This document shows positions 1-64,000 of a DNA stretch of 64,000 nucleotides, piece after piece. Source of the stretch: Microbacterium halotolerans (GTDB lineage Bacteria; Actinomycetota; Actinomycetes; Actinomycetales; Microbacteriaceae); NCBI RefSeq assembly GCF_003569805.1, contig NZ_KZ984051.1:435779-499778 (forward strand). Direction: 5' to 3'. The notes under the pieces are model-generated. The model saw nothing but the letters and a program-made list of their open reading frames with translations. It had not been told where the DNA came from and did not search any database. A program made the translations under genes and the position numbers. Numbering within the stretch: position 1 is the first letter of the stretch; each line of letters starts with the position of its first letter.

Positions 1-522
1 CAGACCGGCCGCGCGGCGATCCTAGTCCCGCACGGTGTGCTGTTCCGTCGCGAAGAGGCCGCGCTGCGCGAAGCGCTTGTGAAGTCGGACTTGATCGAGT
101 GCGTGCTCGGACTCGGCGCGGGACTCTTCTACAACTCACCCATGGAGGCCGTCGTCGTCACCCTTCGCGCCAACAAGCATGCGGAGCACCGCGGCAAGGT
201 GCTGTTCATCAACGCGGTCAACGAGGTCGCGCGCGAACAGGCGCAGTCCTTCCTGCGCGACTCGCACCAGACGAAGATCCTCGACGCGTACCACGGCTTC
301 GCCGACGTGCCGCAGTTCGCCACAGTAGCGCCCGTCAGCCAGATCGCCGACAAGGCGTACAGCCTCGCGATTCCGCTGTACGTGGCCGGCGCAAAGGCGG
401 TAGACGCAGGCGAGCAGGTCGACGCGGTCGACGCGGTGGACGACTGGCGACACGCAGCGGATGCCTCGGACAACGCGATTGCGGACGTGATAGCGCTGCT
501 CCGCGCGGAGGTCGACGCGTGA
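1..522 (+). CDS. hsdM: Type I restriction-modification DNA methyltransferase subunit HsdM, C-terminal part (5' end outside the window)
   Basis: The frame is open from the first base, so the N-terminal catalytic part (AdoMet and NPPF motifs) lies outside the window. About 173 residues remain. The segment AAILVPHGVLFR near the edge, followed by LIECVLGLGAGLFYNSPMEAVVVTLR and KVLFINAVNE, is the typical end of the N6-adenine methylase fold in HsdM/N6_Mtase proteins. HsdM methylates adenine in the HsdS-specified site and forms the M2S core of the type I enzyme. The stop overlaps the hsdS GTG by the GTGA arrangement, so translation is probably coupled. The family call rests on the fold segment and on hsdS and hsdR directly downstream. 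Confidence 0.88.
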   Translation, partial: QTGRAAILVPHGVLFRREEAALREALVKSDLIECVLGLGAGLFYNSPMEAVVVTLRANKHAEHRGKVLFINAVNEVAREQAQSFLRDSHQTKILDAYHGFADVPQFATVAPVSQIADKAYSLAIPLYVAGAKAVDAGEQVDAVDAVDDWRHAADASDNAIADVIALLRAEVDA

Positions 523-1709
523 GCCTCAACCTCGACAAGTCCACGTGGCAACGGGTCGCCTTCGGCGATGTGATCGACAGCGTCACCGACCGTGTTGATG
601 ACCCATCAAAGGCCGGAGTCGACCGCTACGTCGGACTTGAGCACCTCGACCCGGGCGTTATGACGGTCCGACGCTGGGATGCGCCCGACAAAGTCGAGGC
701 GCAGAAGTTGCGGTTCCGACCGGGCGACGTGATCTTCGGTCGCCGACGTGCCTACCAGAAGAAGGTCGCTCTCGCGGAGTTCGAGGGCATCTGCTCGGCG
801 CACGCACTGGTCTTGCGCGCTCGACCAGGGCGCATCGACCCCACGTTCCTCCCCGTGTTCCTCTCTAGTGCCTACTTTCTCGACCGCGCTGTCGAGATCT
901 CGGTCGGGTCTCTGTCGCCGACGGTCAACTGGCGTGATCTCCGAATCCAGCAGTTCGACCTTCCGCCGATAGACGAGCAGAAGCGCATCGCCGAACTTCT
1001 CTGGACGGTCGAGCGGCAACGCCTCGCCGCATCGCAACTCGCGCAGGCCGCTACGGCGGCAAAGTCGACGATGCTTGCTGACCGGCTAGCGCGTGGAGTT
1101 GAAAAGAAGGGCTGGGTTCTTGACCCGGTCACCTCCCTGGTGGATAGGGGGCCGACGAACGGCAAGTCGGCTCCCTCGAACGACGAGAATCGCGGAGTTC
1201 CAACTCTCAGTATCAGTGCCGTTCGTGGCGGCCTCGTGGCTGGGGGGAACTCCGTCAAGTACATTGATGTCGACCCCGCCACCGTCTCAGCGTTCCTGCT
1301 CGAGGACGACGACTTCTTGGTCGTTCGGGGCAACGGCAATCGTCAACTGACGGGCCGTGGCGGGCTTGTCGCTGGCGGACTTCCGAGCGGGTGTATCTAT
1401 CCCGATCTGCTCATCCGACTTCGGTTCAACCCCTCGCGGGTGCTGCCGCGTTTTGCGGCCGAACAATGGAACAGCGCTCGTGTTCACGCGGCACTACTCG
1501 AGAACGCGAAGTCGACCAACGGCATCTGGAAGATCAACGGCAAAGACATCAAGGGGCACAAACTCGTCGTGCCACCTCTGTCCGACCAAGCGATGCTCCT
1601 TGCTGAGGTTGATGCTTTCGATTCCGGCATAACCGCAGCCAACGTCGAAGCGCGCTCGCTCAAGGAACTGGCTGGCACCATCTTCTCGACAGTTTTCGGA
1701 GGCAAATGA
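519..1709 (+). CDS. hsdS: Type I restriction-modification specificity subunit HsdS
   Basis: This 396-residue protein starts at a GTG overlapping the hsdM stop; longer in-frame extensions would run through hsdM and are rejected. It has two target-recognition-domain units. The first (about residues 1-150) ends in DLPPIDEQKRIAELL followed by a helical spacer; the second ends in HKLVVPPLSDQAMLLAEVD followed by the second conserved helix. These repeated 'PP-x-x-(E/D)Q' segments are the hallmark of HsdS. The subunit selects the bipartite DNA sequence for both methylation and restriction. The recognition sequence cannot be read from the gene. The stop overlaps the hsdR start (ATGA). Confidence 0.93.
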   Translation: MSLNLDKSTWQRVAFGDVIDSVTDRVDDPSKAGVDRYVGLEHLDPGVMTVRRWDAPDKVEAQKLRFRPGDVIFGRRRAYQKKVALAEFEGICSAHALVLRARPGRIDPTFLPVFLSSAYFLDRAVEISVGSLSPTVNWRDLRIQQFDLPPIDEQKRIAELLWTVERQRLAASQLAQAATAAKSTMLADRLARGVEKKGWVLDPVTSLVDRGPTNGKSAPSNDENRGVPTLSISAVRGGLVAGGNSVKYIDVDPATVSAFLLEDDDFLVVRGNGNRQLTGRGGLVAGGLPSGCIYPDLLIRLRFNPSRVLPRFAAEQWNSARVHAALLENAKSTNGIWKINGKDIKGHKLVVPPLSDQAMLLAEVDAFDSGITAANVEARSLKELAGTIFSTVFGGK

Positions 1710-4645
1710 TGGCCCAGTTCAACGAGGCAAACTCGGTACGTGACTTCGTTCGCGATCTGATCACATCGCCCGACGTGCAGTTCCTGCCGGGCAGTGAGCT
1801 GCCGCGCCGCGCCGACGAGGTGCTGCTCGAGGGGCTCGTCACGGACGCGCTGATCAGGCTGAACCCTGAGATCGCCGCCGATCGGCGCAAGGCTGACGAG
1901 GTCATCCATGTGCTGCGCGCAATCCTGATCTCGGCGCGCAACAGCCCGCATCCGGTGGTTGCGAACGAAGAGTTCATGGCGTGGCTGACCGGGCAGAAGT
2001 CGATGCCGTTCGGACCGAACGGTGAGCACACCACGGTGCGTCTGATCGACTTCGATCAGCCTGACGACGACTCATCTAACCAGTGGGTCGTGTCCACCGA
2101 GGTGACGTTCCAGCTCGGCACGCTGGGCAAGCGGTTCGACCTCGTGCTGTGGTGCAACGGCTTCCCGCTCGTGGTGGGAGAGGCGAAGACGCCGATCCGA
2201 GCGGCGTACACCTGGATCGACGCGGCCGCGCAGATCCATGACGACTACGAGGCGAGCGTTCCGCAGTTCTTCGTGCCGAACGTGCTGTCGTTTGCGACCG
2301 AGGGCAAGGATTTCCGCTATGGCTCCGTCGGCATGCCGGTCGAGCTGTGGGGGCCGTGGCGCGAGGAAGCGTCCGATCCGACCGTGCCGGCGAAGGTCGA
2401 CCTCGAGGTGGTTGGCGATGCCGTGCGAGGGGTGCTGGCTCCGGCATCCGTGCTCGACTTTCTGCGGTTCTTCACGGTGTTCGCGACCGACGCGAAGCAC
2501 CGCAAGATCAAGGTCATCGCGCGCTACCAGCAGTTCCAGGCCACGAACCTCATCGTCGAGCGAGTGCTGCGCGGGCGCGTCAAGCAGGGCCTCATCTGGC
2601 ACTTCCAGGGCTCAGGCAAGTCGCTGCTCATGGTCTTCTCAGCGCTCAAGTTGCGCGCGATGGCCGAGCTGACCAATCCGACGATTCTCATCGTCGTCGA
2701 CCGCGTCGATCTCGACATGCAGATCACGGGCACGTTCAATGCATCGGATGTACCGGGTCTAGTCTCAACGGATTCGCGCAAGGAACTGCAGACCCTGCTC
2801 AGTCAGGGTGCGCGGAAGATCATCATCACGACGATCCACAAGTTCGGCGAGATCGACGGTGTGCTTGACGATCGGCACAACATCATCGCGATGGTCGACG
2901 AGGCCCACCGCTCGCAGGAGGGCGACTATGGCCAGAGAATGCGCGAGGCACTGCCGAACGCGTTCCTGTTCGGGCTCACCGGTACGCCCATCAACAAGCG
3001 CGACCACAACACGTTCATGTGGTTTGGGTCGCCTGATGACGAAGGCGGGTACTTGTCCCGGTACTCGTTCCAGGATTCGATCCGCGACGGGGCGACCCTT
3101 CCGCTGCACTTCGAGCCGCGGTTGAGCGAGATACACCTCGACCAGGAGAAGATCGACGCTGCGTTCGAGGAGCTCGCCGCGGAGCGCAATCTCACCGAGG
3201 GCGAGAAGATCACGCTGTCGAAGAAGGCGGCATCCATCGAGGTGCTCATCAAGGCCCCCGAACGCATCCGCCAGATCGCGGATGACGTTGTCACGCACTT
3301 CACCGAGAAGGTCGAGCCGGAGGGATTCAAAGCGCAGCTTGTCGCCTACGATAAAGCATCCTGCATCGCGTATAAGGAAGCGCTCGACACAATGCTGCCA
3401 CCCGAGGCATCGACCATCGTGATGTCGAAGGCACGCACCGACCCCGCATCATGGGCACAGTGGACACCCGGTGCCGACGAGCTGGAGCAAGTCGTCGCCC
3501 GCTTCAACGACCCGGCCGATCCGCTGAAGATCATCATCGTCACGGCGAAGCTGCTCACGGGCTTCGATGCGCCGATCCTCCAGACGCAGTACCTCGACAA
3601 GCCGCTCAAGGAGCACACGCTCCTCCAGGCGATCACACGCACCAACCGGGTGCACCCGCCGAGCAAAACACATGGGCTGATCGTCGATTACCTCGGCATC
3701 TTCGACGATGTAGCCAAGTCGCTGGCATTCGATGAAGCCGCTGTCCAACAAGTGATCTCCAACATCGAGGAACTAAAGTCGGACCTAGCACCGGCCATGG
3801 CGGCAGCGCTCTCGTTCTTCCCCGGGGTGGATCGATCGGTCGGAGGCTACGAAGGACTCATTCAGGCGCAGACTGCGATAGCAGGCGATGGGGCAAAAGA
3901 CGCATTCGGCCTCGTCTACAGCGTCGTCTCGCAACTGTGGGAGGCTCTCAGCCCCGACCCGATGCTCAAGGGCTTCCGCGACGACTACAAGTGGCTCACG
4001 GACGTGTACGAGTCGGTACGACCGGCTGACATCACCGGCCGACTCGTGTGGCACGCGCTCGGGGCGAAGACGATCGAGTTGATCAACGAGAGCGTCCGCG
4101 TGGAGCTCCCGCAGGGTGACGAGACGATCGTCCTCGACGCGCAGACGATCGAAGACCTGATGACCGGTAAACGCAAGGACGTATCACCGGAAGAAATCGA
4201 GACGCAGATCACCGCACGCATCGCCCGCCATCTGAACAACCCCGTCTTCATCGAACTCGGCCAGCGCCTCAACACACTGCGCGAGAAGTATGCCGACATC
4301 CAGCAGTCCAGCCTTGATTTCCTCCGCGACCTGCTCGAGCTCGCGAAGGACACCGTGGCGGCCGAGAAGGTCGAGAACGAGATTCCGCGCGAGGAGAAGG
4401 GCAAAGCAGCGCTCACTGAGCTTTTCGAGGCGCTCAAGGGCGACGAGACGCCGATCATCGTGTCGAACGTCGTCGACCGCATCGATGAGGTCGTTAGGGC
4501 TGTGCGATTCGACGGCTGGCAGTCCACGATCGCCGGCGACCAGGAAGTGCGGAAGGCATTGCGGCAGACGCTTTACGTGCAGTTCAAGATCCGCGACAAC
4601 GACGTGTTCGAGAAAGCGCTGGGGTACGTGCGTGAGTACTACTGA
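1706..4645 (+). CDS. hsdR: Type I restriction endonuclease subunit HsdR
   Basis: 979 residues, the usual size of HsdR. An N-terminal PD-(D/E)xK nuclease region shows LVVGEAKTPIRAAYTWIDAA near residue 153, with the E-x-K pair. It is followed by a superfamily 2 motor: Walker A FQGSGKSLLM near residue 300, DEAH box MVDEAHRSQ near 397, FGLTGTPI after it and a C-terminal helicase domain containing QAITRTNRVHPP. The C-terminal 250 residues are largely helical, as expected for the subunit that docks on M2S. HsdR translocates DNA using ATP and cuts unmodified DNA far from the site. All motor motifs look intact, so the system is probably functional. The start overlaps hsdS by ATGA. Confidence 0.96.
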   Translation: MMAQFNEANSVRDFVRDLITSPDVQFLPGSELPRRADEVLLEGLVTDALIRLNPEIAADRRKADEVIHVLRAILISARNSPHPVVANEEFMAWLTGQKSMPFGPNGEHTTVRLIDFDQPDDDSSNQWVVSTEVTFQLGTLGKRFDLVLWCNGFPLVVGEAKTPIRAAYTWIDAAAQIHDDYEASVPQFFVPNVLSFATEGKDFRYGSVGMPVELWGPWREEASDPTVPAKVDLEVVGDAVRGVLAPASVLDFLRFFTVFATDAKHRKIKVIARYQQFQATNLIVERVLRGRVKQGLIWHFQGSGKSLLMVFSALKLRAMAELTNPTILIVVDRVDLDMQITGTFNASDVPGLVSTDSRKELQTLLSQGARKIIITTIHKFGEIDGVLDDRHNIIAMVDEAHRSQEGDYGQRMREALPNAFLFGLTGTPINKRDHNTFMWFGSPDDEGGYLSRYSFQDSIRDGATLPLHFEPRLSEIHLDQEKIDAAFEELAAERNLTEGEKITLSKKAASIEVLIKAPERIRQIADDVVTHFTEKVEPEGFKAQLVAYDKASCIAYKEALDTMLPPEASTIVMSKARTDPASWAQWTPGADELEQVVARFNDPADPLKIIIVTAKLLTGFDAPILQTQYLDKPLKEHTLLQAITRTNRVHPPSKTHGLIVDYLGIFDDVAKSLAFDEAAVQQVISNIEELKSDLAPAMAAALSFFPGVDRSVGGYEGLIQAQTAIAGDGAKDAFGLVYSVVSQLWEALSPDPMLKGFRDDYKWLTDVYESVRPADITGRLVWHALGAKTIELINESVRVELPQGDETIVLDAQTIEDLMTGKRKDVSPEEIETQITARIARHLNNPVFIELGQRLNTLREKYADIQQSSLDFLRDLLELAKDTVAAEKVENEIPREEKGKAALTELFEALKGDETPIIVSNVVDRIDEVVRAVRFDGWQSTIAGDQEVRKALRQTLYVQFKIRDNDVFEKALGYVREYY

Positions 4646-5702
4646 GTCTTCCGAGGATCCGGGACCTGAGGTGCGCGTGCGATGGGGGCTGATCGCGGGT
4701 GTTACAGTTTTGGGCCTCCTTGTGACGGCTGCACCGTTTGCATTGGTGTGGTGGCAAGGCGATGATTTTGGGGAGTGGGAGGGCCTGCTCTCGTCCACCC
4801 TGACTAACGTTGGCACTGCCATCCTGCTGGTAGCCGTCTTCTGGTTCCTCGAGCGCCGATTCACCGCGCACATCAGGAGCGAGGTCCGGGAAACCGCACG
4901 AGCGACAGCAGTCAAGGAAACACGTGAACTTGCGGCCTCACAAAGCAGCCTCTCTCGGCGTCTGGACGACATCCAAGAACGTCTGAACACGCGCGTCTCA
5001 GAAGAGCGGCAGATGCAGGACCAAGTGGTGCATCGTCTCGATGATGAGATCTCTTTCCAAACCGTCCACGCTGCGTTGTCACTCGCCCAAGAGCTCGGCG
5101 CCATCTTGCACGATGAGCTCACGGTCCCGGTTGGAAACGGCACTCCCAATCTCCCGCGTTTCGTATTTCGGCTTAGTGCGTCCGCGGCGATTCCTCTCCA
5201 TCGGGTGCGCAGCGACGACGAACTGACACCACTCATCGAAGTGGCGTATGTGTCCCCGGGCCCAACCACCCGTCCTGTTGCGGTCCATTGGGGGGCCGAG
5301 ACAGAAGCCGATGCCGTCTTGGACGAGTTGCGTCGCGATTTGACTGCTGCGGGACTGGCCGATCAAGCGGCTCACGTTGACGTCTCCCTGTTCTCGAATC
5401 TCCGAACGGCTTTGGATGAGGCGATCGCCGGCCGGCGCAAGGACCCCGATGCATGGTTGAAGGGCGCGTTGTCGGAATGGGTAAATGCCGAGTGGGCAGT
5501 GACGGGCTACGGACTCGAGCACCGTGGACACCTCGGCATGCGCGACCAAGAATTCCCCGTGCAGTGGAACGGCAGAAGCAACGCTGACTCAAGAATGTGG
5601 AAGCCGCCCGCTCCACCTGACGGTGTTGATAGTGAGCTCTGGACGTTTCTGATCTCGCGTGCCAGGCGAGTGCATCGCCCCGGAGTTCCGTTTCCCAAGT
5701 GA
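4632..5702 (+). CDS. Unrecognised membrane protein with two transmembrane helices and a coiled coil, end of the hsd operon
   Basis: About 356 residues from a GTG at 4632 that overlaps the end of hsdR by 14 bases; a GTG at 4671 is an alternative. Two hydrophobic segments (about residues 18-41 and 50-73) are followed by a charged heptad-rich stretch (about 75-140, containing SRRLDDIQERLNTRVSEER) that should form a coiled coil, then a soluble C-terminal domain of about 200 residues rich in Trp and acidic residues. No family is recognised. The overlap with hsdR suggests co-transcription, so a role linked to restriction or another defence function is possible but unproven. It may instead be a passenger. 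Confidence 0.72.
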   Translation: MSTTESSEDPGPEVRVRWGLIAGVTVLGLLVTAAPFALVWWQGDDFGEWEGLLSSTLTNVGTAILLVAVFWFLERRFTAHIRSEVRETARATAVKETRELAASQSSLSRRLDDIQERLNTRVSEERQMQDQVVHRLDDEISFQTVHAALSLAQELGAILHDELTVPVGNGTPNLPRFVFRLSASAAIPLHRVRSDDELTPLIEVAYVSPGPTTRPVAVHWGAETEADAVLDELRRDLTAAGLADQAAHVDVSLFSNLRTALDEAIAGRRKDPDAWLKGALSEWVNAEWAVTGYGLEHRGHLGMRDQEFPVQWNGRSNADSRMWKPPAPPDGVDSELWTFLISRARRVHRPGVPFPK

Positions 5703-5801
5703 GGACGACATCCGGTTGACGCCTGCGGCACCACGCGGAGCTCGAGCGATCTAATTCGCCATTGTCGAGGCGCCAACTTCTGGCGAGGTCCACGGCCTAC
5801 G

Positions 5802-5849
5802 AAATGTCCATTTGGACACCGCGTGGACATTTCATCGGCGAAATGGACA
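5802..5849. repeat. Cluster of TGGACA half-sites in direct and inverted orientation
   Basis: The gap between the hsd operon and dnaB (5703-5881) holds AAATGTCCA (5802-5810) matched by TGGACATTT (5824-5832), an inner TGTCCA-TT-TGGACA (5805-5818) and a further TGGACA at 5844-5849. The flanking genes are convergent, so this is not an obvious promoter operator. It could be a transcription end structure, a protein-binding site or a remnant of insertion of the restriction island. No U-rich tract follows on the hsd strand. Confidence 0.45.
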
Positions 5850-5881
5850 ACTTCAAAAAACCTACAACACCCGCGCGATCT

Positions 5882-7261
5882 CTACTGCTCGTCCCCGAAC
5901 CCAGCAGGTGCCATGTCGGCGAAGCGGGAGAAGTGCCCCTGGAAGGCGACCTCGAGGTCGGCAGTGGGACCGTTGCGGTGCTTGGCGACGATCAGATCGG
6001 CCTCGCCCGGGCGGGCCTCCTTGTCGTACACGGAATCGCGGTGCAGCAGAATCACCATGTCGGCGTCCTGCTCGATCGAACCGGATTCGCGAAGGTCGCT
6101 CACCTGGGGGCGCTTGTCCGTGCGCTGCTCCGCACCTCGGTTCAGCTGCGAGAGTGCGATCACGGGAACCTGCAGCTCCTTCGCGAGCAGCTTCAGCGCA
6201 CGCGAGAACTCGCTGACCTCCTGCTGGCGCGACTCGACGCGCTTGCCGCTCGTCATCAGCTGCAGATAGTCGATCACGACCATCTTCAGACCGGAGCGCT
6301 GCTTGAGGCGACGGCACTTCGCCCGGATCTCGACGAGCGTCATGTTCGGGCTGTCGTCGATGTACAGCGGCGCCTCGTTGATCCGCCCGCGGGTCTGGGC
6401 GAGAGTCGTCCAGTCGCGGGAGTCGAGCGTGCCCTTGCGCAGGTTCTGCAGCGGCACAGCGCCCTCAGCGCTGAGCAGGCGCATCGCGATCTCGCTGCGC
6501 CCCATCTCGAGGGAGAAGAAGATCGTGGGCTGTTCGTGCTTGATGGCCGAGGCTCGCGCGAAGTCGAGCGCCAGTGTCGACTTACCCATGGCGGGGCGCG
6601 CCGCCACGACGATCATCTGACCGCCGTGCAGACCGTTCGTGAGCCGGTCGAGGTCGGCGAAGCCCGTCGGGATGCCCGTCATCTGCCCGTCGCGGCCGCG
6701 GGCGGCTTCGATCTCCTCGACGGCCGCGTCGACGGCGACGGTGAGCGGCACATAGTCTTCTGCCTGCTCCGCGCCCGTGACCGAGTAGATCTCGGCCTGA
6801 GACGCGTTCACGAGCTCGGTCGCATCGCCCTGGCCCTGGTATCCCATCTGCACGATGCGCGTACCGGCGTCCACGAGGCGGCGCAGCATCGCCTTCTCCT
6901 GCACGATGCCGGCGTAGTACCCGGCGTTCGCCGCCGTGGGAACGATCGATGTGAGCGTGTGCAGGTAGTCGGCGCCGCCAGCCCGCTGCAGGTCGCCCGT
7001 CTTGATCAGCTCGTCGGTGACCGCCACGACGTCGGTCGGCTCGCCCTGCGAGTAGAGCGAGAGCACGGCGTTGAAGATCAGTTCGTGCTTTGGGGCGTAG
7101 AAGTCGACGCCGCGCAGCGTCTCGATCACGTCGGCGACGGCGTCCTTCGAGAGGAGCATGCCGCCGAGCGCACTCTGCTCGGCGAGAAGGTCGTGCGGCG
7201 GCGTGCGCTCTGATTCGCGCGACCTGCCGAGCCGTTCCTCCGAGATGTCAGCGATGGACAC
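5882..7261 (-). CDS. dnaB: Replicative DNA helicase DnaB
   Basis: 459 residues, normal for DnaB, with no intein. The N-terminal helical domain starts PHDLLAEQSALGGMLLSKDA. The RecA-like C-terminal domain has Walker A ARPAMGKSTLAL (about residue 220), FFSLEMGRSEIAMRLLS, Walker B MVVIDYLQLM (about 330) and the basic ALSQLNRGAEQR loop. The protein forms the hexameric helicase that unwinds DNA at the replication fork. It lies downstream of the rpsF-ssb-rpsR-rplI operon, a common actinobacterial arrangement, but is separated from it by about 450 bases containing a terminator, so it should have its own promoter. Confidence 0.98.
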   Translation of the reverse strand: MSIADISEERLGRSRESERTPPHDLLAEQSALGGMLLSKDAVADVIETLRGVDFYAPKHELIFNAVLSLYSQGEPTDVVAVTDELIKTGDLQRAGGADYLHTLTSIVPTAANAGYYAGIVQEKAMLRRLVDAGTRIVQMGYQGQGDATELVNASQAEIYSVTGAEQAEDYVPLTVAVDAAVEEIEAARGRDGQMTGIPTGFADLDRLTNGLHGGQMIVVAARPAMGKSTLALDFARASAIKHEQPTIFFSLEMGRSEIAMRLLSAEGAVPLQNLRKGTLDSRDWTTLAQTRGRINEAPLYIDDSPNMTLVEIRAKCRRLKQRSGLKMVVIDYLQLMTSGKRVESRQQEVSEFSRALKLLAKELQVPVIALSQLNRGAEQRTDKRPQVSDLRESGSIEQDADMVILLHRDSVYDKEARPGEADLIVAKHRNGPTADLEVAFQGHFSRFADMAPAGFGDEQ

Positions 7262-7414
7262 GCGCCCTCCCCCAGATCATTCGTGTAGTCGGCCATGCGG
7301 CACTGACATCGGATCACGGACCTCCGACATTCGCGTGCTCACGAGTGCGCCGACGCGGCTGGGAGGCCCTGCGTGATCACGGTAGGGGCGCCGACTCGCG
7401 CGTGCAATACTGCC

Positions 7415-7610
7415 TGTGGATAACTGTGTGGAGAGTCTGGGTAAAACGCCGACGAGCGTGTGGACGCGGCCTGTGGAGAATCGCCGAGGTGATGGCATGA
7501 TCAAGATTTTTTATTCACTATGACCAGGTATTTCACCGACTCACACCCTGTGGAGGGGGTGTTATTAAAGCTCCGGTTGAAGGTTGACAGCACCGAGAAA
7601 ACTCTCCACA
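7415..7610. promoter_or_regulatory. Cluster of DnaA-box-like sites upstream of dnaB
   Basis: The 7262-7655 gap holds no gene. On the minus strand there is a perfect TTATCCACA (7415-7423) and four further sites with a TCCACA core: CTCTCCACA (7427-7435), GCGTCCACA (7459-7467), TTCTCCACA (7472-7480) and CCCTCCACA (7549-7557). CTCTCCACA lies on the plus strand at 7602-7610. An A/T-rich stretch (about 7501-7540, including TTTTTTATTCACT) sits between them. The first site matches the DnaA box consensus; the others are weaker. The cluster lies upstream of dnaB, so DnaA control of helicase expression or titration of DnaA is plausible. The usual origin next to dnaA is not in this window. Confidence 0.55.
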
Positions 7611-7655
7611 AGCCTCGTGCACTGATATTCCCAGCGACCCCGGCTCAACGGCGCG

Positions 7656-7693
7656 AAAAACGGCGCGGACCCGCTTGCGGATCCGCGCCGTTT
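7656..7693 (-). terminator. Rho-independent terminator of the rpsF-ssb-rpsR-rplI operon
   Basis: On the minus strand, just after the rplI stop, AAACGGCGCGGATCCG and the matching CGGGTCCGCGCCGTTT form a long G/C-rich stem with a CAAG loop, followed by a T run (TTTTT). The stem-loop plus T tract is the standard intrinsic terminator form and separates the ribosomal-protein operon from dnaB. Confidence 0.85.
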
Positions 7694-7709
7694 CAGCGCT
7701 GGGCGTTGC

Positions 7710-8165
7710 CTACTTCTTGAGTGCGACGACCTGCAGCGGGATGGTTGCGACGACGTCGTCGAGCAGGCGCACGACGGCCTCGTGGTCGCCGGTCGACTTG
7801 ATCGCCGACGGCAGGGTGATCCTGCGCTTGTCCAGCTCACCGAGGCCGGCCGCGGCAACCGCCGTGGCGACATCCGCGGCGCGGACCGAACCGAACAGGC
7901 GCCCCTCGGCACCCGCCTTGACGGCGAGCTTGACCTTGCCGGCCTCGAGCTTCGCCTTCAGCGCCGCGGCCTCGTCATGCGTCGCAATGGCACGAGCCTC
8001 GCGGGCCGCGCGAATCGACGCGACCTGCTTCTCGCCGCCACGGGTCCACGCAACCGCGTAGCCCTGGGGGATGAGGTAGTTGCGGGCGTACCCGTCGCGA
8101 ACCTCGACCACATCGCCGGCACTGCCCAGGCCGTCGACCTCGTTCGTGAGAATCAGCTTCGACAT
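7710..8165 (-). CDS. rplI: 50S ribosomal protein L9
   Basis: 151 residues. The N-terminal domain begins [37 protein letters not shown], the L9 signature, followed by the long connecting helix and a C-terminal domain containing [17 protein letters not shown]9 binds 23S rRNA near the base of the L1 stalk and helps fidelity. It is the last gene of the rpsF-ssb-rpsR-rplI operon, 9 bases after rpsR, and is followed by a strong terminator. Confidence 0.98.
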
Positions 8166-8174
8166 GGGTGCTCC

Positions 8175-8429
8175 TTACCGGCCTGCGCCGGAGTAAGGCA
8201 GGAGCGCCATCTCGCGTGCGTTCTTGATCGCCTTGGCGATCAGACGCTGCTCCTGCACCGACACACCGGTGATACGACGGGCGCGGATCTTGCCGCGCTC
8301 CGAGATGAACTTGCGAAGGGTTGCGACGTCCTTGTAGTCAATGACGCCGACCCGGATGGACTTCGCGGGGGCAGCGTTCTTCGCGCCCTTCCGCGGCTTG
8401 CGGCGGTCGCCGCTCGACTTTCCAGCCAT
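8175..8429 (-). CDS. rpsR: 30S ribosomal protein S18
   Basis: 84 residues containing [50 protein letters not shown], the conserved core of bacterial S18 that pairs with S6 on the platform of the small subunit. The N-terminus is lysine/arginine rich, as usual in actinobacteria. No CxxC zinc motif is seen in the N-terminal part, so this is the zinc-independent form. It lies between ssb and rplI. Confidence 0.98.
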
Positions 8430-8456
8430 GGTTTCCTCTATCTGAGTGAGTGAGTT

Positions 8457-8963
8457 CTAGAACGGGGTATCGTCGCTGAACGACCCCGGTGTGCTCCACG
8501 CGTCCGCGCCGGACTGCGAACCGGGCGTCGACCACGGCTCTTCCGACTTCGGGGCACCGCCGCCGACGGCCTGGCGCGGCGCTCCGCCGCCACCGCCGCC
8601 CTGGATGCGGGTGACCTGTGCGGTGGCGTAGCGCAGACTCGGCCCGATCTCATCGATCTCGAGCTCGATCGTCGTGCGCTTCTCGCCCTCGCGCGTCTCG
8701 TAGGAGCGCTGGCGCAGGCGGCCCTGTGCGACGACGCGCATACCCTTCGTCAGCGATCCGGCCACGTGCTCGGCGTAGTCACGCCACACGCTGGAGCGCA
8801 GGAAGAGAGCCTCGCCGTCCTTCCACTCCCCCGACGCACGGTCGAATGTCCGCGGAGTCGAGGCGATCGTGAAGTTTGCGACCGGCACACCGTTCTGCGT
8901 GTAGCGCAGCTCGGGGTCGGCGGTCAGGTTGCCCACGACGGTGATAACGGTTTCGCCTGCCAT
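8457..8963 (-). CDS. ssb: Single-stranded DNA-binding protein
   Basis: 168 residues. The OB fold covers about residues 1-110 ([22 protein letters not shown], then [31 protein letters not shown]). A glycine-rich low-complexity linker leads to the acidic tail SFSDDTPF. The tail is the site used by SSB to recruit replication and repair proteins. The protein coats single-stranded DNA at forks. The position between rpsF and rpsR is the conserved one for the essential SSB. Confidence 0.98.
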
Positions 8964-8972
8964 GCGATTACC

Positions 8973-9335
8973 TTAGGCCTTTGCCGCCGTCTTGCGCGCG
9001 GCCTTCGCCTCTGCCCGCTTCGCCTCGGCTGCGACCATCGCGATGGCGTCCTCGGCACGCAGAACCTTGGTGCGCATGATCTGCTCACTCAGCTTCAGCT
9101 GGCGGTCGAGCTCGTCGGTCGCCTCGCTCGTCGCGGTGAAGTTCACGACGGCGTAGATGCCCTCGTTCTTCTTCTGGATCTCGTATGCCAGACGGCGCTT
9201 GCCCCAGATGTCGATGTTCTCGATGGTGCCCTCGGCATCTGTGATGACCTTGAGGTACTTGTCGAGAATCGTGGGGATCTGGCGCTCGTCGATCTCAGGC
9301 TGCACGATGACCATGAGTTCGTACTGGTGCGTCAC
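8973..9335 (-). CDS. rpsF: 30S ribosomal protein S6
   Basis: 120 residues beginning MTHQYELMVIVQPEIDE, with IDIWGKRRLAYEIQKKNEGIYAVVNFTA in the centre, the conserved S6 core. The C-terminus is an alanine/lysine-rich tail. S6 forms a heterodimer with S18 on the 30S platform. It is the first gene of the operon. A ribosome-binding site (GGAGGTGGG on the minus strand) precedes the start, and the promoter should lie in the 9336-9501 divergent gap. Confidence 0.98.
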   Translation of the reverse strand: MTHQYELMVIVQPEIDERQIPTILDKYLKVITDAEGTIENIDIWGKRRLAYEIQKKNEGIYAVVNFTATSEATDELDRQLKLSEQIMRTKVLRAEDAIAMVAAEAKRAEAKAARKTAAKA

Positions 9336-9501
9336 TTACCCACCTCCTTCGGACTCGTCGGCTGCCGGGCATTTCCCGACAGCAGGAGGGTGTGCTGCGC
9401 GTTGCGAGCGTCGGGCGGGAGCCCTGCGGCACACAACCAGCCGAGTCTACCGGATGAGAACCTGTGCGGCCACCGGATGATTCGGCCGGCTGTGCGAGAA
9501 G

Positions 9502-9990
9502 ATGGACCCCATGGGTGAGATGGTGGAGCGCCGCACGGTGACCGGTGAGCTGATCGAACGCGTCGAGCGCCCGGATGCCGCAACGCGGCTGGGCCTCGAG
9601 CCGCACCCGGAGGGCGGGTGGTATCGACGCACCTGGACCGGAAGCGCCGCCGTGACCACCCCATCCGGGGCTCGCCCCGCGGCCACCATGATCCTGTTCC
9701 TGCTGCCGGCCGGCGAGGCATCGGCATGGCATCTGGTGGCGAACGACGAAGTGTGGATCTGGAGCGGCATGGGAGAGATCGCACTGCAGGACGGCGGCGA
9801 CGGAGCAGTCCCTGTGCCAGGTGAGATCACCGTGCTGGGCGACGCGGCATCCGGCAGCGCCTCGCAGGCGGTCGTTGCGGGCGGACGCTGGCAGCGCACA
9901 CTCGTCTCCGATCACGACGCGCTCGCCAGCTGCATGGTCTCCCCCGGGTTCGACTTCGCGGACTTCACCATGGCGGAGGACGAACAGTGA
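9502..9990 (+). CDS. Cupin family protein (Cupin_5/DUF985)
   Basis: 162 residues. The segments LGLEPHPEGGWYRRTW, ATMILFLLPAGEASAWHLVANDEVWIWSGMG and VSPGFDFADFTMA are characteristic of the DUF985/Cupin_5 family, small single-domain beta-barrel proteins. Biochemical function is not well defined for the family. The ATG at 9502 is kept; a second ATG (9511) four codons in is also possible. The stop overlaps the next gene (ATG at 9987), suggesting a two-gene operon. Confidence 0.88.
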   Translation: MDPMGEMVERRTVTGELIERVERPDAATRLGLEPHPEGGWYRRTWTGSAAVTTPSGARPAATMILFLLPAGEASAWHLVANDEVWIWSGMGEIALQDGGDGAVPVPGEITVLGDAASGSASQAVVAGGRWQRTLVSDHDALASCMVSPGFDFADFTMAEDEQ

Positions 9991-11099
9991 CGGGATTCGA
10001 CGCCCGGTGGCTGACCGGCCGCGTCGACCGCAGGGCGGTGAAGCGGCTCGCCGACGAGATGCGCCGGGGCGGCTTCTCCGCGTCGAGCACCACCGAGACG
10101 ATCCTCGCGTGGGTCTTCGTCGGCGTGGTGGCGGGGGCCGTGCTGATACCCCTCGTCCTCAGCGTGATCGAGGTCAGCGGCACCGATGTCTTCGTCACCG
10201 TCATCGTGCTCCTGGTCGCCATCGCGGCAGCGACCGCACTGGTCGCCCGCGCAGTGCTGCACCACGACAGGAGGAATCACTACCGCCTGCACAGCTTCGC
10301 CGCGGCCAACGGCATGGCCTACCTCCCGCACATCGTCGATCCTCGACTGCCAGGACTCATCTTCAACCAGGGCCGCTCGCGGCGGGCCATCCGCCGTGTG
10401 CGCGGCACGCAACCGCGATTCGTCGAGTTCGCGAATTATCGGTACACGACGGGCTCCGGGAAGAACAGCACAACCCACCGATGGGGGTACGTCGCCATCC
10501 GCCTCGACACCCCATTGCCGCACATCGTGCTCGACGCGAAGGGCAACAACGGCCTGTTCGGGTCGAACCTGCCTGCCAGCTTCGACCGCGAGCAGCGGCT
10601 CGGCCTCGAGGGGAACTTCGACGAGTACTTCACGCTGTACTGCCCGCGAGGCTACGAGACCGATGCACTGTACCTGTTCACCCCTGACATCATGGCGCGG
10701 TTCATAGACAACGCGGCGAAGCTCGACATCGAGATCGTCGACGACTGGCTGTTCCTCTATGCCAGGCGCGACCTCGTCACGCTCGACCCGCGCACGTGGG
10801 GCTGGCTGTTCTCCGTCCTCTCGGCACTGATGGACAAGCTGCAGCGATGGGAGCGGTGGCGCGACGACCGGCTCTTGGCGCAGACAGCACGGCCTCACGC
10901 TCTGCCGAGCGCAGGAGAGCCGCTGCCGTTCCGCAACGACCAGCAGGTGCCGCCACCGCACGCGCGACGCAGGAAGGGCGTGGCGCAGCCGGGGCGCAGG
11001 CTCAGCCGGAATGCGTCGTGGTGGGCATGGATCGTCGGAGTTCTGGTGGTCGCCGCGCTGTGGCTCGTGGCGTGGAACGCGATCAGCGCCATCGGGTGA
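9987..11099 (+). CDS. Membrane protein of unknown function
   Basis: 370 residues overlapping the cupin gene by 4 bases. There are two adjacent hydrophobic segments (about residues 39-62 and 66-88), a soluble middle domain of about 200 residues containing FNQGRSRRAIRRVRG and the repeated aromatic motif FVEFANYRY, a basic proline-rich linker, and a C-terminal hydrophobic helix (WWAWIVGVLVVAALWLVAW). The domain resembles unnamed actinobacterial membrane proteins; no enzymatic motif is visible. The arrangement suggests a membrane-anchored cytoplasmic domain. Confidence 0.82.
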   Translation: MTGFDARWLTGRVDRRAVKRLADEMRRGGFSASSTTETILAWVFVGVVAGAVLIPLVLSVIEVSGTDVFVTVIVLLVAIAAATALVARAVLHHDRRNHYRLHSFAAANGMAYLPHIVDPRLPGLIFNQGRSRRAIRRVRGTQPRFVEFANYRYTTGSGKNSTTHRWGYVAIRLDTPLPHIVLDAKGNNGLFGSNLPASFDREQRLGLEGNFDEYFTLYCPRGYETDALYLFTPDIMARFIDNAAKLDIEIVDDWLFLYARRDLVTLDPRTWGWLFSVLSALMDKLQRWERWRDDRLLAQTARPHALPSAGEPLPFRNDQQVPPPHARRRKGVAQPGRRLSRNASWWAWIVGVLVVAALWLVAWNAISAIG

Positions 11100-11146
11100 G
11101 TCGACCGGCGAACCGGCGGCGGGCCGCGAACCCATACGCTGGAGGC

Positions 11147-11746
11147 ATGCCGCAGATCGCTCGTGTCACCGTGTTCACCGGTTCGTCGCCAGGTGCCGAT
11201 CCGTCATACATCGCACTCGCCCGCGCGGTCGGCACGACCCTCGCCGAGGCGGGCAAGGGCATCGTCTACGGCGGAGGCGACGTCGGGCTGATGGGTGCAG
11301 TCGCGACGGCCGGACGCGAGGCAGGCGGCGAGGTCATCGGCGTGATTCCGAGCGCGCTCGTGAACAAGGAGGTCGCGCACACCGACCTCACCCGTCTCGA
11401 GGTCGTCGAGGACATGCACGAGCGCAAGCAGCGCATGGCGGCGCTCTGCGACGCGTTCGTGATGCTGCCGGGCGGCGTCGGCACACTCGAGGAGTTCTTC
11501 GAGGCGTGGACCTGGCAGCAGCTCGGTTTCCACCGCAAGCCGATCGCGCTGCTCGACGTGAACGGGTTCTGGCAGCCTCTGCTCGAGATGATCGACAGGC
11601 TCGTGCACGAGGGCTTCATCAGCAGAGACTTCCGCAGCAGCCTGATCGTCGCCGAGGAGCCGCAGCACCTGCTGCGCGCCCTGCACGATTGGCAGCCGCC
11701 CGCCCCGAAGTGGGGCGAGCCCTCCGGCTCCGACGTCGAGCTGTGA
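11147..11746 (+). CDS. LOG family protein (TIGR00730, Rossmann-fold nucleotide phosphoribohydrolase)
   Basis: 199 residues from an ATG preceded by GGAGG. It carries VFTGSSPGADPSYIALARAVGT, IVYGGGDVGLMGAVA, the ERKQRM motif and the diagnostic LPGGVGTLEEFFEAWTWQQLG (about residues 105-125). Characterised LOG proteins release the free base from cytokinin riboside monophosphates or AMP-like nucleotides; the bacterial substrate is often not a cytokinin. The conserved Arg and PGGxGTxxE residues needed for activity are present. Confidence 0.93.
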   Translation: MPQIARVTVFTGSSPGADPSYIALARAVGTTLAEAGKGIVYGGGDVGLMGAVATAGREAGGEVIGVIPSALVNKEVAHTDLTRLEVVEDMHERKQRMAALCDAFVMLPGGVGTLEEFFEAWTWQQLGFHRKPIALLDVNGFWQPLLEMIDRLVHEGFISRDFRSSLIVAEEPQHLLRALHDWQPPAPKWGEPSGSDVEL

Positions 11747-11806
11747 CGCTTCTGCTCTGAGCAGAATCCGTTCCGCGCGCTCGCTGCCGCTCCTACGCTG
11801 AGTCGC

Positions 11807-12160
11807 ATGAGCGCCGTCGCACCCGATCAGGATTCGACCGACCGCCCGCCCCAGCGCGAGGATCCGGGTCGGAACCCCTGGGAGCCGCTGTGGCGGAACC
11901 TCGTCGGTGACCGGCTCCGCACCATCAGGCACGAGCGCGGCGAGACGCTGACCGACGTCGCCGACCGCGCCGGGGTGTCGCCGCAGTACCTCTCCGAGGT
12001 CGAGCGCGGCCGCAAGGAGCCGTCGAGCGAGATGATCGCGGCGATCGGGGGTGCGCTCGGACTGACCCTGCTCGAGCTGACCGCGTCCGTCGCCGAGACC
12101 TTGGAAGACCGACGGACGCAGCAGGTCGAGCACGCCTCGGCCTTCGCTCTCGCGGCGTGA
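11807..12160 (+). CDS. XRE-family transcriptional regulator, ClgR/PopR-like
   Basis: 117 residues. A single helix-turn-helix domain covers about residues 36-95 (LRTIRHERGETLTDVADRAGVSPQYLSEVERGRKEPSSEMIAAIGGALGL). The YLSEVERGRKEPSSE recognition region closely resembles ClgR and PopR, which control clp protease genes in actinobacteria. The gene ends only 16 bases from the convergent clpP pair, which supports that role. The C-terminus ends AFALAA, a hydrophobic Ala-rich tail like those recognised by Clp proteases, so its own turnover by ClpP is possible. No operator was identified. Confidence 0.86.
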   Translation: MSAVAPDQDSTDRPPQREDPGRNPWEPLWRNLVGDRLRTIRHERGETLTDVADRAGVSPQYLSEVERGRKEPSSEMIAAIGGALGLTLLELTASVAETLEDRRTQQVEHASAFALAA

Positions 12161-12176
12161 CCCGATCTGCCCGGCG

Positions 12177-12764
12177 TCAGCGCTCGGCGATGACGTGGTC
12201 GATCAGCCCGTACTCGCGTGCCGATGCGGTTGTGAACACGCGGTCGTGATCGGTGTCGGCACGCAGCTTCTCGACGCTCTGACCGGTGTGGCGAGAGAGA
12301 GCGCCTTCCATGTCCGACCGGATGCGCACGACCTCGTCGGCCTGCAGCACGAGATCCGGAATCGCACCCCTGCCTTGAGCGGCCGGCTGGTGCAGCACGA
12401 TCCTGGCATGCGGCAGCGCTGAGCGCTTGCCCGGCGCGCCCGCGGCGAGCAGCACGGCGCCGACCGAGATCGCCTGGCCGACGCAGGTCGTCGCGACCTG
12501 GGGCCGGATGAACTGCATCGTGTCGTAGATCGCCAGCATCGCGCTCGGGTCACCGCCGTCGCAGTTGATGTAGAGCTGCACCTCTTCATCCGGATTGCTC
12601 GACTCCAGGTGCAGCAGCTGCGCGATCATCGCGTTGGCGACGCCCGCGTCGATCGACGTGCCGAGGTAGACGATCCGCTGGGTCAGCAGGTGGGAGTAGA
12701 CGTCCATGATCCGCTCGCCGCGGGGGTGAGTGGCGATGACGTTCGGAATCGTGTACGAGCTCAT
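12177..12764 (-). CDS. clpP: ATP-dependent Clp protease proteolytic subunit (second of a pair)
   Basis: 195 residues starting at the ATG that overlaps the upstream clpP stop (ATGA). It shows QRIVYLGTSIDAGVANAMIAQLLHLES, the oxyanion strip YINCDGGDPSAMLAIYDTM, the nucleophile in GQAISVGAVLLAAG, the His in ARIVLHQPAAQ and the Asp in DHDRVFTTASAREYGLIDHV, so the Ser-His-Asp triad is intact. ClpP subunits form the barrel protease that works with ClpX or ClpC. The pair is not next to clpX, so it is probably an accessory, regulated set like clpP3-clpP4 of Streptomyces. Confidence 0.95.
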   Translation of the reverse strand: MSSYTIPNVIATHPRGERIMDVYSHLLTQRIVYLGTSIDAGVANAMIAQLLHLESSNPDEEVQLYINCDGGDPSAMLAIYDTMQFIRPQVATTCVGQAISVGAVLLAAGAPGKRSALPHARIVLHQPAAQGRGAIPDLVLQADEVVRIRSDMEGALSRHTGQSVEKLRADTDHDRVFTTASAREYGLIDHVIAER

Positions 12765-13390
12765 CGCCGCACCTCCCCGTCGGCCGCGCGGAAGCCGGCG
12801 GAGGCTCCTCCTCCCGTGCGGAGGTCGTCGAACGAATCCACGATGGCATCGACGAATCCGTACTGCAGCGCCTCCTCTGCGGTGTACCAGTGGTCGTGCA
12901 GCGAATCCTCGAAGATGCGCCCCACCGGCTGCCCGGTGTCGTCCGCGATGAGTCCGAGCACCGTGTCCCTGGTGTGCCGCAGGTCGTCGGCCTGGAGCGC
13001 GATGTCGACGGCCGTTCCGCCGATCCCCGCCGAGCCCTGATGCATCAGCACGCGCGAGTGCGGAAGCGCCCTGCGCTTGCCCGGCGTGCCGGCGGAGAGC
13101 AGGAACTGCCCCGCGCTGCAGGCGATCCCGAACACCTGCGTGGAGACGTCGTTCGGGATCAGCCTCATCACATCCCGGATGGCGAGCATCGCCGGCACGG
13201 AGCCGCCGGGCGAGTGGATCCACAGTGCGATGTCCCGGTCGGCGTCCTCCGCCGCCAGAGTGATCAGCTGCGTGGCCAGCAGCGTGCCGTTGTCGTCGTC
13301 GAGGACGCCGTCCAGGACGAGCACCCGCCGTTCGTAGAACTCGCGCCTGGTCCGTTCGTCGAACAGCGGCGCCTTCGGTGATTCGGTCAT
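12761..13390 (-). CDS. clpP: ATP-dependent Clp protease proteolytic subunit (first of a pair)
   Basis: 209 residues. It has RRVLVLDGVLDDDNGTLLATQL, LWIHSPGGSVPAMLAIRDVM, the nucleophile segment FGIACSAGQFLLSAGTPGKR, the His in SRVLMHQGSAG and the Asp in DSLHDHWYTAEEALQYGFVD. The C-terminus has a glycine/alanine-rich extension beyond the usual fold. As the first gene of the pair it probably forms a mixed barrel with the second. The nucleophile context (CSAG rather than the common SMG) differs from housekeeping ClpP. Confidence 0.94.
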   Translation of the reverse strand: MTESPKAPLFDERTRREFYERRVLVLDGVLDDDNGTLLATQLITLAAEDADRDIALWIHSPGGSVPAMLAIRDVMRLIPNDVSTQVFGIACSAGQFLLSAGTPGKRRALPHSRVLMHQGSAGIGGTAVDIALQADDLRHTRDTVLGLIADDTGQPVGRIFEDSLHDHWYTAEEALQYGFVDAIVDSFDDLRTGGGASAGFRAADGEVRR

Positions 13391-13469
13391 GGAACCACGA
13401 TGTCCCGGATCGCGGCACCCGTGACCGCGTTCTGCCGGGAGCAGATCGGCCCAGAGCAGAGGCGCCGCG

Positions 13470-14396
13470 CTACCTGCCCGGCTCGGGCTCGAGCCCCGCG
13501 CCCTCCGGCACCCCGCTCGCCTCGACGCCGTCGGCCGCGGTGAGCGCGGCGATCAGTTCGGCGGTGCCGCCGACGATCGTCGAGTCTGCGTCGACCTCCG
13601 TGACGAGCACCCAGGCACGGTCGTCCGGCCAGATCAGGCTCGGCGAATGCACCCACGGCGCGCCTGGCTCGTTCCATGGCACCTCTTCCGGCCACGCGTC
13701 ATCCGCCCACATCATCGGCGCGGCACGGAACAGCACGTGCGAACGCGTCGGCAGCTCGAAACGTGGGCCGCGTGAGATCTCGTCGCTGAGCACGCCCGGC
13801 CGCCACGCGGCCTTGCGGAAGGGCGCGTTGAACGCGTCCTTGAAGCTGGCGCGCAGCACGGCGCTGTGCTCAGGCACGCCCGAGTCCGAGTACACGGCCG
13901 GCACGCCGCTCGGGGCCGCGCGACCGCCGACCAGGCCGCCCCACCCGTCCCAGACCGCTGCGAAGCCGTCATCCGGCGTCTCGGTGTGCGCGGCGAGCAC
14001 GCGGGCGACGGCCGTGAGGACGTCGGGATCGAGAGCGCCCTCGCCTGGATCCTGGTAGCGCCAGCCCGAGCCGTCGCGCACATCGTCGTGATCCCGTGCC
14101 CCGCTGAGAGAGCCCCAGGAGTCGCGCGCATCGAATCGCATGCCGAGCGCATCGGCCGCCTGCCGCCATGTGACCGACTCGGTGTCGATCTCGTGGCCGG
14201 CGACCGCGAACTGCGCCCACGCCGCCTCGTCGCCCGGCTCCGGCCACGCCGCCCCGACGGGCCGCTCGCGGAACACCGGATGGAACACACGTGCGTAGGC
14301 CTCGAAGCCTCCCGGCACATACGTTCCCGTCGCCGTCGACGTGTCGAGCCGATCCCGGATCCAGTCGCCGGCCGCCGTCTCGCGCATCCACTCCAT
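13470..14396 (-). CDS. Conserved hypothetical protein
   Basis: 308 residues, soluble, acidic and rich in Trp, with no signal peptide or membrane helix. Notable segments are FEAYARVFHPVFRERPVG near residue 32, VWDGWGGLVG near 145, and RFELPTRSHVLFRA followed by PSLIWPDDRAWVLVTEVDADSTIVGG, which look like parts of a compact alpha/beta fold. I recognise the general type as an actinobacterial protein of unknown function but no family name. It lies upstream of the clpP pair on the same strand with a gap of 79 bases, so it may be independent. Confidence 0.8.
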   Translation of the reverse strand: MEWMRETAAGDWIRDRLDTSTATGTYVPGGFEAYARVFHPVFRERPVGAAWPEPGDEAAWAQFAVAGHEIDTESVTWRQAADALGMRFDARDSWGSLSGARDHDDVRDGSGWRYQDPGEGALDPDVLTAVARVLAAHTETPDDGFAAVWDGWGGLVGGRAAPSGVPAVYSDSGVPEHSAVLRASFKDAFNAPFRKAAWRPGVLSDEISRGPRFELPTRSHVLFRAAPMMWADDAWPEEVPWNEPGAPWVHSPSLIWPDDRAWVLVTEVDADSTIVGGTAELIAALTAADGVEASGVPEGAGLEPEPGR

Positions 14397-14460
14397 GCCG
14401 ACGACGATACGCGGTCCCCGCGCTGCGTCTGCGACCCGGCACCAGAGCCGGCCCTCCGGC

Positions 14461-16145
<1,685 letters not shown>

Positions 16146-16149
<4 letters not shown>

Positions 16150-17039
16150 CGTCCGCTCATCTCGTCTCGCAGGTTCTCACCCAGCAGGTTGAACGACAGC
16201 ACCGTCACCAGCAGCGCAAGGCTGGGCCACAGCACGAGCAGCGGCGCGCCGGTGAGCGCCTGCTGGCCGTCGTAGATCATGTTGCCCCAGCTGGGTTCCG
16301 GAGCAGGAATGCCGAGGCCGAGGAAGCTCAGCGCACCCTCCGTGACGATCACGATGCCCATGCCGAGCAGCGCGAAGTTCAGCAGCTGCGGGGCGACGTT
16401 CGGCGCGACATGGCGCGTAAGGATGCGCCAGCGCGACGAGCCGGCCAGCTCCGCGGCCTGGAAGAACGGCATGCTCACCACACGCAGCGCGGCCGAACGC
16501 GCCACGCGCGCGATGCTCGGGATGCTGAACGCGCACATCGCGATGATGGTGTTCACCAGGCTCGGACCGAGCACCTGCGCGATCGCGATCGTCAGCACGA
16601 GCGACGGGAACGCGATCAGCACGTCGAGAATGCGCATGATCACCGTGTCGGCACGGCCGCCGAGCGCGCCGGACAGGGCGCCGAGCGAGCCGCCGACGAT
16701 GATGCCGATCGCGTTGACCGAGATCGCGACGATCAGCGATGCCTGACCGCCGTAGAGGACGCGCGAGAGCACGTCGTTGCCGTTCACGTCGGTGCCGAGC
16801 GGGTGCCCATCGCTTCCGGGCGGCAGCATGCTGTCGAGCACGCTGCCGCCGACCGGCTTCGGCACCGGGAACAGCACGGGGGCGACGAAGCAGACCAGGA
16901 TGAGCGCGACGACGACGCCGGCGGGGACCCAGACCAGGAGCTTCCGGCGCAGACGGGCCCAGCGCAGGCTGCTCTCGCTCTGGGTGGCCGGGGTGAGCAG
17001 CGTCGCCGTCGGCGTCGAGGCGGTGTCAGTGATTGCCAT
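16146..17039 (-). CDS. ABC transporter permease, DppC type
   Basis: 297 residues from the ATG at 17039; the longer frame to 17084 would overlap the upstream permease more. After a short cytoplasmic tail there is one helix (LLVWVPAGVVVALILVCFVAPVLF), a periplasmic loop containing GTDVNGNDVLSRVLYGGQASL and then five helices. The EAA loop (AAELAGSSRWRILTRHVAPNVAP) that contacts the ATPase is present. It forms the translocation channel with the DppB-type permease. The start overlaps the upstream gene by 14 bases. Confidence 0.94.
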
Positions 17040-18057
17040 AGCGGATCCTCGGGTCCAGGACGGCGTAGAGCACGTCGACGACAAGGTTGGCGGCGATCGC
17101 CACGGCAGCGAAGATGAAGACGCACATCTGCACGGCGGCGGTGTCGCGCGAGGTGACCCCCTCGAGCATCATCACGCCGAGGCCGGGCATCGCGAAGATC
17201 TGCTCGATGATCACCGTGCCTCCGACGAGCCCGCCGATGTTCAGCCCGACAATCGTGAGCAGCCCGAAAGAAGAGTTGCGGAACGCGTGGCCCCACAGCA
17301 CCTTCCACGGCCCCGCACCCTTGGCGCGCGCGGTGTCGATGTAGTCGGCGGAGTTCAGCTGCTCGACGAGGTCGCTGCGCAGGAACCTTGCATAGAAGCA
17401 CGACAACGGCACGGCCAGCGCCAGAACCGGCATGATCACGCTCCGGATGTTCGCGACGGGATCGTCGCCGAAGGGCACGAAACCGATCGACGGCAGCATC
17501 CGCAGCGCCACGGCGAACACCAGGATGAGCAGCAGCGCCATCACGAAGTTCGGCACGGCCAGGATCGTCATCGCCATCACCATGACGAGACGGTCGAAGA
17601 AGCCGCCGGGCTTGCGGGCCGCGAGCACGGCGACCGGGATCGCGATGCCGAGCGAGACGACGAACGCCAGCACGACGAGCTCCACCGTGACCGGTGTGCG
17701 CTCGGCCAGCAGGTCGACGACTGCCCGACCGCTCACGGACGAGGTGCCGAAGTCGCCCGTCAGCGCCGCTCCGAGCCAGCCGAAGTAGCGCACGTACCAC
17801 GGCTGGTCGAGCCCGAGCGATCTGCGGACCGCCTCGACCTCCGCCTCTGTGGCATCCATACCCGCTTGATTGCGGGCGGGGTCGCCGGGCATCAGCTCCA
17901 GGAGGAGGAAGACCAGGACGCTCACCGCGACGAGCATCGGAACGGCCACCAGGATGCGTTTGACGATCAGCCTCACGAAGGGGGAGCCTGCGACCCGGCT
18001 GAGGAGGCCTGAGCGCTCCTCAGCCGGTGCCACTGCTGGCGCTTGTGCTGCGGTCAC
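17026..18057 (-). CDS. ABC transporter permease, DppB type
   Basis: 343 residues with about six transmembrane helices. The N-terminal helix (ILVAVPMLVAVSVLVFLLLELMPGDPA) with the MPGDPA turn and the following large periplasmic loop (SLGLDQPWYVRYFGWLGAALTGDFGTS) are typical of DppB/OppB. The EAA-like loop DYIDTARAKGAGPWKVLWGHAFRNS is present. The ATG overlaps the stop of the substrate-binding protein gene (ATGA), indicating translational coupling. Confidence 0.95.
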   Translation of the reverse strand: MTAAQAPAVAPAEERSGLLSRVAGSPFVRLIVKRILVAVPMLVAVSVLVFLLLELMPGDPARNQAGMDATEAEVEAVRRSLGLDQPWYVRYFGWLGAALTGDFGTSSVSGRAVVDLLAERTPVTVELVVLAFVVSLGIAIPVAVLAARKPGGFFDRLVMVMAMTILAVPNFVMALLLILVFAVALRMLPSIGFVPFGDDPVANIRSVIMPVLALAVPLSCFYARFLRSDLVEQLNSADYIDTARAKGAGPWKVLWGHAFRNSSFGLLTIVGLNIGGLVGGTVIIEQIFAMPGLGVMMLEGVTSRDTAAVQMCVFIFAAVAIAANLVVDVLYAVLDPRIRYGNH

Positions 18058-19835
18058 TGCTCAACCCACACCCTGTCGTAGAGCACGGCGGTGTTCACGA
18101 CGAACGCGGGGATGGGCTCGTCGAGTCCAGGGCCGTGCACGCCTGAGCGCATCAGCTGCGCCGGGGCGAACGCCGTTCCGAACGGACCGTAGGCCTCATC
18201 CGAGATCATCTTCGCGACCTCCGCGTAGGCGGCGGTGCGCTCGTCCTCATCGACCGTTGCGACCGACTTGGCGAGGAGCTCGTCGATCGGGCTCTGCAGA
18301 CCCTTGTCGAGAGCGTCCTTCGCGCTCGAGGCTCCCTCAGGCAGCGGTGTGCCGCTGTAGGGCGACGTCGACCCGAAGCGCACCTGCACGCCGATCCCGG
18401 TCGACGGGTCCCAGGCGCCCGCCGTCTGCAGCATCGACTCCCACTCCCCGGATGTGAACTTGGTGATCACGTCGCCGAGGGGCTTCGCGTCCAGGTCGAC
18501 GTCCATCCCGGCCTCCTGCCACTGCGTCTGCAGCGCCGTTGCGACCTCCTTGGCGACACCCGTGTCGGTCGTACCGAGTTCGAGCTCGAGGCCGCCGAGC
18601 TCGTCGACGATCTCCTTCGCCTTGTCGAGGTCGTACTCGCGATACCCCTCGACCTCCGGCTGATGGAACAGACCCCCGGATGCCGTGAACGACTGGGAAG
18701 GCTCGCCGTTCCCCTTGAAAAGCCCCTCGTTGATGGCGTCGAAGTCGGTGGCGTAGTAGATCGCCTCACGCGCCTTCTTCTCGTCGAACGGCTCGGCGCG
18801 GCTGTTGAGCTGGACCACGTACGGCGACGTCGGCACCCCGAAGTGCACCTCGAGGTTCGAGTTGCTCTCGGCCTCGCTGATGATCGTGGTGCTGCTCATC
18901 CCCTCGACGACGTCGGCCTGGCCGGAGGTCAGTGTCTGGTAGAGCACCTGCTCGCCGGTGATCGACTGGAAGGTGAGGGAGTCGAGGTACGGCAGGCCGT
19001 CCTTGAAGTAGTTCTCGTTCTTCTCCAGCACGAGCCGCTCGTTCTGGCGGTTCTCCTTCACCGTGAAGGGTCCTGCGGCCACCGGCGCGACGCTGAACTC
19101 CTGCGGGCCCATCTCGGCATAGGCGGTCGGCGAGGCGACCAGGTTCAGCGCGGAACCGGGGAAGGCGTTCATGAACGATCCGTTCACCGCCTTCAGCGAG
19201 ACCGTGAGCGTCTTGTCGTCGACGGTCTGGAACGCTCCGAGGTCGCCCATCACGTCGTCCTTGTCCACGTCGTCCGGGAGCGCCGCCCAGAGGCTGTCCA
19301 TGAAGTCCTCGCTGTGCTCCTGCGGTTCGATCGACGTGTCGAAGTCGACCGTGGGTGCTCCGGTAGAGCCGGAGTTCATCACCCTGATCCAGTTCCACAG
19401 CACCGCTTCGGCATCCATCGGGGTGCCGTCGCTGAACTCGATTCCGTCGCGCAGTGTGATCGTGACGCTGAGGCCGTCGTCCGACCACTCATAGCTCTCG
19501 GCCTGGTTCGGCACGAGCTGCGCGTTCGAGCCGTCCGACTCGGCCTCGACCGTGAACAGGCCGCCGAAGATGCTGCCGTTCTGCGGCAGGTTCGCGCCGG
19601 TGGAGTTGCTGGTCGCGGGGTCGAGCCCGGTCGCCCAGGCGCCGGAGAAGCCCGCATCGAGCAGCACGGTGAGATCACCGCCCGCCTGCGGTTCGCCGCT
19701 TCCCCCGCCGCTTCCGTCGGCGGTCCCTCCCCCGTCGCCGACGCACGCGGCAAGCGCGAGCGTCGCCCCGACGGCGAGGGCGAGGACGCCGACGGCGCGC
19801 CCTCTCCTGACAGGTGCTGTGCGTGTTCTGACCAT
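18054..19835 (-). CDS. ABC transporter substrate-binding lipoprotein, SBP_bac_5 family
   Basis: 593 residues from the ATG at 19835, which has AAAGGAG 9 bases upstream; the frame continues further upstream without a better start. A signal peptide with the lipobox LALAAC puts the lipidated Cys near residue 34, followed by a Gly/Ser/Asp-rich linker. The mature part has the SBP_bac_5 features VTITLRDGIEFSDGTPMDAEAVLWNWIR and KAREAIYYATDFDAINEGLF. It should capture the solute outside the membrane and deliver it to the two permeases encoded downstream. The ligand is unknown; the catabolic neighbours suggest a small organic compound rather than peptides. Confidence 0.94.
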   Translation of the reverse strand: MVRTRTAPVRRGRAVGVLALAVGATLALAACVGDGGGTADGSGGGSGEPQAGGDLTVLLDAGFSGAWATGLDPATSNSTGANLPQNGSIFGGLFTVEAESDGSNAQLVPNQAESYEWSDDGLSVTITLRDGIEFSDGTPMDAEAVLWNWIRVMNSGSTGAPTVDFDTSIEPQEHSEDFMDSLWAALPDDVDKDDVMGDLGAFQTVDDKTLTVSLKAVNGSFMNAFPGSALNLVASPTAYAEMGPQEFSVAPVAAGPFTVKENRQNERLVLEKNENYFKDGLPYLDSLTFQSITGEQVLYQTLTSGQADVVEGMSSTTIISEAESNSNLEVHFGVPTSPYVVQLNSRAEPFDEKKAREAIYYATDFDAINEGLFKGNGEPSQSFTASGGLFHQPEVEGYREYDLDKAKEIVDELGGLELELGTTDTGVAKEVATALQTQWQEAGMDVDLDAKPLGDVITKFTSGEWESMLQTAGAWDPSTGIGVQVRFGSTSPYSGTPLPEGASSAKDALDKGLQSPIDELLAKSVATVDEDERTAAYAEVAKMISDEAYGPFGTAFAPAQLMRSGVHGPGLDEPIPAFVVNTAVLYDRVWVEQ

Positions 19836-19959
19836 CTCGATGCTCTCCTTTGAGCTCGGGTGCCGCGGGCAGAGCCCGAGGCGACTTGTGTGGGAAGTCT
19901 CCCGATTGCCGAAGCTGCAGGCCACGCCTCTTCCATGAGGCGGGAGGGACCGGGCGCGG

Positions 19960-20964
19960 TCAGACGGGCTGTTCGAGCCCGAGCCACCGGTAGGCGTTCT
20001 CGGCCGCGATCAGACGCCACTGCTCGTCGTCGAGGCCGGTGGAGCGCAGAGTGCGGGTGATGGGGTCCTCGCGCAGCATCGCGGGGAAATCGCTGCCGAC
20101 CAACAGCCGGTCGGCGCCGAGCAGATCGACCAGATACCGGATGGCGCGCCGGTCGAAGACCATCGAGTCGTAGTAGAAGCGTCTGGCGTACTCGATCGGG
20201 CTCGGGCCGTCATCGGGCATCACGGCGCGCTCGAGGTCGCGCGGCTCCTCGTTCCACGAACCGCCCCAGAAGTAGTTCGCGCGCGGCAGCGCCATCGCGA
20301 AGCCGCCTGCAGCGTGGCTGAACGAGACGCGCAGGTTCGGGCAGGCTGCGGCCGTACCGCCCAGGATCAGCGAACCCGCCGCGTACATTCCCTCGACCCC
20401 GACGACGAAGGTGCCCATCGCACTGGCGGGCAGCCGATCGGTCGGCGACGGCATCGCGTGCACGAAGACGGCCAGGTCGAGCCGTTCCGCCTCCTGGAAG
20501 AACGGCAGGAAGCACTCGTCGCCGATCGAACGCCCCTGGATGTTCGACGCGATCTCGACTCCCGCCAGCCCCCGCTCCTTGATCGCCGTGAGCTCGCCTG
20601 CTGCGGCATCCGGGTTCTGCATCGGCACCATGCCGAGCGCGATCAGGCGGTTCGGGTCGTACTGCTGCATCGTCGCGGCGAAGTCGTTCACGTGCTGCGC
20701 CAGCGCGAGGCCGTCGACATCCGGCAGGTCGTACCGCAGCAGCGGCGGCATCGGGCTGATCACCTCGACGCTCGTGCCTGACGCCTCCTGGGCCTCGATG
20801 CGCTTCTCTGCCTCGAAGAAGACGCTCTTGGCGGGGAAGCGCATCTTGTCGAAGACGAGCAGGCGGCTGTCCGACCCGTCGATCGGCTCCATGTGAGGGA
20901 AGCACTCAGGGGCGCCTGATGGGTAGTCTCCCGGCAGGAAATGGGCGTGGGCGTCGACGATCAC
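19960..20964 (-). CDS. Amidohydrolase family protein (amidohydrolase 2/ACMSD-like)
   Basis: 334 residues. The N-terminal MIVDAHAHFLPGDYP gives the HxH metal site. Further conserved positions are FVHAMPSPTDRLPA, VSFSHAAGGFAMALPRA and LLVGSDFPAMLREDP, the latter supplying the catalytic Asp of the TIM barrel. Family members include the decarboxylase for aminocarboxymuconate semialdehyde and gamma-resorcylate decarboxylase, as well as lactone hydrolases. It precedes the ABC importer genes on the same strand and follows alcohol and aldehyde dehydrogenases, so it probably acts in the same catabolic route. The reaction type cannot be decided from the motifs. Confidence 0.88.
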   Translation of the reverse strand: MIVDAHAHFLPGDYPSGAPECFPHMEPIDGSDSRLLVFDKMRFPAKSVFFEAEKRIEAQEASGTSVEVISPMPPLLRYDLPDVDGLALAQHVNDFAATMQQYDPNRLIALGMVPMQNPDAAAGELTAIKERGLAGVEIASNIQGRSIGDECFLPFFQEAERLDLAVFVHAMPSPTDRLPASAMGTFVVGVEGMYAAGSLILGGTAAACPNLRVSFSHAAGGFAMALPRANYFWGGSWNEEPRDLERAVMPDDGPSPIEYARRFYYDSMVFDRRAIRYLVDLLGADRLLVGSDFPAMLREDPITRTLRSTGLDDEQWRLIAAENAYRWLGLEQPV

Positions 20965-21043
20965 GGTGGCTCCTTCGGCACGGTCGCGGGTGTTCCGGAT
21001 GTCGCCTCCGGATGGACGTCAGGTGCGGTCGGTGTCGGACCGC

Positions 21044-22150
21044 TCAGCCGTTCGGGTGCACCGAAACGTGCACAGCGGAACCGTCTCCGGCGGTGCCCGC
21101 GAGCGTGTCGATCGCGAGACCGACCTCATCGAGCCCGAAGGTGTGCGTGTGCAGCTCGGCGAACGGGAACCTTCCGGATTCGAGCAGTGCGATGGCCGCC
21201 TTGTTCGCGTCGGCGTCGACGCCGAACGCACCTTTGACACGCAGACCGCGTTGGATGATGTGGTCGGTGATGAGCGGGATCTCCCTGCCGCCCTTGAGTC
21301 CGGCGAGCACCACGAGACCGCCGAACCGGACGACATGGAGCGCGTCGCTGACCGGACCTGCCGCCATCGGTGTGACGTCGAGCGCGACGTCGGCCATCTC
21401 ACCGTTCGTGATCTGCTTCACCGCGTCGACGATGTCGCGGCCGTCTGCGCCGTCGACGACGACGGTGTGGTCGGCGCCGAATTCGCGCGCGAGCTCGAGC
21501 TTGTGTCCGTCGGTCTCGAGGCCAGTGATGATGACGGTGCCGGCGCCCGCGGCCTTCGCCGCCGCGGCGGCGCAGATGCCCCGCTGGCCCGATCCGAGGA
21601 TGACGACCGTGTCGCCCAGGCCGATCTCGCCGAGCTGGGCGGCCCAGCGCACACCGGCGCCGAGCGGGTTGTACATGGCGGCGACCTCCGGGGTGAGGTC
21701 GTTGGAGACGCGGTGCATCACCGATGTCGGCGAGAGGTACATCCGCTCGGCGAACCCGCCCCACAGGTGTGGGGCGACGTCGACGTCGGTCACGCCGTGA
21801 CCGTACTTGCGGAACCTGCATGCCTGATACCGCCCCGTGAGGCAGTCGTTGCACGCGCGGCACGGCACGATCACCTCGAGTGCGACGCGGTCGCCGACCT
21901 GCACGCCCCACCGCTCTGCGGCGAGTTCGCCGATCTCCTCGACGATGCCCATCGGCTCGTGCCCGGGAATGAACGGCGACCGGTTCGGGTCGCCGATGTG
22001 ACCGGCGAAGATCTCGACGTCGCTGCCGCAGATGCCGTTCGCCTCGACGCGCAGCAGCCCGTCGTCGGCACTGATTCTGGGTTTCTCGAACTCGCGCATC
22101 TCGATCTTCCGCGGGCCGGTCTGCACCGCGGCGCGAACCATCTCTGCCAT
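21044..22150 (-). CDS. Zinc-dependent alcohol/polyol dehydrogenase (MDR family)
   Basis: 368 residues. The catalytic zinc site is in GICGSDVEIFAGH and FIPGHEPMGIVEEIG; the structural zinc Cys cluster is CRACNDCLTGRYQAC. The nucleotide-binding motif is GSGQRGICAAAAAKAAGAG; its GxGxxG form is intact. The sequence is closer to the threonine/butanediol dehydrogenase branch than to the two NDMA-type enzymes nearby. It should oxidise a secondary alcohol with NAD(P). It sits between the UGSC-type pair and the amidohydrolase in the same operon. Confidence 0.9.
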   Translation of the reverse strand: MAEMVRAAVQTGPRKIEMREFEKPRISADDGLLRVEANGICGSDVEIFAGHIGDPNRSPFIPGHEPMGIVEEIGELAAERWGVQVGDRVALEVIVPCRACNDCLTGRYQACRFRKYGHGVTDVDVAPHLWGGFAERMYLSPTSVMHRVSNDLTPEVAAMYNPLGAGVRWAAQLGEIGLGDTVVILGSGQRGICAAAAAKAAGAGTVIITGLETDGHKLELAREFGADHTVVVDGADGRDIVDAVKQITNGEMADVALDVTPMAAGPVSDALHVVRFGGLVVLAGLKGGREIPLITDHIIQRGLRVKGAFGVDADANKAAIALLESGRFPFAELHTHTFGLDEVGLAIDTLAGTAGDGSAVHVSVHPNG

Positions 22151-22173
22151 CTCTGCGTCTCCTTGTGTCTGAA

Positions 22174-23196
22174 TCAGCGGACCGGCACGGACGTGCCGGA
22201 CCAGTCGGCGAAGTAGCGCACCACCATCGAGATGCCTGCGGTCCGAGCGCCCGCCACGGCGATCAGCATCGAATCGGGATCGGAGATCGTGGGCTGGAAC
22301 TCGTCGGGGTCGCCGACGAGCGACGCCGAGCGCACCCCGCCTTCGCCGCGCGCCTTGCCGACCGCGGCGAGCTGGCCGGCCGTGCGACCGGAGCGCTCGG
22401 CGAGCCAGGTCCGGATCGCCTGCCGGTCGAAACCGCCGTCAGCCAGTCGCTCGGCGTGCTCGGGACACAGCACGAGCCCGACCTGCGCGTTGGCGAAGAT
22501 CCATGGCCCCGTGCGACCGATCGAATCGGCGAAGTCGCCGAGCAGCTGCTCGGCGTCCTTCGTGTGCCGGTTGTCGACGAACTCGCTCGTGCGCAGCAGC
22601 ACGGTCGTGACGGCGTCGCCCTCCACGCCGCGCTCGCCTGCGAGCGGGCCCCACGGGCTGTCCTCCTCGTTCTCACCGAAGCAGATCTGCCAGCGGCCCG
22701 GGATTCCCTGGGTCGACTGTTCGAGCTCATGGGGCTTCACACCGAAGGCGTTCCGGACGATCAGGCCGATCGCGCGCGGAATGGTCGCGTTCGCGCGGAA
22801 GCCCGGCCCGAACACACCGCCCGTCGAGTTGAGTCCGATCCGCTCCCGCACAGCGCCGTTCACGACGATCAGCGGCGCGGGTCCTGAGGTGGACTGCCAG
22901 CCCCCGCCCTTCGTGGTGCGCTCCAGCATGAGCGCCTCCCACGCGGCGAGCACGACGGGGAAGTACTCGGGGAGACACCCCGCCATGGCGGCGTTGACGG
23001 CCGCTGTGCGCACCGTGACCTCCCGATCGACCTGCGGCATGTGGCCGATGACCTCATCCGGCTGCCGTGCGGTCTGCGCCAGGAAGCGCTCGAGCAGCGG
23101 CTCGCTCACCGGCACCAGGGGCAGTCCGTCCGACCAGCCCTGTTCGTAGGCGTACTCGATCGCCTCCTGCGCGACATCCGGGTCCGGCGCGGTCAC
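22174..23196 (-). CDS. Protein of unknown function, partner of the UGSC-family gene
   Basis: 340 residues from a GTG that overlaps the upstream UGSC-family stop (GTGA); the longer frame reads through that gene and is rejected. It has ALEYAYEQGW-like EAIEYAYEQGWSDGLPLVPVS near the N-terminus, AAVNAAMAGCLPEYFPVVLAAWEAL, APLIVVNGAVRERIGLNSTGGVFGPGFRANATIPRA and a C-terminal STSVPVR-like end. No catalytic family is named with confidence. The tight coupling to the CGSC protein suggests that the two form one enzyme. No membrane helices or signal peptide were seen. Confidence 0.78.
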   Translation of the reverse strand: MTAPDPDVAQEAIEYAYEQGWSDGLPLVPVSEPLLERFLAQTARQPDEVIGHMPQVDREVTVRTAAVNAAMAGCLPEYFPVVLAAWEALMLERTTKGGGWQSTSGPAPLIVVNGAVRERIGLNSTGGVFGPGFRANATIPRAIGLIVRNAFGVKPHELEQSTQGIPGRWQICFGENEEDSPWGPLAGERGVEGDAVTTVLLRTSEFVDNRHTKDAEQLLGDFADSIGRTGPWIFANAQVGLVLCPEHAERLADGGFDRQAIRTWLAERSGRTAGQLAAVGKARGEGGVRSASLVGDPDEFQPTISDPDSMLIAVAGARTAGISMVVRYFADWSGTSVPVR

Positions 23197-23729
23197 CGAC
23201 TCTCCTCCGTGAGCGTGCGCACGATCTCCGGCAGCAGAGCCCTCGCCCTCTCGAGCACCTCGTCCTCGGCGAGCACTGCGACTGGGTGCTCGGTGGTGAT
23301 CCACTCGTAGTCGGGGTTGCCTTGCACGCCCGCCATGGTTCGACCCGTGGTCGTGAACGCGTCGGTGAGCACGACGGCGGCAGGCAGCCCCGCCTTCTCG
23401 AAGTTGATGCCGTCGGCCACCGCCGCCGCGCTGCACGAGCCGCAGTCGCCGATCCCCGTCACCACGACGTCGGCGACGCCCCGGTAGCGCCCGACGATCT
23501 CGTCGTCGACGGGCACGGAGAAGCTCTTCTTCGTCTCGACGATGGTGACCTGCTCGGCACCGGCCTCCTCGACGAGGAGGCGCCCCACCTCCTGCAGGAA
23601 CAGCATGGCGTTGTGCTTGGTGTTGTCGAGCAGCCCGATGCGGGCGCCGACGAGCGGGCGCCGATGCGCGAGGCCGCCCTCGGTCTTCTGCTTGACCTGC
23701 CCTGTGGGGTCGAGAATCGGGTTCACCAT
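23193..23729 (-). CDS. UGSC-family protein, cysteine form (CGSC)
   Basis: 178 residues. The centre reads VVTGIGDCGSCSAAAVADGINFEKAGLPAAVV, so the CGSC motif sits where selenoprotein relatives have UGSC (selenocysteine-Gly-Ser-Cys). No in-frame TGA is needed, so this copy uses cysteine. The N-terminal RRPLVGARIGLLDNTKHNAMLFLQEVG and the C-terminal WITTEHPVAVLAEDEVLERARALLPEI fit the same family. A thiol/selenol redox role is inferred from the motif; the reaction is not known. It is coupled to the 340-residue partner and follows an NDMA-type dehydrogenase gene by 18 bases. Confidence 0.85.
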   Translation of the reverse strand: MVNPILDPTGQVKQKTEGGLAHRRPLVGARIGLLDNTKHNAMLFLQEVGRLLVEEAGAEQVTIVETKKSFSVPVDDEIVGRYRGVADVVVTGIGDCGSCSAAAVADGINFEKAGLPAAVVLTDAFTTTGRTMAGVQGNPDYEWITTEHPVAVLAEDEVLERARALLPEIVRTLTEESR

Positions 23730-23747
23730 CGTGCGTTCACTCCTCGA

Positions 23748-24869
23748 TCACGCGTCATGCAGGATGACGCTGCGGATGTTCTTGCCCGCATGCAGGTCGT
23801 CGTAGGCCCTGTTGACCTCGTCGAGCGAGTAGCGGTTCGTGATGAGCTCCTTGATCTTGATGTCGCCTGAGCGGTACAGACCGAGCAGCTTCGGGATGTC
23901 GTACAGCGGGTTGCAGTCGCCGAACAGGGCGCCGCGGATCTGCCGCTGATAGCTGATCAGGAAGCCGCCGGGCAGCGTCACGGCCTTCTCCTCCGCGTGG
24001 CCGACCGCGGTGATCGTGGTCTTGCCGCCCTTGCCCGTCATCAGGACGGCAGCCGTGACGATCTCCTCCGTGACGGCATCCGGTGTCAGGATGCAGTGGT
24101 CGGCCAGCTGGCCCCAGGTCACGGCGTTGACGTACTCGTGCGCCTCCTCGGCGGTCGCGAAGGTCTCGGTCGCGCCGAGGCCGAGCGCGCTGTCGCGCTT
24201 GAACTGCACGGGATCGACGACCACGACATTCTTCGCACCGGCGTACCGCGCGCCCTGCACGGCGTTGCTGCCGACGCCGCCCGCACCGAAGACGACGACC
24301 GTATCGCCCGGCTTCACGCCCGCCGCGTACACGGCGGAGCCCCATCCGGTCGGCACGCCGCAGCCGACGAGGCACGCGATCTCGAACGGGATGTCGTCGT
24401 CGAGCGGCACGACGGCCCATTCGGAGACGACCGCATACTCCGAGAATGTGCCGAGCGAGCAGAACCCGCCGTAGTCCTCGCCGTCCTTGTGGAAGCGGAA
24501 CGTGCCGTCGAGGAACATGCCCGTTCCGGCGTTGAGGCCCTTGACGCACATGTTCTGGTGCCCGAGCGAGCACGGTCGGCAGGCGCCGCACGCCGGGATG
24601 TACGAGCAGACGACGCGGTCGCCCGGCTTCACGCGGGTGACGTTCTCACCGACCGACTCGACGATGCCCGCGCCCTCGTGCCCGCCGACCACGGGCATCC
24701 GGACCTTGGCGTCGCCGCGGGTGATGTGGTCGTCGGAATGGCACAGACCGGATGCGGCGAACTTGATTCGGACCTCGTGCTCCTTCGGGTCGTCGAGCTG
24801 GAGCTGCGTGAGCTCCCAGCCGGTGTGGGCCTGATGCGCGACCGCAGCGGTGGTGGTGATGGTTGCCAT
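23748..24869 (-). CDS. NDMA-dependent-type zinc alcohol dehydrogenase
   Basis: 373 residues from the ATG at 24869 (GGAGAACC upstream). It has GLCHSDDHITRGDAKVRMPVVGGHEGAGIVESVG for the catalytic zinc, a structural CGACRPCSLGHQNMC cluster, FRFHKDGEDYGGFCSLGTFSEYAVV and the Rossmann motif GAGGVGSNAVQGARYAGAKN. These match the NDMA-dependent methanol/alcohol dehydrogenase branch, in which NAD(H) is tightly held and reoxidised by an external acceptor. A paralogue lies two genes upstream. In mycobacteria such enzymes are linked to mycofactocin; no mycofactocin genes are in this window. Confidence 0.92.
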   Translation of the reverse strand: MATITTTAAVAHQAHTGWELTQLQLDDPKEHEVRIKFAASGLCHSDDHITRGDAKVRMPVVGGHEGAGIVESVGENVTRVKPGDRVVCSYIPACGACRPCSLGHQNMCVKGLNAGTGMFLDGTFRFHKDGEDYGGFCSLGTFSEYAVVSEWAVVPLDDDIPFEIACLVGCGVPTGWGSAVYAAGVKPGDTVVVFGAGGVGSNAVQGARYAGAKNVVVVDPVQFKRDSALGLGATETFATAEEAHEYVNAVTWGQLADHCILTPDAVTEEIVTAAVLMTGKGGKTTITAVGHAEEKAVTLPGGFLISYQRQIRGALFGDCNPLYDIPKLLGLYRSGDIKIKELITNRYSLDEVNRAYDDLHAGKNIRSVILHDA

Positions 24870-24880
24870 ATCGGTTCTCC

Positions 24881-26368
24881 TCAGAAGCGGGGCAGCGGGG
24901 CTTCCCGCATCGAGACGGTCTTGACCTGGGTCCACTCGAGGACCGAGTCGGCGCCCATGGTGCGGCCGAAGCCGCTGTTCTTGTAGCCGCCGAACGGCCC
25001 GCCGATGACGCCGGCGCCGAGGGCGTTGTTCACGCCGACCTGGCCCGCCTGCAGCGCTCTGGTCATCCGGACCGCCGTTCCGACGTCGCGCGTCCAGACA
25101 GAGGCGACCAGGCCGTAGTCGACCCCGTTGGCGACTTCGATCGCCTCGGCTTCGCCGTCGACCGGGATGACCGAGAGCACTGGACCGAAGATCTCCTCCT
25201 GTGCGATGCGCATATCGGGGGTCACATCGTCGAACAGCGTCGGCTCGACGAACCAGCCTCCGTCGAAGTCGGCGCCGGACGGGCGCCCGCCGCCGGTGAC
25301 GAGCGTCGCGCCCTGCTCCTTGCCGATGTCGATGTAGCCGCAGACGCGCTCGTGCTGCTTGCCGTTGATGAGCGGCCCCATCTGCACCTTCTGATGCCAC
25401 GGCCCGACCGAGACCTTCGCCATCGCGGTCGCGAGCTTGTCCACGACCTCGGAATGGATGCTGCGATCGACGACGACGCGGGTGCCAGCGGCGCAGATCT
25501 GTCCGGTGTTGAGCGTGACGCCCGTGGCGATCGCGGCGGTGGCGACGTCGAGGTCGGCATCGGGGAAGACCACCTGGGGTGACTTGCCGCCGAGCTCGAG
25601 GTGGAGTGGGGTGAGGTTGCGCGAGCAGGCCTCCATGATGGAGCGGCCGGTCTGCGGCGAACCCGTGAAGCCCATCCGGCGGATGCGGGGATGTGCCGGG
25701 ATCGCGGCGCCCGCCTCAGCACCGTAGCCCGTGACGACGTTGATCACGCCGGCCGGAATGCCCGCCTCGATCGACAGCTTCGCCAGCGCGAGCGGTGTGA
25801 GAGGGGCGTCCTCCGCCGGCTTCATCACGATGGTGTTGCCAGCGGCGATCGCGGCGCCCACCTCACTGGCGAACATCGGGCCCGGCGCGTTCCACGGGAT
25901 GACGCCGCCGACGACGCCGAACGGCTCGCGCAGCGTATAGCCGACGACATCGGGCGAGTAGGTCGGAAGCGAGACGCCCTGGACCTTGTCGGCCTGGCCC
26001 GCGATGAAGCGCAGCTGGCCGGCCATCGGCGGCGGCCCCCAGCTGGGGCGGCCGACCTCCTGGGATTCGAGGCTGTCGAGAGCCGCGCTGTGCTGCTCGA
26101 TCAGGTCGGCCCAGCGGAACAGCAGCCGACCTCGGGCGGTGGCGTTCATGTCGCGCCAGGCGGGGAACGCGCGCTCGCCCGCCTGCACCGCCTGCTCGAC
26201 GTCCTCCGCGTCGCTGCGCGGGATGCGTGCGATCACCTCGCCGTTCGCGGGGTTGGTGACGTCGATGGCGCGGCCGGTGTGCGACGGCAGCCACTCGCCG
26301 CCGATGAGCTGCGCGCCGTCGACGACGAGCGTGGAGGGGGCGACGGTCTCCGTGTCGATGATGGTCAT
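24881..26368 (-). CDS. NAD(P)-dependent aldehyde dehydrogenase
   Basis: 495 residues. The class signature is complete: general base in [12 protein letters not shown], catalytic Cys in LNTGQICAAGTRVVVD, cofactor-binding PWNAPGPMFASEVGAAIAAGNTIVMKPAE and FTGSPQTGRSIM, and the C-terminal [13 protein letters not shown]. It should oxidise the aldehyde produced by the adjacent alcohol dehydrogenases. It lies 11-12 bases from each of the two NDMA-type genes, which indicates one operon. Confidence 0.95.
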   Translation of the reverse strand: MTIIDTETVAPSTLVVDGAQLIGGEWLPSHTGRAIDVTNPANGEVIARIPRSDAEDVEQAVQAGERAFPAWRDMNATARGRLLFRWADLIEQHSAALDSLESQEVGRPSWGPPPMAGQLRFIAGQADKVQGVSLPTYSPDVVGYTLREPFGVVGGVIPWNAPGPMFASEVGAAIAAGNTIVMKPAEDAPLTPLALAKLSIEAGIPAGVINVVTGYGAEAGAAIPAHPRIRRMGFTGSPQTGRSIMEACSRNLTPLHLELGGKSPQVVFPDADLDVATAAIATGVTLNTGQICAAGTRVVVDRSIHSEVVDKLATAMAKVSVGPWHQKVQMGPLINGKQHERVCGYIDIGKEQGATLVTGGGRPSGADFDGGWFVEPTLFDDVTPDMRIAQEEIFGPVLSVIPVDGEAEAIEVANGVDYGLVASVWTRDVGTAVRMTRALQAGQVGVNNALGAGVIGGPFGGYKNSGFGRTMGADSVLEWTQVKTVSMREAPLPRF

Positions 26369-26380
26369 GGGGTTCCTCTC

Positions 26381-27538
26381 TCACGCCTCGGCGATCTTGA
26401 CGACGCCGCGGATGTTCTTGCCGTCGAGCATGTCCTGGTACCCCTCGTTCACGGTCTCGAGGGTGTAGGTGTTCGTGACCAGCTCGTCGAGCTTGAGCTT
26501 TCCCGACTGGTAGAGGCTGATCAGACGGGGCACGTCGAACAGGGGGTTGCAGCCGCCGAATATCGCGCCCTGGATGCGGCGCTGGAAGCCGATCAGTGCG
26601 CCGGGGTTCTCGCTGATCTTCCCCGGGCCGACCGCGGTGATCGTGACCTGGCCGGTCTTTCCGACCGCTTGGATCGCGCTGGCGATCACCTCGTCGTGCA
26701 GCTGGCTGACCGTGATGATGGCGTGGTCGGCGAGGTTGCCCCAGGTGATGCCGACGATGAACTCCTGAGCCTCCTCGGCGGTGGCGAAGGTGTGAGTGGC
26801 GCCGAAGACCATCGCCATCTCGCGCTTGAACTCGACGGGGTCGACGACGATCACGCGTTCGGCTCCGGCGAGCGCGGCGCCCTGCACGGCATTGCTGCCG
26901 ACGCCGCCGGCGCCGTAGATGACGACCGTCTGGCCGGCGCGAACGCCCGCCGCGTGCACGGCCGTCCCCCACCCGGTCGGCACTGCGCACCCGGTCAGGC
27001 ACGCGACTTCGAAGGGGATCTCATCCGGAATCGGAATCACGGAGTGCTCGGAGACGACCGTGTACTCGGAGAAGGTGCCGAGCACGCAGAGCCCCCCGTA
27101 GTCGACGCCGTCCTTGTGGAAGCGGAAGGTGCCGTCGGGGAACTGGCCCGTGCCGGCGTTCTTGCCCTCGTCGCAGAGGTTCTGCCTGCCGGTGGAGCAG
27201 TAGCGGCACTTGCCGCATGCGGGGATGAACGAGAACACCACGTGATCGCCGACCTTGGTACGCGTCACGCCCGCGCCGACCGACTCGACGATTCCCGCGC
27301 CCTCATGGCCGCCGACGACGGGCATCCGCATCGGGGCGTCGCCCTTCTGGATGTGGTCGTCCGAGTGGCACATGCCTGCCGCGATCATCTTCACGCGGAC
27401 CTCGTAGGGCCCGGGCGGGTCGAGCTCGAGCTCCGTGAGCTGCCACGGCTGGCCGCCCTCGTAGCAGACGACCGCGCGGGTCGTCATCGATTTCGGCTCT
27501 GCGGCGACCGTCGCCGGCGCCTCTGCAGTGATGCTCAT
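26381..27538 (-). CDS. NDMA-dependent-type zinc alcohol dehydrogenase, first gene of the catabolic operon
   Basis: 385 residues from the ATG at 27538 with GAGGAGAGG upstream; an internal Met 17 residues later is an alternative. The sequence has GMCHSDDHIQKGDAPMRMPVVGGHEGAGIVESVG, CGKCRYCSTGRQNLC, FRFHKDGVDYGGLCVLGTFSEYTVV and GAGGVGSNAVQGAALAGAERV, paralleling the gene at 23748-24869. The two copies are clearly paralogous and may act on different alcohols or have different timing. The promoter should lie in the 27539-27697 divergent gap, which holds a strong inverted repeat. Confidence 0.92.
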   Translation of the reverse strand: MSITAEAPATVAAEPKSMTTRAVVCYEGGQPWQLTELELDPPGPYEVRVKMIAAGMCHSDDHIQKGDAPMRMPVVGGHEGAGIVESVGAGVTRTKVGDHVVFSFIPACGKCRYCSTGRQNLCDEGKNAGTGQFPDGTFRFHKDGVDYGGLCVLGTFSEYTVVSEHSVIPIPDEIPFEVACLTGCAVPTGWGTAVHAAGVRAGQTVVIYGAGGVGSNAVQGAALAGAERVIVVDPVEFKREMAMVFGATHTFATAEEAQEFIVGITWGNLADHAIITVSQLHDEVIASAIQAVGKTGQVTITAVGPGKISENPGALIGFQRRIQGAIFGGCNPLFDVPRLISLYQSGKLKLDELVTNTYTLETVNEGYQDMLDGKNIRGVVKIAEA

Positions 27539-27623
27539 CGAACCTCTCCTCGGCCTGGGGAGCTTCGGACGTCGTCGTCCGGGCCGCTCCATCGCGTGTT
27601 GGTTCCACGGTGGAGCCCTCGCG

Positions 27624-27656
27624 TTCCGTCCGGCGCGTCCCTTCTGCCGGACGGAA
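27624..27656. promoter_or_regulatory. Candidate operator in the divergent alcohol dehydrogenase/SDR promoter region
   Basis: A perfect 11-base inverted repeat, TTCCGTCCGGC (27624-27634) and GCCGGACGGAA (27646-27656), with an 11-base spacer lies between the divergent starts at 27538 (minus) and 27698 (plus). A shorter TTCCG-CGTGA-CGGAA is found at 29726-29740 in front of the IclR gene. The shared TTCCG/CGGAA ends suggest one regulator, most simply the IclR protein. Confidence 0.6.
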
Positions 27657-27697
27657 GAGAAGTGGGATGACGGTCGCAGACGCGGTCGGATGCCCTC

Positions 27698-28621
27698 ATG
27701 AAGGATGTGCAGAACAAAGTGGTCGTCGTCACCGGCGGCTCGAGCGGCATCGGCCGCGGAATCGCCCTCGCGTTCGCGCGCGCAGGGGCACTCGTCACCG
27801 TCACAGGGCGGAAGGAGGAGCATCTCGCCGAGACGGAGCGGGAGTTCGCGGCAGAGCGGCTGCCCGTCGAGCTCGCGAGCGTCGACGTGACCGACAGGGA
27901 CGCGATGCAGCGCCTCGCCGACGAGATCGACGAGCGCCGCGGCGGGGCCGACATCCTGATCAACAACGCGGGCCTCGGTCTGACCGGCCCCGTCGCAACG
28001 GCGACGGCCGCCGACTGGGACTGGATCGTCGACGTGAACGTGCGGGGCGTCGGCAACGGCATCCTCGCGTTCCTGCCGCAGATGCGCGCACACGGGCGGG
28101 GCGGCCACATCGTGAACACGGCGTCGATGGGCGGGCTGATGCCGATCGTGGCCGGGCTCTACTCGATGTCGAAGGCCGCGATCATCGCGCTCAGCGAATC
28201 GATGAGCATCGAGCTGGCAGGCGACGGCATCGGCGTCTCCGCGTACTGCCCTGGACCCGTGCACAGCAACATCGGCGCGGGCGCGGCACGCAGGCCGTCC
28301 CGCTACGGCGAGTCCGGCTACCCGACGCCCGATCTCTCGCGGCCCGGCTTCGATCGCGAGCAGCCGTACATGTCTGCACGCGAGGCGGGCGAGCGGGTGC
28401 TGCAGGGCGTGCTGCGCGGCGACATGTTCCTGCTCACGCATCCGGAGTTCAAGGCGGGGGTGATCGACCGCCACCGCGCGATCGAGAACGCCTTCCCCGA
28501 CGAGCCGATCAGCGAGGACCGCGCCAGGGCCATCCCCTTCCTCACCGACAGCACGGCCTACCGCGCCGAGAGCGAACGCCCGTCACCGCAGTACGGGGTG
28601 GATGTGCGCGGAGGCGCCTGA
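27698..28621 (+). CDS. Short-chain dehydrogenase/reductase
   Basis: 307 residues. The cofactor motif is VVTGGSSGIGRGIALAFARAG; the NNAG motif is INNAGLGLTGP; the catalytic Ser is in NTASMGGLMPI and the Tyr-Lys pair in YSMSKAAIIALSES. The Arg after the first glycine motif (TGRKEEH) favours NADP. The C-terminus extends about 50 residues beyond a classical SDR. It is divergent from the NDMA-type dehydrogenase operon and likely belongs to the same regulon. The substrate is unknown. Confidence 0.93.
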   Translation: MKDVQNKVVVVTGGSSGIGRGIALAFARAGALVTVTGRKEEHLAETEREFAAERLPVELASVDVTDRDAMQRLADEIDERRGGADILINNAGLGLTGPVATATAADWDWIVDVNVRGVGNGILAFLPQMRAHGRGGHIVNTASMGGLMPIVAGLYSMSKAAIIALSESMSIELAGDGIGVSAYCPGPVHSNIGAGAARRPSRYGESGYPTPDLSRPGFDREQPYMSAREAGERVLQGVLRGDMFLLTHPEFKAGVIDRHRAIENAFPDEPISEDRARAIPFLTDSTAYRAESERPSPQYGVDVRGGA

Positions 28622-28680
28622 ACGCCCGGCGCAGGTCGCGGCGAGCGCCGCCCCGAACCGCGGCATAATCACCGAACCGC

Positions 28681-28703
28681 GGCACGATCAGCCGGATCGT
28701 GCC
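28681..28703. terminator. Hairpin between convergent SDR genes
   Basis: GGCACGATC and GATCGTGCC form a perfect 9-base stem with loop AGCCG in the 138-base gap between the two convergent SDR genes. CCGCGGCA/TGCCGCGG can pair outside it. No T tract follows on either strand, so termination here is an inference from the stem and the position. Two direct copies of CCGAACCGCGGCA lie just before it. Confidence 0.5.
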
Positions 28704-28759
28704 TCATCTCGACGATTCTGCCGCGGCTCAGAGCCCGAGTCACCCGCCCTACCGGTCGC

Positions 28760-29614
28760 CTACTTCTTCGCGGGCGCAGAACCCGCCGCGCCGGTGCCCG
28801 CCTTCATCGCGAAGCCGCCGCCGTCGACGGCGAGCACCTGACCGGAGACCCAGCGGGCGCGGTCGCTGAGCAGGAAGAACGCCGCGGAGGCGATGTCCCA
28901 CACGTTGCCCTCGGTCTGCAGCGCGACGTTCTGCCTGCGCAGTTCGCGCTGCTCCTCACTCATGCCGCGGGCGGCGAAAGCTCCCCAGATCATGCCGACG
29001 CGCACGCCGTTGACCCGGATGCCCTCCGGCGCGAACGTGGAGGCGGCGCTCACGGTGAGCTTCTCGAGCGCGGTCTTCGCGATCGTGTACGGCATCGTCG
29101 GGCCGCGGCCCTCCGTGGCTCCGGACGAGACGGTCACGATCGATCCGCCGGTACGCAGATGGGGCCTGGCGAACTTGATCAGACGCCATGCCGAGAGGAA
29201 GTTCAGCTGCAGCACTCGGTCGAACTCGTCGTCGTCGATGTCGAACGCGGGGACTGCGCCGCCTCCGCCGATCGAGTCGGCGACGATGTCGAGCCCTCCG
29301 AACCGGTCTACGACTCTGCCGACCGTCTCAGAGACGGAGGCGGAGTCGGTGACGTCGGCGGGGAACCACTCGGCCTCGCCGCCCGCTTCGCGGATCGCAT
29401 CGACGGCTCGCCGCCCTGCCTCGCCGTCGAGGTCGACGACGGCCACGCGAGCCCCGGCTGCGGCGCAGAGCCATGCGATGGAGAAGCCGACGCCGCCGAG
29501 CGGCCCGCTCAGTCCGCCGCCGGCTACGAGGGCGACCTTTCCGTCCATCCGGATGCCGTCGGTCGTCGCCAACTCATCCGCCGTCGTCTGCGCCGCCCAG
29601 TTGTCGGTCGCCAT
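28760..29614 (-). CDS. Short-chain dehydrogenase/reductase
   Basis: 284 residues. The glycine motif is expanded (VAGGGLSGPLGGVGFSIAWLCAAAG), followed by an Asp-containing VAVVDLDGEAG that favours NAD. The active site has the Ser in IVTVSSGATEGRGP and YTIAKTALEKL. The C-terminal WVSGQVLAVDGGGFAMKAG is the usual SDR end. The extra residues in the glycine-rich loop are uncommon. The gene is divergent from the IclR regulator and convergent with the other SDR. Confidence 0.92.
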   Translation of the reverse strand: MATDNWAAQTTADELATTDGIRMDGKVALVAGGGLSGPLGGVGFSIAWLCAAAGARVAVVDLDGEAGRRAVDAIREAGGEAEWFPADVTDSASVSETVGRVVDRFGGLDIVADSIGGGGAVPAFDIDDDEFDRVLQLNFLSAWRLIKFARPHLRTGGSIVTVSSGATEGRGPTMPYTIAKTALEKLTVSAASTFAPEGIRVNGVRVGMIWGAFAARGMSEEQRELRRQNVALQTEGNVWDIASAAFFLLSDRARWVSGQVLAVDGGGFAMKAGTGAAGSAPAKK

Positions 29615-29917
29615 GCCGTCACCTCTCTCATCTCAGTCGCCGTTCCCGATAGTGCCGCGCCGCGGCATCCTGCCCCGCGGCGCACGTGCAAATATCCGCC
29701 GCAGCGGTTCGCACGTGCCACGTTCTTCCGCGTGACGGAAGTCAGCGGCGTGCTCGTGCCGCGCGGTTCTGCGGATCGCGGCGCGGGTTCGGCGAACGAG
29801 CATTGCGGCTTCGCCGTGGGATCGCTAGCGTGTGCGTCACGCCGCTTCTGGCACCCAGTGCCGTAATGTTGAATCAGGAGCACGCCGCCGTGCTCCCCAT
29901 GCTGAGGAGGCTGGTCG
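29615..29917. promoter_or_regulatory. Divergent promoter region between SDR and IclR genes
   Basis: No gene is seen in this 303-base gap. It contains two copies of the palindrome GCACGTGC (29682-29689 and 29711-29718) and TTCCG-CGTGA-CGGAA (29726-29740). The spacing of the palindromes (29 bases) suits a dimeric regulator on one DNA face. Clear -35/-10 boxes were not identified. A GAGGAGG ribosome-binding site lies 7 bases before the IclR start. Confidence 0.5.
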
Positions 29918-30757
29918 ATGAAGACCATGACCCTGGACGCCCCGAAGGTCTCCGACCCGACGATGTCGATGGGCATGAGGCCGTCCGAATCCCGTGCACG
30001 ATCGCGGCACGTGGAGCGACCGACCGCGGCCCAGCGCGTGCTGTCGGTGCTCGATGTGTTCGATCAGGAGCATCTCGTGCTCACCCTCAGCGAGATCTCT
30101 CGCCGAGCGGGGCTGAGCCTGTCGACGACGCATCGGCTGGTGGGAGAGCTCAAGGAATGGGGGGCTCTCGACCGGCGCGACGACGGCAAGTACACCATCG
30201 GGCTGCGCGTGCTGGAGCTCGGCTCGCTCGAGCCGCAGGGGCTGCGCCTGCGCACGGTGGCGCTGCCGTATCTCAGCGACCTGCACTCGGCGATCGCCGC
30301 TGACGTGATGCTGTCCGTCCGCGACGGCACGGACATCGTCTACGTCGAGTCGCTGCGCTCGCGCCGCGGAGCACCCGTGCTGACCAGGTTCGGCGGGCGG
30401 TGGCCCATGCACGCCACGGCGACGGGGCAGGTGCTTCTCGCGCACGCGCCCCTCGAAGTGCAGAACAAGGTGCTCGGCAGCGATCTGCGACGGTTCACGG
30501 CGAAGACGTGCACCGACGGCGGCGACCTGCGGCGCAGGCTCGGCGACATCCGCGGCGCGGGGTACACGATCGTCGACGAGGCGATCACCACGGGCGCGGT
30601 CGCCATCGCGGTTCCCATCTTCGGGCAAGCCGACCGCGTGGTCTCGGCTATCGGCGCGACGATCCGCCGCGGCAGCTGCCCGCCGGAGTCGGTGCTGCCC
30701 GCGCTGTCGATGGCGGCCCGCGCCGTCTCTCGTCGGCTCGGAGGCGGGCGCAGCTGA
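29918..30757 (+). CDS. IclR-family transcriptional regulator
   Basis: 279 residues. An N-terminal extension is followed by a winged helix (RVLSVLDVFDQEHLVLTLSEISRRAGLSLSTTHRLVGELKEWGALDRRDDGKYTIGLRVLELG, about residues 35-97). A C-terminal effector domain has RWPMHATATGQVLLAHAP and the GYTIVDEAITTGAVAIAVPIFG stretch. IclR proteins bind small carboxylate or aromatic effectors and usually control an adjacent catabolic operon. Here the dehydrogenase/importer operon is the obvious candidate, given the TTCCG..CGGAA sites in both promoter regions. Confidence 0.94.
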   Translation: MKTMTLDAPKVSDPTMSMGMRPSESRARSRHVERPTAAQRVLSVLDVFDQEHLVLTLSEISRRAGLSLSTTHRLVGELKEWGALDRRDDGKYTIGLRVLELGSLEPQGLRLRTVALPYLSDLHSAIAADVMLSVRDGTDIVYVESLRSRRGAPVLTRFGGRWPMHATATGQVLLAHAPLEVQNKVLGSDLRRFTAKTCTDGGDLRRRLGDIRGAGYTIVDEAITTGAVAIAVPIFGQADRVVSAIGATIRRGSCPPESVLPALSMAARAVSRRLGGGRS

Positions 30758-30785
30758 CGGCGACCTGACGTGTGACGCTGGGGAC

Positions 30786-31193
30786 TCAGGCCCCGGCGTG
30801 CGCGCCGGATGGCAGAAGACCGAAGTGCTCCAGCTCCTCCTCGTCGAGCAGCCGCGAGCGGATGAGGAACCTCTTGCCCGTCGGCGCCTCCACGCTGAAC
30901 CCGCCGCCGCGCCCCGCGACGACATCGATCGTCAGGTGGGTGTACTTCCAGTACTCGAACTGCGCCCGCGACATGTACACCTCGATGGGGCGTTCGATGC
31001 CCGCATCGATCTCACCCAGCAGCACGTCGCCGGTTCCGGTGGCGAACATCCCCACCGGATAGCACATCGGCGAAGAGCCGTCGCAGCATCCGCCCGACTG
31101 ATGGAACATCAGCGGCCCGTGCTGTTCGGTGAGCGTGCGCAGCAGCACTGCGGCCTCGTCGGTCACGGCGACCCTGCTCAGCTGGTCGGCCAT
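30786..31193 (-). CDS. DUF779 domain-containing protein
   Basis: 135 residues. The family core is clear: LMFHQSGGCCDGSSPMCYPVGMF followed by EVYMSRAQFEYWKYTHLTIDVVAGRGGGFSVE. Three cysteines and a histidine cluster near the N-terminus and could bind a metal. DUF779 genes regularly accompany ExaC-type aldehyde dehydrogenases, as here, where the dehydrogenase lies just upstream on the same strand (gap 95 bases). Its molecular role is unknown. Confidence 0.92.
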   Translation of the reverse strand: MADQLSRVAVTDEAAVLLRTLTEQHGPLMFHQSGGCCDGSSPMCYPVGMFATGTGDVLLGEIDAGIERPIEVYMSRAQFEYWKYTHLTIDVVAGRGGGFSVEAPTGKRFLIRSRLLDEEELEHFGLLPSGAHAGA

Positions 31194-31288
31194 CCCGCAC
31201 CTCCTTCGCTGGTTCTCTCTCATCGTCCCGCAATACGGACCGGAGCGACAGCGGGGCGACCGCGGCCGCCCCGCTGTCGTCATCCGGA

Positions 31289-32812
<1,524 letters not shown>

Positions 32813-32933
32813 GGCTGTCTCCTTCGACTGCGCGACATTCGCGGGGCGTACCCGCGTCGGACACCGCAACGCTACGGCTGCGCAGGTTGCATCGGATTGC
32901 GCCGGATTGCGCCGGATGGCCAGCGCCGCGCAC

Positions 32934-34241
32934 TCAGGCGTCGCGGTCGAGGTTCTCGAGCCTGGCGACGAGCCCGGCGCGGCGCGGGGAGCGCGGCGGC
33001 AGCATCCGGAGAACCTGCCGCATCGCGTCGGCGTCGTCGGCACCGACGTCGGTGTCGAGGTAGGTCAGCAGCACGTCGGCTCCGGCTTCGCCGAGCAGCG
33101 TCTCGCGCAGCGAGGCGCGCACGCGCTCGCGCAGCTCCTCGACGCCGGGGGCGACCGAGTCGGGCAGCGCGTCGCCGCGGAAGGCGGCGAGCGCGACGCG
33201 GTGGGCGCCTCGGTCGAGCAGGGCGAGGATCTGCTGCGCGTCGGTCTCGACGGCGGAGATCCGGTACGGGCGCGACTCCGGCACGAGATCGGGAGCCGAT
33301 GCTGCCAGCAGCCGGCGCAGCCGCACCATCTCGGGGCGCAGCGTCGCGACCGCTGCCGGGTCGCCGTAGACGAGCTCCGCCAGGCGCTCCGCGGTGAGCC
33401 CCTGACGATGCGTGGCGAGCATCAGCACGATCTCGGCATGGCGCAGCCCGAGCTCGATGCTGTGCTCTGCGCCGCCGCTCGGAACGGTCAGGAGTGCACG
33501 GTCGCGCCCGAGCACGCTCAGCGTGGCGCACAGCGTCGAGGGCACCCGCGCACCGGTTCTCCTCCCCGCGGGACCCTCGCGCAGGCGTGCGACGAGCAGC
33601 TCTCCCTCAACCGCTCGTGCGGTCGCGTCCACCAGCATCTGGGCGGGCGCACTGGCGGCCTCGTTCCCGCCGGTGACGTCGATCACGCCGAGCAGGCGCC
33701 CCGTCTCCGGGTCGCGCACCGGCGCGGCGGTGCAGGACCACGGCAGCACGTGCCGGTTGAAATGCTCGGCTCCGCGCACCTGCACCGACCGGCCCAGTGC
33801 AAGGGCCGTGCCGGGAGCTGCGGTGCCGACGCGCTCCTCCGACCAGTTCGCCCCTTCGACGAACCCCATGTCGCTCACCCGCGTACGCAGCGTCCGGTCG
33901 CCTTCGATCCACAGCAGACGGCCCGCAGCGTCGCCGACCGCCACGACCACGCCGGCGTCGTCGCTCGCGCCCGGCAGCAGCAGGGTCCGGATGAGCGACA
34001 ATGTGGCCGAGAGCGGATGCCCCGCGCGGTAGGCCTCGAGCGCGTCGCCGCTCAGTTCGAGCTCCGGCAGCCCCTCGGCACGCACCCTGCGATCGACGGA
34101 GCGAGCCCACGACTCGCGCACCACGGGGCGCACGCGCTCCAGCCCCGACGCCGCATCGTCACCTGCCAGGAGCGCGCCGTACGCGCGCTCGAGCTCTTCA
34201 CGTTCAATCGATCCGCTGGCGGGCACGAGCCACGACGACAT
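32934..34241 (-). CDS. GAF-domain transcriptional regulator
   Basis: 435 residues. The N-terminal half resembles AcoR-type sensors: [16 protein letters not shown], then a GAF-like region ([17 protein letters not shown] through [38 protein letters not shown]). The AAA+ sigma-54 activation domain of AcoR is missing. In its place is a winged-helix segment, [45 protein letters not shown], like OmpR/SARP DNA-binding domains. It probably activates the neighbouring aldehyde dehydrogenase-DUF779 genes in response to an aldehyde or alcohol. Confidence 0.85.
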
Positions 34242-34334
34242 GGTGTCCCTTCCTCATCGAGGGAACAGGTGGGGCACCAGTCTATGGCGGTGCCGCCCGC
34301 TCCGGGAGGAGGGGCGGGCAGGCCGTTTCCCGCC

Positions 34335-35456
34335 TCAGAACGTGACGACGGGTTTGAGCACCTCACCGGATTCGGAGTCGGCGAACGCGGTCGTCAGCTC
34401 GTCGAACGTGTAGGAGCGCACCAGCCGTTCGAAGGGGAACTGGCCGGCGCGGTTCAGCGCGATCAGCTCCGGAATGAATGTCTGCGGCATCGCGTCGCCC
34501 TCGACGATCCACGTGAGCCGGATGCCGCGGGCGAGGGCGGATGGCAGGTCGATCACGCCCTTTGCCTCGGCCTTGGCAGCGCCGAGTGCACCGGCATGGC
34601 CCGCGACGGCGAGCGAGTCGATCATCTGCGCGAACACGCGGTCGTTGCCCGTGGTGTCGAGCGCGGTCTGCACGCCGCCGCCGGTGATCTCGTGGATGCG
34701 GGCGACTGAGTCCTCGCGACTCGGGTTGATCACGTGCGTCGCGCCGAGCTCGGTTGCCAGCTCGAGCCGCGAGTCGACCATGTCGACGGCGATGACGGTT
34801 CCTGCGCGGTTCGCCACGGCGGCCATCAGCGCTGACAGACCCACGGCGCCCGCCCCGAAGACCACGAAGGTGCCGCCCGGTCGGGGCTGGAGAACGTTGA
34901 GCACAGCGCCCGCGCCAGTCTGCACGCCGCAGCCGAGGGGACCTGCGATCTCGAGCGGGAAGTCATCCGGGATCTTCACCACACTGCGCGAAGCCGCATT
35001 GGTCAGCGTGGCGAACGACGACTGCCCGAAGAAGTGCGAACGCACGGGGCTGCCCTCGGCGTCGGCGAAGGCCGTCGACCCGTCCGGACGGCCGCCGGCG
35101 AAGTTGTGGATGAAGAGGTCGGTGCAGTGGGCCGGATGCCCGCTCCAGCAGTTCTGGCACGCACCGCAGCTGTTCACAGTGAGCACCACGTGGTCGCCCG
35201 GGGCGACGTGCGTGACGCCCGGCCCGATCTTCTCCACGACGCCGGCACCTTCATGCCCGAGCACGAGGTTCGGCTCCGTCGGCATCCACCCGTCGCGCAC
35301 GACCGCATCAGTGTGGCAGACGCCGGTGGCGACCATCCGCACCTGCACCTCATTGGCACGGGGCTCCTCGAGCACCAGATCTCGAATGACGAGGGGCTCA
35401 CCGACCTTCTCGAACACCGCCGCCCGCACCGGAGTTCCGTTCACCGCATCGCTCAT
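34335..35456 (-). CDS. NAD-dependent zinc alcohol dehydrogenase, aryl/benzyl alcohol type
   Basis: 373 residues. Catalytic zinc residues are in GVCHTDAVVRDGWMPTEPNLVLGHEGAGVVE; the structural cluster is CGACQNCWSGHPAHC. GAGAVGLSALMAAVANRAGTV is the nucleotide-binding motif, with VDMVDSRLELA placing an Asp for NAD. The stretch PLGCGVQTGAGAVLNVLQPRPG matches class III and benzyl-alcohol-type enzymes. It probably supplies the aldehyde used by the nearby aldehyde dehydrogenase. It lies upstream of the GAF regulator on the same strand. Confidence 0.92.
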   Translation of the reverse strand: MSDAVNGTPVRAAVFEKVGEPLVIRDLVLEEPRANEVQVRMVATGVCHTDAVVRDGWMPTEPNLVLGHEGAGVVEKIGPGVTHVAPGDHVVLTVNSCGACQNCWSGHPAHCTDLFIHNFAGGRPDGSTAFADAEGSPVRSHFFGQSSFATLTNAASRSVVKIPDDFPLEIAGPLGCGVQTGAGAVLNVLQPRPGGTFVVFGAGAVGLSALMAAVANRAGTVIAVDMVDSRLELATELGATHVINPSREDSVARIHEITGGGVQTALDTTGNDRVFAQMIDSLAVAGHAGALGAAKAEAKGVIDLPSALARGIRLTWIVEGDAMPQTFIPELIALNRAGQFPFERLVRSYTFDELTTAFADSESGEVLKPVVTF

Positions 35457-35566
35457 GCCGCTCCTCCTCAGAATGCCTCGGACCCGTCATCGGGTCTGCC
35501 CGGAGGTTAGCCCAGATGTCGGGCGACGCGGGAGTGCCCCTACCGGTGGGCGGGAGGGGCACCCTC

Positions 35567-36424
35567 TCAATCGATGACGGGAGGGTGCGTCGACCACGAC
35601 GCGCGCTCCTCGGCCGACGGCGCCAGCGGGATTCTGCCGAGGCCATCCGGTTCGGGAATCGCGCCCAACAGCGACCGGGTGTAGGGGTGCTGCGGGTCGG
35701 CCCACACGCGCGCGGTGCCACCCGCTTCGAGGACCCGACCGCCGTACATCACCAGTGTCCGGTCGGCGATTCTGCGCACCACCGCGAGATCGTGCGAGAT
35801 GAACAGCATCCCGGCTCCGGCCTCCGAGACGAGATCGCGCATGAGCGCGGCGACGGATGTCTGCGTCGAGGCGTCGAGTGCCGAGATCGGCTCGTCGGCG
35901 ACCAGCAGCCTCGGCCTCGCGGCGAGCGCTCTGGCGATCGCGATGCGCTGCTTCTGCCCGCCGGAGAACTCATGCGGGAAGCGGGTGACCGCAGCGGGGT
36001 CGAGGCCGACGCGCTCGAGCCACTCCCGCGGATCCGAGCCCTCCAGACCTCGCGCACGCGCTGCGGAGGCCCCGTCCGCGATCTGACCGCCGATCCTGCG
36101 GCGGGGGTTGAGCGATGTCGACGGATCCTGGAACACCATCTGAATGCCCGTCAGCTCGGCGCGACGCCGGCGCAGCCGGAGCGGAGTCACGGGGGACCCG
36201 ACGAACTCCGCGGTGCCCTGTGCGAGCTTCTCGATGCCGGCGACCGCGCGGGCGACGCTCGACTTGCCGCTGCCGCTCTCCCCGACCAGCGCGACCGTCT
36301 CGCCCTCGTGGATGTCGAATGACACCTCGTCGACGGCCGTGAGCGGCATGCGCCGACCATAGCGGACGACCAGGTCGCGCGCTTCGAGCACCGTCGAACG
36401 CGGTGATGCGGCTTCGGCGCTCAC
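35567..36424 (-). CDS. ABC transporter ATP-binding protein, DppF type
   Basis: 285 residues. Walker A is GESGSGKSSVARAVAG, the Q-loop is IQMVFQDPSTSLNPRR, the signature is FSGGQKQRIAIARAL and Walker B is LLVADEPISALD. The C-terminal HPYTRSLLGAIPEPD stretch marks the oligopeptide/dipeptide family. It is the last gene of a five-gene importer and overlaps the DppD-type gene by ATGA. Confidence 0.95.
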   Translation of the reverse strand: MSAEAASPRSTVLEARDLVVRYGRRMPLTAVDEVSFDIHEGETVALVGESGSGKSSVARAVAGIEKLAQGTAEFVGSPVTPLRLRRRRAELTGIQMVFQDPSTSLNPRRRIGGQIADGASAARARGLEGSDPREWLERVGLDPAAVTRFPHEFSGGQKQRIAIARALAARPRLLVADEPISALDASTQTSVAALMRDLVSEAGAGMLFISHDLAVVRRIADRTLVMYGGRVLEAGGTARVWADPQHPYTRSLLGAIPEPDGLGRIPLAPSAEERASWSTHPPVID

Positions 36425-37212
36425 ACGGCACCCCCATGGTCGGCGATGTGCGAGCCAGGCAGCGCGGCCAGCAGGCTCCGCGTGTACTCGTGCCGCGGGT
36501 TCGCGAACAGCTCTTCGCGCGATGAGCTCTCCACGATGCGGCCGCCGCGCATCACCGCGACGTCGTCGGCGATCGCACTCATCACACCGAGGTCATGCGT
36601 GACCAGCAGCACCGCGAGCTCGCGCTCGATGGCGAGATCGCGCAGCAGGCGCAGAATGCCCGCCTGCACTGTGACGTCGAGCGCCGTGGTCGGCTCGTCG
36701 GCGAGCAGCACCTCCGGGTCGCACGCCAGCGCGATGGCGATCGCGATGCGCTGGCGCTGGCCGCCGGAGAACTGGTGGGGATAGCGAGTGAGCGCGTCCT
36801 CCGCATCCGGCACACTCACACGCTCGAGCAGCTCGGCCGCATGCTCCCTGGCCTTCTTCCGGTCGAACCCGAGATGCGTGCGCACATGATCCGTGAGCTG
36901 ATGGCCGACGGTGAGCTGCGGGTGCAGCGCGGACGACGGATCCTGGAACACCATAGCGACGCGATTGCCGCGCACCCGGTTGAGAGCGCGCCGCTTCATG
37001 CCGAGCAGTTCGGTGTCGCCCAGTCGGACCGATCCGCTGGCCTGCGCCTGCCGCGGCAGCAGGCCCAGCACGGCGAGCGAGGTGAGCGTCTTGCCCGACC
37101 CGGACTCTCCGGCCAGTCCCTGCACGCGCCCCGCCGACAGCTCCAGCGAGATGCCGTGCACGAGGGGTCGCCCGATCGAGATGTGCAGGTCGGCGATGCT
37201 GAGCGCACTCAT
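36421..37212 (-). CDS. ABC transporter ATP-binding protein, DppD type
   Basis: 263 residues from the ATG at 37212; the longer open frame runs into the permease gene in another frame and is rejected. Motifs: Walker A GESGSGKTLTSLAVLGLLP, Q-loop VAMVFQDPSSALHPQ, signature FSGGQRQRIAIAIAL, Walker B VLLADEPTTALD. The start overlaps the permease stop (ATGA). It pairs with the DppF-type subunit to drive import. Confidence 0.95.
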   Translation of the reverse strand: MSALSIADLHISIGRPLVHGISLELSAGRVQGLAGESGSGKTLTSLAVLGLLPRQAQASGSVRLGDTELLGMKRRALNRVRGNRVAMVFQDPSSALHPQLTVGHQLTDHVRTHLGFDRKKAREHAAELLERVSVPDAEDALTRYPHQFSGGQRQRIAIAIALACDPEVLLADEPTTALDVTVQAGILRLLRDLAIERELAVLLVTHDLGVMSAIADDVAVMRGGRIVESSSREELFANPRHEYTRSLLAALPGSHIADHGGAV

Positions 37213-38168
37213 GACGCGGCTCCGTTCGCCGGCTCGTCTTCTGCGGCCGCCCCCTGCGCAGGCTCCGCGCGCACGGCATCCGATGCCGGGTCGAGCACGT
37301 CGCGCAGCGCATCGCCGAGGAAGTTGAACGCCATCACGACGGTCAGGATGGCCATTCCGGGGAACACCCCGAGCCACCAGGCGTCGAAGTTCTGCATCGC
37401 GGCGGAGATCATCGAGCCCCATTCCGGCGTCGGCGGCTGCGCGCCGAGCCCGAGGAAGGACAGGCCCGACAGCAGCAGGATGGCCGCTCCGACGTCGAGC
37501 GTTGCGAGCACGATCACGGGGCCGGCGATGTTGGGCAGGATGTCGACGGTGAGCGTACGCAGGGGCGAGTATCCCAGCAGCCGGCCCGAGACGACGTAGT
37601 TCTGCGTGCGCAGACTGATCACGAGGCTCCGGACGACGCGCGCGTACTGGGGCCATGAGACGACGACAGCCGCGATCACGGCGTTGAACAGCGACGGCCC
37701 GAGCGATGCCGCCACGACCATCGCCAGGATGACCGTCGGGAACGCCATGAACAGATCCGTCAGCCGCATCAGCGCCTCGTCGACCCAGCGGCCGACGTAT
37801 CCGGCGACGGCGCCGATGATCGTCCCGATCACGGTCGCTGCGACCACGAGAGCGAGGGCGAGCGGAAGCGTCACGGTCGCGCCGGACATGAGCCGCGAGA
37901 AGATGTCGCGGCCGTTGCCGTCGGTGCCGAGCACTGCCTCGCCGCCCGGCTCCTGCAGTCGGGGCAGGGATTGGGCGAGCGGGTCGTGCGGCACCCACCA
38001 CTGCGCCGTGAAGCCGACGGCCACCCAGGCGAGGGCGAGCACGGTGCCGACGATGCCGAGCGGGGTGCGCCACGCGCGCGGCAGGCGCATGCGCGGTCGC
38101 CACCAGGGGCGCGCCGATTCGAGAGCGCTCGCGGCTGTCGTGCCGTTCCTGCGTGCATCCGGGCTCAT
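37209..38168 (-). CDS. ABC transporter permease, DppC type
   Basis: 319 residues from the ATG at 38168, which overlaps the stop of the upstream permease. A cytoplasmic N-terminus of about 35 residues leads to helix 1 (TPLGIVGTVLALAWVAVGFTAQWW), then the periplasmic segment with GTDGNGRDIFSRLMSGATV and five more helices. The EAA loop is YVVSGRLLGYSPLRTLTVDILPNIAGP. The C-terminal extension after DVLDPASDA is alanine/glutamate rich. Confidence 0.94.
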   Translation of the reverse strand: MSPDARRNGTTAASALESARPWWRPRMRLPRAWRTPLGIVGTVLALAWVAVGFTAQWWVPHDPLAQSLPRLQEPGGEAVLGTDGNGRDIFSRLMSGATVTLPLALALVVAATVIGTIIGAVAGYVGRWVDEALMRLTDLFMAFPTVILAMVVAASLGPSLFNAVIAAVVVSWPQYARVVRSLVISLRTQNYVVSGRLLGYSPLRTLTVDILPNIAGPVIVLATLDVGAAILLLSGLSFLGLGAQPPTPEWGSMISAAMQNFDAWWLGVFPGMAILTVVMAFNFLGDALRDVLDPASDAVRAEPAQGAAAEDEPANGAAS

Positions 38169-39223
38169 GCGAGTCTCACTCTCGGGTCGAGCACGCCATA
38201 GAGCACGTCGACGACGAAGTTGATCACGAGGTAGATGACGCCGACGACGAGGCCGACCCCCATCACGCCGGGCAGGTCGAGGTTCGACGCCGAGCCGTAG
38301 GCGTAGGTGCCCAGTCCCGGCCACGCGAACACCGCCTCGACCAGCACGGTGCCGGACAGCAGCGCCCCGAAGGCGATGCCGACGACGGTCAGGATGGGCA
38401 GCGCGGCCCCGCGCAGCACGTAGTCGAGCACGACCCTGGCGCCGCTGAGACCCTTCGCGCGCGCTGTTCGCACGTAGTCGCTCGCGAGCACCTCCAGCAC
38501 CGAGGTCCGGATGAACCGGGTCAGCAGCCCGATCGTGACCAGCGACAGCACCAGCACGGGCAGCGCCATGTGCGCCGCCGCATCGAAGAAGCCCACAGCG
38601 TCGCCGTTCAGGAGGTAATCGACCGTGAAGAATCCTGTGACGTTCGGCGGCGGCACGATGTCGGGCGAGACACGACCGGAACCGGGAGCGATGCCCAATC
38701 GGAGGAAGAAGACGTAGAAGCTGACCAGCGCGAGCCAGAACGTCGGAACGCTCAGTCCGATCAGCGTGATGACCCGCACGATCTGGTCGGTGACGAGACC
38801 CCGTCGATACGCGGCGAGCGTGCCGAGCACGATGCTCACCGCCAGGCTGACGATGATGGCGGCCACGGCGATCTCGATGGTCGCCGGCACGGCGGTCGCG
38901 AGGTCCTCCACGACCGGCTGCCCCGTCACGAGCGACGTACCGAGGTCGCCCTGGAACACCTTGGCCATGTAGAGGAAGTACTGCACGACGAGCGGCTGAT
39001 CGAGCCCGTGCTCGCGGATGAACGCCTCGCGAGTGGCGTCGTTCTGCGATGCTCCCTCGCCGAGGGCGGCGGCGACGGGATCGCCGGGAACGAGGTTGGT
39101 CAGCAGGAACGTGACGACCGTGACGCCGATGAGAAGCAGGACGGACGTTCCGGCACGACGGAGCAGGTACCCGGCGAGGGGCGACCTCGCCGGGCGATTG
39201 CGCGTGGGGGTGTCAGATGCCAT
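38165..39223 (-). CDS. ABC transporter permease, DppB type
   Basis: 352 residues from the ATG at 39223, chosen because it directly precedes the conserved N-terminal region LAGYLLRRAGTSVLLLIGVTVVTFLLTNLVPGDPVAAALG. The REHGLDQPLVVQYFLYMAKVFQGDLGTS loop and the DYVRTARAKGLSGARVVLDYVLRGA loop are conserved in DppB/OppB. About six transmembrane helices are predicted. The gap to the substrate-binding protein gene is 32 bases. Confidence 0.95.
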   Translation of the reverse strand: MASDTPTRNRPARSPLAGYLLRRAGTSVLLLIGVTVVTFLLTNLVPGDPVAAALGEGASQNDATREAFIREHGLDQPLVVQYFLYMAKVFQGDLGTSLVTGQPVVEDLATAVPATIEIAVAAIIVSLAVSIVLGTLAAYRRGLVTDQIVRVITLIGLSVPTFWLALVSFYVFFLRLGIAPGSGRVSPDIVPPPNVTGFFTVDYLLNGDAVGFFDAAAHMALPVLVLSLVTIGLLTRFIRTSVLEVLASDYVRTARAKGLSGARVVLDYVLRGAALPILTVVGIAFGALLSGTVLVEAVFAWPGLGTYAYGSASNLDLPGVMGVGLVVGVIYLVINFVVDVLYGVLDPRVRLA

Positions 39224-39255
39224 CGATGCGGAGCGCGGCCGGATGAGCCGGGCCC

Positions 39256-40857
39256 TCAGCTCGCCGGCTGGATCTCGGCGATGTTCAGCTCCCACACGGG
39301 GTTGTACACGGCGCCGGTGATCTCATCGGTCGTTGCGAAGTTCTTCCCCGGCACGATGAGCGGCACGAACGGCCCCTCCTCCTGCATCCGCTCGGTGAAC
39401 TCGGTGAAGGCCGCGGTCCGCTCATCCGGATCAGTCGCCGTGCTCGCTTCCGTGGCGAGATCGGCGATCTCAGGCGCGGCGTCTTCGCTCCAGCCGGCAC
39501 GTTCACCGACGGTGAGACCCGGACCGAAGGGCAGGAAGTTCGCCGAGTCCGCGTAGTCGGGGCCCCAGAACCACAGCCCGAAGCCTTCCTGGCCGCCGGT
39601 GTACAGATCGAGCTCCGTTGCGAACGGCTGACCCGCCAGCTCGACGTCGATGCCCGCTTCGCCCAGCTGTGCCTGGATGCGCTCGGCGAGCGGCGTGAAC
39701 TCGACGCCGCCGACCGGGTAGTCGTTCGGATACTGCAGCGTCAGCGTCTGCCCCTCGTAGCCCGCGGCGTCGAGGGCGTCCTGCGCGCGGTCGAGGTCCT
39801 GCTCGACGCCCGCGTCGAGCGCGCCCTCGAAACCCGGAGGGATGACGCCTGTCGCCTGGAGCGCGCCTTCGCCGGCGAGCTCGAGCAGACCGTCGTAGTC
39901 GAGCGCATACCGCACGGCCTCGGCGATGTCGGTGTTCGCCATGTCGCCGGCGACCTCGTCGTTCTGGTTGAAGAGCAGGAAGATCGTCTGCGCGGACGCC
40001 ACGGGGTTCACCGACAGACCGTCGCCGTCGCCCAGGCCGCTGACCTGGTCGCCGTTGAGATCCAGCGCCGCCATGGTGTCACCGCCCTGCAGATTGATCA
40101 GCTGGGTGGCGCTCTCGGTCACGTTGCGCACGACGACGCGGTCGTATGCGACGTTCTCGTCACCCGTGTAGTCGGGGTTCTTCGTCAGCACGACCTGCGA
40201 GGTCAGATCGAGCGTGTCGAGAACGTACGGGCCCGACCCCGCCGATTCGCCGTCGAGGAACTCCTGAGCCGAGTCGGAGCCGTCCGTCGCGCCGCCGTTC
40301 TCCTCGACGACCTCCTGGTTCAGGATGCCGAGAGCCGGGTTGGCGAGGATCGCCGGCAGCTGCAGGCTGGGCGTCTCGGTCGTGAAGCGGATCGTGCTGT
40401 CGTCGACCTTCTCGATCGTCATGCCCTCGAGCAGGAAGTGCGGCTTGGCCGCCTCCAGGCTCTGAATGCGCTGCAGCGTGAAGACGACGTCGTCTGCGGT
40501 GACCTCGGTGCCGTCGGAGAAGGTGCGCTCCTCATCCAGCGTGAAGACGAACTCGGTCGCGTCGTCGTTCTGCTCCCAGCTCGCGAGCCCGGGCTGCGGG
40601 TCCGCGACGTCGGCGCCCTCGAAGGTCACCAGCGTCTCGTAGAGGGCCTTCGCGATCATGTTGCCCGTGGGGTCGTAGCTGTGACCGGGGTCAGCCGTCT
40701 CGATCGAGAACGCGGCGTCGATGACGAGCGATCCCCCGCCCTCGCCTCCGGCATCGCCCGAGTCGTCGGCGGAGTTCCCGCCCGAGCATCCGGCAAGGGC
40801 GATGACCGCGGCGGTGCCGAGGGCGACGGCGGGAAGCCGGAGCGTGCGAGGGATCAT
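39256..40857 (-). CDS. ABC transporter substrate-binding lipoprotein, SBP_bac_5 family
   Basis: 533 residues from the ATG at 40857 with AGGAG 6 bases upstream. The signal peptide ends in the lipobox ALAGC (Cys near residue 23), followed by a Gly/Ser/Asp linker. The mature part contains FVFTLDEERTFSDGTEVTADDVVFTLQRI, the family hallmark, and IAEAVRYALDYDGLLELAGEGA. It binds the solute for the importer encoded downstream. It is the first gene of the operon and faces a divergent Lrp/AsnC-type regulator. Confidence 0.95.
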   Translation of the reverse strand: MIPRTLRLPAVALGTAAVIALAGCSGGNSADDSGDAGGEGGGSLVIDAAFSIETADPGHSYDPTGNMIAKALYETLVTFEGADVADPQPGLASWEQNDDATEFVFTLDEERTFSDGTEVTADDVVFTLQRIQSLEAAKPHFLLEGMTIEKVDDSTIRFTTETPSLQLPAILANPALGILNQEVVEENGGATDGSDSAQEFLDGESAGSGPYVLDTLDLTSQVVLTKNPDYTGDENVAYDRVVVRNVTESATQLINLQGGDTMAALDLNGDQVSGLGDGDGLSVNPVASAQTIFLLFNQNDEVAGDMANTDIAEAVRYALDYDGLLELAGEGALQATGVIPPGFEGALDAGVEQDLDRAQDALDAAGYEGQTLTLQYPNDYPVGGVEFTPLAERIQAQLGEAGIDVELAGQPFATELDLYTGGQEGFGLWFWGPDYADSANFLPFGPGLTVGERAGWSEDAAPEIADLATEASTATDPDERTAAFTEFTERMQEEGPFVPLIVPGKNFATTDEITGAVYNPVWELNIAEIQPAS

Positions 40858-40896
40858 GAGGGACTCCTGGGGACGAAGAGGCAGCAACTCCATGAG

Positions 40897-40913
40897 CGCT
40901 GTGGACAACAGCG
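40897..40913. promoter_or_regulatory. Candidate operator between the importer operon and the Lrp/AsnC regulator
   Basis: CGCTGT (40897-40902) and ACAGCG (40908-40913) form a perfect inverted repeat with a 5-base spacer in the 144-base divergent gap. Lrp/AsnC proteins bind imperfect palindromes of this size next to their own genes. An A/T-richer stretch follows (40920-40975). No confident -35/-10 pair was assigned. Confidence 0.4.
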
Positions 40914-41001
40914 ATCAGAATGACACGATGTGCGACTATTTGTCCATCAAGATCGTGCGAATGAAACACAGTCGTCACATGCTCGGGAGATGATCTGCAG
41001 A

Positions 41002-41592
41002 ATGTCCAACTCAAGCCGCAATGATTCACGTCTCGCCGGACGAAATGCCGCGCTCGACGAGATCTCCTATCAGATCCTCGATTCGCTGCGCACCAACGGC
41101 AGAATCTCCATCGCCGCTCTCGCTGAGCAGGTCGGGATCTCGCGTTCGAGCGCCTATACGCGGGTCGAGAACCTCATGCAGACCGGTGTGATCACCGGAT
41201 TCTCGGCACAGATCGACGCGTCGCGCGCAGGCCTGTCGGTGTGCGCGCTCGTCTTCGTCACGGTGCTGCCGCAGTCGTGGGCGTCCTTCCGCGACAGGAT
41301 CACCGAGCTGCCCGACATCGAGTACTGCGCGATCACGACCGGGGAGCACGATGCGATGCTGCTCGTGCGCGCAACCGATGTCGGCGGCATCCACACGCTG
41401 ACGACGGCCGTCATCGCCACACTGCCGGAGGTGCGCACCATCGTCAGCGTGGTCGTGCTCGACGAGGTCGTCCGCAGGCCCTACGTGCTGCCGACGGATC
41501 TGCCCGAGCGCGAGGGCGCATCACAGTTGGGAATGACCCGCTGGACGCCCGCCGCGGAGGGGCGCGCGTCGATGAGGTCGGAGGGCGGATAG
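41002..41592 (+). CDS. Lrp/AsnC-family transcriptional regulator
   Basis: About 196 residues from the ATG at 41002; an ATG at 40990 is possible. The winged helix is LDEISYQILDSLRTNGRISIAALAEQVGISRSSAYTRVENLMQTGVITGFSAQID (about residues 15-70), followed by the ligand-binding RAM domain (VCALVFVTVLPQSWASFRDRITELPDIEYCAITTGEHDAMLLVRATD). A 40-residue tail beyond the RAM domain is unusual. The divergent position indicates control of the Dpp-type importer, probably in response to an amino acid-like ligand. Confidence 0.92.
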   Translation: MSNSSRNDSRLAGRNAALDEISYQILDSLRTNGRISIAALAEQVGISRSSAYTRVENLMQTGVITGFSAQIDASRAGLSVCALVFVTVLPQSWASFRDRITELPDIEYCAITTGEHDAMLLVRATDVGGIHTLTTAVIATLPEVRTIVSVVVLDEVVRRPYVLPTDLPEREGASQLGMTRWTPAAEGRASMRSEGG

Positions 41593-41610
41593 GAGGGGCG
41601 CAGTCGAGAA

Positions 41611-41633
41611 AGCGTCGGATACAGCGCGACGCT
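41611..41633. terminator. Hairpin between convergent genes
   Basis: AGCGTCG (41611-41617) and CGACGCT (41627-41633) form a 7-base stem with a 9-base loop just after the Lrp/AsnC gene and before the convergent small gene. There is no T tract, so this is a tentative bidirectional terminator. Confidence 0.35.
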
Positions 41634-41670
41634 GGGAACTCTCAGACGCTCCCAGGTCACGCCGCCGGCT

Positions 41671-42024
41671 TCACGCCTCGCGCAGCTCCTCGCAGACACT
41701 GCGCTGCGCTGCGCCGTGCATCTCGTAATGCTCGACGAGCCGCAGCAGTCCGTCGTGCTCCTCGATGTCGCTGTTGCCCTCTCCTGCCACGACGGAGCCG
41801 CCCTCACGGAGCACGTGAACAAAGGACACGCGAACTGCGCGCGGCTCACGAACACCGACGAAGCGGCCGAACGTCACCGTGTCGCCCTCGTACTCACCCC
41901 AGATCGCACCGTCCCGTTCTGAGTACCGGAAGACCGTGGGAGAGACGGGATCGACGCGCGACGTCGTCGACGACACCATCCGGAACACACGGCCGTCGAG
42001 GGAGGGAAGCGGAGAAGAAGCCAT
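41671..42024 (-). CDS. Small conserved protein of unknown function
   Basis: 117 residues from the ATG at 42024, where the conserved part begins. The pattern GRVFRMVSSTTSRVDPVSPTVFRYSERDGAIWGEYEGDTVTFGRFVG followed by VSFVHVLREGG and a Glu-rich end (HDGLLRLVEHYEMHG) resembles a widespread family of about 110-residue beta-rich proteins often mislabelled N-acetylglutamate synthase. No catalytic residues are identified. The gene lies next to a small HTH gene on the same strand. Confidence 0.75.
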   Translation of the reverse strand: MASSPLPSLDGRVFRMVSSTTSRVDPVSPTVFRYSERDGAIWGEYEGDTVTFGRFVGVREPRAVRVSFVHVLREGGSVVAGEGNSDIEEHDGLLRLVEHYEMHGAAQRSVCEELREA

Positions 42025-42118
42025 CGGGCGATTATGCCCTGCGCCCGCTGGGCGCGCAGTGCCGGGACCTCGGGGGCAGCTGCGGGCGAGCGGCGGTTCC
42101 GTCGCCCCGCCCCCCGAT

Positions 42119-42361
42119 CTACCCGTGCTTGCCGAACCGCTGGTAGGCGGCTTGCCTGGTGGTGTCGAGCGCCGCTCCGATGACCGTCCAGGAGTCACCT
42201 GCGGCGCGCGCGTCCGCGACCGCGGTGCGCAGCTCTTCCTCCGCTTCACGGGCGGCCTTCTGAGCGGCGATGATGCGCCGGAAGTGCGTCGCGTCACGCG
42301 CGGGAGTCACCGCAGGATCGAGCTGATCAAGACCTGTCTCGTCAGTCTGGCTTGTCTTCAT
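42119..42361 (-). CDS. Small helix-turn-helix-like protein
   Basis: 80 residues from the ATG at 42361, which has AGGAGG 8 bases upstream; the GTG at 42370 overlaps that site and is less likely. The N-terminus is polar. A helical segment ([28 protein letters not shown]) leads to [25 protein letters not shown], a helix-turn-helix pattern common in short actinobacterial DNA-binding proteins. It is divergent from the crRNA-like element and the cas operon. Whether it regulates cas genes is unknown. Confidence 0.78.
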
Positions 42362-42400
42362 GGTGTCCACCTCCTCTCACAGACCGGGCCGCTACCCTGG

Positions 42401-42477
42401 TCACGCCCTGCATCGCAGGGATGATCCAGCTGGCGGATACGCATCTCAGTTTTCCCTGCCTGAGCAGGGATTTACTC
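42401..42477 (+). ncRNA. Predicted crRNA-like regulatory RNA (CreR/CreA type) made of two degenerate CRISPR repeats and a short spacer
   Basis: Read in the crRNA sense, the array repeat has a CCCCGC/GCGGGG stem followed by ATGATCC. Here CCCTGC-ATC-GCAGGG is followed by ATGATCC (42406-42427), and GTTTTCCCTGC-CTGA-GCAGGG (42449-42469) is followed by ATTTACTCC. In both stems the same C-to-T and G-to-A pair of changes keeps the base pairing, as expected for a Cas6e substrate. The enclosed 20-nt pseudo-spacer (42429-42448) starts GCTGGCGGATACGCATCT and matches 42522-42539 at 17 of 18 positions. Processing would give an 8-nt 5' handle, a 20-nt guide and a 21-nt 3' hairpin. The RNA's promoter was not identified; a TACCCT at 42393-42398 is a weak -10 candidate. 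Confidence 0.68.
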
Positions 42478-42518
42478 CGACACTACCCTGGCATGCATGC
42501 TCATGCAAGAGCATCAGT

Positions 42519-42539
42519 AACGCTGGCGGTTACGCATCT
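42519..42539 (+). promoter_or_regulatory. Predicted Cascade binding site (PAM AAC plus pseudo-protospacer) upstream of the cas promoter
   Basis: GCTGGCGGTTACGCATCT (42522-42539) equals the pseudo-spacer except at position 9, so the eight seed positions are perfect. AAC (42519-42521) sits directly 5' of it on the non-target strand. AAC is the PAM expected here, because the base joining repeat and spacer in the array is mostly C in the crRNA sense. A 32-base Cascade footprint from 42522 would reach the -35 box at 42551. A CTACCCTGG (42483-42491) and a hairpin (42497-42514) precede it, echoing the arrangement before the pseudo-spacer. Confidence 0.62.
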
Positions 42540-42550
42540 GGTTCTCAGGC

Positions 42551-42578
42551 TTGACTCTTCTTGCCTGGTTCGTATACC
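42551..42578 (+). promoter_or_regulatory. Predicted promoter of the cas operon
   Basis: TTGACT (42551-42556) and TATACC (42573-42578) are separated by 16 bases, a good vegetative sigma-factor pair. Transcription would start near 42585, leaving about 40 bases before the cas3 GTG at 42626, with CGGAG as ribosome-binding site. It is the only strong promoter seen in the cas3 upstream gap (42362-42625). Confidence 0.62.
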
Positions 42579-42625
42579 GTCATCCTGATCAGCCGCCATA
42601 TCTACGTCTGCAACGGAGCCTCTCA

Positions 42626-45532
42626 GTGACCACCGACATCCACGACGCTGACGTCGCACACCTCAGTGCGGCCGCACGGTCGGTGTGGGCGAAGAGCTGG
42701 CCGAACCCGTGCATCGATGGAGAGATCGAGCGGTGGCTCCCGCTGCATCGGCATCTTCTCGACACTGCTGGCATCGCAACCCGACTCTGGGATCACTGGC
42801 TCGCTCCGCATGTGAAGGAACTCCTCGCGAAAGCCGTGGGGTCGCCCGAGTCGGCGCGCACGCTCGCGGTCTGGCTCGCCGGGGCGCACGACGTCGGAAA
42901 GGCATCCCCGGCATTCGCCGTGCAGGTGCGCCCCCTCGCGAAGCACATGACCGCGCAGGGACTGCGCATGGACGCGTCACTGGCCGACACAGAAGAACGC
43001 AGGAAGGCACGTCACGAACTCGTCGGCTACCTCGCAGTTCGAGCATGGCTCGTCGAGCGCTGGGGATTCGACAGTCGGCAGGCGAAGAAGATCGCGAGCG
43101 TGATCGCAGCGCACCACGGCCGACCGCCGAGCGAGGCCGCCGTTGCCGACGCCGACGGCCAGACGCGCCTTGTCGGCGACGGGCTCTGGGCCGACGTACG
43201 CGAGGATCTGCTCGACACGATCACGGCGTCGGTGACCGCGCCGGAAGACATCGCATCCTGGGAACGCTCCCCGCTCCCCCGGCACGCTCTCGTACTGCTC
43301 AGCGCCTTCGTCATCGTCACCGACTGGGTCGCCAGCAACGACCACCTGTTCCCGCTCGCAGAACTCAGGCAGAGCGATGTCGAAACGCATGGTCGCGTCG
43401 AGCGCGCGTGGACCGAGATCGATCTTCCGGCTCCGTGGAAGGCGCGGTCGCCGGATGACGACGACGAACTCTTCGACCATCGCTTCGAGCTTCCCTCCCC
43501 GCGCCCCATGCAGTCGGCGGTGATGGAACTCGCCCGCACATGTGAGACGCCTTCTCTGTTCATCGTCGAGGAGAACATGGGGGCGGGCAAGACCGAGGCC
43601 GCGCTCGCCGCCGCGGAGATCCTGGCGTCGCGCTTCGGCCTGAGCGGCGTATTCATCGGGCTGCCGACTCGGGCCACTGCCGACGGCATGTTCTCCCGGG
43701 CGATGACGTGGGCCGATCATCTCGGACTCGAGACCCCACTCAACGTCTTCCTCGCACACGCCAAAGCGTCTCTCAACTCCGACTTCGACAAGCGACAGCA
43801 AGATGCCCGCTTTCGAAGCATCGGCGACCGCCACACCACTCGCAGATCTCGCGATACCTGGGGGGAGCTCGTCGTCGCTCATAACTGGTTCAGCAGCCCG
43901 AAGCGAGGCCCGCTCGCCGATCTCGTCATCGGCACGATCGATCAGGCGCTCGTCGGTGCGCTGCGCAGCAAGCACGTCATGCTCCGGCATCTCGCACTTG
44001 CGGGAAAGGTGGTGATCTTCGATGAGATACATTCCTTCGACGCTTTCACAGACACGTATATCGAGCGCATCCTGAACTGGCTCGGCTCGTACGGAGTCCC
44101 CGTCATCATGCTGTCCGCGACGCTTCCATCCGAAAAGCGCAAGGCCTTCATCGCCGCCTACGAGCAGGGCAGGGTCGCCGACGCTCCACCCCGCAGAGGC
44201 ACTAGGGGAGCGGCCGGCCGGAGAGCCGTCGCAACCGCAGACCCGCTCGCCATGCTCGACGGGAATATCGGCTATCCGGTCATCACGGCGTCGTCCCCGA
44301 CGGGCCCACCCAGAATCGTCACACCGTCGCCTTCCAGCAAGCCGAAGGAAGTCGCCGTCGAACGGGTCCCCGACGACCTCTCCGTCCTGGCCGACACACT
44401 CTTCACGGCGCTCGAAGGGGGCGGAACCGCGGTCGTCATCCGCAACACCGTGACTCGCGTGCAGGAGACCGCCGCCTTCCTGCGCGCGCAGCGCGACGAC
44501 ATCCCCGTCGTCGTCACACACTCCCGCTTCCTCGCCCGAGACCGCGCGAGAAAAGACCGGGAACTGCTCGACCTTTTCGGCAAGGAAGGCGAGCGACCAG
44601 ACCGGATGATCGTGGTCGCGTCTCAGGTCGTCGAGCAGTCGCTCGACATCGACTTCGACCTCATGGTCACCGACGTCGCCCCTGTCGATCTCATTCTCCA
44701 GCGCGCGGGCCGCCTGCACCGCCACGGCTTCCGCACCCGACCTGAGCGGCTGCGCGAGCCGCGGCTCGTCCTCGCCGGAGTCGACTGGGAGGAGACCCCG
44801 CCCGCTCCCGTACGAGGGAGCATCGCGGTCTACGGCCAGCACATCCTGCTGCGCACGCTCGCCGCGCTGGAGGGTCGCGAACGCATCGCCCTGCCCGATG
44901 ACATCCCCGTGCTGGTGCAGAAGGTGTATGGGCCTGATGAAATCCATCCGCTGTCCTGGAATGAGAAGGCGCAGTCCGCGCGAGCCGAGTTCGGCGCACT
45001 CCAGGAGGACAAGCGCCGCCGCGCCGAGACCTTCCAGCTCGCCGCCGACGGCGCCGAGGGGAGCCTGATCGGCTGGATCGATGCCTCGGCAGGAGACGCC
45101 GCTTCGGATTCCGAGGCCCAGGCCGCCGTTCGCGACGGCGAGGAGACCCTCGAAGTGCTCGTCATTCAGCAGAAGGACGGCGTGTGGGTGACTCCCGACT
45201 GGCTCGACGGCGAAGACGGGAACATCCAGCTTCCTGACAATGAGCCGCCGGATGGCCGGCTGACGCGCATCGTGCTCGGCTGCGCTCTTCGCCTTCCCGC
45301 CGCAATGTGCCATCCGGGTCGGATCGACGCGCAGATCGCCGACCTCGAATCGCAGTACCCGATCCAGGCGTGGCACGGCAGTCATGCGCTGCGCGGTGAG
45401 CTGGTCCTCCCCCTCGACGCCGACCGCTCCGGACGCCTCGGCGACGACATCGTCCGCTATGACCCAGAAAACGGCTTCTCATACTCGAGAACGCCCGCAT
45501 CCATCCCTGCCGAGAGCGAGGCCCGCTGGTGA
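42626..45532 (+). CDS. cas3: CRISPR-associated helicase/nuclease Cas3, type I-E
   Basis: 968 residues from a GTG with CGGAG upstream; a TTG 25 codons earlier lies on the predicted -35 box and is rejected. The N-terminal HD nuclease has LHRHLLDTAGIATRLWDHW near residue 40 and LAGAHDVGKASPAF near 90. The superfamily 2 helicase follows: ENMGAGKTEAALAA (about 317), VVIFDEIHSFDAF (about 465), MLSATLPSEKRK (about 497) and LILQRAGRLHRHG (about 690). A C-terminal accessory domain completes the protein. Cas3 is recruited by target-bound Cascade and degrades the DNA strand. It overlaps cse1 by GTGA. Confidence 0.96.
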   Translation: MTTDIHDADVAHLSAAARSVWAKSWPNPCIDGEIERWLPLHRHLLDTAGIATRLWDHWLAPHVKELLAKAVGSPESARTLAVWLAGAHDVGKASPAFAVQVRPLAKHMTAQGLRMDASLADTEERRKARHELVGYLAVRAWLVERWGFDSRQAKKIASVIAAHHGRPPSEAAVADADGQTRLVGDGLWADVREDLLDTITASVTAPEDIASWERSPLPRHALVLLSAFVIVTDWVASNDHLFPLAELRQSDVETHGRVERAWTEIDLPAPWKARSPDDDDELFDHRFELPSPRPMQSAVMELARTCETPSLFIVEENMGAGKTEAALAAAEILASRFGLSGVFIGLPTRATADGMFSRAMTWADHLGLETPLNVFLAHAKASLNSDFDKRQQDARFRSIGDRHTTRRSRDTWGELVVAHNWFSSPKRGPLADLVIGTIDQALVGALRSKHVMLRHLALAGKVVIFDEIHSFDAFTDTYIERILNWLGSYGVPVIMLSATLPSEKRKAFIAAYEQGRVADAPPRRGTRGAAGRRAVATADPLAMLDGNIGYPVITASSPTGPPRIVTPSPSSKPKEVAVERVPDDLSVLADTLFTALEGGGTAVVIRNTVTRVQETAAFLRAQRDDIPVVVTHSRFLARDRARKDRELLDLFGKEGERPDRMIVVASQVVEQSLDIDFDLMVTDVAPVDLILQRAGRLHRHGFRTRPERLREPRLVLAGVDWEETPPAPVRGSIAVYGQHILLRTLAALEGRERIALPDDIPVLVQKVYGPDEIHPLSWNEKAQSARAEFGALQEDKRRRAETFQLAADGAEGSLIGWIDASAGDAASDSEAQAAVRDGEETLEVLVIQQKDGVWVTPDWLDGEDGNIQLPDNEPPDGRLTRIVLGCALRLPAAMCHPGRIDAQIADLESQYPIQAWHGSHALRGELVLPLDADRSGRLGDDIVRYDPENGFSYSRTPASIPAESEARW

Positions 45533-47166
45533 GTGACCCCTCACGCCGCTTCAACCTGATCAACGAACCGTGGATCGCCGTCCGCTACCTCGACGGACAT
45601 TCCTGCGACGTATCGCTGCGTACAGCGTTCCACGACGCCGCCCAGATCCGCGATATCGGAGGAGAGCTGCCCACGCAGTCGTTCGCGATTCTCCGACTGC
45701 TGCTCGCGATCTTCTACCGTGCCACGGTCAGTGACGTGGAGCCCGGCTGGAGCCGCGACGCGTGGCAGGAGGACTGGGAAGACGGCCTGCCGCTCGATCT
45801 CATCGACGAGTATCTGGATGAGGTCTCCGGCCGATTCTGGCTGCTCGATCCTGAACGTCCGTTCTTCCAAGTGGCGGGCCTCGCCACGGCGAAAGGCGAA
45901 GTCAAAGACACCATCTCCCTCATCATGGACCTGCCGAGCAACAATCGCCTGTTCACGACCAGAGCGGGCGTCGAGTCGCTTCGACTTCCGTTCGCGGAGG
46001 CGGCTCGCTGGCTCGTGAACGCGCAGGCCTTCGACCCATCCGGGATCAAATCGGGGGCGCTCGGCGACGACCGCGTCAAGGGCGGCAAGGGGTATCCGAT
46101 CGGCGTCGCATGGTCGGGTCTGCTCGGCGGCATCCAACTCGAGGGAGGCTCGCTCGCGCAGACTCTGCTACTCAACCTCGTGATGCCGGATGAGGGCGAT
46201 GAACTCTCCTTCTCCCGTCTGGGCGACCTGCCCGTGTGGGAACAAGACGACCCCGACACGGCAGCAGAGCGCGGCGGGCATCCCGCGGGCCCGGTGCGGC
46301 TGTTCACCTGGCAGTCACGCCGCATCCGGCTCGTCGCAGACGGTGACAGGATCATCGGATGCGTACTCGCCAATGGCGACGCCCTCACGCCACAGAACCA
46401 GTTCTCCCACGAGACCATGACCGCGTGGCGGTACAGCGAGCCGCAGTCGAAGAAGGCGGGAGCGACCACATACATGCCGCGGGAGCATCGCCCGGAACGG
46501 GCGTTCTGGCGCGGCATCGGTGCCCTGCTCCCCCAGCACGACGCTGGTGGAAGGTCGAAGCCCCCGGCGACGGTCAATGCACTGGCACGCAGGCAGAACG
46601 ACGGTCTGCTCGCGAAGGACCTCCTCATACGGGTGCGCGCCGTCGGCGTCGTCTACGGCAGCAACAACTCGGTCGTCGACGACATCGTCGACGACCAGCT
46701 CAGCTTCTCGACCGCCCTGCTGCGCGAGAAGAACGCCGCGCTCGCGGCCGAGGCGGAGAACGCCGTCTCGCTCGCCGAGGGCGGCGTTCTCGCCCTCAAA
46801 CGCCTCGCGCAGAATCTCGATCGCGCAGCGGGAGGCGACGGGGAGGCGCCGTGGTCACGCGCCGACGAGACCGCCTACGCGGCTCTCGACGGCCACTACC
46901 GCAAATGGCTCGCCGGGCTCGACGACACGACCGATCCCATCGACGCGATCGGCGCATGGAAGGCGACGGCGTACCGGGTCATCCGGGGCCTCGGCACGGA
47001 GCTCATCCGAGACGCCGGCCCTGCCGCGTGGGCGGGCCGCGAGGTCTCGACTCCGAGAGGCACAGAGTTCATCACTACACCGCGCGCCGAGGCCTGGTTC
47101 CTCAGAGCGCTGCGCACCGCATTCGGCGCTCCCGCGCCGCATCAGATCAAGGAGGTCCTCACATGA
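45529..47166 (+). CDS. casA: Cascade large subunit Cse1/Cas8e (CasA)
   Basis: 545 residues beginning FNLINEPWIAVRYLDGHSCDVSLRTAFHDA, the highly conserved Cse1 N-terminus. The middle contains FWLLDPERPFFQVAGL and TRAGVESLRLPFAEAARWLVNAQAFDPSGIKSGA, and the C-terminal part is a helical bundle. Cse1 reads the PAM and recruits Cas3. The GTG start overlaps the cas3 stop and the end overlaps cse2 by ATGA. Confidence 0.96.
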   Translation: MSDPSRRFNLINEPWIAVRYLDGHSCDVSLRTAFHDAAQIRDIGGELPTQSFAILRLLLAIFYRATVSDVEPGWSRDAWQEDWEDGLPLDLIDEYLDEVSGRFWLLDPERPFFQVAGLATAKGEVKDTISLIMDLPSNNRLFTTRAGVESLRLPFAEAARWLVNAQAFDPSGIKSGALGDDRVKGGKGYPIGVAWSGLLGGIQLEGGSLAQTLLLNLVMPDEGDELSFSRLGDLPVWEQDDPDTAAERGGHPAGPVRLFTWQSRRIRLVADGDRIIGCVLANGDALTPQNQFSHETMTAWRYSEPQSKKAGATTYMPREHRPERAFWRGIGALLPQHDAGGRSKPPATVNALARRQNDGLLAKDLLIRVRAVGVVYGSNNSVVDDIVDDQLSFSTALLREKNAALAAEAENAVSLAEGGVLALKRLAQNLDRAAGGDGEAPWSRADETAYAALDGHYRKWLAGLDDTTDPIDAIGAWKATAYRVIRGLGTELIRDAGPAAWAGREVSTPRGTEFITTPRAEAWFLRALRTAFGAPAPHQIKEVLT

Positions 47167-47786
47167 CCAGCCACCGCGAACGAGCCGACAGGGTGGAGGA
47201 GTTCACGGAGCAGCGCGTACGTTCGCTCCTGAACGGCTACCGCGGCAATCACAGCAAGGAGGTCGCGGAGCTCGCAAAGCTCCGCAGAGGAGTCGGCAGA
47301 CGCGTCGACGCAGACATCGAACTCCTCGGCATCGCCTTGGCAGGCCCGGATGTCGACATCGTCGATCCGTCGCAGTGGGCCGAAGACGACCCGCTGCCCG
47401 AAGAGAGGGCTGCTTTCACGGCGATCACTCTCTTCGCCCTGCACCAGCAGTCGCGACGAGACGCATCGATGCACCACCGCGGCTACTCCATCGGCCGATC
47501 GACACGCCTACTCGCCCGCAAGGTGGATCGGGACTCGGTACGTCAGCGCTTCACTGCCCTCGGCACCGCCACCACGTGGGACGAGACCGTGCAGCATGCA
47601 CGCGGCCTCATTCAGCAGCTCCGCCAGCACACCATCCCGCTCGACTACGGGCGCTTCGCACGCGACCTCTTCGATCTCCACGTCGGATCCGGAGACCGCG
47701 TGCGGATGACCTGGGGGCGCGACTTCTACCGCCTGCATCATCCAGAAGACGATTCGGATGCCTCGACCGAGACATCAACCGACTGA
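47163..47786 (+). CDS. casB: Cascade small subunit Cse2/Cas11 (CasB)
   Basis: 207 residues from the ATG overlapping the cse1 stop. It contains AELAKLRRGVGRRVDADIE near residue 35, FTAITLFALHQQSRR, then MHHRGYSIGRSTRLLA, and the helical C-terminal LDYGRFARDLFDLHVGSGDRVRMTWGRDFYR. These match Cse2, which is present in two copies per complex and stabilises the displaced strand. The gap to cas7 is 28 bases. Confidence 0.94.
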   Translation: MTSHRERADRVEEFTEQRVRSLLNGYRGNHSKEVAELAKLRRGVGRRVDADIELLGIALAGPDVDIVDPSQWAEDDPLPEERAAFTAITLFALHQQSRRDASMHHRGYSIGRSTRLLARKVDRDSVRQRFTALGTATTWDETVQHARGLIQQLRQHTIPLDYGRFARDLFDLHVGSGDRVRMTWGRDFYRLHHPEDDSDASTETSTD

Positions 47787-47814
47787 CCGCCGACTTCGGC
47801 AGAAAGACAGCATC

Positions 47815-48966
47815 ATGACACGCACCATCGTCGACATCAGCGTCCTCCAGACCGTTCCCCCGTCGAACATCAATCGCGATGACACCGGCAGCCCGAAGAC
47901 CGCGGTCTATGGCGGCGTCCGGCGCGCCAGGGTCTCGAGCCAGGCCTGGAAGCGGGCCGCACGACTCGACTTCAGCGAGCGCCTCGACACCTCGGATCTC
48001 GGAACCCGCACCAAGCGCGTGGCCGAACTGCTCGCCGACGCGATCACGAAACGGAACCCGGCCGTCGACGCCGATCGCGCCCAGGAACTTGCGGAGTTGG
48101 TCTTCAAGGCAGCGGGGATCAAGCTCACGGCACCACGCAAGTCGAAGGATGAGGAATCACTCCCCCCGGAGGCCGGCTATCTGCTCTTCCTGAGCGCGCG
48201 GCAGATCGAGAGGCTCGCGGAGGTCGCGGTCGACGCAGAAGCATCAGAGGATGCCGCCGCCTCGATCAAGGCCGCCAAGGTCAAGACTCTGCTCGATCTG
48301 GAGCATTCCGTCGACATCTCACTCTTCGGTCGGATGGTCGCCGAGGCCACGGATCTCAATGTCGATGCCGCGGCACAGGTCGCGCATGCATTGAGCATCC
48401 ACCCGGTCGAGAACGAGTTCGACTACTACACCGCGGTCGACGACCACAAGAGCGCAGATGACGAGGAGGATGCGGGTGCGGGCATGATCGGCACAGTCGA
48501 GTTCAATTCGTCAACGCTCTACCGCTACGCGACGGTGGACGTCGATGCGCTGCGCCGCAACCTCGGCGATGCGTCGGATGGCGCGTCGGCGACGCAGCGC
48601 GCGGTGGAGGCCTTCGTCGAGAGCTTCGTGCGGAGCCTGCCGAGCGGCAAGCAGAACACCTTCGCGAACCGCACTCTCCCCGACGCCGTCGTGATCTCGG
48701 TGCGCGACAGTCAGCCCGTCAATCTCGTCGGCGCGTTCGAAGAGCCCGTCGCGGGCACTCACCGCATCGCCGAGGGTGCTCGACGGCTGGCGGAGTATGC
48801 CCAGAGCGTCGACGGCGCCTACGGGACTGCTCCCGTCTCCGGGTGGGTCGTGCGCGTATCCGACGCGGCGGCGCCCCTCGATTCCCTCGGCGAGCGCGTC
48901 GGACTCGACGACGCCGTCGCACAGCTCGGCCGTGCCGTCGCCGAACGCCTCACGGACACACCGTGA
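47815..48966 (+). CDS. cas7e: Cascade backbone subunit Cas7e (CasC)
   Basis: 383 residues starting MTRTIVDISVLQTVPPSNINRDDTGSPKTAVYGGVRRARVSSQAWKRAAR, a diagnostic Cas7e N-terminus. The fold has EFNSSTLYRYATVDVDALRRNLG and FVRSLPSGKQNTFANRTLPDAVVISVRDSQPVNLVGAFEEPV. Six copies form the filament along the crRNA in known type I-E complexes. The end overlaps cas5 by GTGA. Confidence 0.96.
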   Translation: MTRTIVDISVLQTVPPSNINRDDTGSPKTAVYGGVRRARVSSQAWKRAARLDFSERLDTSDLGTRTKRVAELLADAITKRNPAVDADRAQELAELVFKAAGIKLTAPRKSKDEESLPPEAGYLLFLSARQIERLAEVAVDAEASEDAAASIKAAKVKTLLDLEHSVDISLFGRMVAEATDLNVDAAAQVAHALSIHPVENEFDYYTAVDDHKSADDEEDAGAGMIGTVEFNSSTLYRYATVDVDALRRNLGDASDGASATQRAVEAFVESFVRSLPSGKQNTFANRTLPDAVVISVRDSQPVNLVGAFEEPVAGTHRIAEGARRLAEYAQSVDGAYGTAPVSGWVVRVSDAAAPLDSLGERVGLDDAVAQLGRAVAERLTDTP

Positions 48967-49736
48967 CCACGCTGCTGCTCGAACTCGCCGCGCCACAGCA
49001 GTCATGGGGGTCTCGCAGCCGTTTCGCGTCACGGGCGACCGAGCTCGCACCAACCAAAAGCGGAGTGATCGGACTCATCGCCGCGGCGCTCGGCATGGAA
49101 CGATCCGATCCCCTGGACCGTTTCGTCGGGCTTCGATTCGGCGTGCGCATCGATCAGCCGGGACGAGTCGAACGTGACTTCCAGACCGCCAGGTCTTTCG
49201 ACGGATCGACCTCGTTCCCGCTGTCGCACCGCTACTATCTCGCTGACGCTGTGTTCGTCGCAGCCCTGGATGGGCCGTCCGAAGAGCTGAATGCGTACGC
49301 AACCGCCATCCGCCGTCCGCAGTACCCGCTCTACCTGGGGCGCAGGGCGTTTCCGCCGTCGGGGCCGATCCACACGGTCCTGGTGGAGGAGCCGCTTGAA
49401 GCGGCTCTGCAGACGCACCCTTGGCGAGCACGTGCCCGTACCCGCAACCGCACACACGGAACTCGGGTGGAGGTCGAAGTGGTCCGCGATGCCAAGCAGA
49501 ACGAAGCACCGGATCACTCGCGCGACGATGTCCCGGTGAGCTTCGATCCTCGCCGCCGGGAGTACTCCGCGAGGGACGTCGTCGTCGAGACGATCGAGAT
49601 CGATCATCCGGACCCGCCTGCTCAGTCAGCGCCGGAGTCGCACAGTGAACCGCCAGTTCGACGCCACGGCGACCAGCTGCTCGGAGAGCCCACCGACCAC
49701 GACCCAGAGATCCTCCTGGCCGACGAAGAGGTCTGA
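48963..49736 (+). CDS. cas5e: Cascade subunit Cas5e (CasD)
   Basis: 257 residues from a GTG overlapping cas7. LLLELAAPQQSWGSRSRFASRATELAPTKSGVIGLIAAALG is the Cas5 RAMP core with the G-rich region; YPLYLGRRAFPPSGPI is also conserved. Cas5e binds the 5' handle of the crRNA at the foot of the complex. The C-terminal 40 residues are polar and not part of the fold. Cas6e begins immediately after the stop. Confidence 0.94.
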   Translation: MTTLLLELAAPQQSWGSRSRFASRATELAPTKSGVIGLIAAALGMERSDPLDRFVGLRFGVRIDQPGRVERDFQTARSFDGSTSFPLSHRYYLADAVFVAALDGPSEELNAYATAIRRPQYPLYLGRRAFPPSGPIHTVLVEEPLEAALQTHPWRARARTRNRTHGTRVEVEVVRDAKQNEAPDHSRDDVPVSFDPRRREYSARDVVVETIEIDHPDPPAQSAPESHSEPPVRRHGDQLLGEPTDHDPEILLADEEV

Positions 49737-50408
49737 ATGTTCTTCTCGCATTTCCAGTTCAACCCCGCCCGGCGCGGAGCGCAACGTCTGCTTTCGTCTC
49801 CGCATGCACTGCATGCTGCTGTGCTCGCCGGGTTCCCGGATCCGTCGGCCACGATGAACGGTCGCGTGCTGTGGCGGCTGGACAACAGCGCGCACGTCGC
49901 GAAACTGTTCATCGTCAGTCCGACGCAGCCGGATCTCACGCATCTCGCCGAGCAGGGCGGATGGCCCACGCTGCCCGACTCGTGGGGCTCGAAACCGTAC
50001 GAGAAGCTGCTCGACCGCGTTGCGAACGATCAGCGGTACCGCTTCCGTCTCACCGCGAACCCCGTGCACAATGAGCGGCGACCGGATGGACAACGCGGCA
50101 AGCCCCGCGGACATGTCACGGTCGCTCAGCAGGAGAAGTGGCTTCTCGATCGTCAAGAGCGTCATGGCTTCGCCATCTCGGAACTCCCCGGCTCAGGATC
50201 CGATCGCAGCGAATACGACGTCGTCGTGCGGGACAGGAAGCTCCTGGTCTTCCATCGTCGCGAGACGAAGGTGACGTTGCGAACCGCATCCTATGAAGGC
50301 ACTCTCACCGTCACAGATCGCGAGGCCTTCGTCGCTTCGCTGTGCCTCGGCATCGGACGGGCGAAGGGATACGGCTGCGGCCTGCTCACGGTTGCACCGG
50401 TGATGTGA
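49737..50408 (+). CDS. cas6e: CRISPR RNA endonuclease Cas6e (CasE)
   Basis: 223 residues starting directly after the cas5 stop. MFFSHFQFNPARRGAQRLLSSPHALHAAVLAGFP places a His at residue 26, the position of the catalytic His in characterised Cas6e. The C-terminal glycine-rich loop is GIGRAKGYGCGLLTVAPV. The enzyme cuts at the base of the repeat hairpin and stays on the 3' end of the crRNA. It should also process the two degenerate repeats upstream of cas3. Confidence 0.95.
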   Translation: MFFSHFQFNPARRGAQRLLSSPHALHAAVLAGFPDPSATMNGRVLWRLDNSAHVAKLFIVSPTQPDLTHLAEQGGWPTLPDSWGSKPYEKLLDRVANDQRYRFRLTANPVHNERRPDGQRGKPRGHVTVAQQEKWLLDRQERHGFAISELPGSGSDRSEYDVVVRDRKLLVFHRRETKVTLRTASYEGTLTVTDREAFVASLCLGIGRAKGYGCGLLTVAPVM

Positions 50409-50411
50409 ATC

Positions 50412-51356
50412 ATGGCCACTGGCGCACGGCCACCTGACCTTCCCGACCTGGTCCGGGTGCAGGATCGGCTCACCTTCGTTTACCTGGAACGCTGTCATAT
50501 TCATCGCGACGCGAACGCCATCACTTCCACCGATGACCGCGGCACGGTGCACATTCCGGCTGCGGCACTCGGTGCTCTCCTGCTCGGTCCAGGAACCACC
50601 GTCTCGCAGCAGGCAATGCTGCTCATGGCTGAGAGCGGGTCGACCGTGGTGTGGGTCGGCGAGGAAGGCGTGCGCTATTACGCGCATGGGCGCTCCCTCG
50701 CGCATTCCTCCCGCCTACTCGAGGCACAGGCCAAGCTCGTCACCAACCAAAGCCGTCGCCTCGCTGTTGCCAGGGAGATGTACACGATGCGCTTCCCTGG
50801 GGAGGACACTTCCGGCCTCACCATGCAGCAGCTGCGCGGCAGGGAGGGCGCGCGCGTGCGCCGCGCCTACCGGGAGCACTCGCAGCGGACAGGAATCCGG
50901 TGGACCCGGCGCGACTACGACGTCGACGACTTCGAATCGAGCGATCCGGTGAACAAGGCACTGTCCGCGGCGAACACGAGTCTCTACGGCGTCGTGCACT
51001 CGGTGATCGTCGCGCTCGGCTGCTCGCCTGGGCTAGGGTTCGTCCACACAGGACACGTCCGTTCTTTCGTATACGACGTGGCCGACCTCTACAAGGCTGA
51101 CCTCACGATCCCGCTCGCATTCGATCTGGCTGCGGAGGAACCGTTCGACATCGCCGCCGCCGCACGACATGCCCTCCGCGATCACTTTCACGGTGGGGCG
51201 TTCCTCGATCGATGCGTACGCGACATCCGGCATCTGCTGCTGCCCGATGAGACCGCCGACGCACTGGAGGCAGGGATGAGCGAGAACGTGGTGAGCCTCT
51301 GGGACGGATCCCGACGGACCGTGGCAGGCGGCACCTCGTACGACGAGGACACGTGA
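50412..51356 (+). CDS. cas1: CRISPR integrase Cas1, type I-E
   Basis: 314 residues. It contains RVQDRLTFVYLERCHIHRD, GTVHIPAAALGALLLGPGTTVSQQAMLLMAESG, VVWVGEEGVRYYAHG and ANTSLYGVVHSVIVALGCSPGLGFVHTGHVRSFVYDVADLYK, matching Cas1e. The Glu/His/Asp metal ligands of the C-terminal domain are visible in the GFVHTGH and DVADLYK stretches. Cas1 with Cas2 inserts new spacers. The end overlaps cas2. Confidence 0.96.
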   Translation: MATGARPPDLPDLVRVQDRLTFVYLERCHIHRDANAITSTDDRGTVHIPAAALGALLLGPGTTVSQQAMLLMAESGSTVVWVGEEGVRYYAHGRSLAHSSRLLEAQAKLVTNQSRRLAVAREMYTMRFPGEDTSGLTMQQLRGREGARVRRAYREHSQRTGIRWTRRDYDVDDFESSDPVNKALSAANTSLYGVVHSVIVALGCSPGLGFVHTGHVRSFVYDVADLYKADLTIPLAFDLAAEEPFDIAAAARHALRDHFHGGAFLDRCVRDIRHLLLPDETADALEAGMSENVVSLWDGSRRTVAGGTSYDEDT

Positions 51357-51733
51357 TGGTCGTGCTCGTACTGTCTGCGTGCCCGCCTGGACTGCGGGGC
51401 TATCTGACGCGCTGGCTGCTGGAGATCTCGGCCGGCGTCTTCGTCGGGAAAGTCTCCAAGCGGGTCCGGACGCTGATGTGGGAACGCACGATTGAGATGG
51501 TCAGTACCGGGCGCGCCATCATGGTGTTCTCTGCACGGAATGAGCAGGGGCTCTCTTTCCTTGTGCACGGTCATCACTGGGAACCTGTTGACATCGACGG
51601 CATCACGCTGATGCTGAGGCCGGCGGAAACGCGCTCGAAACGGTCGGCACGGCGCGACGACGCAATCGCCGGCGGCGAGGGAAGACCGCCACGCACCGGA
51701 TGGAGCAAGGCGGCTCGCCGGCGGGCGCGGTAG
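51353..51733 (+). CDS. cas2: CRISPR-associated protein Cas2, type I-E (CasB-type ferredoxin fold)
   Basis: About 126 residues; translation may begin at GTG 51353 or ATG 51356, both overlapping the cas1 stop. VVLVLSACPPGLRGYLTRWLLEISAGVFVGKVSKRVRTLMWERTIEMV is the Cas2e core, and GLSFLVHGHHWEPVDIDGITLMLRP follows. A basic tail of about 30 residues (ETRSKRSARRDD to the end) extends beyond the fold. It forms the scaffold of the Cas1-Cas2 integrase. Confidence 0.95.
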   Translation: MMVVLVLSACPPGLRGYLTRWLLEISAGVFVGKVSKRVRTLMWERTIEMVSTGRAIMVFSARNEQGLSFLVHGHHWEPVDIDGITLMLRPAETRSKRSARRDDAIAGGEGRPPRTGWSKAARRRAR

Positions 51734-51790
51734 GACCGTCTTCAGAGCGCCTCAATCCGCCGCAATCGGCGAATTGCCCTGCTATACCGC

Positions 51791-51847
51791 GAAGTAAAAT
51801 CACTTCAGAGTTGAGACGCCTCAACTGAGGCCCTCGCGAATGCGAGG
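51791..51847. terminator. Three adjacent hairpins between cas2 and the worn end of the array
   Basis: GAAGT/ACTTC (51791-51806), GTTGAG/CTCAAC with loop ACGC (51810-51825) and CCTCGC/GCGAGG with loop GAAT (51832-51847) follow one another. If the array is read on the minus strand, this is where convergent cas2 and pre-crRNA transcripts meet. The minus strand has GATTTTAC after the second stem. Bidirectional termination is likely but no classic U tract is present. Confidence 0.45.
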
Positions 51848-54613
51848 TGACGGGGATGCGGGGAGCACATCGTCGACGTCGGCCCTGTCATGGCAGGCGG
51901 GGATCATCCCCGCGGATGCAGGGAGCACCGAACTCGATCCGGATGACCGCCCGATTCACCCAGGATCATCCCCGCGGATGCGAGGAGCACACCACGAAAC
52001 GCTTCACCTCGCGCGTGGCATGGGGATCATCCCCGCGGATGCGGGGAGCACGTCGCTGCTGCTGACGGGCGAGGCGACGCCGGGGGATCATCCCCGCGGA
52101 TGCGGGGAGCACGACCTCGACACCATCACCCGCCGCAAGTGGATGGGATCATCCCCGCGGATGCGGGGAGCACGATGAGCCGCGCTACGGCTTTGGCGAT
52201 CGTCTGGGATCATCCCCGCGGATGCGGGGAGCACGCCGCCGAGGAAGTCGCCGCTGTGCTGGGGCAGGGATCATCCCCGCGGATGCGGGGAGCACACCTG
52301 CGGGGCGAGTGACGTGAGTGCAGTCGACGGATCATCCCCGCGGATGCGGGGAGCACGACGCTGAGCGGGATCCCACGAACTGGGAGCAGGGATCATCCCC
52401 GCGGATGCGGGGAGCACTGGTTCGGGGCGGAGCAGGTCGATTCGGTGTCGGGATCATCCCCGCGGATGCGGGGAGCACACCGGCAGCGCCTCCACCCGCA
52501 GATCCTCGACAGGATCATCCCCGCGGATGCGGGGAGCACCGCAAGTTCGACGGGCGCCGCGACTCGGCTGACGGATCATCCCCGCGGATGCGGGGAGCAC
52601 GAAGCCACGTGGCTGGAATGGCGCGCCCGCGCGGGATCATCCCCGCGGATGCGGGGAGCACTCGAGCGCCTGCGCGGCGTAGTCGCGGCTCTTGGGATCA
52701 TCCCCGCGGATGCGGGGAGCACCCGCATCGGCACATCCCGCATCAGGAACACCACGGATCATCCCCGCGGATGCGGGGAGCACTCGAACTGCAGAGCGAG
52801 CCTGGTGGTGTCCATGGGATCATCCCCGCGGATGCGGGGAGCACTCGAACTGCAGAGCGAGCCTGGTGGTGTCCATGGGATCATCCCCGCGGATGCGGGG
52901 AGCACGACGGCGGCTTTGCGAAGCTGACCGAGGACCAGGGATCATCCCCGCGGATGCGGGGAGCACTCCCTGATCCGGGCGGCGATCTTTCGACCATCGG
53001 GATCATCCCCGCGGATGCGGGGAGCACGCAGAGACGCGCGCCAGGGGTGCTTGCTCTGAGGGATCATCCCCGCGGATGCGGGGAGCACAAGTCGTTGTGC
53101 GCGATGACGACCAGCTTCGCGGGATCATCCCCGCGGATGCGGGGAGCACAGAAGAAGCCGCGACCGCTCAGCGCCACCAGCGGGATCATCCCCGCGGATG
53201 CGGGGAGCACTGGCCCTCGCGCAGCACGATCAGGCTGCCCGTGGGATCATCCCCGCGGATGCGGGGAGCACGTCTCCCCGAATGAGAGAGGTGTAATCGC
53301 CCCGGGATCATCCCCGCGGATGCGGGGAGCACGTCGTTATCAATCCCGGTGCGGAGCAGCCCCAGGGATCATCCCCGCGGATGCGGGGAGCACCGGCCCA
53401 GCACGGCGCAGCGGGAGCAGCGCGCCGGATCATCCCCGCGGATGCGGGGAGCACCGCGTGTGCGCGTTGCCCGAGAACGTCGATCCGGGATCATCCCCGC
53501 GGATGCGGGGAGCACGAACGCGCGCATACCGCTCCTCATCGCGGATAGGGATCATCCCCGCGGATGCGGGGAGCACCGAATCCCTGCGTGGCGGCCTGCT
53601 GGCCCTCGGGGATCATCCCCGCGGATGCGGGGAGCACCGCGTGTGCGCGTTGCCCGAGAACGTCGATCCGGGATCATCCCCGCGGATGCGGGGAGCACCA
53701 GTGGTGCTGCTCTTCTCGCTCTGGCTCCTGGGGATCATCCCCGCGGATGCGGGGAGCACATGTGGGTTCCCTAGCCCTTCAGAAACTTGGCGGGATCATC
53801 CCCGCGGATGCGGGGAGCACACCGTCTGTGTCTGCCCTGGGGACGACGCGAGCGGATCATCCCCGCGGATGCGGGGAGCACAACCAGTGGACGGCGCATT
53901 CGATCCGAGCGACGGGATCATCCCCGCGGATGCGGGGAGCACGCCCTGGCGGATGCGGTCCGCGAGGGCGACGAGGGATCATCCCCGCGGATGCGGGGAG
54001 CACGCCCGTATGTGTTCCCCCGGGTGATCCCGGGCGGGATCATCCCCGCGGATGCGGGGAGCACTCATCGACTCGTGTCATCAGACTTCACTCTCGGGGA
54101 TCATCCCCGCGGATGCGGGGAGCACGAACCGCTACTTCGTCCGCACACACTCTTGCCGGGATCATCCCCGCGGATGCGGGGAGCACGATCAGCGCGGGCC
54201 AGTCCTCGGACGGCTCCGGGGATCATCCCCGCGGATGCGGGGAGCACGCCACGAAGGCTGCCATCGAGCGGTACCAGTCGGGATCATCCCCGCGGATGCG
54301 GGGAGCACCTGCTCGAGTCCCTCGCGTGCAGCGGGTCCGCCGGATCATCCCCGCGGATGCGGGGAGCACGGCTCGGGCTTCCTCGGCGCGACGGAGGTGT
54401 CGGGATCATCCCCGCGGATGCGGGGAGCACTGCCATCAGGGAGGTGGCGGACCGTGCGCAAGCGGATCATCCCCGCGGATGCGGGGAGCACAGTACCAAC
54501 ACCACTCCGTCCGGCGAGATCTGGGGATCATCCCCGCGGATGCGGGGAGCACTGGACTGATGACGACCCCTCCCTCGCCGAACGGGGATCATCCCCGCGG
54601 ATGCGGGGAGCAC
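51841..54613 (-). CRISPR. Type I-E CRISPR array, 46 repeats and 45 spacers, probably transcribed on the minus strand
   Basis: The plus-strand repeat is 28 bases, starting GGATCATCCCC and ending GGGGAGCAC, with the CCCCGC/GCGGGG palindrome inside. From 52024 to 54613 there are 43 near-identical copies at an exact 61-base period, so spacers are 33 bases. Three worn copies precede them: 51841-51868 (first half lost), 51901-51928 and 51963-51990 (one change each), with 32, 34 and 33 base spacers. In crRNA-sense, I-E repeats end GGGGAT plus handle, which matches the minus strand here. The base next to the repeat is usually G (plus strand), so the repeat is effectively 29 bases. Two spacers occur twice. 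Confidence 0.97.
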
Positions 54614-54768
54614 ACTTGCTGATCAGGTACTTTACCCGCCGTCGGAGCCTTCCGCCTTCACTTTGTCCTCACCCGTACTTCCCCTGCCCCCGCCGCCCCG
54701 GCTCCCATCAACCCCATCCGGATAGACTTGACCCACCCCGGCCCGCCCCCGCCTCAGGAGCCCCACGC
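54614..54768. promoter_or_regulatory. Candidate CRISPR leader (minus) and purL promoter region (plus)
   Basis: This 155-base gap adjoins the intact end of the array. On the minus strand GGGTAAAGTACCTGATCAGC runs into the first repeat and would be the leader end where new spacers are inserted. On the plus strand an AGGAG ribosome-binding site precedes the purL GTG by about 9 bases. Promoter boxes are not clear on either strand; GATAGACTT (54721-54729) could hold a -10 for purL. Confidence 0.5.
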
Positions 54769-57078
54769 GTGACCACAGAACACGTCGCTGACACCGTCGA
54801 GAACGCCGCCGCAACGCCCGAGAAGGAGCAGCCGTACGGCGCTCTCGGGCTGAAGAGCGACGAGTACGACCAGATCCGCGAGATCCTGGGCCGCCGCCCC
54901 ACCAGCGGCGAGCTGGCGATGTACTCGGTGATGTGGAGCGAGCACTGCTCCTACAAGTCGAGCAAGAAGTACTTGCGCCGCTTCGGCGAGAAAGTGACCG
55001 ATGAGATGCGCGAGCGCCTCATGGTCGGCATGGGCCAGAACGCAGGCGTCGTCGACGTCGGCGAGGGCTGGGCGGTCACGTTCAAGGTCGAGAGCCACAA
55101 CCATCCCTCCTACATCGAGCCGTTCCAGGGCGCAGCCACCGGCGTCGGCGGCATCGTGCGCGACATCATCTCGATGGGCGCGCGTCCCGTCGCGATCATG
55201 GACCAGCTGCGCTTCGGCGCCATCGATCATCCGGACACCGCCCGCGTCGTGCACGGCGTGGTCTCCGGCATCTCCTCGTACGGCAACAGCCTCGGCCTTC
55301 CCAACATCGGCGGCGAGACCGTGTTCGACTCGGTCTACCAGGCCAACCCGCTCGTCAACGCGCTGGCGGTCGGCGTGATGCGTCACGAGGACATCCGGCT
55401 CGCCAACGCCACCGGCGCAGGCAACAAGGTCGTGCTGTTCGGCGCCCGCACGGGCGGCGACGGCATCGGCGGCGCGTCGATCCTCGCCTCCGACTCGTTC
55501 GACGACGGCGGCCCGACCAAGCGCCCCGCCGTGCAGGTCGGCGACCCGTTCGCCGAGAAGGTGCTCATCGAGTGCTGCCTCGAGCTGTACCGCGACGACC
55601 TGGTCGAGGCGATCCAGGATCTCGGCGCCGCGGGCATCTCCTGCGCCACCAGCGAGCTGGCGGCCAACGGCGGCAGCGGCATGAACGTCGAACTCACCGA
55701 GGTGCTGCTGCGCGACCCCTCGCTCACCGCAGAAGAGATCCTGATGAGCGAGTCGCAGGAGCGGATGATGGCGATCGTCGCGCCGGAGAAGCTCGACGCC
55801 TTCCTCGCCGTCGTGGACAAGTGGGACGTCGAGACCAGCGTGCTCGGCGAGGTCACCGGCGACGGCCGCCTCATCATCACCTGGAACGGCGAGACTATCG
55901 TCGACGTCGACCCCTCGACGGTCGCGGTCGACGGCCCGGTCTACGACCGTCCGGTCGCCTACCCGACGTGGATCGACGCGCTGCAGGCCGACAGCGCCGC
56001 GACGCTCGAGCGCTCGAACGATCCGGATGTCCTCAAGCAGCAGTTCGCGAGTCTCGTCTCGAGCCCGAACCTGGCCGACACCAGCTGGATCACCAACCAG
56101 TACGACTACTACGTGCTCGGCAACACGGCGCTGTCGTTCCCCGACGATGCCGGCATGATCCGGGTCGATGAGGAGTCGGGTCTGGGCTTCTCGATTGCGA
56201 CGGACTGCAACGGCCGCTACTGCCAGCTCGACCCGAACCAGGGTGCGCAGCTGGCTCTCGCCGAGGCGTACCGCAATGTCGCCGTCACCGGCGCGAAGCC
56301 GACCGCGGTCACAGACTGCCTGAACTTCGGCAGCCCGGAGAACCCCGAGGTGATGTGGCAGTTCTCGCAGGCCGTCGACGGCCTGTCCGACGCCTGCAAG
56401 GAACTCGGCGTTCCGGTCACGGGCGGCAACGTGTCGTTCTACAACCAGACCGGTGACACCCCGATCCACCCGACCCCGGTGGTCGGTGTGCTCGGCATCA
56501 TCGACGACGTCTCGCGCCGCGTGCCGAGCGGCTGGCAGGACCCCGGGCACAACATCTATCTGCTCGGCACCACATCAACAGAGCTCGACGGCTCGGCGTG
56601 GGCCGATGTCGTGCACTCGCACCTCGGCGGGCGCCCGCCGAAGGTCGACCTCGACGCCGAGAAGCGCCTCGCCGGCCTGCTCGCCGCCGCGAACGACGAG
56701 TGGCTCATCGCCAGCGCGCACGACCTGTCGACCGGCGGCCTCGCACAGGCGCTCACCGACAGCGTGCTGCGCTTCGGCGTCGGCGCGCGCGTCTGGCTCA
56801 CCGAGATCATGCAGCGCGACGGCGTCGACGCCGCCACTGCCCTGTTCTCTGAGTCGACCGGCCGCGTGATCGTGTCGGTGCCGCGCGAAGACGATGTGAA
56901 GTTCCGCGGCCTGTGCACCGGCCGCGGCTACCCCGTCGCCCGCATCGGCGTGACCGACTCGGTCGCCGATCTCGAAGTGCAGGACGTGTTCACCTTCTCC
57001 GCCGATGAGCTGCGCGAGCTGTCGTCGGCCACCCTGCAGAAGCACTTCGGCGAGACCATCGCCGAACCCGTCGCGTAG
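54769..57078 (+). CDS. purL: Phosphoribosylformylglycinamidine synthase subunit PurL
   Basis: 769 residues from a GTG with AGGAG upstream; the open frame continues back through the CRISPR array and is not coding there. Conserved parts are [45 protein letters not shown] (ATP site), [45 protein letters not shown] and the second half with [19 protein letters not shown] and [14 protein letters not shown]. This is the short PurL that works with PurQ and PurS to convert FGAR to FGAM in purine synthesis. purQ and purS are not in the window. Confidence 0.97.
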
Positions 57079-57103
57079 AGACGTGTCAGGAGACCCGACC
57101 CGG

Positions 57104-57265
57104 ATGTCGCAGATCAATCACTCGGAACTCGAGCCGGATGGCGAAGCCAGCGAGCTCTACTCAGAGCGCCGCAATCGACGCATCCGGGCCGTCGCGTGGA
57201 CGGCCATCATCGCGCTCCTGGTTACGGGCGGCGGCGCGAGCGCGTTCGCCCTGCTGTTCGGCTGA
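57104..57265 (+). CDS. Small single-pass membrane protein
   Basis: 53 residues. A polar, acidic N-terminus with a basic patch (SERRNRRIR) precedes one hydrophobic helix (AVAWTAIIALLVTGGGASAFALLFG, residues 29-53). It starts 26 bases after purL. The ATG is preceded by GACCCGG only, so the ribosome-binding site is weak. A short anchor protein of unknown role; could be a false call. Confidence 0.5.
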   Translation: MSQINHSELEPDGEASELYSERRNRRIRAVAWTAIIALLVTGGGASAFALLFG

Positions 57266-57413
57266 CGTCGCGGCGCCGCACCCCCGAGACGAGTGCGACC
57301 GGGCCGAGCCTCGAGCGAGCGGGCGCGATTCGTACAGGCGTCGCGCATCCCGACGGCGCGCCGTATGTCGCTCGGACTTCCGTCGAACAGCGAGAATTGA
57401 TGGAGTGAGCACT

Positions 57414-57920
57414 GTGACCCGTGAAACAGCAGACAGCAGCCGAAGCAAGCGCAAGAACGCGGGGGCTCGCGCGATGCGCCTGGCCGACCTCGACGAGGCG
57501 TTCGACCGATACGCGACGCCGATGGCGAACCGAGACCTGATCCGAGCGATCTACGACAGCACCGACGTCGACGGCATCGTGGGCTTCGGCGACTACTTCC
57601 AGATCAAGCGCCGCGGTGGCTATCCCGCCCTCGAGGTGCACCCCGGCTACACCAACGGCTTCCGCACCGAGCAGGACGTCACCCGCCGCGCCGGCGACAG
57701 CGTGCCGCGCTGGCCCAGCCGCCGCTTCCACGGCGCGTGGGGCATCGACCATCCGGTCGACGGCGGAAAGTCGACCGCTCGCTCCGCGCGAACGGCCGGC
57801 TCATCGGCGAAGCGACCGTCGCGCAAGGCACCCGCGACACCGGAGAAGCCCAAGCCCGTGTGCATGACCTGCTTCCTCGAGCTACCCTCCACCGGCGTCT
57901 GCAGCAACTGCGAGGGCTGA
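57414..57920 (+). CDS. Unknown protein with a C-terminal zinc-ribbon-like motif
   Basis: 168 residues from a GTG with GGAG 8 bases upstream (57402-57405); GTG 57405 is the alternative. The N-terminal half contains MRLADLDEAFDRYATPMANRDLIRAIYDSTDVDGIVGFGDYFQIKRRGGYPALEVHPGYTNGF. A basic linker (SSAKRPSRKAPATPEKPKP) leads to CMTCFLELPSTGVCSNC, two CxxC pairs 10 residues apart, able to bind zinc. No family is named with confidence. The gene is convergent with the YdeI-like gene. Confidence 0.75.
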   Translation: MTRETADSSRSKRKNAGARAMRLADLDEAFDRYATPMANRDLIRAIYDSTDVDGIVGFGDYFQIKRRGGYPALEVHPGYTNGFRTEQDVTRRAGDSVPRWPSRRFHGAWGIDHPVDGGKSTARSARTAGSSAKRPSRKAPATPEKPKPVCMTCFLELPSTGVCSNCEG

Positions 57921-57925
57921 GCGCC

Positions 57926-58603
57926 TCACCCGGGCATATCCCGCGCCTCCCTCGCCGCAGCGGCCGCCCGTTCCAGCCACGCCGGGGTCTTCCCCGGGCG
58001 CTGCGGCGGCACCAGACGGCCTGCCTCGCAGTCGGCGACGAGCTGGTGCGCGCGGCGCTCGCGGGTGGCCTCCTGCTGCGCCGACATGATCCAGTGCCGC
58101 ACCGCCTTGCGGTAGCCGGGCGTCGCCTCGGCGAGGAAGGCGACCGTTGCCGCTGACGCATCGACGCTCTGCTGCAGCGCGGGCGACAACTCGGCCTCGG
58201 GGTTCTCGTGCGAGTACGTCCCCGACCTCATCTCCGACCGCCGCTCGAACGCCGCCGTCCCGGCAGGATGCATACGACCCTCGGCGGACAGTCGCTCGAC
58301 ATGCGCGATGTTCACGCGCGACCACGTGCTCCTGGCTCTGCGCGGCGTCCAGCGCTGTCTGCGCGAATCCTCGTCGATCCGCTGCGAGACCGAGTCGATC
58401 CATCCGAAGCACAGCGCCTCGATCACCGCGTCGGCCCAGGTCAGGCCGCGATCGGGCACGTGCGCGAGGTGCAGACCCATCCACAGCTCGGTCTCGGTGT
58501 CGTGATTCCGCTCCAGCCATGCGCGGAACTCCGCGGCATCGCGGAAGAACACCGCCGGCCGCTCTCCCGTGCCTCCCGGCGTCCCCGGCTGAGTCGTCAT
58601 CAT
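57926..58603 (-). CDS. YdeI/OmpD-associated family protein
   Basis: 225 residues from the ATG at 58603. AVFFRDAAEFRAWLERNHDTETELWMGLHLAHVPDRGLTWADAVIEALCFGWIDSVSQRIDEDSRRQRWTPRRARSTWSRVNIAHVERL is the YdeI-like domain, with the C-terminal LSPALQQSVDASAATVAFLAEATPGYRKAVRHWIMSAQQEATRERR. Relatives are linked to bacteriocin or antimicrobial protection, but the mechanism is not known. It is divergent from the GntR-ABC operon. Confidence 0.9.
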   Translation of the reverse strand: MMTTQPGTPGGTGERPAVFFRDAAEFRAWLERNHDTETELWMGLHLAHVPDRGLTWADAVIEALCFGWIDSVSQRIDEDSRRQRWTPRRARSTWSRVNIAHVERLSAEGRMHPAGTAAFERRSEMRSGTYSHENPEAELSPALQQSVDASAATVAFLAEATPGYRKAVRHWIMSAQQEATRERRAHQLVADCEAGRLVPPQRPGKTPAWLERAAAAAREARDMPG

Positions 58604-58657
58604 GCGGACAGCATGCCACGCCCCTCCGACATCCGGTCTTGACGACACCCAAGTTCT

Positions 58658-58685
58658 ATGGTTCATTAGTCGAGTAACTAACCAT
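58658..58685. promoter_or_regulatory. Candidate GntR operator overlapping the gntR promoter
   Basis: ATGGTT (58658-58663) pairs with AACCAT (58680-58685) and inner TTAGT (58666-58670) with ACTAA (58677-58681), giving an imperfect 28-base palindrome. A TTGACG (58639-58644) upstream may be the -35 box. The site lies just ahead of gntR (58705), as expected for autoregulation by YtrA-type repressors. Confidence 0.6.
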
Positions 58686-58704
58686 CTAACCAATCGGGAG
58701 CGAC

Positions 58705-59076
58705 GTGCTCGAAGACGACCGGCCGCTGTTCCTCCAGATCGCCGAGAGCGTGGAGGAGCAGATCATCGACGGCAGCCTCGCCGAGGAGACGAAGGCGCCG
58801 TCCACCAACGAGCTGGCCGTCTTCCACCGCATCAATCCCGCAACCGCAGCGAAGGGGATCAGCATGCTCGTCGACAAGGGAGTGCTCTACAAGCGCCGCG
58901 GCATCGGCATGTTCGTCGCCGACGGCGCCCGCGATGTGCTCCTGCGCGAACGCCGCGAAGCGTTCGTCATCGACTACGTCGCCCCCCTGCTCGCCGAGGC
59001 CGGCCGCATCGGCCTCGCCCCAGAAGACGTCCGCGCGCTCCTCACCGAGCACGCGAAGACCCAGCCTGCCAAATGA
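58705..59076 (+). CDS. GntR-family regulator, YtrA type
   Basis: 123 residues. The winged helix covers most of the N-terminal part: PLFLQIAESVEEQIIDGSLAEETKAPSTNELAVFHRINPATAAKGISMLVDKGVLYKRRGIGMFVADGAR. A short helical tail without a ligand domain is typical of the YtrA subfamily. It should repress the following ABC transporter until an envelope-active compound is sensed. The ribosome-binding site GGGAG lies close to the GTG. The stop overlaps the first possible start of the ABC gene. Confidence 0.93.
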   Translation: MLEDDRPLFLQIAESVEEQIIDGSLAEETKAPSTNELAVFHRINPATAAKGISMLVDKGVLYKRRGIGMFVADGARDVLLRERREAFVIDYVAPLLAEAGRIGLAPEDVRALLTEHAKTQPAK

Positions 59077-59087
59077 AAGGTTCCGCA

Positions 59088-60017
59088 ATGGACCCCGTCA
59101 TCGAGGTGCACGACCTCACCAAGCGCTACAAGGACACCCTCGCCCTCGACGGCGTCAGCTTCCAGGTCGAACGGAATGCCATCTACGGCTTCCTCGGTCG
59201 CAACGGCGCCGGCAAGACGACAGCGATGTCGATCCTCACCGCGCAGAACTTCGCCACGTCAGGCACGGTCCGCGTCTTCGGAGAGGATCCGTACGAGAAT
59301 CCGCGCGTGCTGAACCGGATGTGCTTCGTGCGCGAGAGCCAGAAGTATCCGGATGAGGCGAACGCCACGATCGCATTCCGCTCGGCACGCCTGTTCTTCC
59401 CGCACTGGGACCAGCAGCTGTGCGAGCGGCTGATCGGAGACTTCCAGCTGCCGCTGAAGACGCCGATCAAGAAGCTCTCACGGGGTCAGCTCTCAGCGGT
59501 CGGTGTGATCATCGGTCTCGCCTCGCGCGCCGAGATCACCTTCTTCGACGAGCCGTACCTCGGCCTCGACGCGGTCGCGCGGCAGACCTTCTACGATCGG
59601 CTGCTCGAGGACTACGCGGAGCATCCGCGCACGATTCTGCTGTCGAGCCATCTCATCGACGAGATCGCGAACCTGATCGAACGCGTGCTGGTGATCGACA
59701 ACGGCCGGATCATCATGGACCAGTCCGCAGAGGATGCGCGCGGACAGGCCACCAACATCGTCGGGGATGCCGATCTGCTCGAGCTGTTCGTCCGGGGCCG
59801 CGAGGTGCTGCACCGCGAGGGCCTCGGTCGAGTCGCCAGCGTCACCTTCCTCGGTCGGCTCTCCCCCGACGAGCGCCGCGAAGTCGAAGCGGCGGGCCTC
59901 GACCTCGCACCTGTGCCGCTGCAGCAGCTGATCGTCCGGATGACGCAGCGCGAGCCGACCGGCTCGGGCGCTGCAGGCGGCTCGACCACCGCACAGACAG
60001 AAGGAGCCAAGCGATGA
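59088..60017 (+). CDS. ABC transporter ATP-binding protein (GntR-controlled exporter type)
   Basis: 309 residues from the ATG at 59088 with AAAGG 7 bases upstream; an ATG at 59073 overlapping the gntR stop is also possible. Walker A is FLGRNGAGKTTAMSILTAQ, the signature-like LSRGQLSAVGVIIGLASRA replaces the usual LSGGQ and Walker B is ITFFDEPYLGLDAVAR. The LSRGQ variant and the 80-residue C-terminal domain are common in YtrB-like ATPases. It forms an exporter with the next gene. Confidence 0.94.
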   Translation: MDPVIEVHDLTKRYKDTLALDGVSFQVERNAIYGFLGRNGAGKTTAMSILTAQNFATSGTVRVFGEDPYENPRVLNRMCFVRESQKYPDEANATIAFRSARLFFPHWDQQLCERLIGDFQLPLKTPIKKLSRGQLSAVGVIIGLASRAEITFFDEPYLGLDAVARQTFYDRLLEDYAEHPRTILLSSHLIDEIANLIERVLVIDNGRIIMDQSAEDARGQATNIVGDADLLELFVRGREVLHREGLGRVASVTFLGRLSPDERREVEAAGLDLAPVPLQQLIVRMTQREPTGSGAAGGSTTAQTEGAKR

Positions 60018-60739
60018 CCTCCATCACCGCAACGCCGGCGGAGCGCCGGCAGAGCAGCCGCACCCTCAACGTCGTGCGCCTGCAGCTGATCAACACGCAG
60101 TCGTTCGTCTGGGTTCCGCTGATCATCCTGGCGGGGGCCGCGATCCTCTCGATCCTCATCTTCGCGATGATCCCCGGCGATGACGTCAAGATCGCAGGAG
60201 CGGCGAACGCGCCGCTGTGGTACTTCGCGGCGCTGGGCATTCAGGCGATGACCCTCACGTTCCCGTTCTCGCAGGCGATGAGCATCACGCGACGCGAGTT
60301 CTTCGTCGGCACGCTCGTCATCGGAGCGATCGGCGCAGCGATGATGGCCACGCTGTTCATCGTGCTGGCGGGCATCGAGCAGCTGACCGACGGCTACGGC
60401 GTCAACGGCTGGGTCGCCTACCTCGACTACCTCTTCGCGCCGGGCTGGCTCTCCGCATGGCTCAGCTACTTCACGTTCACGATCTTCCTGTTCGTGATCG
60501 GGTTCTGGATGGCGACGATCTGGAAGCGCTTCGGCACCTTCGCGGTCGCCGCGGTCGGCATCACGATCGGCCTCGCCGTCGTCGTTGCGATCCTCATCGT
60601 CACCCGCACCGAATCGTGGCCGTCGCTCATCGGCTGGTTCGTCGACACCGGGGCGTTCATGCTCACCCTCGGCGGCCTCGCCGTCACGGCGCTGCTCGCC
60701 GTCGGCGCATACGCGACGCTGCGGCGCGCAACGGTGTAG
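60014..60739 (+). CDS. ABC transporter permease, partner of the GntR-controlled ATPase
   Basis: 241 residues; the ATG overlaps the ATPase stop. Six hydrophobic segments are visible, including FVWVPLIILAGAAILSILIFAMIP, FVGTLVIGAIGAAMMATLFIVLAGI, WLSYFTFTIFLFVIGFWMATIW and FAVAAVGITIGLAVVVAILIV. The SMSITRREFFVG-like SQAMSITRREFFVGTLVIG segment resembles YtrC/ABC-2 permeases. The operon probably protects the envelope or exports a small peptide. Confidence 0.9.
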   Translation: MTSITATPAERRQSSRTLNVVRLQLINTQSFVWVPLIILAGAAILSILIFAMIPGDDVKIAGAANAPLWYFAALGIQAMTLTFPFSQAMSITRREFFVGTLVIGAIGAAMMATLFIVLAGIEQLTDGYGVNGWVAYLDYLFAPGWLSAWLSYFTFTIFLFVIGFWMATIWKRFGTFAVAAVGITIGLAVVVAILIVTRTESWPSLIGWFVDTGAFMLTLGGLAVTALLAVGAYATLRRATV

Positions 60740-60762
60740 GAGCACGCACGCAGGGCAGTGCA

Positions 60763-60801
60763 GTGCGGTGCGGGAGAGGCTCTGGTCTCGCCGCACCGCA
60801 C
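60763..60801. terminator. Strong hairpin between convergent permease and tetR genes
   Basis: GTGCGGTGCGG (60763-60773) and CCGCACCGCAC (60791-60801) form a perfect 11-base stem, with further pairing inside (GAGA/TCTC). It lies in the 71-base gap between the convergent genes and probably ends both transcripts, although neither side has a T run. Confidence 0.6.
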
Positions 60802-60810
60802 TCGTGCGTC

Positions 60811-61467
60811 TCAGCGAGCCGACATGCCGCGCCAGACGACGTCGAAGGCCTCGCGGCACCGCGCCATCGTCTCCGGCTCCTCCCACCTCGCCCCGCGCAC
60901 GACGAACTGGTAGTAGAACACGCCGTTGATGAGGTCGATGCATGCGTCGACGTCGAGGTCGTCGCGCAGCTCACCGCGCCGCACGGCCTCGTTGAGCGCG
61001 TCGCGCATGGCGACGCGGCGACGCCTCACGTGCGACTGCCAGTAGGCGCGCTGCAGCTCGGGGTTCTGCAGTGTGAGCACCAGACGCGTGCGGAAACGCC
61101 GATCGCTGTAGCCCGCACCGCGGGCCGTGCGCGATCCGCCGAACAGCACAGCGACGATCGTGTCCCGGACGTCGCCGGACAGATCGAACTCGATCGCTGC
61201 TCGACCACGATCCAGAGCATCGGCCACGAGCTCGGCGATGCTCGACCAGCGCCGGTAGACGGCGGCACGAGAGACGCCGCTCGCGCCGACCACCGCACTC
61301 ACCGAGACGCGCTCTCCCGCGTCGATCAGGCCGACGACCGCGTCGAGGACGCGCTCGTCGTATCCCTCCGCACGAGGGCGCCCCGGGCCGCGGGCGAAGT
61401 ACTCGCCGGTGTTCTCATCCCCCTGACCCGGCGCTGCGTCGGCCCGTCCGGCTGCCTCGAAGCTCAC
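60811..61467 (-). CDS. TetR-family transcriptional regulator
   Basis: 218 residues. The N-terminal helix-turn-helix is RPRAEGYDERVLDAVVGLIDAGERVSVSAVVGASGVSRAAVYRRWSSIAELVADALDRG (about residues 29-88). The C-terminal domain is helical and contains LVLTLQNPELQRAYWQSHVRRRRVAMRDALNEAVRRGELRDDLDVDACIDLINGVFYY. The ATG overlaps the stop of the phosphatase gene, so it is co-transcribed with phnDCE and the phosphatase, and may autoregulate them. Confidence 0.93.
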   Translation of the reverse strand: MSFEAAGRADAAPGQGDENTGEYFARGPGRPRAEGYDERVLDAVVGLIDAGERVSVSAVVGASGVSRAAVYRRWSSIAELVADALDRGRAAIEFDLSGDVRDTIVAVLFGGSRTARGAGYSDRRFRTRLVLTLQNPELQRAYWQSHVRRRRVAMRDALNEAVRRGELRDDLDVDACIDLINGVFYYQFVVRGARWEEPETMARCREAFDVVWRGMSAR

Positions 61468-62216
61468 GCGACGGCTCGCTCCCGCAGTGTGTCGACGATC
61501 CCGTCGGTCAGACCTGCGGCACGCAGCGGCTCGAGCGGATGCGCATAGGCACGGCCGAGGTGGGCGAGCAGCCCTCGTATCGGAGCAGGCGAGAACTCGC
61601 GGCGGGTGGCGGCCGTGGCCGCCGCCTCGAGGTCCATGCCGTGCTCGGCCATGAGCGGGCGCATCATCGGGGCGATCCGCTCCATGATCGCTCGCGAGTT
61701 CTGCCCGGTGCGCGCGTAGTCCTCGACGATCACGTCCTCCGATGCCCCGAGCACGAGCAGGAGCGATGCGGCGAGCACCCCGGTGCGGTCCTGCCCTGCC
61801 GCGCAGTGGAAGGCAGCAGCGCCCCGGGAGGTCGCGATCACGGCGAGGGCCTGCACGATCCGCGGAGCGGCGCTCTCGAACATCCGCACGTACAGTCGCT
61901 CGAACGATGACTGGTCGAACGCGTTCTCCGCGGCGTCGCCGATCGACGTCAGGAACGGCACGTGGTGGAACGTCACGGGCATCGCGGCGAGCGGCCCGCG
62001 GCCTGTCAGGCTCACCTCGGCGTGCGAGCGCAGGTCGATCACCGCGGCGAGGCCGCCATCGACCAGATCGGCGGCCGAATCGGCGTCGGCCGTCGACAGG
62101 TCATCGGCGCGGATCGCGAACCCCGTCCGCATCACCCCGTCCGCGACCGGCGTCCCGCCGAGGTCGCGCAGATTCACTGGGGCGGAGAGCGCGATGTCGA
62201 GAGCGTCCAGAGTCAT
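61464..62216 (-). CDS. Tyrosine-protein phosphatase-like protein (HCx5R family)
   Basis: 250 residues from the ATG at 62216. NLRDLGGTPVADGVMRTGFAIRADDLSTAD is typical of the bacterial Y_phosphatase3 family, as is AVIDLRSHAEVSLTGRGPL. The signature HCAAGQDRTGVLAASLLLVLG keeps the Cys and Arg of the HCx5R loop and the DRTG stretch. It should remove phosphate from tyrosine, phosphoinositide or a small phosphoester. The operon position after phnE suggests a role in using an imported phosphate or phosphonate compound. Confidence 0.92.
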   Translation of the reverse strand: MTLDALDIALSAPVNLRDLGGTPVADGVMRTGFAIRADDLSTADADSAADLVDGGLAAVIDLRSHAEVSLTGRGPLAAMPVTFHHVPFLTSIGDAAENAFDQSSFERLYVRMFESAAPRIVQALAVIATSRGAAAFHCAAGQDRTGVLAASLLLVLGASEDVIVEDYARTGQNSRAIMERIAPMMRPLMAEHGMDLEAAATAATRREFSPAPIRGLLAHLGRAYAHPLEPLRAAGLTDGIVDTLRERAVA

Positions 62217-63082
62217 GTGATCCTCTTCCTGATGATGGCGCTCACCTGGTCGATGATCGTGACGAGCACGATGATGCAGATGACCATGGCGAACAGGTGT
62301 CCGTAGTCGTATCGGTTCATAGCGGTCGTCAGTTCGAGACCGATGCCCCCGGCCCCGACGAGTCCGAGAATGGTCGCTCCGCGCACATTCCCCTCGAACA
62401 GCAGCAGGGTGTAGCTGATCAGCATCGGAAGCGCCTGCGGAACGATCGCGTACTGGATGATCTGGCGCTTGGACGCGCCGACCGATTCCATTGCGATGAT
62501 CGGCCCGCGATCGACGGCCTCCATCGCCTCGGCGAAGATCTTCCCGATCGAGCCGATGGAACCGATCGTCATCGCCAGGATGCCGGCGAACGGCCCGAGG
62601 CCCACGGCAGAGACGAACATCAGCGCGATGACCAGGTCGGGCAGCGCGCGGATGACGTTCATCGTCCAACGGCACGCGTAGTACAGCCACCGCGGCGCGA
62701 CGTTGCTGGCAGCTCCGAAGGCCATGACGAGCGAGAGCGCTGCGCCGATCACGGTGCCGACGACCGCCATCTGCAGCGTCTCGATGAGCAGCTCGATGAT
62801 GAGACCGATCTGCGAGAAGTCGGGAGGGAACATCCGGAGCACGAACTCGCCCATGTTCGCCGCGCCCTCGCCGAGCTTGAGGAAATCGAACTGCGCGCCG
62901 TTCGCCGACCACACGAAGATCGCAACGGCGATGACCGCACCGACGATGAACCGCGCGCGCGGGATCCGGAAGGCCCGCTCCATGCGCTCACGCGCGCGTG
63001 AGTCGAGCGACGGCGAGGAGGTGCGCCCGTCGCGCGACGACTTGCGAGGCTTCGCGGGCGTTCTCACTTCTGCACCGGCCAT
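62213..63082 (-). CDS. phnE: Phosphonate-type ABC transporter permease PhnE
   Basis: 289 residues. After a basic tail, helices include [54 protein letters not shown] and [32 protein letters not shown]. The [40 protein letters not shown] segment is the conserved PhnE EAA loop. It forms the channel of a phosphonate/phosphite-type importer. It starts on the phnC stop and overlaps the phosphatase gene by ATGA. Confidence 0.94.
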
Positions 63083-63915
63083 CAGTCCTCGTCCTCCTCT
63101 TCTTCGATGTCGTACACGCAGCCGAGCTTCTCCGCGTCGAGCTCAGCGGTGCGACCGGACACGACGATCTCTCCGTGGCGCAGGCCGACGATGCGGTCCG
63201 AGTGCGCGAGCGCCAGCGGCAGCACGTGCAGACTCACCAGCACGGGAATGCCCTCTTCACGGGCGATCGACTGCAGAAGCTCGAGCACGGTCCGGCTCAT
63301 CCTGGGGTCGAGTGAGGCGACCGGCTCGTCTGCGAGGATGACGCGCGGGTTCTGCATCAGCGCCCGCGCAATGGCGACGCGCTGCTGCTGGCCGCCGGAG
63401 AGCGAGCGCGCCTCCTCTCCTGCCTTGTGAGCGATGCCCACTCGGTCGAGGAGTTCGAGAGCGCGTCTGCGGTCCGCGCTGCGGAACGTGCCGAGCATGT
63501 TCACCGGCCCGGCGCCGTACAGCGCGCCCGTCAGCACGTTGGTGAGCGCGCTCAGCCGGCCGATCAGGTTGAACTGCTGGAAGACCTGACCGACGTGCGA
63601 GCGCAGACGACGCAGCTCGCCCCGCTTCAGGTGCGCGACATCGAATCCGCTCGCGAGGACGGTGCCGGACTCGATCGGCGCGAAACCGGTGATGGCCTTC
63701 ATCAGCGTCGACTTTCCCGATCCGGATGACCCAAGCAGCGCGACGGTCTCCCCCGCGAACAGGTCGAGATCGACCCCGTCGAGCACAACCGGCGCGTCCT
63801 GCGCGTACCGCACTCTGAGATCCCGGATGCGGGCAAGCGCCTCGCCGTCGGACGACGGCGTGTCGACGGAGGAACGAGGCGGGTGCGTCGTCACAACGGC
63901 ACTCATCGCCATCAT
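63082..63915 (-). CDS. phnC: Phosphonate-type ABC transporter ATP-binding protein PhnC
   Basis: 277 residues. Walker A is [18 protein letters not shown], the Q-loop is [21 protein letters not shown] with the PhnC-typical [10 protein letters not shown], the signature is [15 protein letters not shown] and Walker B is [12 protein letters not shown]. The C-terminal [28 protein letters not shown] ends in an acidic run. The preceding gene on the strand is the phnD end. No C-P lyase or phosphonatase gene is in the window. Confidence 0.95.
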
Positions 63916-63918
63916 CGC

Positions 63919-64000
63919 TCAGCCCAGATCGGAGATGTCGACGCCTGCAGCGGCCGCGACATCGACGACGGGCTGGAAGACGTCGGCACCCGGTTCCAGG
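63919..64000 (-). CDS. phnD: Phosphonate-type ABC transporter substrate-binding protein PhnD, C-terminal end (cut by the window)
   Basis: Only the last 26 codons are inside the window, reading LEPGADVFQPVVDVAAAAGVDISDLG then stop. The identity is inferred from the position directly upstream of phnC-phnE (3 bases before the phnC ATG); the short tail alone is not diagnostic. Confidence 0.6.
   Translation of the reverse strand, partial: LEPGADVFQPVVDVAAAAGVDISDLG

Follow-up and report, generated by a model that had tools for sequence, protein, structure and literature searches.

A crRNA-like element in front of cas3 in Microbacterium halotolerans, a probable Cascade-guided autorepressor of the type I-E cas operon

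The window analyzed here (the whole stretch of 64,000 nucleotides from Microbacterium halotolerans, contig NZ_KZ984051.1) carries a type I-E CRISPR-Cas locus with all Cascade genes, so that a cognate effector is encoded in it. A short element with two degenerate repeats lies upstream of cas3. The features are as follows, with the basis of each assignment in brackets.

42393..42398, plus strand: possible -10 box of a small RNA, TACCCT (by eye)
42400..42427, plus strand: psiR1, degenerate type I-E repeat with a 6-pair hairpin and an intact ATGATCC handle, GTCACGCCCTGCATCGCAGGGATGATCC (sequence, fold and comparison with the array repeat)
42429..42448, plus strand: guide of 20 nt, GCTGGCGGATACGCATCTCA (sequence)
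42449..42476, plus strand: psiR2, second degenerate repeat, hairpin kept and handle lost, GTTTTCCCTGCCTGAGCAGGGATTTACT (sequence and fold)
42421..42469, plus strand: predicted mature crRNA-like RNA of 49 nt, beginning AUGAUCCA and made of handle, guide and psiR2 hairpin (assuming Cas6e-type cleavage after the hairpin)
42519..42521, plus strand: AAC, predicted PAM (comparative AAN excess, array base after the repeat, literature)
42522..42541, plus strand: target of the guide, matched at 17 of positions 1-18 and unmatched at positions 19 and 20 (sequence)
42551..42580, plus strand: putative cas3 promoter, TTGACT, 18 nt, TACCGT (42575), or alternatively TATACC at 42573 with a 16-nt spacing (read by eye and compared with the related loci L092, L093 and L094)
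42626..45532, plus strand: cas3, the proposed regulated gene, GTG start chosen by comparison, frame open back to 42521 (NCBIfam, ORF comparison)
45529..51733, plus strand: cse1, cse2, cas7, cas5, cas6e, cas1 and cas2 (NCBIfam)
51901..54613, minus strand: type I-E array of 45 repeats, repeat GTGCTCCCCGCATCCGCGGGGATGATCC, proposed source of competing crRNAs (repeat analysis)

Among named organisms, the closest Cas3 proteins belong to Microbacterium. A Cas3 relative at an E-value of 1e-60 or better was found in seven of 366 Microbacterium genomes, including that of M. halotolerans itself. Two spacers of the array are present twice each (52817-52905 and 53488-53698), one in neighbouring units and one three units apart. 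A divergent 80-aa protein is encoded beside the element (42119-42361, minus strand), and its HTH_23 helix-turn-helix match was weak and below the cut-off (E-value 0.038). A protein judged similar to it by eye lies beside the cas3 end of another locus (L096).

The sequence-only reading had described two degenerate repeats with CCCTGC/GCAGGG hairpins, an ATGATCC handle and a 20-nt pseudo-spacer, and this description was exact to the base (42400-42476). Both psiR1 and psiR2 have the stem CCCTGC/GCAGGG, as against CCCCGC/GCGGGG in the array repeat; a T-A pair replaces the C-G pair of the array repeat in one place, in both arms and in both copies of the element. The psiR2 hairpin had a z-score of -3.38. 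The handle is kept in psiR1 (the A at 42428 is the last base of the 8-nt handle begun there) and the hairpin is kept in psiR2, and these are the parts that a mature crRNA needs. The element is not a canonical array with near-identical repeats and standard spacers, as genome-wide no sequence besides the 45 array repeats matches the repeat at three or fewer mismatches and the guide has 20 nt, compared with 32 nt after the PAM-derived base in the array of the window. When the whole 79-nt stretch was folded, the two identical stems paired with each other in the minimum-energy fold (the precursor can misfold), and part of the guide was folded within the predicted mature RNA. No -35 box for the small RNA was recognised upstream of TACCCT, and an Rfam search gave two chance-level matches, none relevant to the element.

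Guide positions 1-18 match 42522-42539 at 17 positions with AAC directly 5', as the earlier reading had it, and the sole mismatch is at position 9. With three or fewer mismatches allowed, chance would place the guide 20-mer 0.03 times in the window, and it was found at itself and at the target only. In the 3.5-Mb genome there was no further site with two or fewer mismatches, and the next best sites had three over 17 scored bases.

The PAM argument was based on the array base after the repeat, the comparative AAN excess and the literature. In E. coli, the base after the repeat derives from the last PAM base. In the window it is C in 36 of the 45 units, G in seven and T in two, which is consistent with AAC provided that the final PAM base is retained here too. 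AAN has been reported as the effective PAM of the I-E system of Streptomyces avermitilis (PMC12231136). A comparison of the window array with 50,697 phage records gave three weak records and no usable protospacer, and the phage matches for the arrays of L045 (77 records) and L036 (64 records) were repeat-driven or weak among the matches listed.

It had also been claimed that the target lies 11 bases ahead of a good -35 box, TTGACT, belonging to the only strong promoter before cas3. The distance is correct (TTGACT occupies 42551-42556, 11 nt after 42539), but the quality of the promoter is softer than stated. A sigma-70 consensus promoter scan and a terminator scan found nothing in 42300-42700, and thus the promoter call rests on inspection by eye and on three Microbacterium relatives (L092, L093 and L094). 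In these relatives TTG hexamers and TA-N3-T boxes were seen 17-18 nt apart, and the putative -35 box follows the target start by 30-34 nt, compared with 29 nt in the window (all by eye). About 40 nt separate the expected start site of the putative promoter from the cas3 start downstream, and no ORF of at least 25 codons with a ribosome-binding site was found between target and cas3 in the window.

For the comparison with other cas3 loci, up to 1000 nt upstream of cas3 were scanned on both strands for hairpins with a handle-like heptamer behind them, and the guide next to each was then used to look for targets. Each pair was scored over guide positions 1-17 without 6 and 12 (maximum 15), and the null was obtained by placing guides on the regions of other loci. 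The loci were taken from named genomes (the best 80 matches) and from further genomes. In set 1 (100 loci including the window; 1209 candidates, of which 1091 were not repeat-like), 16 AAN pairs scored at least 12/15 against 0.85 expected and nine scored at least 13/15 against 0.04 expected, with a null from about a quarter of the locus pairs; this set was not blind, because the filter was settled after six relatives had been viewed and one of the 16 pairs is that of the window. When the same thresholds were applied to set 2 (81 fresh loci, scored with the four default handles only and not with repeats derived from the loci themselves), 16 AAN pairs scored at least 12/15 against 1.65 expected and 10 scored at least 13/15 against 0.20 expected.

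The 16 pairs represent 15 loci in each set, as L048 and L126 have two targets. One guide faces two AAC-flanked targets, which in L048 start at -561 and -610 when counted from the cas3 match and in L126 at -322 and -367; the double targets are about 45-49 nt apart. Only the AAN counts were used, since the any-PAM score-15 counts in set 2 were inflated by an N run in L133; its other any-PAM high scores stem from repeats and tandem copies. Among L001-L115, 100 loci were scored. Three (L008, L011 and L115) were not entered, eight (L005, L006, L007, L009, L010, L097, L111 and L114) were excluded because they are fragments or match weakly, and L012, L051, L054 and L058 were left out as they lie on the same contigs as L092, L101, L113 and L103, respectively. 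Of L116-L199 (84 loci), 81 were scored and L117, L120 and L122 were duplicates; for set 2, the loci of 32 were retrieved out of 47 further matches that had been listed without them.

Altogether, a pair of at least 12/15 was present in 33 of 181 loci, and the other 148 had none at the set score. Four of the six assessable Microbacterium loci (L001, L092, L093 and L094) had an AAN pair, and L095 and L096 had none. With the guides of the four loci, scores were 12-15 of 15 when each was placed on its own target and 2-7 when it was placed on the target of another. When guides were swapped among 29 loci, scores of at least 12 were reached only between L197 and L198 and between L181 and L191, both close relatives. 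As far as these sequences go, guides differ between lineages and their targets change in step. Conservation among relatives had been named beforehand as a check; matching is indeed kept in relatives with changed sequences, but it is absent in L095 and L096.

The mismatches within the pairs were then counted in such a way that the position under study had no part in selecting the pairs, which gave 19 pairs for positions 6 and 12. Mismatches occurred in 17 of the 19 pairs at position 6 and likewise at position 12, while the rates were 5-32 % at positions 1-5, 7-11, 13 and 14 and 38-53 % at positions 15-20. In I-E Cascade, every sixth crRNA base is flipped out and the seed comprises positions 1-5, 7 and 8 (PMC5904413). 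The concentration of mismatches at the flipped-out positions indicates that selection has preserved recognition by Cascade. The window pair matches at positions 6 and 12 and agrees with this rule without displaying it, because its sole mismatch in the first 18 bases is at position 9. Across loci, the comparison supports the PAM, seed and every-sixth-base insensitivity expected of recognition by Cascade.

Behind the guide, 31 of 34 pairs have a repeat-like hairpin, although hairpins were searched for and single cases may be chance. Guide lengths were 20 nt (n = 10), 21 (5), 22 (1), 30 (2), 32 (7), 33 (4), 34 (1) and 16 (1), and form two main classes about 12 nt apart. The Cas7 step is six bases, and the class difference is about twice this step. 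For region matching and guide swaps, 29 of the 34 pairs were kept; those of L167 and L055 and the second guide of L162 were dropped as they have no psiR2-like hairpin, that of L074 for its 16-nt guide and that of L121 for its resemblance to an ordinary array unit. The 13 long guides match their targets at 98 % (positions 1-5), 88 % (7-11), 78 % (13-17), 51 % (19-23), 20 % (25-29) and 41 % (31-33), and the 16 short guides at 100 % (1-5), 90 % (7-11), 66 % (13-17) and 36 % beyond position 18. Thus a partial R-loop of about 17-23 bp would result either from a short guide or from a long one whose pairing has faded. Of 29 loci, 12 had a TANNNT box in the 20 nt before the psiR1 hairpin, compared with 8 % at random places. 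The element of L092 (M. suaedae, about 1138-1277) has three repeats, with a 21-nt guide unit followed by a spacer of about normal length, and may represent a stage between an array and a two-repeat element.

We consider it probable (about 0.85) that the element at 42400-42476 is a CreR-type autorepressor, that is, a crRNA-like RNA of about 49 nt which loads into the organism's own I-E Cascade, parks it at the cas3 promoter and represses the cas operon. This was the proposal of the sequence-only reading, and it gained support from the unique near-match behind AAC, from guide-target matching kept in other lineages and from the mismatch footprint at positions 6 and 12. The element would be transcribed from near 42405, and Cas6e would cut at both hairpins to release the RNA. 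With a 20-nt guide, a shortened Cascade with fewer Cas7 units would be expected. This complex would pair at 42522-42541 behind AAC, and its partial R-loop would not fire Cas3. Bound Cascade would obstruct RNA polymerase at the cas promoter and lower transcription of the operon. Such a loop would match the supply of Cascade to that of crRNAs, because the crRNAs of the 45-repeat array would compete for the same Cas proteins. Scarcity or blocking of Cascade would open it and, as expected of CreR, competing crRNAs or anti-CRISPR proteins would relieve the repression.

In E. coli I-E, 5 bp are reported to be enough for Cascade binding and more than 18 bp to be required for interference and primed adaptation, so that partial pairing binds Cascade without interference (PMC5904413). 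In Haloarcula I-B, the transcript fell to about 11 % with a 24-nt spacer and to 65 % with a 20-nt spacer, and no primed adaptation was reported with spacers of 20-24 nt (PMC10989794). From these precedents, mild and titratable repression would be expected. Off-target Cascade binding in E. coli left nearby expression unchanged (PMC5904413), which counts against repression here. Steric repression may also be weak, as the R-loop would end about 11 nt upstream of the putative -35 box.

The degenerate repeats, and the two Microbacterium loci without a recognisable pair, would also suit a decaying remnant, in which two leftover repeats surround a shortened self-derived spacer with no present function. 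However, decay would break the pairing at random, whereas matching is kept at the paired positions and lost at 6 and 12, and it is kept in lineages with different guides. Both hairpin arms have changed together in both repeat copies, and what remains is what a mature crRNA requires. We therefore regard a remnant as highly improbable. Two other explanations were rejected. Plain duplication of the target would neither spare positions 6 and 12 nor change in step between lineages; antisense pairing with the cas mRNA leaves the 6/12 pattern unexplained, and the expected start site is downstream of the target.

The element could otherwise be the CreA antitoxin of a CreTA or CrePA module, with a target promoter that drives a toxic RNA or protein and is kept off by Cascade. 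The RNA and target logic of these modules is of the same kind (PMC9458426, PMC12737573), and a small membrane ORF stands between target and cas3 in some Streptomyces-type loci. In the window, the absence of an ORF of at least 25 codons with a ribosome-binding site in this place and the short distance from the expected start site to cas3 speak against it, though a toxic RNA is still conceivable, and we rate an antitoxin as highly improbable. Activation, in which Cascade bound upstream of the -35 box would raise the activity of the cas promoter, agrees with the target start 29-34 nt upstream of the putative -35 box in four Microbacterium loci (by eye), outside the core promoter. But the targets of L039 and L002 reach or overlap the putative -35 box (by eye), and the CreR RNAs reported so far repress (PMC13131331, PMC12737573); it is the least probable reading that we considered.

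Small ORFs were observed in front of cas3 at several other loci. Five Streptomyces-type I-E loci (L038, L043, L048, L044 and L129) have ORFs of 48-63 aa with a single membrane span and a shared AP-x-W stretch, located for example at 9516-9701 in L038, 9637-9828 in L043 and 819-977 in L048. In these three, the ORF is preceded by an AAC target that belongs to a crRNA-like element. No Pfam match above the cut-offs was obtained for the three small membrane ORFs searched. The AP-x-W ORFs may encode membrane toxins under Cascade repression, or each may simply be the gene with which the operon begins. Unrelated hydrophobic ORFs (58, 71 and 31 aa) lie between an AAC target and cas3 in L090, L170 and L185, where the guides have 30-32 nt. 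In L113 (about 1140-1312), a 55-codon ORF behind the ribosome-binding site GAGGAGGAG separates cas3 from an AAT target that has its mismatch at position 6.

CreR RNAs are described as autorepressors of types I-B, I-E and V-A that act through partial promoter complementarity (PMC13131331, PMC12737573; primary report Liu et al. 2023, Cell Host Microbe 31:1481), and Cascade-guided cas autorepression is thus a known mechanism. As in CreR, a short crRNA-like unit of degenerate repeats and one guide lies here near the cas operon, the guide is partly complementary (17/18 behind AAC) to DNA just upstream of the putative promoter of that operon, and no candidate for a coupled protein toxin was seen between target and cas3. 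The host and sequence (Microbacterium) and the 20-nt guide differ from CreR as described in these papers, and the function of the present element is a predicted one. CreTA and CrePA share the two degenerate repeats, the guide and the direction of Cascade to a nearby promoter (predicted here), but as described it is a toxin RNA or protein that is expressed from the promoter they target (PMC9458426, PMC12737573), whereas the next gene here is cas3. The scaRNA of Francisella novicida is likewise an ectopic repeat-derived RNA that turns a CRISPR effector, Cas9, into a gene repressor (a role predicted here), although that account concerns a type II effector and a different target (PMC9458426). Racr phage RNA anti-CRISPRs also comprise repeat-like RNA outside an array (PMC10651486); these are described as solitary repeats in viral genomes, in contrast to the two repeats, guide and target at a host cas locus.

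Among the literature matches listed, there was no such element in Microbacterium and no CreR in actinomycetes, in a search that left most subscription papers outside its reach. Judged against CreR as described in the later papers, the recurrence across Actinobacteria, the six-base footprint and the two guide-length classes appear to be new.

Regulatory roles of CRISPR-Cas in actinomycetes are listed as still to be found in a review of 2025 (PMC12231136). The window locus and its relatives argue for such a role, as guides and targets co-change and spare the bases that Cascade pairs. More broadly, and at slightly under even odds, actinobacterial I-E systems may harbour a fast-diverging family of Cascade-guided regulators that form deliberately partial R-loops. 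Short guides, 12 nt or two six-base steps below the 32-nt standard, would autorepress cas, as in the window. The pairing of full-length guides would fade after about position 23, and several of these guides lie upstream of small membrane proteins before cas3 that are perhaps Cascade-repressed toxins. If the regulatory role of the window locus and its relatives is true, it would be a small feedback circuit and a natural form of programmable repression beside an active Cas3, and such elements could be searched for in other genomes by a signature of AAN, seed, mismatches at 6 and 12 and a guide of 20-22 or 30-34 nt.
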